Below the pieces are notes generated by a model that made no database searches, had not been told where the DNA came from, and saw only the letters and a program-made list of their open reading frames with translations. Positions 1-64,000 of a DNA stretch of 64,000 nucleotides are shown here, one piece after another. The stretch comes from Geobacteraceae bacterium (GTDB lineage Bacteria; Desulfobacterota; Desulfuromonadia; Geobacterales; Pseudopelobacteraceae): the NCBI GenBank assembly GCA_025355965.1, contig JANXYR010000038.1, forward strand, positions 1-64,000. The letters run 5' to 3'. Position 1 is the first letter of the stretch. Each line of letters starts with the position of its first letter. The translations under genes were made by a program, and so were the position numbers.

Positions 1-1
1 A

Positions 2-271
2 CTGCTCCTGGGGGTGGGAATCGGGCTGTTCAGCGTCCTATCCCAGCCGGCCAGCACGGCGCTGCTGGTGGAAGAGGGGGCACGGCACGGCATGGGGGTG
101 ACGGTCGGGACTTTTAATTCCGTGCTGAATCTGGGCTTCGTCTCTGGGCCGCTTCTGGGGGCAGGTGTGCAAAATACACTCGGGCTGACGGCGGTTTTCT
201 ATGCAGCAGGGATATTGGGGCTTGGGGCGATGGCGCTGTTTGTGGTGAATGGACGTAGCCCGGAGCATTAA
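2..271 (+). CDS. MFS transporter, C-terminal fragment (cut by window start)
   Basis: The reading frame is open from the first bases and stops at TAA 269-271, so only about the last 89 residues are present. They form two very hydrophobic, Gly/Ala-rich segments separated by a short loop with the N-S-V-L-N-L-G-F pattern, followed by a brief polar tail. This is the look of the last two helices of a 12-helix major facilitator permease, probably drug or sugar efflux type. The substrate cannot be told from this piece. The 3' end overlaps the HipA-like remnant in another frame, which suggests rearrangement just behind this gene. Confidence 0.7.
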   Translation: MLLGVGIGLFSVLSQPASTALLVEEGARHGMGVTVGTFNSVLNLGFVSGPLLGAGVQNTLGLTAVFYAAGILGLGAMALFVVNGRSPEH

Positions 272-392
272 GGATTTTGTCTCCCCCGAATGGTTGCAAA
301 AGGCCCGTGAAGAATTCTTTGTTTCGCTGGTGCTGTCCACTATGGTGCAAAACGGTGACGGACATCTGAAAAATTTTGGGGTCTTACACAGT
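255..392 (+). pseudogene. Remnant of a HipA-family Ser/Thr kinase toxin
   Basis: About 45 codons read R-S-I-K-D-F, then E-E-F-F-V-S-L-V-L-S, then N-G-D-G-H-L-K-N-F-G-V-L. The last string matches the HipA_C kinase core, where the Asp of D-G-H-x-K-N is catalytic and the Asn binds metal. Everything before and after is missing: an intact HipA is about 410-440 residues. The frame runs on to 686, but past about 392 it only reads antisense through the Rh channel gene. No HipB-type antitoxin is visible. I read it as a deletion scar of a hipBA-like locus. It overlaps the MFS stop on one side and reaches the channel stop codon on the other. Confidence 0.6.
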
Positions 393-1598
393 ATCAGTTG
401 CCGCTATGAGTGGCTGAACTTCGCTCTGCCCGGATTCTTCACCTTCGAACTCTTCATCGTCGAGATAAGGCTCCGACCTCCTGCCCAGTATCGCAATCAC
501 TTTGCCGCAAATCAGGCCGCTGCACGCTGCAATTGCTGCAGTTATCAGTATCGCCGTCAATTGTGCAACAACGTTAATACCGCTGACGACAAACAGAGCT
601 GCAACTCCACCAAGTATCCCTGGCAGGCCGTGCAAATAGAGCACACCGCAGGTATCAACCTTTTTAGTCATCTCAGTCAGGCGTGATTGAATGATTGCAA
701 AACCGAAGGTGGAGACAATTCCAGCCATTATGCCGATAGCAAAGGCGGTGCCGGGAACAGCCACATCACAGGTTGAACCGATGGCCACGCCTCCTGCCAG
801 CGTCGCATTAGCGATATCCGCCGCCGAAATTTTGCCCCTCAGCCTGATTGAAGCAAAATAGGTGGCGATCGTTGATCCGCAAAGTGCCAAAATAACATTT
901 ACAGCTGTCCTGGGTACATCCGACGGTGCAACCAACGCCGCACAAAAGCTCGGCCAAAACACCCACAACACCATGCTTCCAAGCAGAGAGTATCTATCGC
1001 TGGTATCATCGCACTCAATCGGAGTTTCATACTCCTTCTGCGTTGTCATCGAGGCCGCCACCGCCAAACCAAAGATGGCGCCAAAAGCATGAATAACAAT
1101 TGATCCGCCGGTATCTACAACCTTACCACTGATCAACCCCAATCCGCCATTGAGCACAACCCATTCATTCAAGGCATAGAACGGGACAAACAAAATCCCC
1201 AACAGCATGTACTGGCCCATTTTCAGACGCCCCAGGACGGCTCCGGCGCAGATTAGCAAACTGGCGGCAGCAAACTCTGCCAGAATCAGCTTGTCTATTA
1301 TCCCCTCTGAACTGCCAACGCCGAGTAAATTCTCTTTAAGAAAATACAACGGGATCGAAACACTTACCAACAGATACGTTGCTGTCAACGCCGAGCGACC
1401 ATACTTTTTAACAAAAACCATCAGGAAGCCGAAACCTAACAACAACATGGCCATAATATGAATCGCGCGTTCGTATTTTTGTACATCACTCAGTGCGGCA
1501 AGAGTGGTGCCCACATTTTCAGCCGCACAGACCGGTCCGCTTACTGCACACGCCAGCAGAGCAAATATAAGTATATTTTTTATGCAGATTTTCATCAT
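384..1598 (-). CDS. Rh-type (Rhesus family) ammonia/CO2 channel
   Basis: This is a 404-residue Amt/Rh superfamily membrane protein with an N-terminal signal-like segment (about residues 8-26, A-A-E after it) and roughly 11 further hydrophobic helices. Several stretches are Rh-like rather than AmtB-like: D-T-G-G-S-I-V-I-H-A-F-G-A near 162-174, L-W-V-F-W-P-S-F near 211-218, N-A-T-L-A-G-G-V-A near 264-272, and D-T-C-G-V-L-Y-L-H-G near 315-324. His170 and His323 are the expected pore twin histidines. No glnK lies beside it, unlike most amtB loci. ATG 1598 and ATG 1595 are adjacent; the AAAGGAG box is better spaced for the second. It should pass NH3, and possibly CO2, across the inner membrane. 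Confidence 0.85.
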   Translation of the reverse strand: MMKICIKNILIFALLACAVSGPVCAAENVGTTLAALSDVQKYERAIHIMAMLLLGFGFLMVFVKKYGRSALTATYLLVSVSIPLYFLKENLLGVGSSEGIIDKLILAEFAAASLLICAGAVLGRLKMGQYMLLGILFVPFYALNEWVVLNGGLGLISGKVVDTGGSIVIHAFGAIFGLAVAASMTTQKEYETPIECDDTSDRYSLLGSMVLWVFWPSFCAALVAPSDVPRTAVNVILALCGSTIATYFASIRLRGKISAADIANATLAGGVAIGSTCDVAVPGTAFAIGIMAGIVSTFGFAIIQSRLTEMTKKVDTCGVLYLHGLPGILGGVAALFVVSGINVVAQLTAILITAAIAACSGLICGKVIAILGRRSEPYLDDEEFEGEESGQSEVQPLIAATDTV

Positions 1599-1645
1599 GG
1601 CTCCTTTAAATCAACTGATATCATTTCATAGCGCCCACAAATTAT

Positions 1646-1659
1646 GCACATTTTGGGCC
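1646..1659 (-). promoter_or_regulatory. Candidate sigma-54 (-24/-12) promoter for the Rh channel
   Basis: On the minus strand the sequence reads AGGCCC-N5-GTGCA, with GG (1659-1658) and GC (1647-1646) exactly ten bases apart, as in -24/-12 elements. It lies about 50 bp upstream of the channel start. A dyad with a GCATATGC core at about 1684-1699 sits a further 25-40 bp upstream and could bind an activator. Ammonia channel genes are often under RpoN/NtrC control, which fits, but the -24 box departs from TGGCAC at two positions. Confidence 0.4.
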
Positions 1660-2005
1660 TATAAAATCCATATGCCTAATTATGTTGCGCATATGCAACG
1701 AAATTAGGCTGTTCGCCGACAAATCACTGAAAATGGATAATTAAATCAGTAGATAAGTCTTGTCAATGCGGGGAAATGTGAGTAATTCAGATGTGTAAAT
1801 TGAGTAAAATATAAACTCTGATTTTATAAAAATGGAGATCCGTATTAATTAGAAAATGAGATGCCCCCCCCCAATGACTATTTCCTGATTTCGGTACTTC
1901 AAAATCATAATATTACACTCTAAAGAAACTATATTCAGGTGGGATATCTAGTGGTATTTTGACATGAGCTGACAGTCTATATTGAACTATATCGGTTGTT
2001 TAGAG
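1660..2005. other. AT-rich intergenic region without a recognisable gene
   Basis: This stretch separates the divergent Rh-channel and degP genes. It is AT-rich, holds the dyad GTTGC-N6-GCAAC at about 1684-1699 and a run of nine or ten C near 1865, and has no open frame with a ribosome site or a recognisable product. I see no tRNA, no terminator and no clear repeat. It is probably regulatory DNA for the two flanking genes, possibly with a decayed remnant. Confidence 0.5.
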
Positions 2006-2033
2006 TTGACTTTTGCAATCAGGCTATTATATT
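2006..2033 (+). promoter_or_regulatory. Candidate sigma-70 promoter for the Do-type protease
   Basis: TTGACT (2006-2011), a 16-base spacer and TATATT (2028-2033) lie 95 bases before the protease ATG. The run of T after the -10 box and the AT-rich surroundings are compatible with an active promoter. No heat-shock (sigma-32) consensus was seen. Confidence 0.55.
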
Positions 2034-2128
2034 TTTTTCTTTAAAAAGGACAGTGGCAACATCGTGGTAAAGCAACGATTCGTCTCTCTCCATTAAACCA
2101 AAACACTAGGATTCAGGGAGGTCAGAAC

Positions 2129-3544
2129 ATGTCAAAAAATGTAGTTTTAGCAATGCGTCTTCTGGTAGCAGGTCTTATTTTCTCTCTTTCCACCCCGTCA
2201 TTGTCGACAGCCAGAACCGCCAGTCCCGATTTTGTTGAACTGGCAAAAAAACTCAAGCCGACCGTTGTCAACATTCGTACCGCCAAGGTGATTAAGCAGA
2301 GACCGCACCAGCAGCACCCCCGCATGCAATCGCCCTTTGACAATTTTTTCGAAGATTTTTTCGGCCAATTCAATGGCCAGATGCCTCAGCAGCGACCGCG
2401 CCGTGAACAGAGTCTCGGAACTGGGTTCATCATCAGCACAGACGGCTACATACTCACTAATAATCATGTAGTCAGCGGAGCAGACGAGGTCATGGTCAAG
2501 CTCTCCGATGGACGCGAAATAAAGGGAGAGATCAAGGGAGCAGATGAAAAGCTGGACCTGGCATTAATCAAGGTTAGTGATAAGGAAGCTTTTCATGCTG
2601 TCGATCTAGGAGACAGCGACATACTGGATGTAGGTGAGTGGGTAATGGCCATCGGTAATCCCTTCGGCCTGTCTCAGACGGTTACTGCCGGCATTGTCAG
2701 CGCCAAAGGACGTGTCATTGGCAACGGCCCCTATGATGACTTCATTCAGACAGATGCATCCATTAATCCGGGCAATTCGGGCGGGCCCCTTTTCAACGCT
2801 GACGGCAAGGTGATCGGCATCAACACCGCCATTATCGCCGGTGGTCAGGGAATCGGCTTTGCCATCCCGGTCAATATGGCCAAGAGTATCATTTCGCAAC
2901 TGCGCGATACCGGCAAGGTGACTCGCGGTTATCTGGGGATCCGCTTCCAACCCTTGACTGCTGACCTGGCAAAGTCTTTCGGAATGAAATCGGACAAGGG
3001 CACCCTGATCGCCAATGTTGAAAAGGATACCCCGGCAGATAAGGCTGGACTGAAAGCCGGTGATGTTATCACTGAGTATGACGGCAAGACGATTAATGAA
3101 AGTAACGAGCTGCCTCGATATGTTGCTGTAACACCAATCGACAAGAAGGTTCCGGTCGTAGTTTTCCGCGACGGTAAAAAACTGGAGTTTTCCGTCATAA
3201 TTGCCAAGTTGAAGGGTGACAATTCCGTATCAGCCACCAATGGTGAGAACGAAAGTGATAAACTGGGAATTACTGTCCAGCAACTGACAAGTGAACTGGC
3301 TTCACATCTGAATATCAAGGACAGCAAGGGCGGGCTGGTTATTACCGAAGTGAAACAGGGATCGTCCGCAGAGGAGGCCGGTACTGTCTCTGGAAGCATT
3401 ATTATCGAGATTAATGGACAGCGACCAGAATCTCTGGAAAAGTATGTCTCAGTCGTCTCCGGCGTTAAAAAGGGAGACATCGTACGCCTGCTGCTCAAAC
3501 GTCCCGACGGCAGCATACATTATGTAGCCTTGAAATCTGAATAA
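2129..3544 (+). CDS. degP: Periplasmic serine endoprotease, DegP/DegQ (Do) family
   Basis: This 471-residue protein has a signal peptide (residues 1 to about 29, A-R-T-A junction), a trypsin-like domain and two PDZ domains (about 265-350 and 375-470). The triad is visible as His113 (T-N-N-H-V-V), Asp143 (L-D-L-A-L-I) and Ser217 (N-P-G-N-S-G-G-P). A Gln/Phe/Arg-rich LA-type loop fills residues 57-95. It should degrade or chaperone misfolded envelope proteins in the periplasm. An AGGGAGGT box seven bases before the ATG fixes the start. It stands alone, with a promoter before it and a hairpin behind. Length and two PDZ domains fit DegP/DegQ rather than DegS; which of the two cannot be settled. 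Confidence 0.93.
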   Translation: MSKNVVLAMRLLVAGLIFSLSTPSLSTARTASPDFVELAKKLKPTVVNIRTAKVIKQRPHQQHPRMQSPFDNFFEDFFGQFNGQMPQQRPRREQSLGTGFIISTDGYILTNNHVVSGADEVMVKLSDGREIKGEIKGADEKLDLALIKVSDKEAFHAVDLGDSDILDVGEWVMAIGNPFGLSQTVTAGIVSAKGRVIGNGPYDDFIQTDASINPGNSGGPLFNADGKVIGINTAIIAGGQGIGFAIPVNMAKSIISQLRDTGKVTRGYLGIRFQPLTADLAKSFGMKSDKGTLIANVEKDTPADKAGLKAGDVITEYDGKTINESNELPRYVAVTPIDKKVPVVVFRDGKKLEFSVIIAKLKGDNSVSATNGENESDKLGITVQQLTSELASHLNIKDSKGGLVITEVKQGSSAEEAGTVSGSIIIEINGQRPESLEKYVSVVSGVKKGDIVRLLLKRPDGSIHYVALKSE

Positions 3545-3552
3545 TCCTGCAC

Positions 3553-3581
3553 CGCAGGGGCGAGCTCATGTCGCCCCTGCG
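3553..3581. other. Strong hairpin behind degP, no U-tract
   Basis: CGCAGGGGCGA (3553-3563) pairs perfectly with TCGCCCCTGCG (3571-3581) around a 7-base loop, eight bases after the degP stop. Neither strand has a run of T next to the stem, so it is not a classical intrinsic terminator. It may protect the 3' end of the mRNA or assist factor-dependent termination between the convergent degP and ppx genes. Confidence 0.7.
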
Positions 3582-3661
3582 TCACCCAACCCACGAAATC
3601 CACATATCCGTTTTTGACTCTTCTAAAGTAGAGTTTTATTACACACTATTAAGTATGTTAT

Positions 3662-5188
3662 CTATGTAGCAAAAACAACTGAGCAGCCAAAGGCCTTTTC
3701 AAACAGGTCTTTCTTAGCGTTAGCGCCAAAAATCTCGACCGAAACATCTTCCGTTGCCGTCAGGTGGAGTTTTATTGTTGTGCCACCAAACAGGCAGGAA
3801 ACATTCTGCACCAAACCATTCCTGCGACGATCAAGACCATCAGCCAGGCGAAGAATACCGCCCAGGCGTGCCACTGTTACTTGGTCATTTTCCTTCAAGC
3901 TCTGGAAGGCGTCATGTTTTCGTTTTGGTAGCGATTTACGATGGTAGCGCGCAATCTGCGCTATTAATTCTCTTTCGCGGGGAGTGAAACCAAATAGCTC
4001 GGCGTGACGGATGAGATGATATGAGTGTTTGTGATGGCTACCGTAGCTTATAAAATATCCGCTGTCATGGAGGATGGAGGCAGCTTCAAGAAGCTTTCTC
4101 TCTGATGTCTTTAACTCGAAGGGAAGTGCCAGGGCGTCAAAAATCGAGAGGGCCATGCCAGCTACGTGTGTAGCATGCTGCTCGTCAACGTGACAAGAGA
4201 CGGCAAATCCATTAACAGAATCCTTCCACGTCGGGGGAGCATTGTTTCCGGCTGCCAGCCCAAGTTTCTTCATCGCCCTGATAAGAAGCCCCTCGCGAAT
4301 GCCACGTTCATTGACCAGCACTCGATTGGCATCGAAAAAACGCATAAGTTCATCGACTAAAACCACACCCGCTACAATGATGTCAGCCCGGTCCTGATTG
4401 AGCCCAGGTATAGTCCTGCGCCCTTTAACATCCTTATGGGAAAGCATAGCAAGCAGGTGAACAACTTCTGCACGAAGCACCTCAGACCCATGTATGGAGA
4501 CGTAGTTGTCCTTGCGCATCTGCATGGCCATGCAGCCGATCGCTGTCATCGTTCCACCCGAACCGATAAATGAATCAACAGAAATTCTTTTTCCGGTGAA
4601 GGTGCGTTTGAGGCTTTCTCTTATATGGCGTTGTAATTTACGCAGTTCGTCCTCAGTTGTCGGGTCGCTCTTCAAAAAACGGTCGGTCATGACAACCGCA
4701 CCAAGGTTGAGGGAATAAAATTCTTCTACATGGTTTCCATACGCGGTAACAATCTCGACACTCCCCCCGCCGATATCGACCATGGCATAGCGTTTCCCGT
4801 ACATATCAAAGTTAGCCAGAGCGGAAGCTGCTGTCAGTTCGGCTTCTTCTTCGCCGGAAATAACCTTAATCTCGTGTCCCAGCTCTTTAGAAAGCATCGC
4901 AACCAGTTCCTTACCGTTGGTTGCGCTTCGAATTGCACTCGTGGCAACCGCCTCAACTGCTCCAACATTAAGTCCGGACACAAGTTTTTGAAATCGTTGA
5001 ATAGCTTCAAGCGCGCGGTTCGAGGCTTCATCAGAGATCACTCCGGTCATGGCCAGCTTCTCCCCCAAACGCACAGTTGACTTCTCATCATCAATAATCT
5101 TGTACGTGCCCTCTTTGGAGGCCTCTGCAATGATGCAGCGAATGGAGTTGGTACCAATATCAATGGCGGCGATGCGCTGTTTTTTCAT
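3662..5188 (-). CDS. ppx: Exopolyphosphatase / pppGpp phosphohydrolase (Ppx/GppA) with HD domain
   Basis: A 508-residue Ppx/GppA protein. The ASKHA fold has A-I-D-I-G-T-N-S-I near residues 8-16, A-T-S-A-I-R-S, S-G-E-E-E-A-E-L with the likely catalytic Glu, and the phosphate loop V-D-I-G-G-G-S. The C-terminal half (about 320-500) is an HD-type domain with I-L-H-D-S-G-Y. It should release phosphate from the ends of polyphosphate chains and may also convert pppGpp to ppGpp; sequence alone does not separate these. It is the last gene of the leftward run sixA-CHAD-ppx, eight bases behind the CHAD gene, with GAGGG before the ATG. Its CHAD neighbour supports a role in polyphosphate metabolism. Confidence 0.88.
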   Translation of the reverse strand: MKKQRIAAIDIGTNSIRCIIAEASKEGTYKIIDDEKSTVRLGEKLAMTGVISDEASNRALEAIQRFQKLVSGLNVGAVEAVATSAIRSATNGKELVAMLSKELGHEIKVISGEEEAELTAASALANFDMYGKRYAMVDIGGGSVEIVTAYGNHVEEFYSLNLGAVVMTDRFLKSDPTTEDELRKLQRHIRESLKRTFTGKRISVDSFIGSGGTMTAIGCMAMQMRKDNYVSIHGSEVLRAEVVHLLAMLSHKDVKGRRTIPGLNQDRADIIVAGVVLVDELMRFFDANRVLVNERGIREGLLIRAMKKLGLAAGNNAPPTWKDSVNGFAVSCHVDEQHATHVAGMALSIFDALALPFELKTSERKLLEAASILHDSGYFISYGSHHKHSYHLIRHAELFGFTPRERELIAQIARYHRKSLPKRKHDAFQSLKENDQVTVARLGGILRLADGLDRRRNGLVQNVSCLFGGTTIKLHLTATEDVSVEIFGANAKKDLFEKAFGCSVVFAT

Positions 5189-5196
5189 GTGCCCTC

Positions 5197-6069
5197 TTAC
5201 ATCAAGAATGTATAAACCAGTGGTTTCCGCTCGATAAGCTTTGTAAATTTACCCAGCAAGAGAGCATCCTCTTCCATTAGGATCGACTTGAAATGTTCTT
5301 GATCTTTGGAGGGAAGTTCCATGTTACTGATCAGTACCCTGAACACGGTAATGTCGTTCATTTGCCCCAGAAGGGACTGATATTCCTTTAGAAGTTCCTG
5401 AATATGAGTGTAATCACGATCCAGCACCTGTGAGATAATTTCAAAAAAATAGCGCCATTTTTTGATGGCAATACGCAGAGCGTGACGTGCTGAGCGACGT
5501 TCAGGTTCAGTAGAACCTGTCAGCAACCGGTGTATCGGCAGGTACTGCCTTATTGAAACATCAGAGAAATAGGCCAGGAGAGAGATGCCGTTACGCTTTT
5601 TGATGGAATTCTCGTTCAATCCCTCAACCATTTTACGTACTATCCGGTCAAGGTGACGGTGGTCGAAGGCAATAAGCGCCTTATCTATCCGCTTCAATTC
5701 CTTGGCACGCAGTTCAGTAAGATTGAAAAAAAGCTTTTTATCGGCTGAAACATCAGCTCTGACTCGCGACTGAAAGAAAATCAACGCTTCGTCTATATTG
5801 CGCAAACCACCCAATATTTGTGTCAGTTTACGGATACTTTTTCTTAGCTCTGTTATTGAGCCTTTTGGTACAGAGGGATAAAACAGTTCCAAAACAGCCC
5901 TGAAACGGCGCGATGCAACTCTCAGGTCATGTATGTCATTCTGGTCGGAGGTTTTGATGGCAACACGCCTCAATCGAAGCAACTCTTCCCATTGAGCAAA
6001 GAATACCCCCCTGGATTGTTCCATAATGGTTTCCGGGTCAGGCCATAACAGTGCAGATTTTGTTATCAT
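5197..6069 (-). CDS. CHAD domain protein (polyphosphate-associated)
   Basis: A 290-residue, strongly charged helical protein with the features of CHAD domains: conserved H-D-L-R-V-A-S-R-R-F-R near residues 47-57, then I-R-K-L-T-Q-I-L-G-G-L-R-N-I-D-E-A near 83-99, and R-S-A-R-H-A-L-R-I-A-I-K-K-W-R-Y near 190-206. The basic helices form the positive groove that binds polyphosphate in characterised members. It lies between sixA and ppx with 8-9 base gaps, so it is co-transcribed. A polyphosphate-binding partner of the downstream exopolyphosphatase is the simplest reading. No CYTH domain is attached, unlike in the ygiF-type fusions. Confidence 0.85.
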   Translation of the reverse strand: MITKSALLWPDPETIMEQSRGVFFAQWEELLRLRRVAIKTSDQNDIHDLRVASRRFRAVLELFYPSVPKGSITELRKSIRKLTQILGGLRNIDEALIFFQSRVRADVSADKKLFFNLTELRAKELKRIDKALIAFDHRHLDRIVRKMVEGLNENSIKKRNGISLLAYFSDVSIRQYLPIHRLLTGSTEPERRSARHALRIAIKKWRYFFEIISQVLDRDYTHIQELLKEYQSLLGQMNDITVFRVLISNMELPSKDQEHFKSILMEEDALLLGKFTKLIERKPLVYTFLM

Positions 6070-6078
6070 CAGTTCAAG

Positions 6079-6594
6079 CTACCGCTTAGGAAATGCTTTT
6101 TTCAGAGACGTAGTTCTTTTCTTGCCAGGGGTCAGATGCCAAAGAAAACTGGCCGAACTGTAGCTCTTGTCGGGATCATGTTTTAAAGTCACACAGGCCC
6201 CTTTTTTTAGGGAGACCTGACCATCCTCACAGCCAAGCAAAGCAGTAACCAATGTGCCAAGCTGCGGTTCGTGGCCAACCAACATCACACGCTTGGCATC
6301 CTTGCACCCCTTCAGATGGTCAATTAATTCACTAATGTCAGCTCCCGGAAGAAGAAGTCCACTTGTTTCAACCACATTTTTGCGACACGCTTTTTCAGCT
6401 ATTATTTCAGCCGTCTGTACCGTACGAGTCAGTGGACTGGATATTATCAACCTTGGTTTGGGGCCGGACTTGGCAATCAAAGAACTCGTTTTTTTAGCCG
6501 ACATCCTTCCGTTTTTGGTCAGAAAACGCCACTCGTCCCGCAAGATGCCGCTTCCCTCTACCGCTTCAGCGTGCCGCATAATGTATAAAATCAT
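6079..6594 (-). CDS. sixA: Phosphohistidine phosphatase SixA-like
   Basis: From ATG 6594 the product is 171 residues with the histidine-phosphatase signature M-R-H-A-E-A (His8), S-S-P-L-T-R-T-V-Q-T-A near 60-70, and the second histidine in M-L-V-G-H-E-P-Q-L-G near 103-112. Length matches SixA, which removes phosphate from histidine in phosphorelay or PTS proteins. The frame stays open to 6705, but the GGAGG box five bases before ATG 6594 and a promoter at 6628-6655 place the start there. It heads the leftward operon with the CHAD and ppx genes. An extended C-terminal basic tail (K-K-R-T-T-S-L-K-K) is the only odd feature. Confidence 0.85.
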   Translation of the reverse strand: MILYIMRHAEAVEGSGILRDEWRFLTKNGRMSAKKTSSLIAKSGPKPRLIISSPLTRTVQTAEIIAEKACRKNVVETSGLLLPGADISELIDHLKGCKDAKRVMLVGHEPQLGTLVTALLGCEDGQVSLKKGACVTLKHDPDKSYSSASFLWHLTPGKKRTTSLKKAFPKR

Positions 6595-6627
6595 GGTACC
6601 CTCCAGGTTGATGGTAATCCGAGTACG

Positions 6628-6655
6628 AGTATAGACGTCATTAAGTATTTTGCAA
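6628..6655 (-). promoter_or_regulatory. Candidate sigma-70 promoter of sixA-CHAD-ppx
   Basis: On the minus strand TTGCAA (6655-6650), a 16-base spacer and TATACT (6633-6628) give a good match. Transcription would start near 6621, leaving a leader of about 27 bases that contains the GGAGG ribosome site of sixA. This supports the internal start codon at 6594 over the longer open frame. Confidence 0.6.
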
Positions 6656-7206
6656 TACATGTAGCAAACATTTACACAATCGTAACAATGAGCTGTTAAA
6701 TACATTTCGCTTGATTTTACAGGTACGCTTTCCCGGTAACTATTGCTGATTACATAGGCATTGCGGAGTGGTGAAAGTTTTGAGAATTTATTGGGAGGTT
6801 GAAGCTGGGGGGTGAGTAAGTACTATTGGAGGAGGAGAATAACTAAAAAAGCAAACATGCATACAATCGCGTAGAAGAATTCAACTTTTGAATTATACAC
6901 CCGAAAAAAAAAATTAAACAGACTGTTTTTTTGCTTTGGGAGTGTTATATTTGGATCAAGAAGTAGGAAGCAAATCTGGTTCGGAGGTTTTGAATTATGG
7001 AAGATACTCCGCCTGAGTGTGACCGAATGTAGGAGTCTGTTGCGCTCCGATGCACCTGAATAAGTGTGGTACAGTTTAAAAGGGGGGCGATTATTATCGC
7101 AGATATTCCGCCTGAAAGCAAAAGACATAGTTTGGTAACATTACTCCGAGGGTAGGTAGGATCGGAATACTCCTTGAAAATGGAATCGAATAAGTGAATG
7201 TAAGTG
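6656..7206. other. 550-base region without a convincing gene; possible non-coding RNA
   Basis: No frame here has a ribosome site and a plausible protein; two overlapping minus-strand frames of about 100 codons have no recognisable content. The right half has structure: a 15-base element at 7002-7016 recurs at 7101-7115 with one mismatch (AGATAYTCCGCCTGA), a small perfect hairpin GCGAT-N4-ATCGC (7087-7100) abuts the second copy, and CGGAG/CTCCG can pair across 6982-7011. A strong intrinsic terminator at 7207-7240 points rightward, although nothing coding precedes it. The combination suggests a short structured transcript of unknown family. It could also be a decayed gene. Confidence 0.35.
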
Positions 7207-7240
7207 AAGCCCACCGAATTTTTTGGTGGGCTTTTCATTT
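7207..7240 (+). terminator. Intrinsic terminator upstream of nuoA
   Basis: AAGCCCACC (7207-7215) pairs with GGTGGGCTT (7225-7233) around a 9-base loop, followed by TTCATTT. Stem and tail make a good rightward rho-independent terminator. It ends about 55 bases before nuoA and cannot serve the leftward sixA operon, so either a short non-coding transcript ends here or it insulates nuoA. Confidence 0.75.
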
Positions 7241-7262
7241 GAAGTTTAATTACTTCTGTACT

Positions 7263-7290
7263 TTTACATGTTCCGTTCATCTGATATAGT
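7263..7290 (+). promoter_or_regulatory. Candidate promoter abutting the nuoA start
   Basis: TTTACA (7263-7268), a 16-base spacer and TATAGT (7285-7290). The expected transcription start, 6-8 bases past the -10 box, coincides with the nuoA ATG at 7297. No Shine-Dalgarno sequence lies between. If real, nuoA is translated from a leaderless or near-leaderless mRNA. Confidence 0.45.
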
Positions 7291-7296
7291 TGCGCA

Positions 7297-7686
7297 ATGA
7301 TTTCCCCTTCTTTTTATCACATTGCGATTTATTCGTTTGTTTCTGTGGTTCTGATCGGCGTGCTGTTGCTGGCTGCGTGGTGGTTGGGTGCCAAGCGCAC
7401 TTCAGCCGCCAAGCAGATGCCCTACGAATCAGGTGTTGCCCCCAGCGGTTCTGCTCGTCTTGCATGGCCGGTGCCATTTTATCTTGTTGCAATTTTTTTT
7501 ATTATTTTCGATGTCGAGGCAGCCTTCATCTTTACCTGGGCCGTAGCTTGGGATCTGTTGGGGATTGCCGGACTCGTTCAGATTACAGTTTTTATAACGA
7601 TCCTCTTCGCCGGACTCGTCTGGCTCTGGTTGAGGGGGGGGCTGGATTGGGGGCCTTCTCGTGAAGGGCGTACAAAGCGTGGATAA
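7297..7686 (+). CDS. nuoA: NADH-quinone oxidoreductase subunit A
   Basis: A 129-residue membrane subunit of complex I with three hydrophobic helices (about 8-30, 62-84, 90-112). Family hallmarks are present: the loop [12 protein letters not shown] and [17 protein letters not shown] at the start of helix 2, whose acidic residues matter for proton coupling near the quinone tunnel. The ATG has no visible ribosome site. The gene overlaps nuoBCD by up to 26 bases, so the two are co-translated. NuoA works only within the full complex, yet no further nuo genes follow nuoBCD here. Confidence 0.93.
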
Positions 7687-10051
7687 CGAAATACCACAGA
7701 ATGTTATCCTGACCCGCCTCGATGATATGATCAACTGGGGGCGGGCCAATTCGCTCTGGCCGATGTTCTTCGGTCTTTCCTGCTGCTTTGTAGAAATGAT
7801 GACCGCATTCACCTCGCACTATGATGTGTCGCGCTTCGGAGCAGAGGTTCTTCGCGGTACGCCGCGCGAAGCGGATTTGATGGTGATCGCCGGCACCCCG
7901 TTTGTCAAGATGGCCCCCTCGATTCTGCATCTCTACGAACAGATGGCCGAACCCCGTTGGGTGATGGCTATGGGGAGCTGTGCCAATTCAGGTGGTATGT
8001 ACGATGTTTACAGCGTAGTACAGGGGATCAATCAGATTCTACCGGTGGATGTGTACGTCCCTGGTTGCCCACCAAGACCCGAGGCTTTTTTACAGGGGCT
8101 GATGCTGCTTCAGGAGAAGATCAGAACCGGTGAACGACCGACACGGTCGGTACTTCACATGCAGGGAGGATGGCAGGGGACAACTGTACCGGTACTGGTA
8201 CCTGGTGAAACTAAGTCCAATGACACCCGTGGACCTGGCATGGAGTCGATCAGCATCCGTGGTTCGGCTGCTGGCCATCCTACTGCGTTTCACCCCCGCT
8301 CTGACGAGATTTGGCGTCCCCCTGCTCCGCATCATGACTTCCCTGATTTCGGTTTGCCGGAGGAGGTCGGGCAGCTATTTGAAGGCCGGGTTTCTGTTGA
8401 CTCCGCTGCAACAGATATGTTGACGCTGCTGGCTCCATCAGCTCTTGTTCCAGCAATAATGAAACATCTCAAATCCCGTTCCGGTCCATCATTCAAGCGT
8501 CTGGAGGATATCGCAGCCGTCGATGATTCATGCCGCCGGGAGCGGAGCAGTTACCAGGATTTCACCCTCAATTACCACCTGCTTTCCTTTGACCAGCCCG
8601 GTTATCTCCGCATAAAGACAGAGCTGAGCGGCGATTCACCTGAAATACCCTCCGTCACATCCGTATTCCCTGCCGCCAACTGGTACGAAAGAGAAGTGTA
8701 TGATATGTACGGCATCCGCTTCAGCGGCCACCCCAACCTGCGCAGGATTCTGATGCCGCACGACTGGGAAGGGCATCCACTAAGAAAGAGCCATCCCTTC
8801 CGCGCCACCGAAATGAAGCCATATACGCTTGAGGACGCCCGCAGTCACGCTCCCCTCCCAGCTTCAGAATTTTTCGAACGGGTCGATGAAGGGGAGATGA
8901 TTCTTAATCTGGGGCCACAACATCCAGGTACCCATGGCATTATTCGCTGCATCCTTAAGCTCGATGGCGAGGAGATCCGCGATATCGATTTCGACATCGG
9001 CTACCACCATCGCGGGGCAGAAAAAATTGCTGAACGGCAGCAGTGGAACCAGTTTATTCCATACACCGACCGTATAGATTATCTGTCGGGAGTACAAAAC
9101 AACCTGGCTTACGTCAACTCGGTCGAGCGGCTCTGCGGGATTGCTGTTCCGGAGCGCGCTATCTACATCCGAGTCATGCTGGCTGAACTGTTCCGCATCG
9201 CCAGCCATCTGGTCTGGCTCGGAACATTCGCGGCCGACATTGGGGCTATGACACCGGTTTTCTACACATTCACCGATCGGGAAAAGATTTTTGATATTGT
9301 TGAGATGATTACCGGCGGGAGGATGCACCCCGCTTGGTTCCGCATCGGCGGAGTCGCCGAAGATTTACCGGAGGGGTGGCAGGTGCCGGTACGCGCCCTG
9401 CTCGAATGGATGCCGCCGCGCTTGAAAGAGTATGAGCAGCTGATCAACGGCAACCCAATCTTTCGTGAGCGGCTGAAGGGCGTCGGTGTCATTTCGCTGC
9501 AGGATGCCCAGGAGTGGGGATTGTCAGGGCCCAATCTTAGGGCATGTGGATTTGAGTGGGATCTGCGACGTAAAATACCGTATAGCGGTTATGATCGTTT
9601 TGATTTTGAGGTACCAACCGCAGAAGGTGGTGACTGTTGGGCCCGCTATCAAGTACGCATGCTGGAAATCAGACAGTCACTCCGAATCGTTGAACAGGCT
9701 ATGCGCGAGATGCCGGAGGGACGTTTTATTACGGACGACTATCGTTATGTGCTCCCGCAGAAACGGGACGCGTTGCAGAACATTGAGTCACTGATCCACC
9801 ACTTCGTCAACAGCAGTCGCGGCATGTCACCTCCACGAGGAGAAAACTACAGTGCCATTGAGGCTCCCAAAGGCGAGAACGGTTACTTCGCCGTATCAGA
9901 GGGCCTTTCAATTCCGTATCGTCTCCGCATCAAGACCCCCAGTTTCCCGCACATCCAAGCTCTACCTATCATGAGTCGCGGCTGGCTGGTCGCCGATTTT
10001 CTGGCGATCCTCGGATCAGTAGATTTTGTATTGGCGGATCTGGATCGGTAA
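7661..10051 (+). CDS. nuoBCD: NADH-quinone oxidoreductase fused subunit B/C/D
   Basis: One 796-codon frame joins three peripheral-arm subunits of complex I. NuoB (about 1-165) keeps the four N2-cluster cysteines Cys41, Cys42, Cys107 and Cys136. A Pro/Gly-rich linker (about 170-230) leads to NuoC (about 236-395, with [11 protein letters not shown] and H-P-L-R-K-S-H-P). NuoD (about 410-796) has [12 protein letters not shown] at the quinone site and the usual D-F-V-L-A-D-L-D-R end. NuoCD fusions are common in enterobacteria; the triple fusion is known from few lineages including some Geobacteraceae. GTG 7661 opens the frame, but GTG 7679 (GAAGGG upstream) may be the true start. It ends six bases from a convergent regulator. 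Confidence 0.93.
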
Positions 10052-10057
10052 GTCAAT

Positions 10058-11140
10058 TCAGTGCTGTTCGCTCATTGATCTTTCGAAAATCCCGGCAATA
10101 TCGTCCTTGATTTCGTTAAATGCCGCTAGAATCGCCGGATCAAAATGTTCTGGTAATGTACGGCCATCGCCATTCAGGATAATGTCACAGGTTTTGGCGT
10201 GGTCAAAAGCCGGCTTGTATACCCGACTATTGCGCAAAGCATCATACTGGTCTACGAGCATAACTATCCGCCCCTCCAAAGGAATTCCCTCCCCCTTTAA
10301 ACCAGCAGGGTAACCGGTGCCATCCCAGTGTTCATGATGTGTGGCGGCAATAACTGCTCCCATCTTGAGCATCCTGTGTGAAGACCCTTTCAATATCCGC
10401 TCGCCAATTGTAGTGTGCAGCTTGATAGTCGCAAATTCCTCTGCCGTCAGAGCGCCCGGCTTGAGTAAAATAGAGTCCGGGATTCCTATCTTACCGACGT
10501 CATGCATTGCGCTGGCCACTGAGATATCGTCCACAAAGCTGTCATCCATGTTTAAATGGAGAGCCAGACTTCTGGCATACATGCCGACCCTCGAAATATG
10601 CAAACCGGTATCTTCATCCCGAAGCTCGGCAGCGGCTGTCAATCGTTCAATAATTTCCCGACTCATCTGGGTTATCTCTCCCAGAGCCGTATTGAGTTCA
10701 GCGGTTCTGGTCGCAACTGTGCGCTCCAATTCCACCTTGTAATTTTTTTCTATCTGGGTCAAACGTTTGAAATTGACCCCTTTTTCGACCGTGTGGACGA
10801 GTGACGGTGGCCGGTACGGCTTGATAATAAAATCAAACGCACCTTTTTGAATAGCCTTGACAGCCACATCCAGATCGGCATAAGCAGTCATCAGGACAAC
10901 CGGAGTTTCCTTGTCAAGAAAGCGAATCTTTTCGAGCAGTTCAAGGCCATCCATGATCGGCATATTGATGTCCGTTAGCACCAGATCAACCGGTTCCATA
11001 ACAAACTGCCTGACCGCTTCCTGACCGTTTGAAAAAGCACGTACTGAAAAGCCGAATTCTGTCAGCAGTGTCGTGACGCTCTCAAGAACAAAACGGTCGT
11101 CATCGACCACAAATATTTTACCGCCACCGGTATTATTCAT
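10058..11140 (-). CDS. Response regulator with HD-GYP output domain (c-di-GMP phosphodiesterase)
   Basis: Counted from ATG 11140 the protein has 360 residues. The receiver domain (about 8-125) has the acidic pair D-D-D, the phosphorylation site Asp57 in L-T-D-I-N-M-P and T-A-Y-A-D. A coiled linker follows, then an HD-GYP domain (about 160-345) with intact [10 protein letters not shown] and H-W-D-G-T-G-Y-P motifs, so it should hydrolyse c-di-GMP when phosphorylated. A longer frame begins at 11155, but ATG 11140 has a GAGGTG box and overlaps the kinase stop by eight bases. That overlap implies coupled translation and makes the upstream kinase its likely partner. Confidence 0.9.
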
Positions 11141-14100
11141 TATCCAGCACCTCACGGATTTTCATCAGCAACTCTTTTGGAGTAAATGGCTTGGACAGAT
11201 AGCTCATCTCCTCATCCAGCCCCCCCTGACTTATTACCACGTCCCTAGCATAACCACTGCAAAACAATATTCGCATATCCGGGTCAATCTTTCGGATAGC
11301 ATCATATACACAACGACCATTCATTTTTGGCATAATAACGTCGAGAATAACCAAGCTGATACGCCCGTTATGCTCACGAAATTTCTCCAGTGCTTCCTCA
11401 CCATCAACCACATCAATAACGGAATAGCCGAACTCTTCCAATATTTCCTTGCCAAACAAACGGGTCGTTTCATCGTCTTCAGCCAATAGGATATAGCCTC
11501 CCCCTTTGACATCCTCTACGTTCTCTTCAGCTTTTTCAACACTAACAACAGGGGCCAAATCCAGTAGCGGCAGATAAATCTGGAAAATTGTGCCTAGGCC
11601 AACGGTGCTGTGGCAGACAGTATATCCCTTGTGGTCCTTAATGATGCCGTAGACGATTGAAAGACCCAGACCGGTCCCCTTGCCAAACTCTTTGGTGGTA
11701 TAGAACGGCTCGAAGATATGCTTCACAACTTCTGCATTCATACCGACGCCACTGTCAGCAAAGGTCAGAAGGGCATACCTGCCCGGAGTGCCGAAGCCCC
11801 TGGCAAGAATGAAATCAGAATTGAGGGTAACGGCTTCGGTTTTAATGTTTATTGAACCACCGTGTGGCAGAGCATCACGGGCGTTGGTCGCGAGATTCAT
11901 CAGCACCTGTTCCATTTGACCGCTGTCCGCCATAATTGCTAATTCATTAGGATCAAGGTTTATTTCAAGATGGATGTCCTCGCTGATAAGCCGCAGCAGT
12001 AACTGATGGACACGGTTGATTATTTCATTTAGTTCAACAGCTACCGGGTTAGAGGCCTGTTTGCGGCTGAAAGCCAGCAACCCCTGGGTAAGTCTTGCAC
12101 CACGCTCTGCAGTAGCGGCAATCTGTTCGGCGTGCTTTTTCATGGGACTGTCGTCGGGAAGCTTGAGCTGCATGATACTGGCATAACCAACAATAGCCGT
12201 TAGAATATTATTGAAGTCATGGGCGATGCCGCCGGCTAACTGACCGATTGCATCCATTTTCTGTGCTTGCCGGAGCTGCCCCTCCAACTGTTTACGTTCG
12301 GTAATATCCTCTTTGATGGCAACAAAATGAGTAATGGCATAGCTGTTGTCCCTGATCGGTGCAATCATGGCCAATTCCCAATACAAATCACCATCCTTTT
12401 TGCGGTTGTGAAATTCACCGCGCCATTCACCACCTGCAAGAATGGTTTCCCACAACTGTTTGTATTCTTCTTTACTGGTTTCTCCAGTTTTAAGAAATTT
12501 TGGATTTTTACCGACTACTTCATCAAGAGTATAGCCGGTCAGCTTGGTAAAATGCGGGTTGACATACTCAATAGTACCTTTTGTATCGGTAATCACAATT
12601 GAAGCGGGGTTCTGTTCAACAGCCACCGAAAGTTTGCGCAGGTGTTCTTCGGCCTTTATCCTTTCGGCCAGCTCCCTTTGTGACTCATCATTAAGACGAG
12701 CATTTTCAAGAGCCAGAGATGCCAGTTCACCAAACTGAACTAGAAGCTCCAGCTGTTCATAGTTCAGCTGAACCCCTTCGTCAACAAAAGCAACGCCGAG
12801 AACTCCGACTATCTCATTTCCGGACTTAAGGGGCACACCAGCCATAGCCCTCAGTACATCCCGGTCTGAGTCTGGCAGGCGACCTTCCCAGCGGCTGTAA
12901 TCATCAATATTACACAGTTTCCCGGTACTCCAGATACGCCCGGCTATACCCTCTCCCGGCCTGATAGGATAGTGGTGAAGACGGTTATAAATACCGCTCT
13001 GAAATACCATCTCCATTTCTGTTCCAGCAGCATTTTTGAGATACACATAGCAATGTTCCGTACCGACAAGGCTACCGGCACGGACAACGAGAGTCTGCAC
13101 CAAACCGGCAACGTCCGATCTGCTGATCAACCCCAGGGTCGTTTCGTGCAGTGCATGCAGGTATTCGTTCTGGCGCTGGAGTTGTGCGTCAGCATATTCA
13201 TATCTGTCCAGATCACTTTCCAGCCTGTCCCGTTGAAGATCGCTTTCCCTGACAAGCTTATTAAATGCGCGCCCCAGAGTCGCTATTTCGTCTTCCCCAT
13301 ACACCGGGAATAATCGATCGTCACCCTTTTTGTCCTTCAATTTTTCTACGTGACCGGTAAGCTGGTTAATGGGGGACATAAGTCGTTTAAGATAGCGGCG
13401 CATGAACAAAAACATGGCCAACAGGAATAGTGGCAGGGAGATCATAAAGATATTTCTCACCCGGTTGACAGGCAGATAAGCTTCGGACAACGGCAAGTTA
13501 ACACCGATTATCCACTCTTTGGACTTCAGCCGTTTAAAGGTGGCCAAGGTTTCCAGGCCACGGGAATTAATGGTTTCTCCAGTTCCTTCAAAACCGTTTA
13601 TGGAACGATCCAGCAACTTGTTGGCACCGGGTGGAATATCCTGTTTCATGATCCGCTTATGATCCGGGTGAACAATCATTGTCCTGTTAGTGTCAAAGAG
13701 AAACATATAACCGGCCCGACCGATCTTGCGCTGGCTGAGCCCGCCCAAAAAGTTGGACTGCAGCAGATCTATACTGCCGCCAAGTATGACAATCACATTA
13801 CCGTTTGCATCCAGAATCGGTGCAGTCAGCATGATAGAGGGATGATGGTGAGATTGAGAAGAAATGTAGGGATCAGATATATATTTGGTTTTGGTAGCCA
13901 AGGTTTTTTTCATATAGTCCCGGGAGGAGACATCATTACCGGTGCGGGAAAGTCCCAATGGCAGTTCGGCAACTATATGCCCACCGGCGTCGAATAGAAA
14001 AACCCCATTATCAAAAAGCCAGGTGCTTTCTGCATGATCCATCAGGAATTCAAGAGCTTTCTGGGGGTCAGAAACAATTTGTGGGTTAATTTTACTGGCA

Positions 14101-14309
14101 AGGGCAAGCAGTTGTTTGTGCGTTTCAGTTAGCTTTTGATCCACTGCATCTACCTGATTGGATACAATTTGAAACTGCTGGTTGGAAATTGATTCTTTGA
14201 TATATCGCTGTAGGAGATGTTGTATCAAAAACAGCAGACAAAATAGTGCTATCGTCACAAACAAGGGAAAGAGGAGCGTGACTTTGGTTTTCAGGCTGCA
14301 TCTAAACAT
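11133..14309 (-). CDS. Hybrid sensor histidine kinase (Cache-HAMP-GAF-PAS-HisKA-HATPase-REC)
   Basis: A 1058-residue membrane sensor. Order of parts: transmembrane helix (about 11-31), periplasmic double Cache ligand domain (about 35-280), second helix (about 285-304), HAMP (305-358), coiled coil, GAF (about 385-540), PAS with PAC (about 560-675), HisKA with His697 in G-G-I-A-H-D-F-N-N, HATPase (about 795-915, G-K-G-T-G-L-G-L-S), and a C-terminal receiver (about 935-1055) with L-V-I-L-D-V-I-M-P. Cache domains bind small periplasmic ligands; which one is unknown. It probably passes phosphate through its own receiver to the HD-GYP regulator it overlaps by eight bases. AGG stands eight bases before the ATG. 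Confidence 0.92.
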
Positions 14310-14473
14310 TATTTATACCTGCGTTCTGTCGTGGCAGTTGACAAACATGATCCGGACAATACCACAGTTTTGCTCAGTTAGTTATATCGAATTTATTGCC
14401 CATAGATAATTTTCAGAATAATTTGTCCGAATTATTTCATAAGAATGTGCTGCACGCTTTAGCCAACATTTCT

Positions 14474-14503
14474 TTGGACAAGAGCCTGCCCATAAAGTAG
14501 TAT
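14474..14503 (+). promoter_or_regulatory. Possible sigma-70 promoter of the murA-his operon
   Basis: TTGGAC (14474-14479), an 18-base spacer and TAGTAT (14498-14503) precede the murA start by 35 bases. It is the best match in the 229-base gap between the divergent kinase and murA genes, though the spacer is one base longer than ideal. Confidence 0.4.
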
Positions 14504-14538
14504 GGCAAAATTTATAGACATAAAGAGGAGCATTTAGA

Positions 14539-15792
14539 TTGGACAAACTCATTATCAAAGGTGGTAATAAACTTAGAGGGGACGTAACTGTCAGCGGTTC
14601 CAAGAACGCCTCACTTCCTATTTTTGTCGCTACAATTCTGGCCCCTGGCATCAATCAGATCAGCAATGTGCCTTTTCTACGTGATATTAACACCACCATT
14701 AAAGTGTTGGAATCGCTTGGCGCTCAGGTTGAAGGAAACGGCAATATTGTTAGAATAGATACAACTGGCATCAACAGCCATGAAGCAACCTATGACCTGG
14801 TCAAAACCATGCGGGCCTCAGTATTGGTGCTTGGCCCGCTTCTGGCTCGTTTCGGCAAGGCGCGGGTCTCGTTGCCCGGAGGGTGTGCCATCGGAGCCCG
14901 CCCGATAAACCTTCATCTGAAGGGACTACAGGCGCTCGGCGCTGAAATAAAACTTGAGCATGGTTATGTCGAAGCAAAATGTCGACAACTTAAAGGTGCC
15001 CGCATTAACTTCGACATCTCGACGGTCGGCGGCACCGAGCATCTGATGATGGCAGCAGCAACCGCGAAAGGTGAAACCTTGCTGGAAAATGCCGCCCGTG
15101 AACCGGAAATTGTTGATCTGGCTCTCTATTTGAATCGCATGGGGGCCAGGATCGAAGGGGCCGGAACCGACACAATAAGGATTCAGGGCGTATCCGAACT
15201 TGTAGCAGCTGATTACGAGGTAATGCCGGACAGGATCGAGGCCGGCACTTTTATGATCGCGGCAGCGATGACAGGAGGTAACATTCGCATTCACCGCATG
15301 AAGCTTGAACATCTGGATGCTCTGTCATTCAAAATGCAGGATGCAGGAGTTGAAATTACCAGCCGTGATGGCGTCGTTATGGTCAAAGGTCCTAAACAGG
15401 TCAAGAGCGTCAACATAAAAACCCGCCCTTATCCCGGCTTTCCTACCGACATGCAGGCACAATTTATGTCTATGATGTGCGTGGCTGAAGGGGCCAGCGT
15501 CATCTCGGAAAATATCTTCGAAAACCGGTTCATGCATGTATCAGAATTGCAGCGTTTTGGTGCCGACATCACTGTTGAAGGGAGTACCGCCACAGTCAAA
15601 GGGGTTAAAAAGCTATCCGGTGCTCCGGTTATGGCTACTGATCTGCGGGCTTCGGCTTCATTGATCCTGGCAGGTCTGGCAGCAGAAGGTACTACCGAAG
15701 TCACCCGCATCTACCATCTGGATCGCGGTTATGAATCGATCGAGAAAAAATTTGCCGCTCTGGGTGCGGATATTGTGAGAGTTAAAGAATGA
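14539..15792 (+). CDS. murA: UDP-N-acetylglucosamine 1-carboxyvinyltransferase
   Basis: A 417-residue enolpyruvyl transferase, the usual MurA length. It adds enolpyruvate from PEP to UDP-GlcNAc, the first committed step of peptidoglycan synthesis in the cytoplasm. The N-terminal G-S-K-N-A (Lys22, Asn23), the loop [10 protein letters not shown] with the fosfomycin-target cysteine at Cys116, and F-P-T-D-M-Q-A-Q-F are all present. The start is TTG at 14539 with AGAGGAG eight bases upstream. Its stop overlaps the hisG start by four bases (ATGA), so murA leads the histidine operon. Confidence 0.96.
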
Positions 15793-16436
15793 GTGACTGG
15801 ATTACCATAGCTATCCCTAAGGGACGTATTCTCGAAGAGTCTGTTGAGATGTTCAGCCAGATCGGCATCGACTGCCGCGAACTGCTCTCAGACTCCCGCA
15901 AGCTGATCTTCGAAAACCAGGAACAGCGGATGCGCTATATGATAGTAAGAGCCACGGATGTGCCGACGTACGTGGAATACGGCAGTGCCGACCTTGGAAT
16001 CGTGGGCAAAGATACACTGATGGAACAGTGCAAAGACGTCTATGAACCTCTCGACCTGAAATTTGGCTACTGCCGCATGATGGTAGCCGAACCGGCTAAT
16101 CTGGCCAAAGCTGATGACCCATCCTGCTGGTCGCATATTCGCATTGCGACCAAATATCCGCATGTGACTGAGAACTTTTTTGCCGCTAAAGGGGTGCAGG
16201 TTGAGATCATAAAACTCTATGGTTCGATCGAACTGGCACCGCTTGTCGGCCTCTCCGACCGGATTGTCGATCTGGTCTCAACCGGCGAGACAATGCGTCA
16301 GAACGGTCTGGTCGAGGTTGAAACCATTGCCGAGATTACCACGCGCCTGATAGTTAACCGGGCCAGCCTGAAAACAAAAAACAAACGTATTTCACAAATT
16401 ATTCAGGGATTGGAGCAGCTGCTCCAGTCGCACTGA
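15789..16436 (+). CDS. hisG: ATP phosphoribosyltransferase, short form
   Basis: A 215-residue catalytic domain, lacking the C-terminal regulatory domain of long HisG proteins. It joins ATP and PRPP in the first step of histidine synthesis. Visible features include I-P-K-G-R-I near the start, [12 protein letters not shown] near 65-76 and D-L-V-S-T-G-E-T-M near 160-168, which binds the phosphates of PRPP. Short-form enzymes work as a hetero-octamer with HisZ. No hisZ is in this window, so it must lie elsewhere. The gene overlaps murA by four bases and precedes hisD by 13. Confidence 0.95.
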
Positions 16437-16449
16437 GCAAGGTATATTT

Positions 16450-17742
16450 ATGCTTTTTCTCGACATCAATGATCCCGGTTTCACTCAAAAGTTCGACGCC
16501 ATCCTCTCACGCGGAGAAGAAAGTGGGCGCGAAGTTGAACAGACCGTACTTGACATCATCGCTGATGTCCGTCATCGCGGTGATGCGGCTCTGCTTGAAC
16601 TTACCCGCCGTTTTGACAGACTGGAAGCAGCATCAGTTGCAGAATTGGAGGTTACCGCTGCAGAGATTGATGCGGCTTTTACTCAGGTTTCAGCCGAAGA
16701 AATCGCCGCACTCCGTTTGGCTGTAGCAAGGGTTACCAGTTTCCACGAAAAGCAGAAGCAGCAGACCTGGATCTCTACCGAAGAGCCTGACATCATGCTG
16801 GGACAGAAGGTTACCCCTCTATCAAGGGTAGGTATCTACGTTCCTGGCGGCAAGGCCAGTTATCCAAGCAGTGTTATAATGAACGCTGTTCCAGCAAAAG
16901 TTGCAGGAGTCGGTGAAATCATCATGGTGGCACCCTCCCCCGGTGGCGAGATCAGCCCTCACGTACTGGTAGCCGCCAACCTTTCAGGTGTTCACCGCAT
17001 TTTCAGGATCGGCGGGGCGCAGGCTGTTGCTGCTCTGGCTTATGGTACGGCAACTATTCCAAAAGTTGACAAGATAACCGGGCCGGGCAATATATATGTC
17101 GCCACGGCAAAAAAACTGGTATTTGGCCAAGTCGGCATCGATATGATCGCCGGACCCAGCGAGATTCTGGTCATCAACGATGGTAGCGGCAACCCCGCCC
17201 ACATCGCCGCTGACCTCCTTTCTCAGGCAGAGCATGATGAACTCGCTTCGTCAATCCTGATCACTACCGACCGATACTTTGCAGAAAAAGTGGCTGTCGA
17301 AGTAGAGATGCAGCTGACAACACTTTCCCGTGAGACCATCGCCCGAGCTTCCTGGGAAAAGTATGGAGCAATTATTGTTGCAGATACGCTGGACGAGGTA
17401 ATTGCATTTTCCAACCGGATTGCTCCGGAGCATCTTGAGTTGGCTGTATCCGATCCGTTTGCTATTCTTGCGCAGATCACCAACGCCGGCGCGATCTTTA
17501 TGGGGCACTGGACACCCGAGGCGGCCGGCGATTATCTGGCCGGCCCCAACCACACCCTGCCTACAGGCGGCACATCGCGCTTCTTCTCTCCACTTTCGGT
17601 TGATGATTTTGTTAAGAAATCTTCTATTGTGTATTTTTCAAAGAGTGGGCTGCAGCGACTGGGTACCGACATTGTTAGAATTGCCGGACTGGAAGGACTG
17701 GAAGCACATGGCCGGTCTGTCTCAATTCGACAGGAGAAATAG
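16450..17742 (+). CDS. hisD: Histidinol dehydrogenase
   Basis: A 430-residue NAD-dependent enzyme that performs the last two oxidations, L-histidinol to L-histidine. Family signatures are present: [13 protein letters not shown] near 128-140, [11 protein letters not shown] near 208-218, [11 protein letters not shown] near 230-240 and A-E-H-D near 260, which supplies zinc and catalytic ligands, plus P-E-H-L-E-L near 325-330. Length is typical. It sits second in the his genes, 13 bases after hisG and directly before hisC. Confidence 0.96.
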
Positions 17743-17743
17743 A

Positions 17744-18796
17744 ATGCGTTATCTTCGACCTGAAATAGCAGCAATGAACGGTTACGTCCCCGGTTACCAA
17801 CCTCCGGACATCACGTCCTGGATTAAACTAAACACCAACGAAAACCCCTATCCACCATCGCCAAAAGTTGTAGAAGCGATTCTGGCCGAGATTGGAAGTG
17901 ACGGCGCTTCCCTGCGAGCGTACCCGTGCGCTTCCAGCCAGAAACTTCGTGAAGCGGCAGGTGAGCTGTACGGCTTTGATCCATCCTGGATCATAATGGC
18001 CAACGGTTCCGACGAAGTGCTTAACAATCTTATCAGAGCGTGCGCCGGAGAAGGGCAGGATGTCGGATATGTGCATCCATCCTATTCCTACTATTCAACG
18101 TTGGCTGAAATTCAGGGGGCTGCAGTATGCACCTACGGCTTGTCCGATTCGTTCAAGATTGAAGCGTTTCCGGAGTATTACCACGGTAAAGTTTTCTTCC
18201 TGACCACCCCCAACTCACCACTCGGTTTTGCTTTCTCACTGGAATACATCGAGGAACTTGCGCAAAATTGCAGCGGACTGTTGGTAATTGATGAAGCTTA
18301 TGCCGACTTTGCCGATTGGAACGCCCTCGAATTGGTAAAAAAATACGAAAATATTGTTATCACCCGTACCCTTTCAAAAAGTTACGCCCTGGCAGGAATG
18401 CGCCTCGGGCTTGCCATTGCGCGTCCTGAAATCATAGCCGCACTGGACAAAATCCGTGATCACTACAACCTTGATCGATTGGCACAGGCTGCCTGTATTG
18501 CCGCTCTGCAGGATCAATCATATTTCCATGAATCCTGCCGTAAAATCATAGAAACCCGTGAATGGTTCACCAGAGAATTATCTGCAATCGGCTATGACGT
18601 GATACCTTCTCAAGCAAATTTTGTCTTTGCATCACCGCCGGATAGAAACGGCCTGCGGGTTTATAATGGTTTGTACGAGCGCAAAATTCTTGTTCGGCTA
18701 CTCTCCGACCCGCTGCTGGCACATGGCCTGCGGATATCCATAGGGACTCGCGAAGAGATGAAAATTACGTTAGCTATCATCAAAGACATCGGATAA
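17744..18796 (+). CDS. hisC: Histidinol-phosphate aminotransferase
   Basis: A 350-residue fold-type I PLP enzyme that converts imidazole-acetol phosphate to histidinol phosphate. [12 protein letters not shown] near residue 29 and the PLP lysine in [14 protein letters not shown] near 210-223 identify the HisC branch. The open frame extends upstream to 17402, but only as antisense-free overlap with hisD. ATG 17744 follows CAGGAG by seven bases and lies directly after the hisD stop, and the protein begins with the usual N-terminal helix there. Confidence 0.95.
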
Positions 18797-18808
18797 AAGG
18801 AGATTTTA

Positions 18809-19222
18809 ATGCCTCTTAGAGACATGTACGAACACTGTGGGCAGTGTGGCTTCATCTATGCCAGAGTAGACACCGAAGGATGGGGGAAAAATAGTGCTAG
18901 GCGCGTTATGTGCCCGGTCTGTGGCTGGACAGCCTACGAAGAAATTAATTGGGAAAGTGGCGAGCCTGAAGTGACCATGCGCAATGTTGCCAAGGGATAT
19001 GGCGCCTTTCGCCTTATTCCGCCGGGCGGTTACTGCGGATATAACGCATTCCACGAACCTGCATCAATCGAGGTGCTTAACACGCTTATGGAACTCCTTT
19101 CCAATAAAGGCTGGAAGGGGTACATCTCGCTGTGGAACAATGATACGCAAAAAGCCTCTCTGGTTCACGGCAGCCCCCAGAGCAAGTTCGACTTGCTGAA
19201 ACAAAAATTGTCAGAGGAGTGA
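18809..19222 (+). CDS. Zinc-ribbon protein of unknown function inside the his operon
   Basis: A 137-residue soluble protein. Cys10 and Cys13 (C-G-Q-C-G) with Cys35 and Cys38 (C-P-V-C-G-W) form a zinc-ribbon pattern in the first 40 residues. The rest has a Gly/Pro-rich turn (I-P-P-G-G-Y-C-G-Y) and a helix-strand end with no motif I recognise. AAAGGAG stands before the ATG, 12 bases separate it from hisC, and only four from hisB, so it is surely translated with the histidine genes. It matches none of the ten known his enzymes. A regulator, metal-handling factor or nucleic-acid-binding protein are all possible. I do not assign a function. Confidence 0.8.
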
Positions 19223-19226
19223 TATC

Positions 19227-19814
19227 ATGAGCCGCACCGCCGCTATTGAACGAATCACAAAAGAAACCAGAATAAAGCTGGCGCTGACAGTTGATGGCTC
19301 CGGGTGTGCCAACATCTGTACATCGGTGCCGTTTTTGGACCATATGCTGAATCTTTTTGCCCGCCACGGTCTTTTTGATCTGGACGTTGAAGCGTGCGGC
19401 GACATTGATATCGATTTTCACCATACGGTTGAAGATATCGGCATCGTATTAGGCGAGGCATTCAAGCAGGCGTTGGGGGAGAAGAAAGGAATTCGCCGTT
19501 ATGGTCAGGCATCCGTACCGATGGACGAAACATTGGCCAGTGTAGCAGTGGATATCTCCGGGAGACCATATCTGATTTATCATGTCAACCTGCCAAAAGT
19601 AAAAATCGGCGAGTTTGACGTAGAGCTGGCGAGAGAGTTCTTTCAGGCGTTTGTCAACCACTGCGGCCTCAACCTGCATATCAATGTCATGTACGGTGAT
19701 AATGTTCACCACATCATCGAAGCCTGTTTCAAGGCTTTCGCCAGGGCAATGGACGCCGCAACCCAGATGGACGTTCGGGTAGTAGGTGTCATGTCAACAA
19801 AAGGTGTTATATAA
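19227..19814 (+). CDS. hisB: Imidazoleglycerol-phosphate dehydratase (monofunctional)
   Basis: A 195-residue HisB lacking the N-terminal phosphatase domain found in enterobacteria. It removes water from imidazole-glycerol phosphate, using two manganese ions. The manganese-binding motifs are present as F-L-D-H-M-L near 36-41, D-F-H-H-T-V-E-D near 65-72 and D-N-V-H-H-I-I-E near 153-160. GAGGAG precedes the ATG. It is the last gene of the operon: a strong terminator follows at once, so hisH, hisA, hisF and hisIE, which often follow hisB, must be elsewhere. Confidence 0.96.
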
Positions 19815-19840
19815 GTTTTATTAATGTTTTCTTCAAACAA

Positions 19841-19886
19841 AAAAAAGGGGGGCACCTAAAATTTAGTGCCCCCCTTTTTTTGTTTG
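19841..19886. terminator. Strong bidirectional intrinsic terminator
   Basis: GGGGGGCA pairs with TGCCCCCC around an AT-rich loop that can itself close as CTAA/TTAG. The stem is flanked by a run of A on the left and seven T on the right, so it works in both directions. It separates the convergent hisB and cpoB genes. Confidence 0.92.
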
Positions 19887-19908
19887 TATCGGGATTAATG
19901 CGTGATGC

Positions 19909-20742
19909 CTATTTTATTTCCTTCAGCAGATCTTTGGCCTTCTTGGCCTCCTCACTTTTCGGAAATCCCTCTACAAGTTTTTTTAGTACAAATTTAGCGC
20001 TTTTGGAATCCTTGATTGCTTCAAATGCCATAGCCTGCTTTAGCATGGCCGCAACCACCTTATCCTTTCCGGGATAACTCTTGATAACCTCCTGATAGGA
20101 CAAAATTGCCGGTTCATAGTTTTTTTCACTGTAGTAAGTTTCACCAATCCAGTAATGCGCATTGGCAGCCAGATCATGTTTGGGATTCTGGTCAAGAAAT
20201 TTGGTGAACTGATCCCTCGCTGCAACCACGTCACCCGCTTTAAGTGAGTCAAGCCCCTTCAAATAAAGAGAGTCGGGGGTAGATGCGGTTTCATCCTTCT
20301 TTACTTTGGCCAGCTCTGCCATTTTTTTCGTGAGAGAATCCAGGACAACCTGCAGTTTTAAGATATTCTCCTCCAAAGCGACAATGCGCTTGTCGGCATC
20401 CTCTCGATATCGGGCCAGATCCTCAGCAGGTTTTTTTATTGCAGTAGCAGCATCGTCAAACTTGCCGTTTAGAGCCTGCATTTCACTCTTGGTACTGTCA
20501 GTTGTGGCCTGAATGTCCGCCGACATTTTTCGGACAGCAGATACATCATCCTTAAAGCCCTTTTCAATTTCTGCTACACTTAATTTTGAATCTTCACGGA
20601 CTTTGGTAAGATCCCTGTCAATAGAAAAAAGACGGGTTTTTATCGAGTCTATATCATTACGGGCGTTATCAAACGAGCTTTGTGATGCACATCCAGCTAG
20701 GAATGATGCTGCCAGCAGCACCATAATTTTCATATATTTCAT
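19909..20742 (-). CDS. cpoB: Outer-membrane lipoprotein CpoB/YbgF-like, coiled coil plus TPR
   Basis: From ATG 20742 the protein has 277 residues. A lipoprotein signal ends at L-A-G-C (Cys18). Residues 25-150 are a long heptad-rich coiled coil, and the C-terminal 120 residues carry tetratricopeptide repeats of the YbgF type (L-Y-L-K-G-L-D-S-L-K-A-G-D, A-H-Y-W-I-G-E-T-Y-Y, A-M-L-K-Q-A-M-A-F-E). YbgF/CpoB links Tol-Pal constriction to peptidoglycan synthesis. Here it is not beside tol-pal genes. The coiled coil is longer than in E. coli and the lipid anchor is extra. GGAGAA lies nine bases before this ATG; longer starts up to 20790 lack one. Confidence 0.75.
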   Translation of the reverse strand: MKYMKIMVLLAASFLAGCASQSSFDNARNDIDSIKTRLFSIDRDLTKVREDSKLSVAEIEKGFKDDVSAVRKMSADIQATTDSTKSEMQALNGKFDDAATAIKKPAEDLARYREDADKRIVALEENILKLQVVLDSLTKKMAELAKVKKDETASTPDSLYLKGLDSLKAGDVVAARDQFTKFLDQNPKHDLAANAHYWIGETYYSEKNYEPAILSYQEVIKSYPGKDKVVAAMLKQAMAFEAIKDSKSAKFVLKKLVEGFPKSEEAKKAKDLLKEIK

Positions 20743-20780
20743 GTAATCAAGTTCTCCTCTATTCATCGAATTGTTTTGCA

Positions 20781-20809
20781 TATATATCACGACTGAATAC
20801 CGTTGACAA
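20781..20809 (-). promoter_or_regulatory. Candidate sigma-70 promoter of cpoB
   Basis: On the minus strand TTGTCA (20809-20804), a 17-base spacer and TATATA (20786-20781) precede the cpoB start by about 40 bases. The match is good and the spacing ideal. Confidence 0.6.
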
Positions 20810-20815
20810 GCATCT

Positions 20816-20836
20816 GCAGCTTCAGTTTGAAGCTGC
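20816..20836. repeat. Perfect inverted repeat between the cpoB and hppA promoters
   Basis: GCAGCTTC (20816-20823) and GAAGCTGC (20829-20836) form an 8-base perfect dyad around AGTTT. It lies seven bases upstream of the cpoB -35 box and about 40 upstream of the hppA -35 box. The position suits a shared operator, but no cognate regulator is identified. Confidence 0.55.
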
Positions 20837-20877
20837 TACAACGAAGAGTCCAGCGGTGGATGAAAGAGTATTTATAC

Positions 20878-20906
20878 TTGACAAAAGCGAGGTATTCCAT
20901 TAACTA
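20878..20906 (+). promoter_or_regulatory. Candidate sigma-70 promoter of hppA
   Basis: A consensus TTGACA (20878-20883), a 17-base spacer and TAACTA (20901-20906) lie about 70 bases before the hppA ATG. This is one of the strongest -35 boxes in the window, fitting a highly expressed gene. Confidence 0.65.
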
Positions 20907-20977
20907 TCTACCGTTTTTGGGTCATACAGCTAGAATGCCACCGATTGGCTATTCATATTAAACAGGAGGAAGTAAAA

Positions 20978-23047
20978 ATGGAACAGTATGCAGTTGTTTT
21001 TGCCTTGGTCTGTGCCGCAGCAGCCGTTGCCTACGGCCTGTTCACAGCAAGCTGGATTTTAGGTCTGCCTCAGGGCAATGACAGAATGAAGCAGATTGCC
21101 GCAGCGATTCAGGAAGGGGCCGGCGCCTACATGAAGCGCCAGTACACAATCATCGCTGCTGTTGGCGTTGTTATGTTTGTTGCTCTGTTTGCAACGCTTG
21201 GCGCAAAGACCGCTATTGGCTTCGCCGTTGGTGCCGTTTTTTCCGGCCTGACCGGCTTTATCGGCATGTTTGTTTCTGTTCGCGCCAATGTGCGTACGAC
21301 TGAAGCGGCCAAATCCGGCATTACAAAAGCCCTCAACGTCGCCTTCAAGGGTGGCGCGATCACCGGTATGCTCGTAGTTGGCCTCGGCCTTCTCGGCGTT
21401 GCCGGTTACTACATGATCCTGTTGAAACTTATGCCGGGAGAACCAGTCAAGGACGTCGTCACACAGCTGGTAGGCCTTGGTTTTGGCGGTTCGCTGATCT
21501 CCATCTTTGCCCGTCTCGGCGGCGGCATCTTCACCAAGGGCGCTGACGTCGGCGCTGACCTGGTCGGCAAGGTTGAGGCCGGTATTCCTGAGGATGACCC
21601 ACGCAACCCTGCAGTTATTGCTGACAACGTTGGGGACAACGTTGGGGACTGTGCCGGTATGGCCGCTGACCTTTTCGAAACCTATGCTGTGACACTGATC
21701 GCCGCAATGCTGCTGGGTGCCATCACCTTTACCGGCAATGCCAGCTCCGTCAGCTACCCGCTGATTCTGGGCGGCATCTCCATCATCACCTCCATCATCG
21801 GCACCTACTTCGTTAAACTTGGCTCAAGCGGTAAAATCATGACCGCTCTGTACAAAGGTCTGATCGCTTCGGCTGTGCTTGCCTGCATCGCCTTCTACTT
21901 CGTCACGGCACAAATGTTCCCGGCTGGACTCACAAACTCCGCCGGCATAACCTTCAGTGCTATGAACATCTTCATTTCGGCCATCGTCGGTCTGGTTGTT
22001 ACCGGTGCCATCTTCTGGATTACCGAGTACTACACAGCAACCGAGTACGGTCCGGTACAGCACATTGCACAGGCCTCCACAACCGGCCACGGCACCAACG
22101 TCATCGCTGGCCTGGGTGTATCTATGAAGTCAACCGCCGCTCCGGTAATCGTCATAGCAGCCGGCATCATAGTTGCCTTTCAGTGCGCCGGAGTCTACGG
22201 CATCGCTATCGCTGCCGTCTCAATGCTGTCACTCACCGGAATAGTTGTTGCTATGGACGCCTACGGTCCAATCACTGATAACGCCGGTGGTATCGCTGAA
22301 ATGGCTGAACTGGACGACTCCGTTCGGGCCGTAACCGATCCACTTGACGCTGTCGGCAACACCACCAAGGCTGTCACCAAGGGCTATGCTATCGGCTCCG
22401 CAGGCCTTGCCGCCGTTATCCTCTTCACATCCTATGTCGATGAGTTGAATCACGCACTGCAACTGGCCGGCAAAGAGATCATCAAATTTGACCTCTCTGA
22501 CCCATATATCATTGTCGGTCTTTTCATCGGCGGCATGCTCCCTTACTACTTTGCAGCACAATGCATGGAAGCTGTCGGTAAAGCCGGCGGCGCTGTTGTT
22601 GTCGAAGTACGCCGTCAGTTCCGCGAGATCAAGGGAATTATGGAAGGCACCGGTAAACCGGATTATGCCGCCTGCGTTGATATTGTCACCAAAACTGCTC
22701 TTAAAGAGATGGTTATCCCAGGTCTGATCCCGATCTTGGCCCCGGTTATCGTCGGCTTCACTCTCGGGCCAAAGGCTTTGGGCGGCGTGATCGTCGGCAC
22801 CATTGTAACCGGTATCTTCGTTGCCATCTCCATGACCACCGGCGGCGGCGCCTGGGATAATGCCAAGAAATACATTGAAGACGGCCACCACGGCGGCAAA
22901 GGCGGCGATGCCCACAAAGCTGCTGTCACCGGCGACACTGTTGGCGACCCCTACAAGGATACCGCCGGTCCGGCGATCAACCCGATGATCAAGATCATCA
23001 ATATTGTTTCACTTCTGATCGTGCCGCTTCTGGCTAAAATGATGTAG
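20978..23047 (+). CDS. hppA: Membrane-bound proton-pumping pyrophosphatase, K+-independent type
   Basis: A 689-residue protein of about 16 transmembrane helices that couples pyrophosphate hydrolysis to H+ export. Substrate motifs are intact: [27 protein letters not shown], and near the end G-G-A-W-D-N-A-K-K and [11 protein letters not shown]. The K+-site signature reads G-N-T-T-K-A-V-T with Lys464 and Thr467, the pair typical of K+-independent H+ pumps; K+-dependent forms have Ala at the Lys position. AGGAGGAAG before ATG 20978 fixes the start, although the frame opens at 20945. The single-gene unit has its own promoter and terminator. Confidence 0.95.
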
Positions 23048-23071
23048 TTCGGAAGGCATTATCGTTTCGGC

Positions 23072-23112
23072 AAGGCGGTACTGGGGATTTCCCCAGTACC
23101 GCCTTTTTCTTT
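23072..23112 (+). terminator. Intrinsic terminator of hppA
   Basis: AAGGCGGTACTGGGG (23072-23086) and CCCCAGTACCGCCTT (23091-23105) form a perfect 15-base stem with a 4-base loop, followed by TTTCTTT. It is among the strongest terminators in the window and cleanly separates hppA from the RNase gene. Confidence 0.95.
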
Positions 23113-23138
23113 GCTTTCAGCGCCAAAAGGGTTATAAT
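23111..23138 (+). promoter_or_regulatory. Candidate sigma-70 promoter of the RNase E/G gene
   Basis: TTGCTT (23111-23116), a 16-base spacer and a consensus TATAAT (23133-23138) begin right at the tail of the hppA terminator, leaving a leader of about 50 bases before the ATG at 23193. Confidence 0.6.
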
Positions 23139-23192
23139 CCGCAAGTTTTACATCTAAACTGGCACTAACTACCTGAAAGGCAATTTACTTAA

Positions 23193-25412
23193 ATGAGCAC
23201 ACCCATAAGCAAAAAAATGCTGATTAATGTCATGCATCCCGAAGAGACTCGCGTAGCCATTGTTCACGATGGTCGCCTGATGGAGCTGAATATAGAGATC
23301 AGCGGTAAAGAGCAGATCAAAGGCAACATCTACAAGGGTGTTGTCCTTCGTGTCGAACCTGGGCTTCAGGCCGCTTTTGTCGACATCGGTCGCGCCAAAC
23401 CCGGATTCCTCCAGATTGGTGAACTGCATCCGGATTATTGGGAATGGCGTGATGACATTCCGGAAGAACAGCGCAAGCGACGCCCCCGAATTCAGGAAGT
23501 ATTGCGACGCGGACAGGAGTTGGTCGTACAGATCGAGAAGGATGAACGCGACAACAAAGGTTCGGCGCTTACCAGTTATCTCTCCCTACCAGGGCGGTAT
23601 ATGGTCATAATGCCTGGGAGTGATTCAACCGGCATCTCACGAAAAGTAGAGCAGGAAGGAACCCGCAAAAAGTTAAAAGAAATTGTGAGCGAGATGAGTA
23701 TTCCTGAGGGAATGGGATATATTATCCGTACTGAAGCGGTGGGTCGTGCTCCTGAAGAGTTGCAGAAGGATTTCACCAATCTGACCGAATTGTATGAATC
23801 GATCAAACGACGGGCTTCTGAAATCAAAGGCGCTGGTGAAATTTATCGCGACAGCGGTCTTATCATCCGCACCATCAGAGACTACTTTTCGGATGACATT
23901 GACGAGGTGCTGGTTGACAGCAAGGACGCCTACCGTGAAGCCAAGGAGTTTTTCCGTGACACCATGCCGGCCTGTGAAAAACGGGTTAAGCTGCATAAGG
24001 AAAAGCGGCCGATTTTTTCCCGTTTTCAACTTGAAGAGCAGATAGACCAGATCTATGAAAAACGTGTGCCGCTACCATCCGGGGGTTCGCTGATCATTGA
24101 GCCAACCGAAGCGCTTGTTTCAATCGATGTCAACTCTGGGAAGTCAAGCGGAGAGCGCGGCATTGAAGACACCGCCTTTAAGACAAACATGGAGGCCGCA
24201 GAAGAGGTTGCCAGGCAGTTGCGACTTCGCGACCTGGGTGGTCTGATTGTTATCGATTTTATCGACATGCGCGACAACAAGCATAACGGCGACGTTGAAA
24301 AAAACCTTAAAAACTCCCTCAAAATGGATAAGGCCCGTGTCAATGTAGGCCGTATTTCGCAATTTGGTATTATGGAGATGTCGCGCCAACGGATTGCCAA
24401 AACATTAAATGATGCCATCCACCTCGAATGTCCGCACTGCGAGGGACGCGGTAAAGTCAAGTCGGTCGAAGCCATGGCGGTCTCATTCCTGCGCAAGGTT
24501 CACGCAGCTGCTGCCAAAGGAACCGTTGCCGAAGTACGTGGAGGATTACCTCTGGAAGTGGCGTACTACCTTCTTAACCGCAAAAAACGTGAACTGACCC
24601 AGATTGAAAACGATTATGAAATTGAAGTGACCGTCAAGGGTAAGACATCTTTCCTGCTTAATCAGTTGGAGCTTGAAACTATCAAACGCGAAAAACCGCA
24701 CCTTGATGATGTTCTTAAGAGTGAGGCTGAAGCAGAAGAAGCCCATAAAACTGTTGTCCCTACCCCTGTCGCCCTGATTATTACGACCGATGAAGAGCAG
24801 AAAACCGAAGGCACCGCTCCTGCGGATGGTGCCAAAAAACGGAAACGTCGCAAGAAAAAGAAGAAGGTTGTCAGTGATGTTAATCAGGACGTGACGGAGC
24901 TGGAGCAGAGCGAAGTAGAGACCGATCAGGGCAACAGCTCTGAGGTTGAAGAGCTCTCCGAAGGAACTGAAGCTATCCTTTCGGAAACTGGTGACGCCGT
25001 ATCAGATCAAGCTGCAAAACCAAAGAAACGGAAACGACGTCGTAGCCGCAGCAAAACTCATAAAGAACAGGAACACACTGCAGAGGAAACACCTGTTGCA
25101 ACTATTGCTGAGCCTGTTGCAGTGGAAACATCTGTTCCGGACATTACACAGCCTGAAGCGGCCCCCGCGAAGACCAAACCGAAACGTGCCCGGACACCAC
25201 GCAAGAAAAAGCCGGAAACTACTGTTGATGAGCCCATAGCCTCCGAACTGAAGATTGAAACAGCTGCTGTTCCCGAGCCTCTTCCGGCAGAAAAGAAACC
25301 ACGCAGAGCAGCCCCAAAAAAGGCCAAGGAGCCGGTAATCACCGACCCGGAACCAGAGACTGCACCACCTAAACCGGCGGCCCGGCCACGGCGTAAGAAA
25401 AAGGTTGAGTAA
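23193..25412 (+). CDS. rng: Ribonuclease E/G family endoribonuclease with basic C-terminal tail
   Basis: A 739-residue single-strand endoribonuclease for mRNA decay and rRNA processing. An S1 domain occupies about 38-130; the DNase-I-like catalytic part has Asp312 (S-I-D-V-N-S-G-K) and Asp355 (V-I-D-F-I-D-M), the two magnesium ligands. Zinc-link cysteines Cys413 and Cys416 (C-P-H-C-E-G-R-G) join subunits. From about 530 the tail is Pro/Ala/Glu-rich with several Lys/Arg blocks, low complexity like the scaffold region of RNase E but without a motif I can name. Length is between E. coli RNase G (489) and RNase E (1061), so rng or rne could be used. It stands alone. Confidence 0.92.
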   Translation: MSTPISKKMLINVMHPEETRVAIVHDGRLMELNIEISGKEQIKGNIYKGVVLRVEPGLQAAFVDIGRAKPGFLQIGELHPDYWEWRDDIPEEQRKRRPRIQEVLRRGQELVVQIEKDERDNKGSALTSYLSLPGRYMVIMPGSDSTGISRKVEQEGTRKKLKEIVSEMSIPEGMGYIIRTEAVGRAPEELQKDFTNLTELYESIKRRASEIKGAGEIYRDSGLIIRTIRDYFSDDIDEVLVDSKDAYREAKEFFRDTMPACEKRVKLHKEKRPIFSRFQLEEQIDQIYEKRVPLPSGGSLIIEPTEALVSIDVNSGKSSGERGIEDTAFKTNMEAAEEVARQLRLRDLGGLIVIDFIDMRDNKHNGDVEKNLKNSLKMDKARVNVGRISQFGIMEMSRQRIAKTLNDAIHLECPHCEGRGKVKSVEAMAVSFLRKVHAAAAKGTVAEVRGGLPLEVAYYLLNRKKRELTQIENDYEIEVTVKGKTSFLLNQLELETIKREKPHLDDVLKSEAEAEEAHKTVVPTPVALIITTDEEQKTEGTAPADGAKKRKRRKKKKKVVSDVNQDVTELEQSEVETDQGNSSEVEELSEGTEAILSETGDAVSDQAAKPKKRKRRRSRSKTHKEQEHTAEETPVATIAEPVAVETSVPDITQPEAAPAKTKPKRARTPRKKKPETTVDEPIASELKIETAAVPEPLPAEKKPRRAAPKKAKEPVITDPEPETAPPKPAARPRRKKKVE

Positions 25413-25459
25413 ATACCGTAAATCACACCCATAAACTTCTATGTAGCATGGAGAATTTA

Positions 25460-26665
25460 ATGCAGAGATATATACAATACATATTCGTCCTTCTTATTGT
25501 TGCCTGTATTGCCGCCTGCGGCGGCGGGGGTACTACAGCAGCAACTCCGGTCTATGACTATAACCCAACAGGAACAGCGTTAAGCCTTGCACCAGCACCA
25601 GCAAACCAACATATGGGGGGCGCAGTTCAGGGAGGGGCTATTTTAAATAAGTTCTCTAACTACTCGGGCTCAACCTTTACCGGCACTGCCGGAAGCAGCA
25701 TCGGGTTTAGCAATTACACCGCGGCCAACACTCCTCCAGCGACGTTCAACCACCCCACCGACATCACTACTGATGGGACTGATTTTTACGTTGCAGATTA
25801 TACAAATAACGCCATACGCAAGGTAACCACATCAGGTGGTATTACCAAAGTGACAACCCTGCAATGCACAGATGTAGATACCAGTGTTACAGGCTTCCAT
25901 TTCCCATTCAGCCTTACAATAAGTCCAGACGGCAAACAGCTCTACGTCGTAGATTCCGGTTTAAATGCAATTCGTGTTGTCACTCTTGATACCAAGAGTG
26001 TCATCACAATCGGCAGCACTACCGGCGTGGCTGGTTCAGTCGATTCTGCGGTTAAAACCGATGTGCGTTTTAATCGTCCAACCGGCATAACCACAGATGG
26101 CGACAATCTCTACGTCACTGATTCCGGCAACCACTCCATACGCCGGATAGATATTAAGAAGAACTACGCTGTTTCGACCATGGCCGGCACATCGGGAGCA
26201 ATAGGCTCAACTGACGGCGCCCCGAGAGACGCACGCTTTAACCTACCACAACGCATCACCACTGACAGGTCCAGCCTCTTTGTAACCGACTTTATGAACC
26301 GGACAATCCGTAAGATTGATATTGTAACAGGTACGGTTTCCACCTTAGCCGGCAAACCTGGACCACTCGAAACGGCGACTGATGGAATTGGGGCAGCAGC
26401 ACACTTCAACCAGCCTAACGGCATTACAACAGATGGTACAAATCTTTATGTAACGGACTCATACTTGAACACCATCCGTAAGATCGTTATAGCCACAGGA
26501 GCTGTCACAACCATATCCACACCCAACCGTAGCCTTCACACCCCAATTGGAATAACTACTGACGGGGTTAGCCTCTTCGTTACGGATACTTACAATGTAG
26601 TCAGAGACCCTAATACACTCATAGATACGTACACTTACAGCAATAGTATAATAAAGTTGGATTAA
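25460..26665 (+). CDS. NHL-repeat beta-propeller lipoprotein
   Basis: From ATG 25460 (GGAG six bases upstream) the protein has 401 residues; an ATG at 25448 would add four. The lipoprotein signal ends at I-A-A-C-G-G-G-G (Cys20). Residues 95-400 are five or six NHL-type repeats, each with a P-x-G-I-T-T-D-G core, then L-Y-V-T-D-S or F-V-T-D, then N-x-I-R-K-I. Such propellers are extracytoplasmic binding or scaffold domains, with no defined catalytic activity. It lies alone between the RNase gene and lysS. The repeats keep their register with no frameshift, so the gene looks functional. Its partner cannot be told. Confidence 0.82.
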   Translation: MQRYIQYIFVLLIVACIAACGGGGTTAATPVYDYNPTGTALSLAPAPANQHMGGAVQGGAILNKFSNYSGSTFTGTAGSSIGFSNYTAANTPPATFNHPTDITTDGTDFYVADYTNNAIRKVTTSGGITKVTTLQCTDVDTSVTGFHFPFSLTISPDGKQLYVVDSGLNAIRVVTLDTKSVITIGSTTGVAGSVDSAVKTDVRFNRPTGITTDGDNLYVTDSGNHSIRRIDIKKNYAVSTMAGTSGAIGSTDGAPRDARFNLPQRITTDRSSLFVTDFMNRTIRKIDIVTGTVSTLAGKPGPLETATDGIGAAAHFNQPNGITTDGTNLYVTDSYLNTIRKIVIATGAVTTISTPNRSLHTPIGITTDGVSLFVTDTYNVVRDPNTLIDTYTYSNSIIKLD

Positions 26666-26723
26666 GAGAACAGTTAGTTTCAAAAACCTCAATATGTGAG
26701 GCCTTGTTAAACCCCTTTTTTTC

Positions 26724-26752
26724 TTGACGTACCAGGATGTTGAAGATATTTT
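26724..26752 (+). promoter_or_regulatory. Candidate promoter of the lysS-lol-bam-lpx operon
   Basis: TTGACG (26724-26729), a 17-base spacer and TATTTT (26747-26752) lie about 50 bases before the lysS ATG. Since gaps are small from lysS to lpxK, this could drive nearly 16 kb of envelope genes, though internal promoters are likely. Confidence 0.55.
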
Positions 26753-26803
26753 TATCCGCTTGATTAACGGAACTTTTTTGTTGTGAAAGGTTGAATAACC
26801 ACT

Positions 26804-28282
26804 ATGGAAGAATTAAGTGAACTCCTGCTTCAAAGACGCCGCAAGGTTGATACGCTGTGGGAAGCTGGTATAAATCCCTACCCTAACGATTTCAAACCTC
26901 AACACACTTCAGCGGATATTATTGCCACTTACGCCTCCGTAGAGCAGCTTGACGCCACTGATGCCAGCATAAGCGTTGCCGGTCGTATTCTGGCGCGCCG
27001 ATCGTTTGGCAAAGCCGCTTTTATACAGCTTCAGGATCGAAAGGGGCGCATTCAGCTTTATGTCAAAAAAGATGAGATCGGCGAAGAAGCGTTTGCCGCA
27101 TTTGATACTTTTGACATCGGCGATATAGTTGGAGCTGAAGGTTTTCCGTTCCGTACCAAAACCGGTGAACTATCCCTCCATATCCGCTCCATACGGCTAC
27201 TCGTCAAATCGCTCCTGCCACTGCCGGAAAAATTCCACGGGTTGACCGATGTAGAAACTCGCTACCGGCAGCGCTACGTTGACCTGATCGTAAATCCGGA
27301 AGCTCGCGAAATATTTTATAAACGCTCCCGCATCGTCAACCTGATCCGCAGCTTCATGACCGATCGCGATTTTCTTGAAGTGGAAACACCCATGATGCAT
27401 CAGATCCCGGGCGGAGCGACGGCACGCCCCTTTATTACCCATCACAACACTCTCGACATGGAACTATACCTCCGCGTGGCTCCGGAGCTCTATCTGAAGC
27501 GCCTTGTCGTCGGCGGACTGGATCGGGTTTTCGAGATCAATCGCAACTTCCGCAACGAAGGTATTTCGGTACGCCACAACCCCGAATTTACCATGATGGA
27601 GTTCTATCAGGCTTATGCAACATACGAAGATCTGATGGATTTCACCGAAGAGCTGTTCTGCCACATCGCACAGGAAGTCCTCGGCACCCTTGATTTTAAC
27701 AATCAGGGGCTTGATATCAGCTTCCAGCGCCCATGGAAACGTTTAACAGTTCGTGATGCAATTTTGGAATATGGCGACATTGAAGCAAAACAACTGGATG
27801 ACCGCGATCTGGCTCTGTCGTACGCTCGCAGTATTGGGCTGTCACTACCTGATGGAATCGGCTATGGCAAGCTTCTGATGGAGATTTTTGAAGAGGTTGC
27901 CGAACACAAGCTGATCCAGCCAACCTTTGTCACCGCCTACCCCACCGAGGTTTCACCGTTATCGCGCAAGAACGACCATAACCCTGAAATTGTTGACCGT
28001 TTTGAGCTGATAATCGGCGGGCGTGAAATAGCCAATGCATTCTCCGAGCTGAATGATCCGGTCGACCAGAAAGAACGCTTCCTAGCTCAAGTTGCCGAGA
28101 AGGACAAAGGTGACGAAGAAGCTCACTATATGGATGAAGATTATATCCGCGCCCTTGAATATGGCCTACCTCCTACGGCAGGCGAGGGCATCGGCATAGA
28201 TCGCCTGGTAATGTTGCTGACCGACTCCCCTTCGATACGGGATGTAATTTTATTCCCACAGCTTCGCAAGGAAGTCAAATAA
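26804..28282 (+). CDS. lysS: Lysyl-tRNA synthetase, class II
   Basis: A 492-residue cytoplasmic enzyme that charges tRNA-Lys. The N-terminal OB fold for anticodon binding spans about 50-150 ([15 protein letters not shown]). Class II motifs are all present: motif 1 with [10 protein letters not shown] near 195, motif 2 R-N-E-G-I-S-x-R-H-N-P-E-F-T near 254-267, and motif 3 G-I-G-I-D-R-L-V-M near 465-473. Length is typical. It begins the long envelope operon, with only three bases between its stop and the lolC start; lysS beside lol genes is a recurring order in deltaproteobacteria. Confidence 0.96.
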
Positions 28283-28285
28283 CTG

Positions 28286-29548
28286 ATGCCATTTGAACTA
28301 TTTATCGGCTTGCGCTATCTGAAAGCAAAACGTAAATCAACCTTTATTTCGATTATTACGTTTATCTCCACGGCTGGAGTTATGCTGGGTGTAATGGCAT
28401 TAATTGTTGTACTTGCCGTCATGACAGGCTTTGAAAATGACCTTCAGGAGAAGATTCTGGGCACGAACGCCCATATCGTAGTTATCCGAAACGGGGCACC
28501 GATGGAAGATTATCAATCGGTGATTGAAAAGCTGATGAAATTTAAAGGTGTTCAGGCAGCAACACCTTTTATCTACAATCAGGTTATGCTCTCTTCCGGC
28601 AAGAACGTATCCGGCGTTGTTCTGCGCGGTATTGATGTCACCACCGATCGTCAGGTTACACGACTAAGCAGTTCAGTTGTAGAGGGTAGTATCAATGGAC
28701 TTGATCCAAAAATGGGAACGGGATCAGACATGACACCAGGCTTGATGGTCGGCAAAGAGCTGGCAAAACATCTCAACCTGTTTCTTGGCGACAAGGTCAA
28801 CGTAATATCACCGATGGGTAATATTACACCACTCGGCATGATGCCGCGCATGAAGCCGTTCAAGGTTACCGGAATCTTTAATACTGGAATGTTTGAATAT
28901 GACTCAACTCTCGCCTACGTCAGCCTTGACCAGGCCCAGCGTTTTTTTGATCTCGGTGATACAGTTACCGGTATACAGTTGAAAGTTGAGGATGTGTATC
29001 ACACCGATGAACTGGCTCGCAACATCAACCGCCAAATGGGGGTCAACTTTTACGCGCGCGACTGGATGCAGATGAACAAAAATATTCTGTTTGCGTTGAA
29101 AACTGAAAAAATTGTTATGTTTATCATCTTGACCCTGATCGTACTGGTCGCCGCCTTTGGTATCGCTTCAACACTCTTCATGGTCGTCATGGATAAAACA
29201 AGGGATATTGCGATTCTTAAGTCAATGGGAGCAACCGCTGCCAGCATCATGAAGATTTTTGTACTTGAAGGTCTTATTATCGGTGTCATCGGTACAGCTT
29301 TGGGAGTTGTTTCTGGCCTGCTGATCGCACTCAATCTGGAACCGATTATTGACACTATCCAGAAAATAACCGGGCAGAATTTCTTCAGCAAGGATATTTA
29401 CTACCTGGACCACTTCCCTTCTCTGGTGATGCCATCCGATGTAGTGCTTATTTCAGTCACTGCCGTATTGATCTCCTTTCTGGCCACGCTCTATCCGGCA
29501 TGGCAGGCTTCAAGAATGCTTCCGGCAGAGGCGCTTCGCTATGAGTAG
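28286..29548 (+). CDS. lolC: Lipoprotein-releasing ABC transporter permease LolC/LolE-type
   Basis: A 420-residue inner-membrane subunit with four transmembrane helices: one near residues 22-46, a large periplasmic (MacB-like) domain, then three near 272-300, 318-345 and 378-402. The ending [18 protein letters not shown] is the LolC/E signature. With LolD it extracts outer-membrane lipoproteins from the inner membrane and hands them to LolA. One permease gene only is present, so it probably forms a homodimer (LolF-like arrangement), as in many non-enteric bacteria. It overlaps lolD by eight bases. Confidence 0.92.
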
Positions 29549-30221
29549 CCTACTGGAGGTCAGGGGGCTATGTAAAACCTACACCTGTGGCTCAAACCGC
29601 CTTGAAGTGCTCAGCGGGATTGATCTCAACCTGGAGTCCGGCACAACGACAGCTCTAGTCGGTGCATCCGGTGCAGGAAAGAGCACGTTGATGCATCTAC
29701 TGGGAGCACTTGACCGCCCAACATCGGGAACGGTCAGTTTTCGCGGTGAAAACATTTTCAAAAAAAACGAACGTCAACTTGCTGCATTTAGAAATCAAAG
29801 TATCGGTTTTGTATTTCAGTTCCATCATCTTCTTCCGGAATTCACTTCGCTGGAAAATGTCATGATGCCGGCTTTGATCGCCAGAATTCCACGCCAAAAG
29901 GCACGTGAAGCAGCAAAGTCGCTGTTGGAGGATGTTGGACTCGGACAGCGCATGACGCATCGGCCGGGGGAATTATCCGGTGGCGAACAGCAACGGGTGG
30001 CTATTGCTCGGGCACTTGCACTTGGGCCTGAACTTTTGCTGGCTGATGAACCGACCGGCAACCTTGACATGAAAACCAGCGACGGAATACATGCCATGTT
30101 GGCAGAGTTGCAGACCAAAAAAGGATTGACGTTGGTAATTGTTACTCACAACGAACGCCTGGCAGCAGCCATGGGAACCACAATTCACCTGCTTGATGGC
30201 AAAGTGGAAAAAACTACATAA
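29541..30221 (+). CDS. lolD: Lipoprotein-releasing ABC transporter ATPase
   Basis: A 226-residue ATP-binding subunit, the usual LolD size. Walker [10 protein letters not shown] near 41-49, the signature L-S-G-G-E-Q-Q-R-V near 145-153 and Walker [13 protein letters not shown] near 164-175 are intact. The P-T-G-N-L-D form marks the MacB/LolD/FtsE group. It powers lipoprotein release with the overlapping lolC product. Fourteen bases separate it from bamA, so lipoprotein sorting and outer-membrane protein assembly are made from one message. Confidence 0.94.
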
Positions 30222-30235
30222 TATCCGGGGGAAGC

Positions 30236-32542
30236 GTGCCCAGTTTCAGAAAAACAACATTTGCAATGCTATTAGCTTTGATTAGCTGCTCTACTCTTGC
30301 CTATGCTGAAGGTGAGAAGTTGGTAGAAATCAGGGTACAGGGAAATCGGCGCATCGAATCGGCAACAATTTTAAACGTAATAAAGTTGCACGCAGGCGAC
30401 ACCCTCCAGGACGAAAAGACTGATGCAGATATCAGAGCAATCTACAAATTGGGGCATTTCCGGGATGTAAAAGCTTTGAAAGAGGAGTCGGACAAGGGGG
30501 TTGTCCTTGTCTATTCCGTACAGGAAAAGGAGATAGTTCGCGATATTACGTTTGAGGGCAACAAAGAGATAACAACTGAGAAATTGAAGGAAGCGCTAGA
30601 ATTAAAGCAAAATTCTGTTTTTTCAGCGAAGGATCTGGCCAAAAGTGTTGTCAAAATCAAGAAATTGTATGGTGATGAAGGCTACTATCTGGCAGATGTG
30701 CAAACGCAGATAAAAAAGAATTCTCCAAGTGAATTGTCAGTTACGCTTAGAATTGTTGAAGGGGATAAGATCCTTATAAAAGAAATTCGCCTTGACGGCA
30801 TAAAGGCGTTCAGTGACAGTAAGCTCAAGGGAGTCATGGAGACTAAAGAAAAATGGTTTATGTCATGGCTGACTGGTGCTGGCACCTATAAAGAAGAGGT
30901 ACTCAAAAATGATGCTTTATTGCTTTCTGACTTTTACCTCAACAACGGATTTGTAAATATCAAGGTAGGCGAACCAATAGTAAAATTGAATGAAACAAAA
31001 ACCGCTCTGGATGTCTATATTGGCATTACCGAGGGAGAACAATACCGGATTGGAGCAATCGGGTTCAAAGGTGAACTGCTTGACCCGGAAGCTGATCTTC
31101 GAAAGAAGCTGAAAAGCATACCGGGAGAAACATTTAACCGATCCCTCCTGCGCACCGACATCGGCGTCCTAACCGATGTGTATGGTGATAAGGGTTATGC
31201 ATTCGCAACTATCAACCCTCAAACCCGTCAGGACAACGAAAAGAAGACTATAGATTTGACCTTTGATGTTGAAAAGGGTGATTTGGTATATATCGAGCGG
31301 ATAAATATTGCCGGCAACCCCAAAACCCGCGACAAGGTTATCCGCCGCGAAGTGCGCATCACTGAAAGCGGCCTGTACAGTGCAACCGGCTTAAAACGCA
31401 GTAAGCAGAACCTGATGAACCTCGGATTTTTCGAAGAAGCAAACATCGCAACCTCAAAAGGGAGCACCAGCAACAAACTCAATGTATCTGTCGATGTCAA
31501 AGAGAAACCGTCCGGCACCTTCAGTATCGGCGGCGGCTACAGTTCTCTGGATGGTTTTATCGGCCAAGGGTCTGTCCAACAGGCCAACTTCCTCGGTTTA
31601 GGGTTAAAGGCCAATCTTTCTGCTTCACTTGGTGGCAAATCTAAGACATACGCCTTGGGGCTGACAGACCCTTATTTTATGGATACCAAATGGACACTTG
31701 GGGGTGACCTTTACCGTTCAGAACGGGACTATACTGATTATAGCCGTCGTCTTATCGGTGGTGACATTAAAGCCGGCTATCCAATCAATGATTTTGTTGG
31801 TACTTTTTTGATGTATAAGTTTGAAATCAAAGATATTTACAACCCGGATACCGCCTATCAGTCGCTCCACGATACTGTTGGCAACGATACCTATCCGCTT
31901 GGCACGACAACCACCAGTTCCATCTATAGCAGTATCACCCACAACAACACCGACTACAGGATTGACCCATCAACCGGCATGATAAATTCGTTTTCTCTGG
32001 AGTATGCCGGCCTGGGAGGTGACAATAAATATGTCCGCCTTATTACGGACCACACCTACTTTCAACCGATTTATAAAAGGTTGATCGCATCAACTAAATT
32101 AACACTAGGTTATATCGGAGAAGTCGGTCAACCGATCCCGATTGATGAGAAGTTCTATCTGGGTGGTATTTATTCATTACGCGGTTATAGAACCCGGACG
32201 GTATCACCCACAAACACCCTGCTTGTAAAAGATAATTACGGTTCCCAAACAAACCAGCAGCTGTATATGGGCGGTAATAAGGAAGCTTTCGGTAATGTGG
32301 AAATTACCTTGCCTCTGCTCCCCGAAGCGGGCCTCAAAGGAGTCGTGTTTTTCGACTATGGCAATTCCTTTAACGACGTATCTAAAGTTTTTGATACCAT
32401 GCTGATGAGCTATGGCTGGGGAATCCGCTGGGCTTCCCCCATTGGTCCACTCCGTCTTGAATATGGCATTCCGATCAATCCACGAAATAGCATCGACAGC
32501 ACAAACGGTAAACTTGAATTTTCTATCGGCAGCATGTTTTAG
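30236..32542 (+). CDS. bamA: Outer-membrane protein assembly factor BamA
   Basis: A 768-residue Omp85 protein. A signal peptide (1 to about 24, A-Y-A-E) is followed by five POTRA domains (about 28-350, first with V-Q-G-N-R-R-I-E) and a C-terminal 16-strand barrel. The barrel loop carries the conserved Y-S-L-R-G-Y-R motif near 655 and the chain ends in Phe, the C-terminal signature of barrel proteins. It folds and inserts outer-membrane proteins. The start is GTG at 30236 behind GGGGGAAG. Its neighbour skp encodes the matching periplasmic chaperone. Confidence 0.95.
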   Translation: MPSFRKTTFAMLLALISCSTLAYAEGEKLVEIRVQGNRRIESATILNVIKLHAGDTLQDEKTDADIRAIYKLGHFRDVKALKEESDKGVVLVYSVQEKEIVRDITFEGNKEITTEKLKEALELKQNSVFSAKDLAKSVVKIKKLYGDEGYYLADVQTQIKKNSPSELSVTLRIVEGDKILIKEIRLDGIKAFSDSKLKGVMETKEKWFMSWLTGAGTYKEEVLKNDALLLSDFYLNNGFVNIKVGEPIVKLNETKTALDVYIGITEGEQYRIGAIGFKGELLDPEADLRKKLKSIPGETFNRSLLRTDIGVLTDVYGDKGYAFATINPQTRQDNEKKTIDLTFDVEKGDLVYIERINIAGNPKTRDKVIRREVRITESGLYSATGLKRSKQNLMNLGFFEEANIATSKGSTSNKLNVSVDVKEKPSGTFSIGGGYSSLDGFIGQGSVQQANFLGLGLKANLSASLGGKSKTYALGLTDPYFMDTKWTLGGDLYRSERDYTDYSRRLIGGDIKAGYPINDFVGTFLMYKFEIKDIYNPDTAYQSLHDTVGNDTYPLGTTTTSSIYSSITHNNTDYRIDPSTGMINSFSLEYAGLGGDNKYVRLITDHTYFQPIYKRLIASTKLTLGYIGEVGQPIPIDEKFYLGGIYSLRGYRTRTVSPTNTLLVKDNYGSQTNQQLYMGGNKEAFGNVEITLPLLPEAGLKGVVFFDYGNSFNDVSKVFDTMLMSYGWGIRWASPIGPLRLEYGIPINPRNSIDSTNGKLEFSIGSMF

Positions 32543-32587
32543 TTTTTTAGGGCATAACAGCCCATATCCATTAAAGGAGAAGTATTC

Positions 32588-33103
32588 ATGAAACGCATTA
32601 TTTTGGCAAGTATCGTAGCTGCGTGTATCGCATCAACATCTGTTTTTGCAGCTGATCTCAAACTCGGCTATATCGACATGCAGCGTGCACTGACCGGTTC
32701 CGAAGCGGGGAAAGAAGCCAAAGAGCAACTGGCCTCTAAAGTTAAGAAGTATCAGGACGAGATCAATGTAAAGCAGGACGATCTCAAAAAATTAAAAGAA
32801 GACCTGGAAAAGCAAGGGATGCTGCTCGCCGATGCGGCACGTGCTGCCAAAGAAAAGGATTACCAGAACAAGCTGAAAGACTTTCAGCGCTTTACCAAAG
32901 ATGCTCAGGATGAACTACAAGGCAAGGATGAAGAGTTGACCCGCAGAATTCTGGAAGGGATGGAGAAGGTTATCAAAGAATACGGCCAACAGAAAGGGTA
33001 TACTTTCATCTTTGTTAAAAATGAAAGTATGCTGTTCGTCGACGAAAAAGCTGATCTGACTGAAGAAGTATTGAAGTTATTCAATTCCAGCCGGAAGAAG
33101 TAG
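32588..33103 (+). CDS. skp: Periplasmic chaperone Skp/OmpH
   Basis: A 171-residue protein with a signal peptide (1-21, cleaved after V-F-A) and a mature part starting [10 protein letters not shown]. The centre (about 45-130) is very rich in Lys, Glu, Asp and Ala and forms the two long coiled-coil arms of the trimeric jellyfish-like chaperone. The C-terminal strand returns to the body (Y-T-F-I-F-V-K-N). It holds unfolded barrel proteins on their way to BamA. AAAGGAG precedes the ATG. The order bamA-skp-lpxD-fabZ-lpxA is the same as in E. coli. Confidence 0.92.
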
Positions 33104-33107
33104 CACT

Positions 33108-34151
33108 ATGACACAGTCACTTACAGTTACAGAACTTGCTGTTTACCTAGGCGGTGTTGTTCAGGGAGACGGAACAGTAATGATTTCCGGCTTGGGTGCT
33201 CTCGAAACTGCAGGACCTGACACACTGACTTTTCTCGCAAACCCCAAATATGCTTCCAAAGTTGCAGAGACCTCTGCCGGCGCCGTTCTGATAGCACCGG
33301 GCGGAGAGCGTTATGGCCGCACCGCAATTGAAGTTGCTAATCCGTATCTCGGTTTTGCAAAACTGCTGACGCTGTTCTATACAGAGCCTCACAAAGCGAT
33401 GGGAGTAATGCCTGCAGCGATTGTCAGCGAGTCGGCATCTATTGGTGAAGCAGCAAGCATTTATCCCGGGGCCTGCATCGGTAAAAATGTTGTGGTTGGC
33501 AAGCGAACGGTTATCTACTCCGGTGCGGTGCTATATGACAACGTCATTATTGGTGAAGATTGCACCATCCACTCCAACGCTGTAGTTCGCGAACGATGCC
33601 GAATCGGCAACCGCTGCATCATTCAACCTGGAGCCGTAATCGGCTCTGATGGTTTTGGTTACGCGCCCGATGGCAACGGCTACTACCGAATCCCGCAAAT
33701 CGGTATTGTAGTTTTGGAGGATGATGTTGAAATCGGAGCGAACAGCTGTATAGACAGGGCAGCTATCGAAGTGACACGGATCTGTCGCGGTACAAAGCTG
33801 GACAACCTTGTACAGATTGCCCACAATTGCCAGATCGGTGAAGACTGCATGATCGTGTCACAAGTGGGCATATCTGGCAGCGCTAAGATCGGAAATCATG
33901 TCACGCTGGCGGGTCAGGTCGGTGTTGCAGGCCATCTCACTATCGGTGACAATGTACTTGTTGGCGCCCAATCCGGCGTACCTAGTTCTCTGCCTGCCAA
34001 CGCAGCCTATAGCGGAACTCCGACAATGCCGCATCGGGAATGGCTGAAATCTTCCATGGTTGTGCCACGATTGCCTGAACTGAAGAAAACGGTTTCTGCC
34101 CTCGAGAAGAGAATTACAGAGCTCGAAGCAAAATTGAATCAGGAGAAATAA
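33108..34151 (+). CDS. lpxD: UDP-3-O-acylglucosamine N-acyltransferase
   Basis: A 347-residue left-handed beta-helix enzyme that adds the second acyl chain during lipid A synthesis in the cytoplasm. The N-terminal uridine-binding domain (about 1-95) precedes hexapeptide repeats and a C-terminal helix ([12 protein letters not shown]). The catalytic histidine is His239 in V-Q-I-A-H-N. Four bases separate it from skp and one from fabZ. If the neighbouring gnn-like genes make a 3-amino sugar, its acceptor would be the amide-linked 3-acyl form. Confidence 0.95.
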
Positions 34152-34152
34152 T

Positions 34153-34602
34153 ATGCAACTGGATGTCAACGAAATCATGAAGATCCTTCCGCATCGCTAC
34201 CCGTTTCTGATGGTTGACCGGATTATTGAAGTGGATCATGGTAAACGCTGTGTAGGCTTAAAAAACGTTACTATCAACGAACCATTTTTCCAGGGACATT
34301 TTCCAGGTCACCCGGTAATGCCGGGCGTACTGATCATAGAAGCAATGGCCCAGGTGGCGGGTATTATGGCGTATCTGGCTTCTGATGAAGCAATCCGTGC
34401 CAAGGTGACCTACTTTATGGCAATCGACAATGCCCGTTTCCGCAAACCTGTTCTTCCCGGCGATCAATTGCGCATTGAGGTTACAACAACGATGAACCGT
34501 AGAGGAATCTGGGGCGTGGCCGGCAAAGCATTTGTTGGCGATACCCTGGTAACCGAGGCCGATCTTAAGGCAACCTTTGCGGACGCGCCGAACGCTAAAT
34601 AA
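34153..34602 (+). CDS. fabZ: 3-hydroxyacyl-[ACP] dehydratase FabZ
   Basis: A 149-residue hotdog-fold dehydratase of fatty acid synthesis. Catalytic His49 and Glu63 lie in [20 protein letters not shown]. It competes with LpxA and LpxD for 3-hydroxyacyl-ACP, which explains its place among lipid A genes. The ATG lies one base behind the lpxD stop and a GGAGAAAT box overlaps the lpxD end, so translation is coupled. Length is typical. Confidence 0.95.
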
Positions 34603-34670
34603 GCAGTATAAGTGCGTTAGAACTATTAGCCATCCCCCTTCATGAGGGGAAATCATACGGGAGAAACATC

Positions 34671-35453
34671 ATGATCCACCCGACCGCAATAATTGATCAA
34701 ACAGCCAATCTGGCCACAGACGTAGAAGTAGGACCGTACGCCATCATTGGCAAATTTGTCACAATTGGCAAGGGGACGTCTGTAGGCGCTCATGCCATCG
34801 TCGGTGACTGGACTCATATTGGAAATAATAACCAGATTTTCCCACAGTCATCCGTCGGCGCCCCGCCTCAGGATCTTAAATACCGCGGTGAAGAGTGTTG
34901 GACCAGAATCGGCGATAACAACATGATTCGTGAATTTGCCACCATCCACCGTGGCACGGTTACCGGGCATGCTGAAACCGTTATCGGTAACAACAACATG
35001 TTTATGGCCTATTCACACGTCGCTCACGACTGCATTATCGGCAACGGCGTAGTCATGGCAAATGTAGCCACACTGGCAGGACACGTTACAATTGAGGACA
35101 ACGTCATCATCGGTGGCCTGGTTGCCGTTCACCAGTTCGCCTCCATTGGAATGAATGCAATGGTCGGAGGTGGCACAATGGTCTCTCTGGATATCCTTCC
35201 TTATACGATAGCAACCTCCGCAAAACGACGTGACACCAAACTGCGCGGACTCAACCTGATTGGCCTCAAACGGCGCGGATTCTCCGTGGATACGATCAAC
35301 AACCTGAAAAAAACATACAAAACACTCTTCATGGCCGGGCTGAAGATGCCAGACGCACTTGCACGAATTAAATCAGAAATCACGGATTGCCCGGAAGTGG
35401 ATTATCTGCTGGCATTCATTGAAAAATCAAAGCGCGGAATCTGCCGCGGATGA
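34671..35453 (+). CDS. lpxA: Acyl-ACP:UDP-GlcNAc(3N) acyltransferase
   Basis: A 260-residue left-handed beta-helix protein that starts lipid A synthesis by placing a 3-hydroxyacyl chain on the sugar's position 3. Catalytic His119 and helper His116 lie in S-H-V-A-H-D-C. After the helix the chain reads Y-T-I-A-T-S-A-K-R-R-D-T-K-L: compared with E. coli, the Gly173 acyl-length position appears as Ser and about three extra residues follow. The downstream gnnA/gnnB-like genes suggest that its substrate may be UDP-GlcNAc3N, giving an amide. The stop overlaps the next gene by four bases (ATGA). Confidence 0.94.
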   Translation: MIHPTAIIDQTANLATDVEVGPYAIIGKFVTIGKGTSVGAHAIVGDWTHIGNNNQIFPQSSVGAPPQDLKYRGEECWTRIGDNNMIREFATIHRGTVTGHAETVIGNNNMFMAYSHVAHDCIIGNGVVMANVATLAGHVTIEDNVIIGGLVAVHQFASIGMNAMVGGGTMVSLDILPYTIATSAKRRDTKLRGLNLIGLKRRGFSVDTINNLKKTYKTLFMAGLKMPDALARIKSEITDCPEVDYLLAFIEKSKRGICRG

Positions 35454-36394
35454 GAACACTCAGAACTGCTGTCATAGGTGTCGGTTATCTGGGTAATTTT
35501 CATGCCCAGAAATATGCTGCGATTCCGGATGTTGACCTTGTCGGAGTTGTGGATAACGACCCGAAACGTGCGTCAGAGATTGCCTCTGCGCTTGGAACCC
35601 AGGCTTTTAGCGACCATCGTGACCTGATCGGGAAGGTCGATGCTGTCAGCGTAGTTGTCCCCACGCAGTTCCATTATGCTGTGGCACGCGACTTTCTTGC
35701 TGCCGGCGTTCATGTTCTGATCGAAAAGCCGATTACCGTCACAATCGAAGAAGCTGATGAACTTATAGCACTGGCGGCCAGTAACAACGTAGTTTTTCAG
35801 GTTGGCCATCTTGAACGTTTTAACCCAGTTTTACAGGCACTTGACGGTGTACTTCAGGAACCGCTTTTTATTGAATCGGTTCGCATCGCCCCCTTCAAAC
35901 CACGTGGCACAGATGTGAATGTGGTTCTTGACTTGATGATCCACGACATAGAAATCATTCAGCATATTGTCAAATCACCAGTCGAGCGGGTTGATGCCGT
36001 CGGCGCTCCTGTCTTTACCGGTGAAGAAGACATCGCTAACGCCCGTATTCTTTTCGAGAACGGCTGTGTTGCCAACGTCACCGCCAGTCGTATCAGCCTG
36101 AAGAGTGAGCGTAAGATGCGAATCTTCCAGCGTAGCGCATATATTACTCTCGACTTTCAAAACCGCAAGATACTAGTAGCCCAACAGGGAGTTGGCGAAC
36201 TGTTCCCTGGTGTTCCCAACATTAAAGTTGACGAGCGTGAACTCGGCGAAGCCGATGCACTGAGAAGCGAGATCGAGTCGTTCCTGACCGCAATCCGTGA
36301 AGGAAAAGAGCCGGAAGTAAGCGGACGTGACGGCAGAATGGCGCTGGAAACAGCGCTCAAAATCAATCTCAGCCTTGACAGGAGACCTTCATGA
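35450..36394 (+). CDS. gnnA: Gfo/Idh/MocA oxidoreductase, GnnA-like (UDP-GlcNAc 3-dehydrogenase)
   Basis: A 314-residue NAD(P)-dependent sugar oxidoreductase. The Rossmann motif G-V-G-Y-L-G-N-F-H lies at 10-18, the catalytic E-K-P at about 92-94, and D-L-M-I-H-D-I-E near 161-168 is the family's substrate His/Asp site. In Acidithiobacillus and Leptospira, GnnA oxidises the 3-hydroxyl of UDP-GlcNAc and GnnB aminates it, giving the precursor of diamino lipid A. This gene overlaps lpxA and the aminotransferase by four bases each, in the slot often held by lpxI. A WlbA/WbpB-type role in another nucleotide sugar is the main alternative, but the lpxA-lpxB context favours GnnA. Confidence 0.78.
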   Translation: MRTLRTAVIGVGYLGNFHAQKYAAIPDVDLVGVVDNDPKRASEIASALGTQAFSDHRDLIGKVDAVSVVVPTQFHYAVARDFLAAGVHVLIEKPITVTIEEADELIALAASNNVVFQVGHLERFNPVLQALDGVLQEPLFIESVRIAPFKPRGTDVNVVLDLMIHDIEIIQHIVKSPVERVDAVGAPVFTGEEDIANARILFENGCVANVTASRISLKSERKMRIFQRSAYITLDFQNRKILVAQQGVGELFPGVPNIKVDERELGEADALRSEIESFLTAIREGKEPEVSGRDGRMALETALKINLSLDRRPS

Positions 36395-37485
36395 TACCGA
36401 TGGTTGATCTAAAAACCCAATATCATAATCTGAAAGCAGAAATTGACCGGGCGGTTCTCGACGCTATCGAGAGTTCTCAGTTCATTCTGGGACCAAATGT
36501 AACCGCCTTCGAACAGGAAACTGCAACATATCTGGGTGCTAAGCATGCGATATCCTGCGCTTCTGGCACTGATGCGCTGCAGCTTGCTATCTTGGCGGCC
36601 GGGATTAAACCGGGTGATGAGGTAATCACTACCCCCTTTACCTTTATCGCCACTGCTGAAGCGATCTGCTACGCAGGAGCCACACCGGTTTTTGTCGATA
36701 TAGATCCAAGTACTTTCAACATTGATCCGGCATTGATTGAAGCGGCCATTACGCCGCGCACAAAAGCGATTATCCCGGTCCACCTATTCGGCCAACCGGC
36801 AGACATGACACCGATCAAAGCAATCTGCGACAAACATGGTCTGCTGTTGATTGAAGACTGTGCTCAATCATTTGGCGCCGCAACCGGTGGCGCCATGACC
36901 GGGACTATAGGGCCGCTTGGCTGTTTCAGCTTTTTTCCCAGCAAAAATCTCGGCTGCTATGGTGACGGCGGGCTTATCACCTGTGCCACTGACGAACTTG
37001 CCGAACAGATCAAGGTACTACGTAACCATGGTAGCCGCGTTCGCTACCACCACAGCGTAATCGGCTTCAACAGCCGTCTTGACGATATCCAGGCCGCAAT
37101 CCTTCGAGTCAAACTCCGGCAGATTGACCAGTTCAACGCCGGACGCCGCCGTGTAGCCCACCTGTACTCTGAATTGCTGAGTGACATTGTCACGGTACCT
37201 TATGAAGATGGCCAGGGCGTTCACGTTTATCACCAATATACCGTACTGACTGACCGTCGCGATGCCATCATGGCAAAATTGTCCGAAAAACAGGTTTCAT
37301 CCGCCGTCTACTACCCGATCCCGCTCCATAAACAGGATGTTTTTGCTGAAGCGTACGCAAATGTGAGCCTTCCGGTTGCAGAGGATGTGGCAAATCGCTG
37401 CATGTCGCTGCCGGTCTACCCGGAAATGCCGGAAGAATCGATTCGTCTGGTCGCGCAAAGCATTCGAGAGGCGCTGGTTGGATAG
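36391..37485 (+). CDS. gnnB: DegT/DnrJ/EryC1 aminotransferase, GnnB-like
   Basis: A 364-residue PLP-dependent sugar aminotransferase. The internal aldimine lysine is Lys185 in F-F-P-S-K-N-L-G, with S-G-T-D-A-L near 58-63 and E-D-C-A-Q-S near 155-160 holding the cofactor. It would transaminate the 3-keto sugar produced by the overlapping oxidoreductase to UDP-GlcNAc3N. Overlaps of four bases upstream and eight downstream (with lpxB) make this part of the lipid A block rather than a stray glycan gene. The closest characterised relatives I know are GnnB and WbpE-type enzymes. Confidence 0.78.
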   Translation: MIPMVDLKTQYHNLKAEIDRAVLDAIESSQFILGPNVTAFEQETATYLGAKHAISCASGTDALQLAILAAGIKPGDEVITTPFTFIATAEAICYAGATPVFVDIDPSTFNIDPALIEAAITPRTKAIIPVHLFGQPADMTPIKAICDKHGLLLIEDCAQSFGAATGGAMTGTIGPLGCFSFFPSKNLGCYGDGGLITCATDELAEQIKVLRNHGSRVRYHHSVIGFNSRLDDIQAAILRVKLRQIDQFNAGRRRVAHLYSELLSDIVTVPYEDGQGVHVYHQYTVLTDRRDAIMAKLSEKQVSSAVYYPIPLHKQDVFAEAYANVSLPVAEDVANRCMSLPVYPEMPEESIRLVAQSIREALVG

Positions 37486-38665
37486 CAGCAGCCCACGCCG
37501 CATCATGATCGTGGCCGGTGAGGCCTCAGGTGACATCTACGGTGCCGAGCTTGTCAGAGAGGCATTGAAGCTTGTCCCTGATTTGTATTTCTCCGGAATC
37601 GGTGGAGCCCGTATGCGCGAAGCCGGGGTTGAAACAGTGGTGGACTCCGGAGATATGGCGGTCGTCGGCTTGGTAGAGGTAATCAAGCACTTCGATGTAA
37701 TTGCAGCTGCTTTCCTGAAGTTGAAGCGGATTATCCTGAATGAATCTCCAGATCTGCTGATCTTGATAGACTATCCCGGCTTCAACCTTCGACTGGCAAA
37801 GGTTGCCAAAAAAGCCGGCGTAAAGGTACTCTATTACATCAGCCCGCAAATTTGGGCTTGGCGCCAGGGTAGGGTCAAGAAAATCGCGCGGCTTGTTGAT
37901 CATATGGCTGTGATCCTCCCCTTCGAAGCGCCATTCTATGAAAAGGCCGGTGTGCCGGTCACTTTCGCGGGACACCCCATGTTGGACCTGGTTAACGTAA
38001 CCATGGGTCGTTCCGCTGCCGCTACCAGCTTTAATCTCGACCCTTCACGTAAAACTGTCGGTCTTTTTCCAGGCAGCCGTCGCAATGAGATTGAGCGGCT
38101 TCTGCCGACCATAATTGCAGCCGCCGTTAAACTTAAAGAACGCTTTCCCGAAATTCAATTCATCCTCCCGCTTGCATCCACACTGCAAAGTGAAGATATT
38201 GTGCCACTGTTGGCGGCCGCCGGCCTTGAAGTGACCACAACTAGAAACCGAATCCACGACATGATTCGAGCTTGTGATGCCGTCATTTCCGTATCCGGTA
38301 CCGTTACCCTTGAAATTGCTCTGGTAGAGACACCGATGGTGATCATCTATAAGCTATCACCACTTACTTATCAACTTGCCAAAAGACTTGTGAAAATCAA
38401 AAATATCGGCCTCTGCAATATTGTCGCGGGTGAAACTGTTGTTCAGGAACTGATACAGGACCAAGCAAACCCTGCTGAGATTGCTGCCGAGATCGGTAAG
38501 CTGCTAACAGACAACTCTTATCACTCCGAAGTCGTGCGCAGACTTGGTGAAGTACGTGCAAAACTGGGGCGTGGTGGAGCATCGGTAAACGTTGCAAGTA
38601 TCGCCATCGCACTTTGCGACAATAATGCCGGCACATCTGCCGTTCACATCGGATTCCAACGATGA
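37478..38665 (+). CDS. lpxB: Lipid-A-disaccharide synthase
   Basis: A 395-residue GT19 glycosyltransferase that joins UDP-diacyl sugar and lipid X to the lipid A disaccharide at the inner face of the membrane. Signatures are V-A-G-E-A-S-G-D near 12-19, Y-Y-I-S-P-Q-I-W-A-W near 117-126 and L-F-P-G-S-R-R-N-E near 187-195. The open frame begins at 37376, but the likely start is TTG 37478 behind GAGAGG, overlapping the aminotransferase stop; ATG 37505 would cut into the first strand. The stop overlaps the next gene by four bases. Confidence 0.93.
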   Translation: MDSSSPRRIMIVAGEASGDIYGAELVREALKLVPDLYFSGIGGARMREAGVETVVDSGDMAVVGLVEVIKHFDVIAAAFLKLKRIILNESPDLLILIDYPGFNLRLAKVAKKAGVKVLYYISPQIWAWRQGRVKKIARLVDHMAVILPFEAPFYEKAGVPVTFAGHPMLDLVNVTMGRSAAATSFNLDPSRKTVGLFPGSRRNEIERLLPTIIAAAVKLKERFPEIQFILPLASTLQSEDIVPLLAAAGLEVTTTRNRIHDMIRACDAVISVSGTVTLEIALVETPMVIIYKLSPLTYQLAKRLVKIKNIGLCNIVAGETVVQELIQDQANPAEIAAEIGKLLTDNSYHSEVVRRLGEVRAKLGRGGASVNVASIAIALCDNNAGTSAVHIGFQR

Positions 38666-39576
38666 AAAAAACAGTCTGGCTTCTACAAGCAGTACTCTTC
38701 TACATATTCACCCTGTTTGTAGCGACTCTCCCCCGCTCTCAATCAAACCGCATCGGCAGAAAAATCGGAACATTCCTTTTTAATATTCTCCACTCGCGCA
38801 GATCTATTGCAATTGATAACATCAGGCAAGCGCTCCCGTTCATGAAGCGTCACCTCTCTTGGACGGGCATTTATGAAACTCCGGAGGAAATTGCCTTGGC
38901 AACATTCATGAACCTGGGGATTTCTATTGTTGAAGTCTGTCGGTTGTATCATGGCAAAGGCAATGATCTGATTGATTCGATGGTCGTACATGGCTTGGAA
39001 AATTTTCAGCAGGCCAAAGAAAAGGGTAATGGTGTGCTCTGCGTTAGCGGCCATTGCGGCAACTGGGAACTGATATCGCTTTCATTCAAACATCACCTGA
39101 ATGAAAATGTTTGGGCAATCGTCAGAAAGCAGAACAATCCATACCTCAATTCAATTGTAGACAAGATGAGATCTGGTTACGACAATAAGGTCATTTACAA
39201 CAAGGCCGCTCTGCGTCCCATCCTTAGCGTTATTAAAAATAAAGGTGTAATCGGCATGCTGGCCGATCAGGCTGTGTTCGAAGACAACGGTGCCCTGATC
39301 GAGTTTCTTGGCAGAAAAGCCTGGGCTAACAAGGCCCCTGCCGTGATTGCGCATAAAACAGGAGTGCCTATTGTCCCTGTTTTTGGCTATCGCGAAAATG
39401 GCCGGTTCATTCTTACGTTCCACCCTGAGTACACACTGTGCGGTGATCGTTCAGAGGACGGGATCAGACGGGATATCCAGGCGTTGTCGCGTTACCTTGA
39501 GGATTTTGTCTGCGCTCACCCGGCAGACTGGTACTGGGTGCATCGCCGCTGGAAGCGTGCAGGAGAAGCTATATGA
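38662..39576 (+). CDS. lpxL: Lipid A late acyltransferase, LpxL/HtrB family
   Basis: A 304-residue membrane-bound acyltransferase with one N-terminal hydrophobic segment (about 5-24). The catalytic HX4E motif is S-G-H-C-G-N-W-E near 131-138, and M-L-A-D-Q and W-A-N-K-A-P-A further on match the family. It adds a secondary acyl chain to the Kdo-lipid A precursor. Only one such gene is present here, so a second late acyltransferase, if any, is elsewhere. Four-base overlaps with lpxB and the PAP2 gene place it firmly in the lipid A operon. LpxL rather than LpxM is a guess. Confidence 0.85.
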   Translation: MKKTVWLLQAVLFYIFTLFVATLPRSQSNRIGRKIGTFLFNILHSRRSIAIDNIRQALPFMKRHLSWTGIYETPEEIALATFMNLGISIVEVCRLYHGKGNDLIDSMVVHGLENFQQAKEKGNGVLCVSGHCGNWELISLSFKHHLNENVWAIVRKQNNPYLNSIVDKMRSGYDNKVIYNKAALRPILSVIKNKGVIGMLADQAVFEDNGALIEFLGRKAWANKAPAVIAHKTGVPIVPVFGYRENGRFILTFHPEYTLCGDRSEDGIRRDIQALSRYLEDFVCAHPADWYWVHRRWKRAGEAI

Positions 39577-40292
39577 ACAGTAGCCCTGATAAACAGGACG
39601 ACTTAAAACCAACTATGATTCGTGATTTTGCCATCCCTCTCACTATTCTCGTTCTGGCTACAATCATGATTGCAGCTACCGGTGCCGATCTGCTCGTATC
39701 CGCACCATTTTATATTGACGGGAAATGGCCAATAGGAGATCAGCAACCGTGGCACCTGTTGTATCTACTCGATCGGGGGCCAACTATTGGCCTGGGACTG
39801 TGCGGATTAGCCGCTGCCATCATAGGCAGTATCTACAAACAGCGGCGCAACTTGATCCGTCCGGGGCTCTTTCTGGTAATCCTCCTTATTATCGGCCCTG
39901 GGCTGGTGGTTAATACAATTTTCAAAGATTATTGGGGTCGACCGCGACCGCGTGAAATTGTCCAATTTGGTGGCAAGAAAGAGTTTTTACACCCCTGGCA
40001 AAAAGGTGTAGCTCACATGGGGCGTTCATTCCCATCAGGACACTCTTCGGCTGCATTTTATTTAACAGCTCCTTTTTTCATATATCGTCGACGCAAACCA
40101 AGGGTTGCCCGTGCATGGTTTATTGGAGGGTTCTGTTTTGGCTTGATGATGAGTATTGCCAGGATTACCCAGGGAGGGCACTTCCTGAGCGACAATCTCT
40201 GGGCGTGGGGAATGGTACATCTTATTGCCGTTGCACTATATTACCTGCTACGGCCTGACCGGGACAAAGTTCCCCCTTCGGCAGCAGCATAA
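39573..40292 (+). CDS. PAP2-family membrane phosphatase (possible LpxE-like lipid A phosphatase)
   Basis: A 239-residue protein with five or six transmembrane helices. All three PAP2 motifs are intact: K-X6-R-P at 118-126 (K-D-Y-W-G-R-P-R-P), P-S-G-H at 154-157 and A-R-X5-H-X3-D at 196-207. It dephosphorylates a lipid phosphate on the outer side of the inner membrane. Its place between the late acyltransferase and waaA, with four-base overlap, suggests lipid A 1-phosphate removal (LpxE) or a modified phosphate. Undecaprenyl-diphosphate phosphatase is the alternative; motifs cannot decide. Confidence 0.78.
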   Translation: MNSSPDKQDDLKPTMIRDFAIPLTILVLATIMIAATGADLLVSAPFYIDGKWPIGDQQPWHLLYLLDRGPTIGLGLCGLAAAIIGSIYKQRRNLIRPGLFLVILLIIGPGLVVNTIFKDYWGRPRPREIVQFGGKKEFLHPWQKGVAHMGRSFPSGHSSAAFYLTAPFFIYRRRKPRVARAWFIGGFCFGLMMSIARITQGGHFLSDNLWAWGMVHLIAVALYYLLRPDRDKVPPSAAA

Positions 40293-40300
40293 TTTGACCC

Positions 40301-41584
40301 ATGTTTTTTTTCGCCTACAACATACTCTTCCTCTTCCTGCTGGTTCCGGTATTTCTGTTCAATATCTACCGTTCCACAAAACGGGGATGGCCTCTGGCAG
40401 CAGCAGAACGTTTTGGTTTTGTTTCTCAGAGCGATCTGGCAAAAATCGCCGGTCGTCCGGTTATATGGCTTCACGCCGTTTCTGTTGGCGAAGCCATTGC
40501 GGCCAGACCCCTTCTTAAAGCACTACGCAACCGCTATCAAAGCCACGCCATCGTAATATCTAATACAACTGAAACCGGAAGAACAACTGCCGCCGGATTT
40601 CCGGAAGTTGACCTCTGTCTGTATTTCCCTTTTGATTTTTTACTTTCGGTGCGGGTTCTCCTCAGCTCCGTTAAGCCGCGCATTATAATCATAATGGAAA
40701 CGGAGATCTGGCCCAATTTTTGCCGTGAAGCCGCCAGAAATCACATTCCGCTTCTGCTGGCTAACGGTCGCATCTCAGACCGTTCATTCCTGCGTTATCT
40801 GAAGTTCAGCTGGTTTTTTCGCCCCGCCCTGCGCTGCTTTTCAGCTATCTGCATGCAATCGGAGGTCGGGCGCCAGCGCATAGCTGCTATCGGTGCAGAT
40901 ACCGAAACGATCAGAGTTACCGGCAACCTCAAAAACGATATTCCCTATTATCAGGTGAGTTCAGAGGAACGCTGTGAGTTACGCTCTGAGTATTCAATCC
41001 CGAAGGATTGCTGTGTACTGACTGCCGGCAGCACACGCGACGGCGAAGAGCAGTATCTTATTTCTGCATATAAGGAGCTTTCTAAAGACATCAGCAACCT
41101 GTTTCTGGTAATTGTACCGCGACACCCGGAGCGAGCAGGAGAAATCGCCGCTTTGCTTGAAAATGCCGAAGTCCGCTACAAAAGACGTACAACCCTTTCT
41201 GACAATTGCCTGCTTCAAAGTGGAGAAGTACTGCTGGTAGACACAATAGGTGAAATGATGAACCTCTATGCGCTGGCTGATATTGCCTATGTCGGCGGCA
41301 GTCTGGTGCCAATCGGTGGACATAACCTTTTAGAGCCGGCGTCAGCCGGAGTGCCAAGCGTATTTGGCCCCCATATGGCCAATTTCAGAGAGATTGAGGA
41401 GCTGGTTCTGCGCTACGGTGCCGGTATTCAGATTCATAATCCGGAAGAATTAACCACTTCCTGCCGGGCTTTGATTACGAGTGCCGAACTGCGAGCTGTT
41501 CTGGGGCAAAATGGCTTAAAGTTGATGCGGGATAATGGTGGCGCAACTGAGCGGCATATGGAAGTCATAGCAAGATTTTTATGA
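40301..41584 (+). CDS. waaA: 3-deoxy-D-manno-octulosonic acid (Kdo) transferase
   Basis: A 427-residue GT30 enzyme with an N-terminal membrane anchor (about 2-22). It moves Kdo from CMP-Kdo to lipid IVA. Family strings include W-L-H-A-V-S-V-G-E near 57-65 with the catalytic Glu, N-T-T-E-T-G near 88-93, E-T-E-I-W-P-N near 131-137 and G-G-H-N-L-L-E-P-A near 340-348. Whether it adds one or two Kdo units cannot be seen. It lies eight bases after the PAP2 gene and overlaps lpxK by four. The ATG lacks an obvious ribosome site, suggesting coupled translation. Confidence 0.94.
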   Translation: MFFFAYNILFLFLLVPVFLFNIYRSTKRGWPLAAAERFGFVSQSDLAKIAGRPVIWLHAVSVGEAIAARPLLKALRNRYQSHAIVISNTTETGRTTAAGFPEVDLCLYFPFDFLLSVRVLLSSVKPRIIIIMETEIWPNFCREAARNHIPLLLANGRISDRSFLRYLKFSWFFRPALRCFSAICMQSEVGRQRIAAIGADTETIRVTGNLKNDIPYYQVSSEERCELRSEYSIPKDCCVLTAGSTRDGEEQYLISAYKELSKDISNLFLVIVPRHPERAGEIAALLENAEVRYKRRTTLSDNCLLQSGEVLLVDTIGEMMNLYALADIAYVGGSLVPIGGHNLLEPASAGVPSVFGPHMANFREIEELVLRYGAGIQIHNPEELTTSCRALITSAELRAVLGQNGLKLMRDNGGATERHMEVIARFL

Positions 41585-42675
41585 ACATATCATGGCAAAC
41601 ATACTGGAGAGAATTGGCCTCCGGCAGTCGCACCGACGTGGTTGACAAGCTTCTCCTACTCTTTCTGACATCGTTAGCATGGTTGTATTCGTTGGCCATG
41701 CGATTAAGAGCCGAATTGTATAGACTCGGCATATTAAATACACTCCGTCTCCCACGCCCGGTTGTTTCAATCGGCAACATAACCGTCGGAGGAACCGGGA
41801 AAACGCCTGTAACCGCTTATATTGCACGTTTTCTTCTTGCTCAGGGATTCAGGGTAGCCGTGCTATCCCGTGGCTATGGCGGATCTTTGGAGGGGCAGAC
41901 ATGCGTTGTCAGTGACGGCTATTCCATTATGTTAAGTGCTGTAGAGTGTGGTGATGAGCCGTATCTCCTGGCGTCGACGGTCCCTGGACTTATGGTCGTA
42001 ATCGGTACGGATCGCTATGCAGCTGGTCTACTGGCCATACAGCAGCTTTCACCGGATATTTTCCTGTTGGACGACGGATTCCAGCACCTGCGCCTGCATC
42101 GCGATCTGAATATTCTGCTGATGGACTTTTCAAGACCGTTTGGCAACAACCTGACGCTGCCGGCAGGAATATTGCGGGAACCTGAAACAGCAATGTGCAG
42201 GGCAGATCTGGTTATTTTTACGCGTACTCCAGTGGCAGCAAGAATTCCTGCCAACACAGGAAATATCCCAGCTTGCGTATCCAGCCACACAATCGTCGAT
42301 TTACTCCCTCTTAGCGGCGGTACGCCCGTTCCATTTTCCCACTGCCTCGGCCATAAAGTACTCGCCTTTGCCGGCATTGCCGACCCCGACTCATTTTTTG
42401 CCGGGTTACGTGCAAGGGGATTAAATCTCGTACACACTCTAGATCTCCCGGATCATTTTATTTACAACCAAGAACGGTGTAATGAGATCGTTGTAGCAAT
42501 GCGGGAAAGCGGAGCTGATTTTTTAGTTACAACGGAAAAAGACGGTGTAAAAATGAAGGGGTTCTCGCAGGAATTGAGGACTCGGATTCTACTCGCCCGG
42601 TTGGAACTGACGATCGATAATTCCGAACAGTTAAAAGAAATGTTGACTGGCCTGCTTCAGCGTCACGGTGAGTAG
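41581..42675 (+). CDS. lpxK: Tetraacyldisaccharide 4'-kinase
   Basis: A 364-residue membrane-associated P-loop kinase that adds the 4'-phosphate to lipid A. Walker A is G-N-I-T-V-G-G-T-G-K-T at 65-75; S-R-G-Y-G-G near 99-104 and L-D-D-G-F-Q-H near 158-164 are the other family signatures, the last contributing catalytic and Walker B acids. An N-terminal hydrophobic helix (about 22-40) anchors it. It is the last gene of the rightward lipid A block. Its stop overlaps the end of a convergent heptosyltransferase gene by 13 bases. Confidence 0.94.
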   Translation: MNISWQTYWRELASGSRTDVVDKLLLLFLTSLAWLYSLAMRLRAELYRLGILNTLRLPRPVVSIGNITVGGTGKTPVTAYIARFLLAQGFRVAVLSRGYGGSLEGQTCVVSDGYSIMLSAVECGDEPYLLASTVPGLMVVIGTDRYAAGLLAIQQLSPDIFLLDDGFQHLRLHRDLNILLMDFSRPFGNNLTLPAGILREPETAMCRADLVIFTRTPVAARIPANTGNIPACVSSHTIVDLLPLSGGTPVPFSHCLGHKVLAFAGIADPDSFFAGLRARGLNLVHTLDLPDHFIYNQERCNEIVVAMRESGADFLVTTEKDGVKMKGFSQELRTRILLARLELTIDNSEQLKEMLTGLLQRHGE

Positions 42676-42681
42676 CGTGAC
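42662..42681. other. Hairpin spanning two convergent stop codons
   Basis: GTCACG (42662-42667) and CGTGAC (42676-42681) pair around an 8-base loop. The structure covers the stop codons of lpxK (TAG) and of the leftward heptosyltransferase (TGA). It has no T-run on either side. Being coding on both strands, it may be accidental, or may slow convergent transcription. Confidence 0.4.
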
Positions 42682-43697
42682 CTCCACAACTGGACTTTTT
42701 CAAGAACATCTAGCACAGTAATACGCTGCATCCTGTCTTTACGATTCTCCATGGATATAGGATAATCTTCCCCCGGATCACCGTAGGCATCAATCATCAA
42801 GTCATTAAATTTTCGGTAAGGCCCGACCCTTTTCGGATTGGAATATCCCATCAGAGACACAACCGGGCGATCAAGCGCAACTGTGATATGCAGCGGACCG
42901 GTATCAAGCGAGATCACCAAAGCAGCACCATCAAGAATCCCTACCAAGCCGCGTAAACCGCCATTTCCGAGGGCACTCAAAGGTGCCTGTTTAGCATGCT
43001 CCATGATGATGCGTTCGCACTCTACCTCAACCGGCGAACGCCCACCGACAAGAATCGGCTGCAGTCCAAAATCGGAGTAGAGGGCGTCACAAACCTCCGC
43101 CCAGCGCTCGGGAAACCAGTTTTTCTGCAACTTGCTGGTTGCCACAACAATTGGTACCGCCGGGCGGTCGATACTGGAGTAGAACGATTCCTTCCACGAT
43201 CGTTCTTCATCGTTCCAAGGTCCAAGCCCCCAAGTGACTGGAGCTGTCGGCGCTCCCAGCCAGTCACAGAACTCAAGATACTGATCCTGTACGTGCTGCA
43301 TCGCATGGGGTTGAATGCGGTGCGTGGTAAAGAGCCAGTTCAAATCGCGGGCACGGGCAAAGTCAAAGCCGAGTTTCACAGTAGCGTTGATAAATGACGT
43401 GACTATGTTTGCCTTGAAGTATACCTGCAGATCAAGAACGAGATCAAACTTACGGGAGCGCAACTGCCCACGTACATCCATAAAGCCGCGAATTCCCTGA
43501 GTGCGGTCAAAAAGGATAATTTCATCAACCAACTCATGCCCGCGTACCAGCATGGCAGGCCCCGGCTGTAGTATCCAGGTCACCTGCATGGCCGGGTTAG
43601 ACCGTTTGAGAGCATGCAGCACCGGCAGGACATGCACCGTGTCACCCACGGCACTCATCATGACAATGCAGACACGGTCCGTTGCAACTCGCATCAT
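42663..43697 (-). CDS. Glycosyltransferase family 9 heptosyltransferase
   Basis: From ATG 43697 the protein has 344 residues; the frame is open to 43772 but GAGGAG before the ATGATG pair and the overlap with the kinase stop point to 43697 or 43694. The GT9 fold shows M-M-S-A-V-G-D-T-V-H near the start, T-S-K-L-Q-K-N-W near 180 and S-L-D-T-G-P-L-H-I near 268-276. It should add ADP-heptose to the inner core, as WaaC or a related transferase. It is encoded against the flanking lipid A genes, translationally coupled to the kinase upstream. The exact acceptor cannot be read from sequence. Confidence 0.85.
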   Translation of the reverse strand: MMRVATDRVCIVMMSAVGDTVHVLPVLHALKRSNPAMQVTWILQPGPAMLVRGHELVDEIILFDRTQGIRGFMDVRGQLRSRKFDLVLDLQVYFKANIVTSFINATVKLGFDFARARDLNWLFTTHRIQPHAMQHVQDQYLEFCDWLGAPTAPVTWGLGPWNDEERSWKESFYSSIDRPAVPIVVATSKLQKNWFPERWAEVCDALYSDFGLQPILVGGRSPVEVECERIIMEHAKQAPLSALGNGGLRGLVGILDGAALVISLDTGPLHITVALDRPVVSLMGYSNPKRVGPYRKFNDLMIDAYGDPGEDYPISMENRKDRMQRITVLDVLEKVQLWRSRYSP

Positions 43698-44479
43698 CTG
43701 TTCTCCTCTGCAAGGTCGGCTAACCGCGCCAGTGAACCCTCGTCGAAATCGAGTCCCCAACGTTCGCGCCACTTGCGGGCTGATCGCGCCAAGCGATTAA
43801 AGTTACGGGCAGCAATGTCGCCACCGCCGGGGAAAGTCACCCGGTCCACGTCAAGAAGGTAAGCTGTCAAATCAGCACCGCTTCCGGCAATATAGATATT
43901 TTTGAGATTAAGGTCGGCATGCCACGCTCCGGCACATGCAAGATTGGCCAGTAACCGGCCTACCGCCACCAGCATCGAATCATGGTCCGCCTTGTTAGCC
44001 TTTCTCCATGCGGCAGGAAAATCGTCACCATCCGGCAGCCGCCGTGTCATTACATCACTTCGGGCGAATATTCCCGCAGCGGGGTATACGGCATACGCTA
44101 TCACTTCCGGCGTTAAAATTTGGGCCTCGGCCAATCGAAGCGATGTTGCCAACTCAATTGGAGCCCTCGTTGGAGCTAGAAAGTATTCGCCCGTCAAAAC
44201 ACGCAGCAACCCACCATGACGATTTCTCCGAACAACAACAGAGGTTGCAGGGATTGTCGACAGATCGACAGAGTAAATGATGCCACGCCCATACATTTCT
44301 TCTCTCAAAGGTTGCTGACCCGCCCATTCGTGAAGAGTACCGGCAGCAAGCGCCAGTGCAACAGCCTCAACGGCCCAGGCAAGGGCAACAGCCTGACAGC
44401 CATTTACGTCAAGATGGACGTAGCCAAATCGTTGCAAATCTGATCCTTGAATATCCGGGATGGAAATAGGGGGCTTCAT
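43694..44479 (-). CDS. LPS core kinase, KdkA/InaA-like (probable Kdo or heptose kinase)
   Basis: A 261-residue protein with a protein-kinase-like fold. The catalytic loop reads A-W-H-A-D-L-N-L-K-N near 187-196, and L-L-D-V-D-R-V near 212-218 takes the place of DFG. R-R-N-R-H-G-G near 83-89 and a Lys/Arg-poor N-lobe resemble 3-deoxy-manno-octulosonate kinase. It would phosphorylate an inner-core sugar using ATP, giving the core its negative charge. The stop overlaps the heptosyltransferase start (ATGATGA), so the two form a coupled leftward pair. WaaP-type heptose kinase is the alternative. Confidence 0.75.
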   Translation of the reverse strand: MKPPISIPDIQGSDLQRFGYVHLDVNGCQAVALAWAVEAVALALAAGTLHEWAGQQPLREEMYGRGIIYSVDLSTIPATSVVVRRNRHGGLLRVLTGEYFLAPTRAPIELATSLRLAEAQILTPEVIAYAVYPAAGIFARSDVMTRRLPDGDDFPAAWRKANKADHDSMLVAVGRLLANLACAGAWHADLNLKNIYIAGSGADLTAYLLDVDRVTFPGGGDIAARNFNRLARSARKWRERWGLDFDEGSLARLADLAEENR

Positions 44480-44667
44480 AGGTCTCTGGGAATTGAGATG
44501 TATTGAAATTGCTGTTTTTTATTCTGTCTGACGTTAATAAATATCATTCATATCAAAGTATCGTCAACATGAAACTGGAAGAATAACCGCGTCCGGAGGT
44601 GTAATTTACTTCAAATGTGAAGTCCTTTATGGCATATTGTCCAATCAATTTAATTACTATGGATAGT

Positions 44668-44856
44668 ATGATAATACCTGAATTATTACACATACTCGCA
44701 TGCCCAACCTGCAAAGGTGAATTGACCCTGAGCGAAGCGGGTTCCTTTCTGCAGTGCAAACCTTGCTGCAAGAACTACCAGGTTGTTGAAGGTATTCCGG
44801 TACTACTTCCGGAGAGTGCTGGCACATCTCTCCTGACAAAATGCGAGGCACCGTGA
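44668..44856 (+). CDS. Trm112-family small zinc protein
   Basis: A 62-residue protein counted from ATG 44668; the frame opens at 44617 but the family begins with L-L-x-I-L-A-C-P. Cys12 and Cys15 (A-C-P-T-C-K-G) with Cys30 and Cys33 (C-K-P-C) make the zinc site, and the end Y-Q-V-V-E-G-I-P-V-L-L-P is the Trm112/YcaR signature. Eukaryotic Trm112 activates methyltransferases; bacterial YcaR-type genes usually sit beside lpxK or kdsB, as here near LPS genes. No good ribosome site is visible. Its stop overlaps the waaF GTG start (GTGA). Confidence 0.75.
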   Translation: MIIPELLHILACPTCKGELTLSEAGSFLQCKPCCKNYQVVEGIPVLLPESAGTSLLTKCEAP

Positions 44857-45908
44857 AAGAATTAAATCACGGCTCCATTCGGAAAATCCTCATTCGCTCT
44901 GTCAACTGGATCGGTGATGCTGTGATGACCACACCGGCAATCGATGTTATCCGAGAACATTTTCCGCACGCTGAAATAACCATCCTCGCCAATGCGATGG
45001 TATCCCAGCTTTTTTTGCATCATCCCGGAATTGACAACATCATCACATTCGATCGGCAGGGGAAGCATCACGGAGTTGGCGGAAGATTAAGACTGGCAGC
45101 AGAGTTGCGAAATCATGCATTTGATCTGGCAATCATCCTTCCCAATTCATTTGATTCCGCGCTGGTGCCGTGGCTTGCAAGGATTCCGGTCAAAATCGGA
45201 AAATGCAGCGATGGGCGCACACTCCTGCTGAGTGGACGCTACAACGCAGCAAAAGGCGCCACCCCTTGCCACGAAGTTGAATACTACCTAAACCTCCTGC
45301 ACTGTTTTGGAATCAAAGGAAGTTCTACTCAACCTCACCTATTCATCACTGCTGAAGAAGAGAGCAGAGCATCGTCCTTATTGGCAGAAAGAGGCATACA
45401 AGCCGATGACTTCGTACTCGGCATCAACCCCGGTGCAAGCTATGGCTCAGCCAAACGCTGGTATCCTGACAGATTTGCCCAGGTCGCATGCAATCTTGCA
45501 AACAAATGGTCGGCAAAGGTTGTTATCTTTGGCGGGCCGGGTGAAGCAGCAATTTCCGCAGATATAGATCATAGGCTGGAAGGAACAGCTGTAAATCTGG
45601 CCGGCAAAACTACAGTGCGGGAATTGATGGCGCTGATCAAGCGCTGTAATTTTTTTATAACTAACGACTCCGGCCCCATGCATATAGCCGCCGCTTTTGA
45701 TGTGCCTCTGGTGGCTATTTTCGGTTCAACCGACCACACCGGAACATCACCTTACAACAGCAGAGCGGTAGTTGTCAGAGATAATACCGTCGAATGTGCA
45801 CCCTGTAAGTTACGGGAATGCCCGACCGATCACCGCTGTATGACGTCAGTTTCTGAAGATTCCGTTATTAGCGCAGCGCTGGAACTTTACGATCAATTAC
45901 AGCGTTGA
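44853..45908 (+). CDS. waaF: ADP-heptose:LPS heptosyltransferase II
   Basis: A 351-residue GT9 enzyme counted from GTG 44853, which follows GAGG and overlaps the previous stop as GTGA; ATG 44841 has no ribosome site. Signatures are R-S-V-N-W-I-G-D-A-V-M-T-T-P near the N-terminus, N-P-G-A-S-Y-G-S-A-K-R-W near 193-204, T-N-D-S-G-P-M-H-I-A near 268-277, and a cysteine-rich end (C-A-P-C-K-L-R-E-C-P) common to WaaF. It adds the second heptose to the inner core. It opens the rightward core-assembly genes, followed by msbA. Confidence 0.92.
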   Translation: MKELNHGSIRKILIRSVNWIGDAVMTTPAIDVIREHFPHAEITILANAMVSQLFLHHPGIDNIITFDRQGKHHGVGGRLRLAAELRNHAFDLAIILPNSFDSALVPWLARIPVKIGKCSDGRTLLLSGRYNAAKGATPCHEVEYYLNLLHCFGIKGSSTQPHLFITAEEESRASSLLAERGIQADDFVLGINPGASYGSAKRWYPDRFAQVACNLANKWSAKVVIFGGPGEAAISADIDHRLEGTAVNLAGKTTVRELMALIKRCNFFITNDSGPMHIAAAFDVPLVAIFGSTDHTGTSPYNSRAVVVRDNTVECAPCKLRECPTDHRCMTSVSEDSVISAALELYDQLQR

Positions 45909-45961
45909 TAGATAACGCTCAAAATCCATTACTTACTAACTAATCACATAGGGTTCCTGAT

Positions 45962-47689
45962 ATGACTGTATTCAAAAGACTTCTGATGTACATGAAACCC
46001 TACTGGTGGCGAATTTTGCTTGCCGCACTGGCTTCATCCGCCTATGGCGGACTTGATGCCGCTTTTGCTTATATGGTTGAACCGTTATTGAAGAAAATAT
46101 TCGTATCAAAGGATGTTTTCATCTTTTCGATCCTTCCGGTTGTAATATTACTTATTTTTCTTTTTCGTGGAATATGTCGATACCTCAACGATTACTACAT
46201 GAGAACTGCTGCCCAACTGGCCATACAAGATGTGCGCAATGAAATTTTCAGAAAGAACATTTTTCTCGATTTGAATTTTTTCCATCGAAACCAAACGGGT
46301 TCGCTCATGTCCCGTATCGTAAACGATGTATCCATAATGCAAGAGGGAGTCGGGGGAATAATCTCCGGGGTCTTCAGGGATGTACTCGGACTTGTTTCCT
46401 TACTTGGAGTCATCTTTTACCGTGATTGGCAACTCGCTATCATATCCATACTTGTTATTCCATTAACTATCTATCCAGCCCAGATTCTGGGAAAGAAAAT
46501 CAAATTAAATGCCCGCAAGGGGCAGGAAGAGGCTGGTGATTTCACCAATATTCTACAGGAAGCTCTGAGTGGTATCAAAATAGTCAAAGCATTCTCTCTT
46601 GAGAATTCAATGATAGATAAGTTTTCACGTGCGAACCACACATATTACAATTTCCTTAGAAAACTTATAAAATATAGTTCCTTATCCTCTCCAACCATGG
46701 AGATAATAACATCGTTCGGGATTTCAGCAGTAGTGCTTGTTGGCGGAAGCAAGGTAATGGCTAACAAAATGACAGCCCCGGAATTTTTTTCCTTTATCAC
46801 TGCCATGGCGCTGGTTTATTCCCCCCTCAAAAAACTGATCAGTGCCTATAACGATGCACAGCGAAGTATAGGGGCCTCAGAAAGGGTGTTTGAAATTATA
46901 GACGCCAAACAAGAAGTTATTGATGCGCAAGACGGCTACAAACTCACACGGGACGACAATAGGGTAGAATTTAAAAATGTTTCTTTTAAATATCAAGATG
47001 ATTACATCCTTAACAATGTCTGTTTAGTGGCCGAAAAAGGGCAGGCGGTTGCATTGGTGGGACCTTCAGGTGGTGGAAAATCGACGCTGGTTTCTCTGAT
47101 AGCCCGTTTTTTTGACGTCTCAGAGGGAAAGATTCTGATCGGATCTCACGATGTACGCGACATAACAAAAACCAGCCTCATGAACCATATTGCCTTGGTT
47201 GACCAGGAAACCATTCTCTTCCATGACACCGTTGCAAACAACATTCGCTATGGGAAAGCTGATGCAACTGACGATGAAATAATCAAGGCAGCACAAGCGG
47301 CTTATGCTCATGATTTTATTATGGATATGCCAAATGGCTATGAGACAAGCATCGGCGAACGCGGCCTAAGGCTCTCCGGCGGTCAACGCCAGAGACTCTG
47401 CATTGCGCGGGCAATCCTAAAAAATGCACCGATTCTGATTCTCGACGAGGCCACCAGTGCTCTGGATACCGAGAGTGAGCAGATGGTTCAGAAAGCGCTG
47501 GATAACCTGATGGTCAACAGAACTACATTTGTGATTGCACACAGGCTTTCTACGGTACTCAATGCTGATAAAATCGTTGTTCTGGAAAATGGAACTGTCG
47601 TCGAAAGCGGAACACATAAAAAATTATTGGAGCAAAACGGCCTGTACAGCCGACTTTGCTCGGCGCAATTCAAAGAAGATGTTCAGTAG
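45962..47689 (+). CDS. msbA: Lipid A export ABC transporter MsbA
   Basis: A 575-residue half-transporter with six transmembrane helices (about 15-325) and an ATPase domain (about 335-575). Walker A V-G-P-S-G-G-G-K-S-T near 363-372, the signature R-L-S-G-G-Q-R-Q-R-L near 471-480 and Walker B I-L-I-L-D-E-A-T-S-A-L-D near 492-503 are intact. As a homodimer it flips core-lipid A to the outer leaflet of the inner membrane. A small dyad AGCGTT-N7-AACGCT overlaps the waaF stop 40 bases upstream. Context and length fit MsbA better than a drug exporter. Confidence 0.92.
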   Translation: MTVFKRLLMYMKPYWWRILLAALASSAYGGLDAAFAYMVEPLLKKIFVSKDVFIFSILPVVILLIFLFRGICRYLNDYYMRTAAQLAIQDVRNEIFRKNIFLDLNFFHRNQTGSLMSRIVNDVSIMQEGVGGIISGVFRDVLGLVSLLGVIFYRDWQLAIISILVIPLTIYPAQILGKKIKLNARKGQEEAGDFTNILQEALSGIKIVKAFSLENSMIDKFSRANHTYYNFLRKLIKYSSLSSPTMEIITSFGISAVVLVGGSKVMANKMTAPEFFSFITAMALVYSPLKKLISAYNDAQRSIGASERVFEIIDAKQEVIDAQDGYKLTRDDNRVEFKNVSFKYQDDYILNNVCLVAEKGQAVALVGPSGGGKSTLVSLIARFFDVSEGKILIGSHDVRDITKTSLMNHIALVDQETILFHDTVANNIRYGKADATDDEIIKAAQAAYAHDFIMDMPNGYETSIGERGLRLSGGQRQRLCIARAILKNAPILILDEATSALDTESEQMVQKALDNLMVNRTTFVIAHRLSTVLNADKIVVLENGTVVESGTHKKLLEQNGLYSRLCSAQFKEDVQ

Positions 47690-47759
47690 CAGTAGCTTAG
47701 TCTTAATGCGGGTTTAATTATATTAGCGCATCAAGAGTGACGACAAAGGCGGTTCTTTC

Positions 47760-48536
47760 ATGCTCTGCAAAATATGCTCAGGTAAGACAGAAAAACGTTT
47801 CGAAGCCGTCATCCTGAATAAACATGTAGGCTCATACTTCCAGTGCCCGAACTGCCAGTTCCTCCAGATTGGCAACCCGACTTGGCTTGAAGAGGCCTAT
47901 AAAGAATCTATTAATTCATGTGACACTGGCATTCTTGCACGCAACATTCACCTAAGAGAGTTGGCATCTGTCATTATTTACTATTTTTTCAACCATTCCA
48001 GCCAATTCCTAGATTACGCTGGAGGTTACGGCATTTTTACGAGGCTTATGCGAGATGCCGGCTTTGACTATTATTGGAGTGACAAATACTCGCAGAATAT
48101 TTTGGCCAAGAATTTTGAATATAATAGTGACCTTGAAATAGAACTCCTAACTGCGTTTGAGGTTTTAGAACATCTTGAGGACCCTCTTCAAGATCTAAAC
48201 AGCATGTTATCAATTAGTAAGAATTTACTTTTCTCAACAGAGCTGCTCCCGTCTACACCACCGGCACCAGATCAGTGGTGGTACTACGGAACTGAACACG
48301 GCCAACATATTTCATTCTATACAAAACATACACTGAGATACCTTGCCAATTATTATGGGCTTAACTATTACAATTTTCGCAATTTACATTTATTCACTGA
48401 AAAGCGGATCAGTAAAAGCACATTTTACATAATTACACACTTTTACAACAAGCTCGGTTTATTCAAAAACTTACAAAAAAAAATTACCTCCAGGACTCAG
48501 AGTGACATGGATTACATCAATTCACTCTCCAAATAA
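47760..48536 (+). CDS. SAM-dependent methyltransferase with N-terminal zinc-binding domain
   Basis: A 258-residue class I methyltransferase. The first 35 residues carry C-K-I-C and C-P-N-C, the putative zinc domain seen in sugar C-methyltransferases. The SAM loop is F-L-D-Y-A-G-G-Y-G-I-F-T near 81-92, and F-E-V-L-E-H-L-E-D-P near 132-141 is the motif after strand 4. It probably methylates a nucleotide sugar or glycan in the surface polysaccharide. The gene is visibly more AT-rich than its neighbours, a hint of transfer common for O-antigen-type genes. Gaps of 70 and 108 bases flank it. Confidence 0.78.
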   Translation: MLCKICSGKTEKRFEAVILNKHVGSYFQCPNCQFLQIGNPTWLEEAYKESINSCDTGILARNIHLRELASVIIYYFFNHSSQFLDYAGGYGIFTRLMRDAGFDYYWSDKYSQNILAKNFEYNSDLEIELLTAFEVLEHLEDPLQDLNSMLSISKNLLFSTELLPSTPPAPDQWWYYGTEHGQHISFYTKHTLRYLANYYGLNYYNFRNLHLFTEKRISKSTFYIITHFYNKLGLFKNLQKKITSRTQSDMDYINSLSK

Positions 48537-48644
48537 AACTTTACTGACTTACTTAATTTATTATCCGGTTGATAGATGAGATATTTCGTCAGCATACTAG
48601 AATGCCTGACACAAGTTTGGAACTTTTGAAGGGAAAGTTGGCTT

Positions 48645-49604
48645 ATGGATAAAACAGCACTGATTTGTGGCATATCCGGTCAGGATGGGGCCTACCTTGC
48701 CAGATTCCTGCTCGACAAAGGCTACCGAGTCCATGGGACAGCCCGTGATGCCCAGATGGCGACTTTTTACAACCTTAGTATGTTAAAAATCAAGGATAAG
48801 TTGTCATTTCATTCCATGGCGCCCAACGATTTTAGGAGTGTCCTTCAGGTGCTCGTAAAAGTCCAGCCTGACGAGATTTACAACCTGGCGGGCCAGAGCT
48901 CAGTCGGCCTTTCTTTCGACCAGCCGGTTGAAACATTGGAGAGCATAAGCGTCGGCACACTGAACCTGCTGGAAGCTATGCGTTTCATCGGCAGCCCAAT
49001 GAAGCTCTATAGTGCAGGGTCCAGCGAATGTTTTGGCAATACAGGCGGAGAACCAGCCGATGAAGAGACCCCCTTTCGACCCCGCAGTCCTTATGCGGTG
49101 GCGAAGGCAACCGCCTTCTGGGAAGTGGCCAACTACCGTGAGGCATATAACCTCTTTGCATGTACCGGCATACTATTCAACCACGAATCCCCCCTGCGAC
49201 CAGAGCGATTTGTCACACAGAAGATTGTTAAATCGGCCTGCCGCATAGCCGCAGGCAGTAAAGAAAAACTTCATTTGGGCAACATCTCAATCTCTCGTGA
49301 TTGGGGTTGGGCACCTGAATATGTTGAGGCCATGTGGCTTATGCTGCAGCAAGAAAAGGCTGATGACTTCGTAATTGCTACATCAGAGACCAATACTCTG
49401 GGAAGCTTTGTAGAAGAAGCATTCTTAACAGTGGGGCTCAACTGGCAGGATTACGTCATCAGTGACCAGACACTGTTAAGACCTTCGGAAATAATGGTGA
49501 GTCGAGGAAATGCCGGCAAAGCGGCACTCTTACTTGGTTGGAGCGCAAAATACCGTATGCGTGATGTAGTAAAAATGATGACGACGTATCGCCATGATGA
49601 TTAA
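48645..49604 (+). CDS. gmd: GDP-mannose 4,6-dehydratase (Gmd-type SDR)
   Basis: A 319-residue extended SDR. The cofactor motif is C-G-I-S-G-Q-D-G-A-Y-L-A near 8-19, the catalytic serine and acid lie in S-S-E-C-F-G-N-T near 125-132, and Y-A-V-A-K at about 149-153 holds the Tyr/Lys pair. N-H-E-S-P-L-R-P near 178-185 is typical of Gmd. It makes GDP-4-keto-6-deoxymannose, the precursor of GDP-rhamnose or GDP-fucose. The matching reductase is not adjacent, and the chain is about 50 residues shorter than E. coli Gmd, so a related branch of the family is possible. Confidence 0.82.
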   Translation: MDKTALICGISGQDGAYLARFLLDKGYRVHGTARDAQMATFYNLSMLKIKDKLSFHSMAPNDFRSVLQVLVKVQPDEIYNLAGQSSVGLSFDQPVETLESISVGTLNLLEAMRFIGSPMKLYSAGSSECFGNTGGEPADEETPFRPRSPYAVAKATAFWEVANYREAYNLFACTGILFNHESPLRPERFVTQKIVKSACRIAAGSKEKLHLGNISISRDWGWAPEYVEAMWLMLQQEKADDFVIATSETNTLGSFVEEAFLTVGLNWQDYVISDQTLLRPSEIMVSRGNAGKAALLLGWSAKYRMRDVVKMMTTYRHDD

Positions 49605-49655
49605 ATTGGATCCAACATCACCCGTATTACTGACGATCCGTGAACGGACTATTAT

Positions 49656-50810
49656 ATGAAGAATATTGGTATAAGTTTGGTTGATTTTACACCTGGGCGT
49701 ATGGGCGGAGTGGAGACATATGTCCGGAATCTTGTTTCATGGCTTGCTGTCAATGACTACGAGAACAGGTACACCCTGATCTGCACCGACCATAACGTTG
49801 GATATTTTGATGCCATTATAGATCGAGTCGAAACGCTGGTGTTTAAAAATGATAAAAATTCTCCCGGCAGACTTCTGCGAAGTCTTGCCAGAAAAATATT
49901 GCGTGTGGATATGGTCCAGGTCGATATCGACAGACTTGGCCTAGATCTTCTGCATAATCCGTTCACCAGTGTTCGATGCAGCAAATTCAAGACCCCTTTA
50001 ATCGTAACCTTCCACGACATCCAACACCATTATTATCCTGAGTTCTTCAAGGCCAAAGACGTTCGAGGCAGAGACAGGGTTTACCGTAAAGCGACCGTTG
50101 AAGCCAACAAGATTATTGCCGATTCGCACCACACTAAACAGACTCTTATTGATAGCTATAAAGTCCCTGATGACCATATTAATGTAGTCCATCTTGGTGT
50201 TGGAAGCGAGTACAGAAAAATTGACGATCAAACGTTCTTGGATCTGGAAAGAGCTAATTTGGGACTGACTAAACCGTTTCTTTATTATCCGGCAGCTACC
50301 TGGCTGCACAAAAACCACATAAACCTGCTCCGTGCCGTCACTATTCTCAAAAGCCACTACCATTTTGATGGTGATCTGGTACTTACCGGAGTTGCAACTT
50401 CGGCAAAAGACAGCTTGATGACGAAGATTTTGGAGCTTGGCCTTCAGGACAGTGTCCACATTCTTGGCTACCTTCCTTACGACAAACTACCGGTAATATA
50501 TAATTTGGCTCGAATGATGGTATTTCCCTCATTATTCGAGGGATTCGGTTTTCCTGCATTAGAAGCAATGGCTTGCGGATGTCCGGTTGTATGTTCGAAT
50601 GTAACCTCATTGCCGGAAGTGGCTGGAGATGCTGCTGGTTATTTTGACCCAACTTCCCCTGAAAATATAGCAGCATGTATCAATATGCTCTGGCACAATG
50701 ATGATGCATTGCAAATTATGCGGGAAGCCGGCATTGACAGGGCTAAACGGTTCACCTGGGAGAAGACGGCCCGACTTACAAGGGAAATTTATATGCAAAC
50801 AGCGCAATAG
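49656..50810 (+). CDS. Glycosyltransferase family 4 (probable mannosyltransferase)
   Basis: A 384-residue GT-B enzyme with [14 protein letters not shown] near 9-22, typical for the donor-loop of family 4, and the retaining E-X7-E signature E-G-F-G-F-P-A-L-E near 290-298 followed by A-C-G-C-P-V-V. It transfers a sugar from a nucleotide donor, plausibly GDP-mannose or a 6-deoxy derivative given the gmd neighbour. Acceptor unknown. It is encoded 51 bases behind gmd and in the same direction. Confidence 0.85.
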
Positions 50811-50907
50811 TTGTGCATATAAACCCAGCTTTTCAATTCAACATTGGATACGGCTATACAAATTGCTGATAAACTTCCCTTCCGATATAAAACAAGGAAA
50901 TCCAATA

Positions 50908-51666
50908 ATGACCATATCTCCACTACTATCCATCATAACCGTTGTCAAAAACAGTCCTGATCACCTGAAGCGTACTATTAATAGTATAATTCCATTTAAA
51001 AATAATGAAATTGAGTATGTTGTCGTCGATGGAGCATCAGTTGACGGTACGTGTGCTGTTATTGAATCATACAAAGACTTTATTGATGTTTGTGTCAGTG
51101 AAACTGATGAAGGAGTTTATGACGCCATGAATAAAGGCGTTGCTCTTGCTCACGGTAAGTATCTTCTCTTTCTAAATGCTGGCGATGAACTGTTAATTGA
51201 CATCATTCCTATTATTAAAGCTGCTCCTGAAAAGACTGTAATGATTTATGGCCGGGCAAATATGATCAATCCTGATGGCTCATTTGATTATATAAAAGGA
51301 AAGCGCCTGAAAAGTATCCGTCGGTTTCTGAAGGGCATGCCTTTGTGTCACCAAGCAATATTGTACAGGCGCGAACAGATGATGCTTTATGACCTCAGTT
51401 TCAAGGTAATTAGTGATCGCGTATTAACGTATAAACTTTTAAAAAAATACGGACTTAAGCGTTCGTTCTTTGCAAATAATATAATGGTAACTTACTATCA
51501 GGACGGTTTTTCCGGAAGTTTTACTGATGATTTTCTGGCTGCTGAAGATGCCCGTTTTTACCGTAGTGTAGGCAAATCTTATTACATAGCACTAAAGCGT
51601 TTCAATTTTATGTTTAAACATAAAATAAAGCGGCCAATTTTACGTGCATTGAACATAAAGTACTAA
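50908..51666 (+). CDS. Glycosyltransferase family 2, WcaA/Wca-like
   Basis: A 252-residue GT-A enzyme. ATG 50908 behind AAGGAAA is the start; the open frame from 50698 overlaps the previous gene and is not credible. S-I-I-T-V-V-K-N near 8-15, V-V-D-G-A-S-V-D-G-T near 38-47, and F-L-N-A-G-D-E near 88-94 (DxD equivalent) define the fold. Y-D-A-M-N-K-G near 69-75 is a common GT2 string. The gene is markedly AT-rich compared with its neighbours. Donor and acceptor are unknown. Confidence 0.82.
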   Translation: MTISPLLSIITVVKNSPDHLKRTINSIIPFKNNEIEYVVVDGASVDGTCAVIESYKDFIDVCVSETDEGVYDAMNKGVALAHGKYLLFLNAGDELLIDIIPIIKAAPEKTVMIYGRANMINPDGSFDYIKGKRLKSIRRFLKGMPLCHQAILYRREQMMLYDLSFKVISDRVLTYKLLKKYGLKRSFFANNIMVTYYQDGFSGSFTDDFLAAEDARFYRSVGKSYYIALKRFNFMFKHKIKRPILRALNIKY

Positions 51667-51687
51667 TAACAGATGAGATGGTGCTAA

Positions 51688-52458
51688 ATGCCTCCAATTT
51701 CAGTCGTAATCATAACCTTTAACGAGGAGAAAAATATTGAGCGCTGTTTGCGTTCGCTACAGGGCGTGGCCGATGAAATCATCGTGCTGGACTCGCTATC
51801 TACCGACCGTACAAAGGAGATTTGCCAACGGTACAAGGTAAAGTTTATCGAGCAGCCATTCCTTGGGTATGTTGAGCAAAAGAACAAAGCACTGGAATTT
51901 GCCACATATCCGCATGTTCTTTCGCTCGACGCTGACGAGGTGCTTTCCGACGAACTCAGAAAATCGATCCTCGCGGTCAAGAACAACTGGCAGCACGACG
52001 GCTACTGTTTCAACCGCCTGACCAACTATTGCGGCACCTGGGTACGCCACTGCGGATGGTATCCGGACCGGAAGCTACGGCTGTTTGACAAGAGAAAGGG
52101 GAAATGGTCCGGCGACACCATACACGAGCGCTATCTGCCGCACGACAACAGCACCCCAAAGCATATCTCCGGCGACCTGTTGCACTATTCCTACTATACG
52201 ATCGACCAGCATCTCGACCAGATCAAAAAGTTTACAACCATGATGGCACAAGTCCAATTTAATAAAGGGAAAAAACCTGGATTCGGGAAGCTCGTTCTGA
52301 ATCCTCTCTGGTGTTTCATCCGCCAATACTTTGTACAACTCGGCTTTCTCGACGGCTATCACGGCTTGGTTATCTGCTGTCTGTCGGCCTGTGCCAACTT
52401 CATCAAATACGCAAAAACGAGGGAGCTGTTCTCTGCCCAAGGGCCGATGAATGATTAA
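51688..52458 (+). CDS. Glycosyltransferase family 2, LPS core beta-glucosyltransferase type (WaaE/KdtX-like)
   Basis: A 256-residue GT-A enzyme. I-S-V-V-I-I-T-F-N-E-E-K-N-I near 3-16, I-V-L-D-S-L-S-T-D near 32-40, the DxD region L-S-L-D-A-D-E-V-L near 72-80 and K-L-R-L-F-D-K near 127-133 are the WaaE-type signatures. In characterised relatives it adds glucose to inner-core heptose I. It overlaps the following heptosyltransferase by eight bases, so the two are made together. GC content returns to the window norm here, unlike in the GT2 gene just upstream. Confidence 0.82.
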   Translation: MPPISVVIITFNEEKNIERCLRSLQGVADEIIVLDSLSTDRTKEICQRYKVKFIEQPFLGYVEQKNKALEFATYPHVLSLDADEVLSDELRKSILAVKNNWQHDGYCFNRLTNYCGTWVRHCGWYPDRKLRLFDKRKGKWSGDTIHERYLPHDNSTPKHISGDLLHYSYYTIDQHLDQIKKFTTMMAQVQFNKGKKPGFGKLVLNPLWCFIRQYFVQLGFLDGYHGLVICCLSACANFIKYAKTRELFSAQGPMND

Positions 52459-53458
52459 GAGACTGATCATCAGCCGCACCGATGCTATCGGCGACGTCAT
52501 CCTGACCCTGCCGGTTGCCGGTTTGATGAAAAAACTGCATCCGGGTCTGGAAATCCTGTTTATCGGCCGATCTTATACCGCCCCGGTAATTAACGCCTGC
52601 GAGCATATTGATGAATTCGTCAACTGGGATGAACTGTCCGGGTATACTCCCCGAAAAAAAATGGAATATTTCAAGGCGTTGCATGCCGATGCAATAGTTC
52701 ATGTGTTCCCCGACCGGGAACTGGCGCGGATCGCCTATCAGAGCAATATTCCGCTTCGCGTGGGCACCTCGCATCGCTTCCATCACTGGTTGTACTGCAA
52801 CCGCCTGGTACATGTGGGGCGGAAAAAATCGCCGCTGCATGAGGCGCAGCTGAATGCGCTGCTTTTCCGCCCGATAGGCGTAAAAAAAGCACCTTCACTC
52901 GACGAATTGACAAAATTGATGGGGATGACCAAGCCAGCCGAAGTTGATGACACATGCGCCCAGTGGCTTGACCCAAACCGCTTCAACCTTATTCTGCATC
53001 CCAAATCGAAGGGAAGCGCCCGCGAGTGGGGTCTTGAGAACTTCAGCGAACTGATCCGAATCCTCCCCAGGGAGCGCTACAAGATCTTTATCTCCGGCAG
53101 CGTCGAAGACGGTGTGGCACTGCAAGGACAAATCGAAGCGTGGGGCGGCAACGTGACTGATATCACCGGCAAGATGCCGCTGGCTCAGTTTATAGCTTTT
53201 ATCAACAAAGCCGACGGGCTTGTGGCGGCGAGTACCGGACCTCTGCATATTGCCGCCGCACTGGGGAAAACTGCGGTCGGTCTCTACGCACCTATGCAGC
53301 CTATTCACCCCGGTCGCTGGTCCCCCTTGGGGCCGCGAGCCGGATATCTCGTTTTGGATAAGCGGTGCAACCAATGTCGCCATGTCAATCACTGCGCATG
53401 CATCGAAAGCATCAAGCCTGCGGATGTAGTCCTTAAACTGGATCAACTTAGAGCCTGA
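52451..53458 (+). CDS. Glycosyltransferase family 9 heptosyltransferase
   Basis: A 335-residue GT9 enzyme: I-S-R-T-D-A-I-G-D-V-I-L-T-L-P near 6-20, L-H-P-K-S-K-G-S-A-R-E-W near 181-192, and A-A-S-T-G-P-L-H-I-A near 255-264, then a cysteine-rich end (C-N-Q-C-R, C-A-C-I). It is the third GT9 gene of the region, after the leftward one and waaF, and may be a WaaQ-like side-branch transferase. It overlaps the WaaE-like gene by eight bases and precedes the fusion gene by 32. Confidence 0.85.
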   Translation: MIKRLIISRTDAIGDVILTLPVAGLMKKLHPGLEILFIGRSYTAPVINACEHIDEFVNWDELSGYTPRKKMEYFKALHADAIVHVFPDRELARIAYQSNIPLRVGTSHRFHHWLYCNRLVHVGRKKSPLHEAQLNALLFRPIGVKKAPSLDELTKLMGMTKPAEVDDTCAQWLDPNRFNLILHPKSKGSAREWGLENFSELIRILPRERYKIFISGSVEDGVALQGQIEAWGGNVTDITGKMPLAQFIAFINKADGLVAASTGPLHIAAALGKTAVGLYAPMQPIHPGRWSPLGPRAGYLVLDKRCNQCRHVNHCACIESIKPADVVLKLDQLRA

Positions 53459-53490
53459 TCACACCACGGAACCAACAGAGAATTGCACCT

Positions 53491-55332
53491 ATGCCGTTAC
53501 GTATCCTGCATGTATTGTCCTCAAATTTTTTCGCCGGGTCGGTTGCTTATGCACTCCAACTGGCTGAACGGCAATCTGCCGATGGGCATGACGTGGTTAT
53601 GGTTACCGATCAGGGAGGATTATCCGACAAGATTACCTGCCTCCCTCTTCCGGTGTCCAACCGCTCGTTACTGCAACGGTTCAAAAACATTTGTTTTCTG
53701 CGGAAAGTAATTCGTGAGCAGAACATCAACGTAGTGCACGCCCATTCGCGAGCAGCCAGCTGGATAGCCCATTATGCAGTTCGCGGCACACGTGTGCCGC
53801 TGGTTTCGACCATACATGGACGCCAGGTTAAGCACTCCGCCTTGAAATCAAATGATATTTATGGCGAAAAAGTCATCGCCATCTGCCCTCATCTGGTTGA
53901 TCATCTGGCTAACGAGCTGCATATGGACAGGCAGAAGCTGGCGTTTTTACCCAATCCACTCGATCTTGAGGTTCTAAAACAGATCAAAAGAACCAGAACA
54001 AACGACGGGCGCATGGTGATTTCGGTTGTCGGTCGCCTCAATGGCCCCAAAGGGGCGCACATTTCGGATCTTGTGGCACTGGTTTTCCCGCAGTTATTAC
54101 AACAATATCCTTCACTCTCCATACAGATAGTCGGTGGCGAATGGGATTCATTCCCGCAGACCGGCAAAGATGCTTTTGCAGGTCTGCAATCCCGTTTCGG
54201 TGAACGCATATGTTACATGGGATTTACAAAACAGGTCCTGGAGTTAATGGCGAATTCCGATGTGGTAATCGGAGCCGGACGGGTGGCCATGGAGGCTTTG
54301 GCCTTGGGTAGTGCCGTTTTTGCTCTGGGCGAAGCCTGCTGCCATGGCCTTGTCACCAATGAAAATCTGGGCGATGCCATTGCAACCAATTTTGGCGATA
54401 TCCTCGCGGTGGCCGCGCCGTTCCGCCCCGATCCTGCTGCAATTACGCACGAACTGGAGACGTATCTTACCGGTGAAATAGTGCCGAAAGTTGATATTAC
54501 GGAGCTCTCACGGACTTATGATCTTAACAGGGTCATGCCAAAGATACTGCGCACATATTCATCCGCTATCATGCGCAAACTGTCCCCAAGCTCCATCCCG
54601 GTGCTGATGTATCACCGAGTTCCTGATGCACCCATCGCTACAAAGCACCGCACCTTTGTAACCAAGGGAAACTTTGAAAAACAACTACAGTTTTTCACCC
54701 GGCGGGGGTTGCAATCCATTACCTTTCAGGACTACCTGGCATTCTCCACCGGCGCCAAACCGCTGAGTAAATTCCCCCAAAAGCCTTTTATTCTGACCTT
54801 TGACGACGGCTATCTGGACAACTTCAACAATATGCTGCCACTTGCTCAAAAACATGGCTATAAGGGGGTACTGTTTTTACTGGGAGACTTCTCGGTTAGC
54901 GGTAATTTTTGGGATATCGGTGAAGATGTCGAGGCAAACAGGATAATGACCACTGAACAGAAGAAAGTTTTTGTGGACCAAGGTTGGGAGATCGGCGCGC
55001 ACACGCTTACGCATCCACATTTGACGCGGTTGAGTGATGAAGACGTACTGAATGAATTACGTGAAAGCCGGGACCGCATCGAGCATGAACTGAAGACTAC
55101 GGTTGTATCGTTTGCCTATCCATTCGGCACTTATGACGATCGCGTCAAGGATCTGGTCAAGCAAACCGGATTTGAATTCGGAATTTCAACTGACACCGGA
55201 GGAGTTACGATAGAGGACGATCGATTTGCAGTTTTTCGCGTTAATATGTTTCCCGAAGAAAGCACATTCAACCTGTTCAAGAAAACATCCTCATGGTATC
55301 GGAAATACTACAAATGGAAGCGCAGAAAGTGA
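53491..55332 (+). CDS. Fusion: family 4 glycosyltransferase + NodB polysaccharide deacetylase
   Basis: A 613-residue chain with two enzyme parts. Residues 1 to about 360 are a GT-B transferase (L-H-V-L-S-S-N-F-F-A-G near 6-16, S-V-V-G-R-L-N-G-P-K-G near 178-188, A-M-E-A-L-A-L-G near 266-273). Residues about 368-613 are a NodB deacetylase: V-L-M-Y-H-R near 371-376, T-F-D-D-G-Y with Asp438/Asp439, His504 and His508 (H-T-L-T-H) as metal ligands, and F-A-Y-P-F-G. The GT4 part has a weak E-X7-E motif, with Gly where the first Glu is expected. The fusion may transfer an N-acetylated sugar and then deacetylate it. The frame is continuous, without a stop between parts. Confidence 0.83.
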   Translation: MPLRILHVLSSNFFAGSVAYALQLAERQSADGHDVVMVTDQGGLSDKITCLPLPVSNRSLLQRFKNICFLRKVIREQNINVVHAHSRAASWIAHYAVRGTRVPLVSTIHGRQVKHSALKSNDIYGEKVIAICPHLVDHLANELHMDRQKLAFLPNPLDLEVLKQIKRTRTNDGRMVISVVGRLNGPKGAHISDLVALVFPQLLQQYPSLSIQIVGGEWDSFPQTGKDAFAGLQSRFGERICYMGFTKQVLELMANSDVVIGAGRVAMEALALGSAVFALGEACCHGLVTNENLGDAIATNFGDILAVAAPFRPDPAAITHELETYLTGEIVPKVDITELSRTYDLNRVMPKILRTYSSAIMRKLSPSSIPVLMYHRVPDAPIATKHRTFVTKGNFEKQLQFFTRRGLQSITFQDYLAFSTGAKPLSKFPQKPFILTFDDGYLDNFNNMLPLAQKHGYKGVLFLLGDFSVSGNFWDIGEDVEANRIMTTEQKKVFVDQGWEIGAHTLTHPHLTRLSDEDVLNELRESRDRIEHELKTTVVSFAYPFGTYDDRVKDLVKQTGFEFGISTDTGGVTIEDDRFAVFRVNMFPEESTFNLFKKTSSWYRKYYKWKRRK

Positions 55333-56195
55333 ATACTTACCTCTTTGTAAACCCAACCTCCGGCCGCCATTCCGCCCAACGCTTAAAACTTACTTTAGAG
55401 CGATTGCTGGCAACTGCAATAATTCCTATTATCTTTCAGGTACGCACCCCAGCCGAAATTTCAGCCTATTGTGAGACCATCAATAAAGATACCGACCCTC
55501 ATCTGGTAATCATTGCCGGGGGTGACGGGACTTTTAATGCCGTAGTCAACGGCTTGACCCCCGGCACTGCCACTCTTGCGGTGCTACCGTTCGGCACGTC
55601 TAATGTGCTGGCGGCAGAAATCGGGATCAAATCAATAGATGACGCTCTTGAAAAGATAACAGCCGAAAAGACGAATTCTCTATCGGTTGGGGTACTCGAA
55701 TTGAAGGAGCGAACTCTCCGCTTTGTGCTCATGGCTGGTATCGGTCTGGACGGAGCAGTAGTCAGAGATGTCTGGCCGCTCGGAAAAAGGTTTCTGCGGC
55801 AAGGAGCCTACGTACTGTCCGGGTTGAAGCGCGCAATGGCATGGGATAAATCTGTTTTCGAAATCAGTACCCCTGATGTAGATATAACATGCCACTCTGC
55901 CATTATCTGCAATGCTTCCCGCTATGGCGGCAATTTTGTCCTGTCACCGGATAGCAACCCCTTTTCGTCGGGTCTTTCTGCCGTCTGTATAACTGGAAAC
56001 AGGCGACGCGCCTATCTTGGTAGTGCACTGAATCTGTTTCTAGACAAATTTGAAACAAACAAAGAGCTAATCCGCATAGATTCTTCAACCTTTGACGTTA
56101 AGGGAAACCATCCAATCCAGATCGATGGTGATTTCGTCGGCTATGGGCCTGCACGCATATCCGAGCTTGCCGATTTTGCGAGAATTATCGTTTAG
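55314..56195 (+). CDS. Diacylglycerol kinase-type lipid kinase (DAGK catalytic family)
   Basis: A 293-residue protein from ATG 55314; ATG 55293 and GTG 55329 (with GGAAG upstream) are other candidates. It has F-V-N-P-T-S-G-R near 11-18, the ATP loop I-A-G-G-D-G-T-F-N-A-V near 66-76 and L-P-F-G-T-S-N-V-L-A near 92-101, the signature of the DgkB/YegS family. It phosphorylates a lipid alcohol, usually diacylglycerol, recycling lipid from envelope polymer synthesis. It overlaps the fusion gene, so it belongs to the surface-glycan operon. Confidence 0.85.
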   Translation: MEAQKVNTYLFVNPTSGRHSAQRLKLTLERLLATAIIPIIFQVRTPAEISAYCETINKDTDPHLVIIAGGDGTFNAVVNGLTPGTATLAVLPFGTSNVLAAEIGIKSIDDALEKITAEKTNSLSVGVLELKERTLRFVLMAGIGLDGAVVRDVWPLGKRFLRQGAYVLSGLKRAMAWDKSVFEISTPDVDITCHSAIICNASRYGGNFVLSPDSNPFSSGLSAVCITGNRRRAYLGSALNLFLDKFETNKELIRIDSSTFDVKGNHPIQIDGDFVGYGPARISELADFARIIV

Positions 56196-56247
56196 CGGAA
56201 ATGTTTTTCCACTCCAACCAACGAAAAATAAAAGGTATCAACACTCT

Positions 56248-57039
56248 ATGTCACTTCATCGTTTTTCCCGCGCCGAACTTCTGATAGGCACCGAAGGGTT
56301 GTCCACCCTGGCCGATAAGCACGTCATTATATGCGGAATCGGCGGTGTCGGCAGTTATGCCGCCGAGGCTCTGGGGCGGGCCGGCGTCGGGCGAATCACA
56401 CTGGTGGATTTCGATGACATCTGCCTGACCAACATCAATCGGCAAATACATGCACTCTCCAGCACGGTAGGGCAGCCAAAAGTAGAGGCGATGGCAGCAC
56501 GGTTGCGAGACATCAATCCAGCCGCTGAAATCTTTCCGATCAAGGAGTTTTTCTCGCGTGAGAACACCGAAAGATTACTACTGCCCCGCCCTGACTATGT
56601 ACTGGACGCAATCGACCATTTCACCGCCAAAACCTCATTGATAAAGGTCTGCCGCGAGTGTGGCATTCCGATCATTTCCAGCATGGGGGCAGCAAACAAG
56701 CTCGATCCCACAAAGATAGAAGTTTCAGACATATCAGCTACCAGAAACTGCCGGATGGCTCGCAGTATGAGGAAAATCCTGAAAAATGCAGGCATCACAT
56801 CCGGAGTGCAGGTTGTCTACTCGACCGAACTGCACCGTGAACTTGATCCTGCATCATCAAGCCCACGCGACACCTGCAACGAACGTCCAGATCTATCAGA
56901 ACAGATATTCATTCCTGAGCAACGCCGAGTGATTCTCGGCAGTATTTCATATATTCCTTCTATCTTCGGGCTTACTATGGCAGGAGTTGTAGTCAACGAG
57001 CTTTTGAAGCTGACTTCATGCATGGCAACAAAAGATTGA
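56248..57039 (+). CDS. tcdA: tRNA threonylcarbamoyladenosine dehydratase TcdA-like (ThiF/E1 fold)
   Basis: A 263-residue E1-like enzyme from ATG 56248; the frame opens at 56092 but overlaps the lipid kinase. It begins R-F-S-R-A-E-L-L-I-G, typical of TcdA, with the ATP site I-I-C-G-I-G-G-V-G-S-Y-A-A-E-A near 28-42, D-F-D-D-I near 56-60, D-A-I-D near 120-123 and S-M-G-A-A-N-K-L-D-P near 145-154. TcdA cyclises t6A at position 37 of ANN-decoding tRNAs. Length and motifs exclude MoeB and ThiF. It begins the housekeeping stretch that follows the LPS region. Confidence 0.9.
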   Translation: MSLHRFSRAELLIGTEGLSTLADKHVIICGIGGVGSYAAEALGRAGVGRITLVDFDDICLTNINRQIHALSSTVGQPKVEAMAARLRDINPAAEIFPIKEFFSRENTERLLLPRPDYVLDAIDHFTAKTSLIKVCRECGIPIISSMGAANKLDPTKIEVSDISATRNCRMARSMRKILKNAGITSGVQVVYSTELHRELDPASSSPRDTCNERPDLSEQIFIPEQRRVILGSISYIPSIFGLTMAGVVVNELLKLTSCMATKD

Positions 57040-57318
57040 ACATTTACTGACAAACTATGCTGTTTTTTATTGACAAGCCCTGAAAATAAAGGGTAACGTC
57101 GTAACACCTCAGATTAACATCGTGGCATCCAAAAAGATCCCAGACTTCTTCATAAGCGCTTATATTCGAATCTCTGAAAAAATCATACTCTGCCATTTGA
57201 GCAAGAAGCTCCCGACTATCGCAGATTCAATTAATACAATCATTTCATAGTTTCCTCGGAAAAAACAAACCACCTATGCTAAATCCCCAGACCATGAAGA
57301 CCGTACGCAGGAGAACAG

Positions 57319-58566
57319 ATGAATTTACAAGAGCTTAAAGGCAAAAAAATCAGTGACCTCAACACCATTGCGCGAGATCTAAACATTGAAGGTGCATCTA
57401 GCCTCCGTAAGCAGGATCTTATCTTTGCAATTTTGAACGCCCAAACAGAGCAGAACGGCTCGATCTTCGGCGAGGGAGTTCTTGAAACGCTTCAGGATGG
57501 TTTCGGATTTCTTCGTGCTACCGACTACAACTACCTGCCAGGCCCGGATGATATTTATGTATCTCCCAGCCAGATCCGGCGTTTTAATTTGCGCACCGGC
57601 GACACCGTTTCCGGCCAGATCAGGCCCCCAAAAGAAGGAGAGCGTTATTTCGCACTGCTAAAAGTAGAGTCGGTCAACCACGAATCACCTGAAGTTGCCC
57701 GCGACAAGATCCTCTTCGACAACTTGACTCCTCTCTACCCGCAGGAGAAACTAACTCTTGAAACAACATCGGAAAACATGCCGATGCGCGTCATTGAACT
57801 GGTGGCTCCGATCGGAAAAGGGCAGCGCGGCCTTATCGTTGCGCCCCCCCGTACCGGCAAAACCGTTCTGATCCAGAACATCGCCAATTCGATTGCCGCC
57901 AATCACCCCGAAGTGTACCTGATCGTCCTGCTGATCGACGAGCGACCGGAAGAGGTCACGGACATGCAACGTTCGGTTAACGGTGAAGTTGTATCTTCAA
58001 CCTTTGACGAACCGGCTACCCGTCACGTACAGGTTGCCGAAATGGTCATCGAAAAAGCCAAGCGGCTTGTAGAGCACAAAAAGGATGTCGTTATCCTTCT
58101 CGACTCGATCACCCGTCTGGCCCGAGCCTACAACACAGTACTTCCCCCTTCGGGCAAGATTCTGACCGGCGGTGTCGATGCCAACGCCCTGCAAAAGCCT
58201 AAACGTTTCTTCGGCGCAGCTCGTAATATTGAAGAGGGGGGCTCACTGACAATCATCGCCACCGCACTCGTCGATACCGGCAGCAAAATGGACGAGGTCA
58301 TCTTTGAGGAATTCAAAGGGACCGGCAACATGGAGCTGCACCTCGATCGCAAGCTGGTTGAGAAGCGCACCTTCCCGGCCATTGACATCAACAAATCCGG
58401 AACCCGCAAGGAAGAGCTGCTGATAGAAAAATCCGCCCTGAACCGCATCTGGATTCTGCGCAAGGTTATTCATCCGATGAATGTGGTCGACAGTATGGAG
58501 TTTCTGCTGGACAAACTTTCAGAAGCCAAGACTAATCAAGCTTTTCTGGATTCAATGTCGAAATAA
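57319..58566 (+). CDS. rho: Transcription termination factor Rho
   Basis: A 415-residue hexameric RNA helicase. The N-terminal Rho_N domain (about 1-45, L-K-G-K-K-I-S-D-L) and the cold-shock RNA-binding domain (about 50-125, G-F-G-F-L-R-A and [10 protein letters not shown]) precede the ATPase, with Walker A A-P-P-R-T-G-K-T near 175-182, Walker B D-V-V-I-L-L-D-S near 257-264 and the Q-loop/R-loop region G-K-I-L-T-G-G-V-D near 279-287. It terminates transcription at C-rich unstructured RNA. The 279-base upstream gap holds no gene; in other species rho leaders carry an autoregulatory site, which could be true here. Confidence 0.96.
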
Positions 58567-58575
58567 ATAAAATGG

Positions 58576-58604
58576 TTGCAAAAATTATTCAAAATAGCTA
58601 GAAT
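58576..58604 (+). promoter_or_regulatory. Candidate sigma-70 promoter of rpmE
   Basis: TTGCAA (58576-58581), a 17-base spacer and TAGAAT (58599-58604) follow the rho stop by ten bases and precede the rpmE ATG by 60. It is a good match with ideal spacing. Confidence 0.6.
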
Positions 58605-58664
58605 CACCCTTTACTATCACATTTGATTACGTTATGTCGTAAAGCACTACTGAAGGAGGAAAAT

Positions 58665-58865
58665 ATGAAAGAAGGTATCCACCCAGATTATTCCGAAATT
58701 ACCGTTAAGTGCCTGTGCGGTAATACATTCCAGACACGCTCCACAAAAAGCGAGATCAGCACAGAGATCTGTTCTGCCTGCCACCCGTTCTACACCGGCA
58801 AGCAGAAATTAATTGACACTGCAGGACGTGTTGAACGCTACAAAAAACGTTACGGCCAGGCTTGA
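58665..58865 (+). CDS. rpmE: 50S ribosomal protein L31, zinc-binding form
   Basis: A 66-residue ribosomal protein starting M-K-E-G-I-H-P-D-Y. The zinc ligands are in K-C-L-C-G-N (Cys16, Cys18) and I-C-S-A-C-H (Cys37, Cys40), the C+ form rather than the zinc-free RpmE2 paralogue. The basic end R-V-E-R-Y-K-K-R-Y contacts rRNA at the 50S-30S bridge. GAAGGAGG stands before the ATG. A terminator follows, so rpmE is a single-gene unit between rho and thyX. Confidence 0.95.
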
Positions 58866-58888
58866 TCGATCGTTTCGTAAACTCATGA

Positions 58889-58924
58889 GAGGGGCTTTGT
58901 CGCAAGGCAAATCCCCTTTTTTTT
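58889..58924 (+). terminator. Intrinsic terminator of rpmE
   Basis: GGGG-C-TTTG pairs with CAAA-T-CCCC across an internal mismatch and is followed by eight T. The rightward polarity fits termination behind rpmE. Confidence 0.82.
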
Positions 58925-59038
58925 CTCCTGACGCCCTGTTTCCAGATGGTCACAGCTTCAGGAGTCACTACACTATCAGAGCATGCCAGTTTTGAAATGA
59001 CCATTGCTTAACCCTGAGCATGGCTCGAACAGGACACC

Positions 59039-59731
59039 ATGAACGTCACCCTGATCGAACACACCCCCAATCCTGAACGTACCGTTGCGTTAGCGGCCCG
59101 TCTCTGTTACTCGCCTACCTCAATTGATGATTTACGAGAAAAACTGGCGGCTTCCGATATCGAATCGTTTCTGGACAAGATCATGTCATTGGGTCACCAC
59201 TCGGTACTTGAGCATGCTTCGTTCACATTTGGCATCGAGGGGATTTCGCGCGTCACCACTCACCAGTTGGTGCGCCACCGTATCGCCTCATTCTCTCAGC
59301 AATCCCAACGCTATGTTTCGCACAAGGAGGAATTCACCTCCATCATGCCGGACACTATTGCTGAAAATTCCGAGGCTCGGCAGATATTCGCCTTCATGTC
59401 AGAAACCGTTCACAAAGCTTATGCCCAGTTGATAGAAATGGGGATTCCGGCCGAAGACGCCCGCTATATACTGCCCAACGCCACCGAGACTAAAATAATA
59501 ATGACCATGAACGCCCGCGAACTGCTGCACTTTTTTGCCCTCCGCTGCTGTCAGCGCGCCCAGTGGGAAATTCGCGAAATGAGCGTTGAGATGCTGCGAC
59601 TGGTAAAAAGAATAGCACCGGTCATCTTCCGTCAGGCTGGACCGGGCTGCGTAGGTGCCCCCTGTCCGGAAGGAAAGTTTTGCTGCGGACAGACGGTTGA
59701 AGTCAGGGAATTTTACAAGAATCTGGAATAA
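59039..59731 (+). CDS. thyX: Flavin-dependent thymidylate synthase
   Basis: A 230-residue ThyX that makes dTMP from dUMP using FAD, NADPH and methylene-tetrahydrofolate. The ThyX motif R-H-R-X7-S is at Arg79-Ser89 (R-H-R-I-A-S-F-S-Q-Q-S), followed by R-Y-V-S. H-S-V-L-E-H-A near 54-60 and N-A-T-E-T-K near 147-152 bind flavin and dUMP. A cysteine-rich tail (G-C-V-G-A-P-C, F-C-C-G) is an extra that could bind metal or form disulfides. It shares no sequence or mechanism with ThyA. Fifteen bases separate it from the DUF1385 gene. Confidence 0.95.
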   Translation: MNVTLIEHTPNPERTVALAARLCYSPTSIDDLREKLAASDIESFLDKIMSLGHHSVLEHASFTFGIEGISRVTTHQLVRHRIASFSQQSQRYVSHKEEFTSIMPDTIAENSEARQIFAFMSETVHKAYAQLIEMGIPAEDARYILPNATETKIIMTMNARELLHFFALRCCQRAQWEIREMSVEMLRLVKRIAPVIFRQAGPGCVGAPCPEGKFCCGQTVEVREFYKNLE

Positions 59732-59745
59732 CTTAAAGGAATACT

Positions 59746-60687
59746 ATGGATAAGATACACGTTGGCGGTCAGGCGGTAATTGAAGGGGTAATGATGCGTG
59801 CCCCACGCTCGGTTGCCATTGCAGTTCGTCGACCCGATGGAGAGATCGTTGTAAAAAGAGAGCTTGTTGTACCGCTCTCCGAGCGCTTTCCAATTGTTAA
59901 GTTGCCCATTATTCGAGGCGCAGTAGCACTCTTTACCTCCCTTATCATCGGCATCAAGGCACTGAATTTTTCAGCTAACGAAGCGATGACCGAAGATGAA
60001 AAAGAGAAAGAGAAGAAAAAAGATGGCGGCAAAGAAGGGGGGAGCGAGCTCTCTTCGTGGGCTATGGCCGGGACAATGTCAATTGCCTTCGGTTTTGGTA
60101 TCTGCCTTTTTTTCTTGTTTCCTCTCTATATGACTAAATTGCTGACACCGGTTATCGGCGACAATAATATCGTCTTCAATCTGGTGGATGGCGTTATCAG
60201 AGTCGTTGTTTTTCTTCTCTACATCTGGGCGATCTCTCGGATGGAAGATATCCAGCGGGTTTTCCAGTATCATGGCGCCGAGCACAAATCCATTTTTGCT
60301 TTCGAAGACGGCGTAGAGTTAACCATTGAGAATGTTCGACGCTATAACCGCCTTCATCCACGCTGCGGCACAAGTTTTCTGCTGATCGTTATGCTCGTCA
60401 GTATAGCCGTATTCTCTCTGATTCCCAAACTCTGGCCGTTTTATCTCAAAGCTGGGTCGCGGATAGTCCTGCTGCCAATGATCGCCGGCATCTCCTATGA
60501 GTTCCTCAAATGGAGCGCCACACACGACAGCCACCCACTCGTCAAGATGGTGATCAGCCCCGGGCTGGCGCTGCAGCGCCTGACCACCAGAGAGCCTGAC
60601 GACAGCCAGATTGAAGTTGCCATTCGTGCCATGAACGAAGCGCTGGAGGTAAATGCAGGCTACAAGGACGACCGGTTAGTGGTCTAA
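59746..60687 (+). CDS. DUF1385 membrane protein of unknown function
   Basis: A 313-residue protein opening with the family hallmark V-G-G-Q-A-V-I-E-G-V-M-M-R near 6-18, followed by a soluble strand-rich part, a Lys/Glu/Gly-rich linker (about 83-103), and four hydrophobic helices (about 107-130, 145-165, 210-230, 240-260). Y-H-G-A-E-H-K-S-I-F-A near 176-186 is the second family motif and looks like a metal or catalytic site. The family commonly neighbours rpmE, prfA and prmC, as it does rpmE and thyX here, but its function is not established. AAAGGA precedes the ATG. Confidence 0.85.
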   Translation: MDKIHVGGQAVIEGVMMRAPRSVAIAVRRPDGEIVVKRELVVPLSERFPIVKLPIIRGAVALFTSLIIGIKALNFSANEAMTEDEKEKEKKKDGGKEGGSELSSWAMAGTMSIAFGFGICLFFLFPLYMTKLLTPVIGDNNIVFNLVDGVIRVVVFLLYIWAISRMEDIQRVFQYHGAEHKSIFAFEDGVELTIENVRRYNRLHPRCGTSFLLIVMLVSIAVFSLIPKLWPFYLKAGSRIVLLPMIAGISYEFLKWSATHDSHPLVKMVISPGLALQRLTTREPDDSQIEVAIRAMNEALEVNAGYKDDRLVV

Positions 60688-60714
60688 TTCCGCTCGTACC
60701 AGCCTGTCACACTT

Positions 60715-61608
60715 ATGCTCTCCTTTGAAATCACCCACCAAGACCACTGCCGCCGACTGGAAAGTTATCTGCGGACCCTGATGCCAGCATCGCCGTTCGG
60801 ATACGCACGCAAGCTGATAAAAAGCGGTGCCGCCAAGCTCAATGGCGCTCCGGTAACAGCCGATACCTTGCTGTCCCTCCATGACACCATCACGCTCAAA
60901 GAGAGCGCTGCTACAGCTGCGCAACTGGCACCAGTTCGGCCTAATCTGGACATACTCTATGAAGACAGTCATATTCTGATTGCCAACAAGCCCCCCGGCC
61001 TGCCGATGCACCGCACAGCTGAATTCGAGGGCAATCTTGTAGAGGTTGGTCAAGCTTATATGATCCAGCGCGCTACCCCCTGCAAATTGTATCCGGTCAA
61101 CCGCCTCGACCGAGGTACATCGGGAGCAGTAATTATGGCAAAAAGCTCCAGTTCTGCAGCAATTTACGGGCGGCAGGTTAAGGAGACCGGCCTGGACAAG
61201 CTCTACCTAGCGCTGGTATGGGGAACGCCTGAAAGCAGCGGTGTCATCAACGAAACGCTCGACGGTAAGGAGTCCGAGACCCGCTATAAGACTCTTCTCG
61301 CCGGTGAAAACTGTTCCCTGCTGGCCGTGACCCCGATTAGCGGACGGATGCACCAGATCCGCCGCCACCTGGCTTCAATAGGTCGTCCGGTCGTTGGTGA
61401 CAAACGTTATGGCGGCGGCGACCTACCAGAGTTATCAGGATTCGCGCTGCATTCATTCCGGACGGCACTGGCCCTGGCTGAGTCGGGTGGATTGACTGTC
61501 TGCGCTCCGGTATCGGATGAATTACTGAACCTCTGCGAACGGAGAGGGATCTGGCAAGGCACTCTGTTGGAAACAATCTATCAACTGGCACTACAAGAGG
61601 AACCATGA
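60715..61608 (+). CDS. RluA-family pseudouridine synthase
   Basis: A 297-residue enzyme. An S4 RNA-binding domain fills about 10-65 (A-R-K-L-I-K-S-G-A-A-K-L-N-G). The catalytic aspartate is Asp132 in V-N-R-L-D-R-G-T-S-G, and T-G-L-D-K-L-Y-L-A and S-G-R-M-H-Q-I-R-R-H-L complete the RluA signature. It isomerises uridine in rRNA or tRNA; RluC and RluD have the same domain order, so the target is unknown. It occupies the place where prfA often follows DUF1385. Its stop overlaps the SDR gene by four bases. Confidence 0.87.
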   Translation: MLSFEITHQDHCRRLESYLRTLMPASPFGYARKLIKSGAAKLNGAPVTADTLLSLHDTITLKESAATAAQLAPVRPNLDILYEDSHILIANKPPGLPMHRTAEFEGNLVEVGQAYMIQRATPCKLYPVNRLDRGTSGAVIMAKSSSSAAIYGRQVKETGLDKLYLALVWGTPESSGVINETLDGKESETRYKTLLAGENCSLLAVTPISGRMHQIRRHLASIGRPVVGDKRYGGGDLPELSGFALHSFRTALALAESGGLTVCAPVSDELLNLCERRGIWQGTLLETIYQLALQEEP

Positions 61609-62369
61609 ACGGGAAAACTATTTTTATTACCGGCGCATCGGCTGGATTCGGCGCGGCATGCGCGCGCATGTTTGCTACCGCAGGCAACCGGCTGATTCTG
61701 ACTGCGCGGCGGATTGATCCGCTCCTGAAGCTGCAGGAGGAACTGTCGGCACATTCTGAAGTGCACATAATACCCTTGGATGTAAGCGACCGTGAGGCGG
61801 TACAGGGCGCAATAGAGTCATTACCGGAGCGTTTTCGCTCTGTCGATGTGCTGCTAAATAATGCCGGTCTGGCTTTGGGGTTGGAACCGGCCCATCAGGT
61901 GGATCTGGATGACTGGGATACGATGGTAGACACCAACATCAAGGGGGTGATGTACTGCACCCGCTTTATATTGCCCGGCATGGTGGAACGCAATCGTGGC
62001 CACATCATCAATATAAGCTCAACCGCCGGGGCCTGGCCCTATCCGGGCGGCAACGTCTACGGCGGCACGAAAGCGTTTGTAACCCAGTTTTCCCGCAACC
62101 TGCGTTGTGATCTACTCGGCACAAGGGTGCGAGTTTCCTGTATCCAACCCGGAATGTCTGAAACTGAATTTTCCAAGGTACGCTTCAAAGGCAATGACGA
62201 GCAGGCAGCCAACGTGTACCGAGGGACCGAGCCGCTAACGGCTGAAGACATCGCCGAAACGGTGCGCTGGATTGTCAGCCAGCCACCACACGTCAACGTC
62301 AATACTCTCGAATTGATGTCGATTGATCAATCCTGGGGACCGTTCGCCATTCACAGAGAACAGAAATAA
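61605..62369 (+). CDS. Short-chain dehydrogenase, YdfG-like
   Basis: A 254-residue classical SDR. The NADP motif T-G-A-S-A-G-F-G lies at 8-15, N-N-A-G-L-A-L-G near 85-92, I-S-S-T-A-G with the catalytic serine near 136-141 and Y-G-G-T-K with Tyr/Lys near 150-154. R-R followed by I-D near 32-35 favours NADPH. The resemblance is to YdfG 3-hydroxy-acid dehydrogenases that oxidise L-allo-threonine or reduce malonic semialdehyde, but SDR substrates are poorly predicted by sequence. It is coupled by a 4-base overlap to the pseudouridine synthase. Confidence 0.85.
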   Translation: MNGKTIFITGASAGFGAACARMFATAGNRLILTARRIDPLLKLQEELSAHSEVHIIPLDVSDREAVQGAIESLPERFRSVDVLLNNAGLALGLEPAHQVDLDDWDTMVDTNIKGVMYCTRFILPGMVERNRGHIINISSTAGAWPYPGGNVYGGTKAFVTQFSRNLRCDLLGTRVRVSCIQPGMSETEFSKVRFKGNDEQAANVYRGTEPLTAEDIAETVRWIVSQPPHVNVNTLELMSIDQSWGPFAIHREQK

Positions 62370-62390
62370 ATCATAACAAGGATCATAACC

Positions 62391-63011
62391 ATGGCAAAAG
62401 AACTCTACGTTGGACATATCTCGGAGCAGGCAACCGAAGAAGATCTTCGCAAACTATTTGAAATTATGGGGGTCGTTACCTCGGTGCACCTGATCGTTGA
62501 CGAGCAAACCGGCGAATTCAAGCGCTGCGGCTATGTCCGAATGCTGTCAGAGGTCAATCTGGACGAGGTCGTGGAAACCCTGGACGGCACCTATCTGATT
62601 GACCGCTGCATCGTTGTCAGCATCGCCAAACCGCAGAAAGATCGCCCGGCAAAGACACCCTACGTAAAGAGGAAGCCGCTCACGACTTCCCGGCCATCGG
62701 TGTCTGCCCGTCCTGCGACAAAAGCTCGGCCTGCTACGAATCCCCGTCCGGCAGCGGCTAAAGATGCAGTACTTAACGAGCGCCCGGCAGAGGTAAAGCG
62801 CGCTAAAAGCACTCGGCCGCTTATTAAAGAAGCGACAAAAACCGGGCGATCTTCCGCAGCGAAAGAGGCGGTCAAAAAATGGCGACCTGCTGCCGCTAAA
62901 GATGCTGCCAAAAGTGAGCGGCCAACTACCTCCTCCAAACGCCCCGGTCGTCCTGTCGGCGGCAAAAAGCAGGGCGATGGCCCGCGCCCTCCTGCCAAAG
63001 GGCGCCGATAA
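62391..63011 (+). CDS. RNA-binding protein: one RRM plus long basic Ala/Pro tail
   Basis: A 206-residue protein. An RNA-recognition motif fills residues 1-82: RNP2 is L-Y-V-G-H-I near 5-10 and RNP1 is R-C-G-Y-V-R-M near 45-51, with Tyr but lacking the second Phe of the consensus. The remaining 120 residues are low complexity, with repeated A-R-P-A, A-A-K-D-A and K-R-P-G-R-P units and no negative clusters, so they should bind RNA or DNA without fixed shape. Bacterial RRM proteins are usually just 80-110 residues, so the tail is unusual. A perfect hairpin follows the gene. Confidence 0.85.
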   Translation: MAKELYVGHISEQATEEDLRKLFEIMGVVTSVHLIVDEQTGEFKRCGYVRMLSEVNLDEVVETLDGTYLIDRCIVVSIAKPQKDRPAKTPYVKRKPLTTSRPSVSARPATKARPATNPRPAAAKDAVLNERPAEVKRAKSTRPLIKEATKTGRSSAAKEAVKKWRPAAAKDAAKSERPTTSSKRPGRPVGGKKQGDGPRPPAKGRR

Positions 63012-63019
63012 ACAGATTC

Positions 63020-63050
63020 TATCGTTCCCGCACACACTGCGGGAACGATA
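63020..63050. other. Perfect 13-base hairpin behind the RRM gene
   Basis: TATCGTTCCCGCA (63020-63032) and TGCGGGAACGATA (63038-63050) pair completely around CACAC, eight bases past the RRM stop. No T-run follows, so it is either a terminator of atypical kind or an mRNA-end stabiliser between this gene and the DUF4139 gene 30 bases on. Confidence 0.75.
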
Positions 63051-63079
63051 CATCAGTTCATACAGACAAGGAGCACATC

Positions 63080-64000
63080 ATGAAAAGTTTGCGTAATTTT
63101 CTGTTCCTGATTTTCATCCTGACACCTGCCCTCTCCTTTTCTGCCAATCTGAAACGAATTTCTGCCATTTCGCGCATAACCGCCATCACCGTCTACACCG
63201 ACCGCGCCCTGACGACCCGCAACACAACTCTCAACCTCAAACCGGGGAGCTATCTGATCGCCTTTGAAGCTCTGCCGACCTTGATACTTGATGACTCCGT
63301 GCGTGTAGAAGGCAAAGGAACAGCGGTTGCGACTATAACTGGTTTGGAGATCAAGCGGACTTTTCTGGAGGGGAGCGGCGAAAAACGGATTCAGATACTA
63401 CAGGAGGAAATGCGCATATTGAAACGGAATTCCGCCGGATTGGACGCCAGAAAATCCGGAATTTCAGCGCAAAAGGCTTTTCTCGAATCTATCCGCGTAG
63501 CCTGGGGAGATCGTATCTCCAAAGAGCTGGCAGTTGGCCGACCAACGTCGGCAGAACTGCAGGACGCTTCCAGCTTTGTCGGTGCAGGCATCACCAAAGC
63601 CGAAGAGCAGATTCGTGATATCGAATTTGAAAAGAAAGGACTTAAGGACAAGATCGACGCGCTGCAGCGCCAGCAGAATGAAGCAACCGGCTCAGCCAGA
63701 AAAGAGGCCAAAACTGTTGAAGTGGCTGTTGAGGTTACACGCGAAGGCAACCTTTTGCTTGAGCTTGCTTCGATGACACCCCAGGCAAGCTGGGAACCTT
63801 CCTACGATATCCGTCTGGCGGCTAACGCAAAAACCGCCGAATTGACCTTCCGGGCGATGGTACGCCAACAAACCGGAGAGGATTGGAGCAACGTTGATCT
63901 GACACTATCCACCGCCCGCCCCGCAGTTGGCGGAGCTCCGCCGGAATTATACCCATGGCAGATATCCCTGTACCGCCCTCAGCTGGTGATGACAGAGAGG
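63080..64000 (+). CDS. DUF4139 / MuiA-family protein, N-terminal part (cut by window end)
   Basis: The first 307 codons of a frame still open at the window end. AAGGAG stands six bases before the ATG. A signal peptide (1 to about 23, L-S-F-S-A) is followed by V-Y-T-D-R-A-L-T-T-R near 34-43 and a beta-rich domain, a helical coiled region (about 110-205), and then S-W-E-P-S-Y-D-I-R near 235-243 and D-W-S-N-V-D-L-T-L-S-T-A-R-P near 266-279, the typical opening of DUF4139. The family includes the Azotobacter-type mucoidy inhibitor MuiA, but its function is unknown. It is probably exported to the periplasm. Confidence 0.85.
   Translation, partial: MKSLRNFLFLIFILTPALSFSANLKRISAISRITAITVYTDRALTTRNTTLNLKPGSYLIAFEALPTLILDDSVRVEGKGTAVATITGLEIKRTFLEGSGEKRIQILQEEMRILKRNSAGLDARKSGISAQKAFLESIRVAWGDRISKELAVGRPTSAELQDASSFVGAGITKAEEQIRDIEFEKKGLKDKIDALQRQQNEATGSARKEAKTVEVAVEVTREGNLLLELASMTPQASWEPSYDIRLAANAKTAELTFRAMVRQQTGEDWSNVDLTLSTARPAVGGAPPELYPWQISLYRPQLVMTER

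Follow-up and report, generated by a model that had tools for sequence, protein, structure and literature searches.

An Rh50-type transporter gene found in addition to Amt genes in a Geobacteraceae genome, and its putative sigma-54-type control region

What does an Rh protein do in a bacterium that also owns AmtB? The question is raised by a gene near the start of one contig (C60) of a 3.35-Mb Geobacteraceae genome. The window analyzed here is the first 64,000 bases of that contig. It contains an uninterrupted ORF of 404 aa at positions 384 to 1598 on the minus strand, exactly where an earlier note on this DNA had placed it. The gene is real, intact, and of the Rh type. Because the window begins at the contig start, just 383 bases lie past the end of the gene. 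Its neighbors are the end of an MFS-like gene, a HipA-like remnant, and a degP-type gene.

The HipA-like C-terminal remnant is found at 249 to 385 on the plus strand, flanked by the MFS-like end on one side and by Rh on the other. It matched PF07804 with an E value of 1.8e-6 and 28.2 bits, slightly below the cut-off of 30.5. The spot looks like one of gene decay. No Rfam match was found in positions 1 to 12000. Farther along, positions 7661 to 10051 (plus strand) contain a 796-aa ORF that is a NuoB-C-D fusion; it joins three subunits of complex I (PF01058, PF00329, and PF00346, in that order).

Identity of the protein

The closest PDB sequences in a phmmer search were three from Nitrosomonas europaea Rh50 (NeRh50; PDB 3b9w, 3b9y, and 3bhs), which ranked first with 358 bits. 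They were followed by human RhAG (186 bits), RhCG (171 bits), and RhCE (65 bits). Amt proteins scored at most 35 bits, and Escherichia coli AmtB at most 33. The protein matches the Pfam family PF00909. It scored 106 bits with the curated Amt model of NCBIfam (TIGR00836), for which the cut-off is 343.

An AlphaFold2 model was built from 38 related proteins and had a mean pLDDT of 89.8. Its top match in Foldseek was NeRh50 (3b9w), with a TM score of 0.84 and 52% identity. VIA-align also placed 3b9w first, with a Z score of 57.5 and an rmsd of 1.7 over 358 residues at about 51% identity. The Z scores were 52.1 for RhAG, 51.0 for RhCG, and 45.2 for AmtB. The two human proteins belong to the same family but are eukaryotic and only about 33 to 34% identical to the window protein. 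Residues 2 to 26 of the model form a predicted N-terminal helix that is signal peptide-like. Residues 390 to 404 form an acidic, disordered tail with a pLDDT under 50.

The tree contained 66 proteins, 57 Rh and 9 Amt, after 25 Rh rows had been thinned beforehand from the 91 available. The split between Rh and Amt was supported 100/100. The window protein fell with the Rh proteins and outside the Amt rows. A place inside the AmtB clade, which the earlier note had named as counting against an Rh protein, was not found. The 14 rows labeled as Geobacteraceae type formed a single group against the Amt rows. The place of human RhAG is unsure because its branch is long. An Rh protein from a bin labeled "Nitrosomonadales" (L038) was placed within the Geobacteraceae Rh group; this may reflect transfer or a mis-binned contig.

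The PF00909 match and the weak TIGR00836 match could also be those of a divergent AmtB rather than an Rh protein. That reading is refuted by the TIGR00836 score, which lies below the cut-off, and by the preference for Rh in sequence, fold, and tree. We regard it as practically untenable. The view of the earlier note that this is an Rh protein and not an AmtB is borne out by phmmer, the alignment, the tree, Foldseek, and VIA-align.

Alignment to E. coli AmtB paired D160, F107, F215, H168, and H318 with D162, F109, F218, H170, and H323 of the window protein. These pore residues are the same in NeRh50 and were invariant over the 38 aligned proteins. The outer-site residues F103, W148, and S219 of AmtB are replaced by I105, V148, and L222. 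NeRh50 and RhAG carry I, V, and I at these positions. The window protein thus keeps the twin histidines and has lost the aromatic and serine residues of the S1 site, as an Rh protein does. The S1 site is reported to be absent from Rh50 (PMC10433425), and D160, S219, H168, and H318 of AmtB are treated in PMC7447429. The earlier note had used the twin histidines (170 and 323) as a mark of Rh. They are present and aligned with AmtB H168 and H318, but both Amt paralogs of this genome carry them too, so they do not mark Rh and were ruled out as a marker. Compared with the E. coli AmtB-GlnK system, the window protein shares the superfamily fold and the five matched pore residues but is only about 20% identical, has its S1-site residues replaced, and has no glnK partner gene.

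Amt genes, distribution, and neighborhood

The genome encodes three PF00909 proteins: the window Rh, AmtB (C74:57471-58718), and a second Amt (C85:61757-62905). A P-II gene (C74:56854-57171) lies directly before amtB, giving a glnK-amtB unit at C74:56854-58718. P-II genes were found on contigs C74, C81, and C19 and not on C60, the Rh contig. The earlier note was therefore right that no glnK lies beside the Rh gene; the check it suggested, for amtB-glnK in the genome, found such a unit elsewhere. A nifH gene above the family cut-off was also found.

Near-full Rh genes were found in 18 of the 58 related genomes surveyed (13/37 within the genus and 5/21 in the rest of the order). All 58 contain Amt genes, which score far above Rh on PF00909, so coexistence of Rh and Amt is general in these relatives. 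The Rh gene here is an extra beside Amt, as in all 18 Rh-bearing genomes. The presence of nifH does not distinguish the Rh-bearing genomes from the other relatives (54/58 above the cut-off). Bacterial Rh proteins had been called uncommon in the earlier note. This holds across the phylum, where 8 of 395 evenly sampled genomes gave an Rh match with an E value of 1e-30 or better (two as pieces only), but not among the close relatives of this organism.

A scan of species genomes recovered 95 Rh-encoding loci across many phyla, of which 80 were kept. It is not a census, because its patterns were drawn from the window protein alone. The highest identity to the window protein was 94% (L101), and the relatives there were Geobacteraceae-, Geobacter-, and Pelobacter-type genomes. 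Other phyla contain proteins about 70% identical to it. In a BLAST search with the GlnK of this genome, glnK was found near Rh in only one of the 80 loci (L052, Lentisphaerota). At that locus, Amt, glnK, and Rh are consecutive on the same strand (5066 to 9068). In one relative (L025; G043:C61, 1441 to 1941), a 91-residue Rh remnant continues a reading frame that begins like glycyl-tRNA synthetase alpha (PF02091, E value of 1.9e-4, below the cut-off). It may be a decayed Rh copy or an assembly join.

Matassi (2017) reported Rh50 in 34 of 3,853 prokaryote genomes and judged coexistence with Amt likely to be rare (PMC5209957). The Nitrosomonas genomes in that work have no Amt, whereas this genome has Rh, amtB-glnK, and a second amt. 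For Geobacter sp. M21, of the same order, the table there gives two AMT genes and a single Rh50. The presence of Rh in Geobacter was therefore already known; the available text of that paper does not treat the M21 promoter.

ORFs were clustered around Rh across the loci of the species-genome scan. No gene keeps its place beside Rh. The widest cluster of neighboring ORFs (9 loci) occurs at differing places on either side, and a conserved neighborhood was ruled out. Relatives of degP are never beside Rh in the remaining 12 Rh-bearing genomes of the genus, insofar as these draft assemblies reveal it; G011 has them at a distance of about 7 kb, and elsewhere they occur on separate contigs. The Rh gene seems to move alone, which fits the horizontal transfer argued by Matassi (PMC5209957).

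Such a gene might be of little fixed use and kept by chance, with regulation that is inherited but unimportant. Its patchy presence in the genus, the lack of a shared neighborhood (including degP, within the limits of draft contigs), the remnant in G043, and the similar proteins in other phyla fit this idea. The intact ORFs, the invariant pore residues, and a promoter conserved above background point to use instead. We consider a gene kept by chance improbable.

The region upstream of the Rh gene

A sigma-54-type -24/-12 promoter element, AGGCCCAAAATGTGCA, is found at 1645 to 1660 on the minus strand, based on motif match and conservation. Its GG and GC dinucleotides are correctly spaced, and its first base differs from the TGGC consensus. 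The published G. sulfurreducens sigma-54 consensus is TTGGCACGGTTTTTGCT (PMC2725144). The sequence TTTACACATCTGAATTAC occurs in the genome at one exact place and at one with 3 mismatches.

We compared 19 upstream regions: the window, the Rh loci of 16 relatives (L008 to L023), and two loci from the genome scan (L030 and L038). The set leaves out L024 (gene start missing), L025 (remnant), repeat loci, and L040 and more distant loci. The strict sigma-54 motif, TGGC-N8-TGCW, occurred in the 200 bp before the gene in 9 of the 19 regions, which are related by descent and not independent, compared with 0.24 expected from dinucleotide shuffles. The same dependence applies to the other motif counts in these regions. 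NGGC-N8-TGCW was found in 11/19 regions, compared with 8/236 control regions. The motif is missing in L011, L013, L015, L030, L023, and L038 and is not clean in L012 and L020. The strict motif was found before Rh in 0 of 63 more distant loci (L040 to L106, with L060 and L101 left out). Mean pairwise identity was 0.70 in the element and 0.27 in the stretch 60 to 150 bp upstream, anchored on the element. Nine of the 11 promoter loci entered this comparison; L008 and L018, which nearly duplicate others, were omitted.

Two further sites lie upstream of the promoter on the minus strand. The near one, CGCAACATAATTAGGCA, is at 1673 to 1689, and the far one, AGCCTAATTTCGTTGCA, is at 1694 to 1710, 21 bp from the first. 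Both are TGC-N11-GCA-like, each with a single departing base at its outer end. The TGC-N11-GCA pattern resembles the enterobacterial NtrC site. A 36-nt palindrome at 1674 to 1709 was considered as a lone operator and rejected; it was absent from 20 other upstream regions, and the tandem pair that it overlaps is conserved instead.

A sigma-54 motif was found upstream in 12 of 31 amtB loci (L004 and L109 to L138), and TGC-N11-GCA occurred in the 200 bp before the motif in 7 of these 12. A symmetric matrix was built from the seven amtB upstream sites, with no Rh data in training. At L004, the sigma-54 motif (486) is separated from glnK-amtB by a 253-aa ORF (647 to 1408), which has no Pfam match above the cut-off and is probably in the same operon.

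The matrix was scanned for two sites 20 to 22 bp apart, a range chosen on the same data after single-site hits had been seen. The pair scored above all 284 controls in 17 of the 19 Rh regions (12.3 to 27.2, with a control maximum of 11.6). The controls were regions upstream of mechanical ORFs of at least 120 aa, with Rh upstream regions excluded; some are spurious and some are overlapping stretches. The smallest possible shuffle value was reached in 16/19 regions. Spacing of 21 bp gave a mean score of 14.1, compared with 7.5 or less at every other spacing from 14 to 35. The window pair scored 15.7, above the control maximum, but is weak; both of its sites are degenerate, with no strong single site. 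The matrix also scores high inside coding sequence, and single hits therefore mean little. A search for the pair plus promoter at 2 mismatches was swamped by chance matches.

The pair starts 49 to 51 bp before the sigma-54 motif in 10 of the 11 loci that have the motif. The other (L022) has its best pair elsewhere and one single site at the usual place. The pair is present in L012 and L020 without a clean promoter motif, and L023 and L038 have neither. Another leader is common to four loci (L011, L013, L015, and L030); it has no sigma-54 motif but shows a pair-like signal with 22 bp spacing.

The same site type was found at other nitrogen genes of this genome, none of them in the training set. 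At amt2, sites lie 101 and 82 bp before TGGCCGCTTTCTTGCT. At the glnB-type P-II gene (C81), weaker sites lie 132 and 101 bp before the sigma-54 motif. At nifH, one site lies 89 bp before it. The pair is 29 to 51 bp before the -24 motif at Rh, compared with 82 to 146 bp at the other nitrogen genes. It is thus nearer the promoter and may repress.

An inverted repeat, GAGT-N9-ACTC, is found at 1802 to 1818 on the minus strand and is a possible distal enhancer, based on conservation. It was exact in 7/19 Rh upstream regions and 0/236 controls; the looser GWGT-N9-ACWC was found in 11/19 and 1/236. The 64-kb window contains one match, with 0.45 expected. The box lies roughly 147 to 161 bp before the Rh promoter and was not seen in amtB upstream regions. 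As a regulon pattern, box plus promoter was set aside: it had one match in this genome, before Rh, and 6 of the 44 places listed over the 58 genomes were upstream of Rh. Because these sequences were also the source of the pattern, this is a specificity check only.

Proposed role

The site type shared with glnK-amtB, amt2, the glnB-type gene, and nifH ties Rh to nitrogen control. It suggests that the Rh gene may belong to the nitrogen control system of the cell. We consider it somewhat probable that this stand-alone Rh50-type transporter is a second, ungated ammonium path under sigma-54/NtrC-type control and is switched by nitrogen status. As expected from the family, the protein would form a trimer in the membrane; ammonium would lose a proton, and NH3 would cross the hydrophobic pore by H170 and H323. 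Its affinity for ammonium is probably lower than that of AmtB because the outer-site residues are replaced. Gating by GlnK is unlikely because the gene has no glnK partner. Transcription is probably by sigma-54 RNA polymerase. The NtrC-type regulator that serves glnK-amtB, amt2, glnB, and nifH probably serves Rh too, and we infer both this regulator and the direction of flux. The sites fairly likely activate rather than repress. NeRh50 carries out electrogenic ammonium transport and rescues mep-less yeast (PMC7447429).

The earlier note had proposed that the protein may handle CO2 or the release of NH3 instead of scavenging ammonium in starvation. This is unsupported, given the site type of nitrogen genes in the control region. 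A CO2 channel is suggested by analogy only: a CO2 pocket was proposed from a crystal of NeRh50, and Chlamydomonas Rh1 was proposed to act on CO2 (PMC10433425). The NeRh50 knockout had no CO2-dependent growth effect (PMC10433425), the sites upstream of Rh are of the nitrogen type, and no family among the ORFs clustered around Rh keeps its place beside the gene. Nothing found in this analysis speaks for CO2, and we consider such a channel very improbable.

A release role keeps some standing because the sites are unusually near the promoter and could repress. Rh might be an overflow or exchange channel used in nitrogen plenty. Another enhancer-binding protein would act at GAGT-N9-ACTC, and the nitrogen regulator pair would shut the promoter in starvation. 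The fixed place of the pair near the promoter and the separate conserved distal box, which amtB upstream regions do not show, would fit this channel. The same site type, however, accompanies presumed activation at glnK-amtB, amt2, glnB, and nifH; amtB of Geomonas rises under N2 fixation (PMC10746287); and there is no direct sign of repression. We regard the overflow channel as possible but unlikely. If true, it would rescue the release idea of the earlier note. Somewhat more doubtful is a one-gene Rh cassette of the Geobacterales, with a GAGT-N9-ACTC-driven sigma-54 promoter shut by the tandem pair, in which AmtB-GlnK import in starvation would alternate with ungated Rh exchange in plenty.

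Besides the coexisting Amt genes, the sigma-54-type promoter sets this gene apart from N. europaea Rh50. The arrangement of promoter and sites was not found in literature on Rh50 with NtrC or with Geobacter, and the available text of a Kuenenia paper does not address Rh50 expression (PMC7438415). The control region appears to be new, and the kind of Rh protein was already reported from the group. The promoter bears on whether Rh would serve the cell when nitrogen is scarce or when it is plentiful. The coexistence of Rh with Amt, which Matassi judged likely to be rare, is the rule in these relatives.
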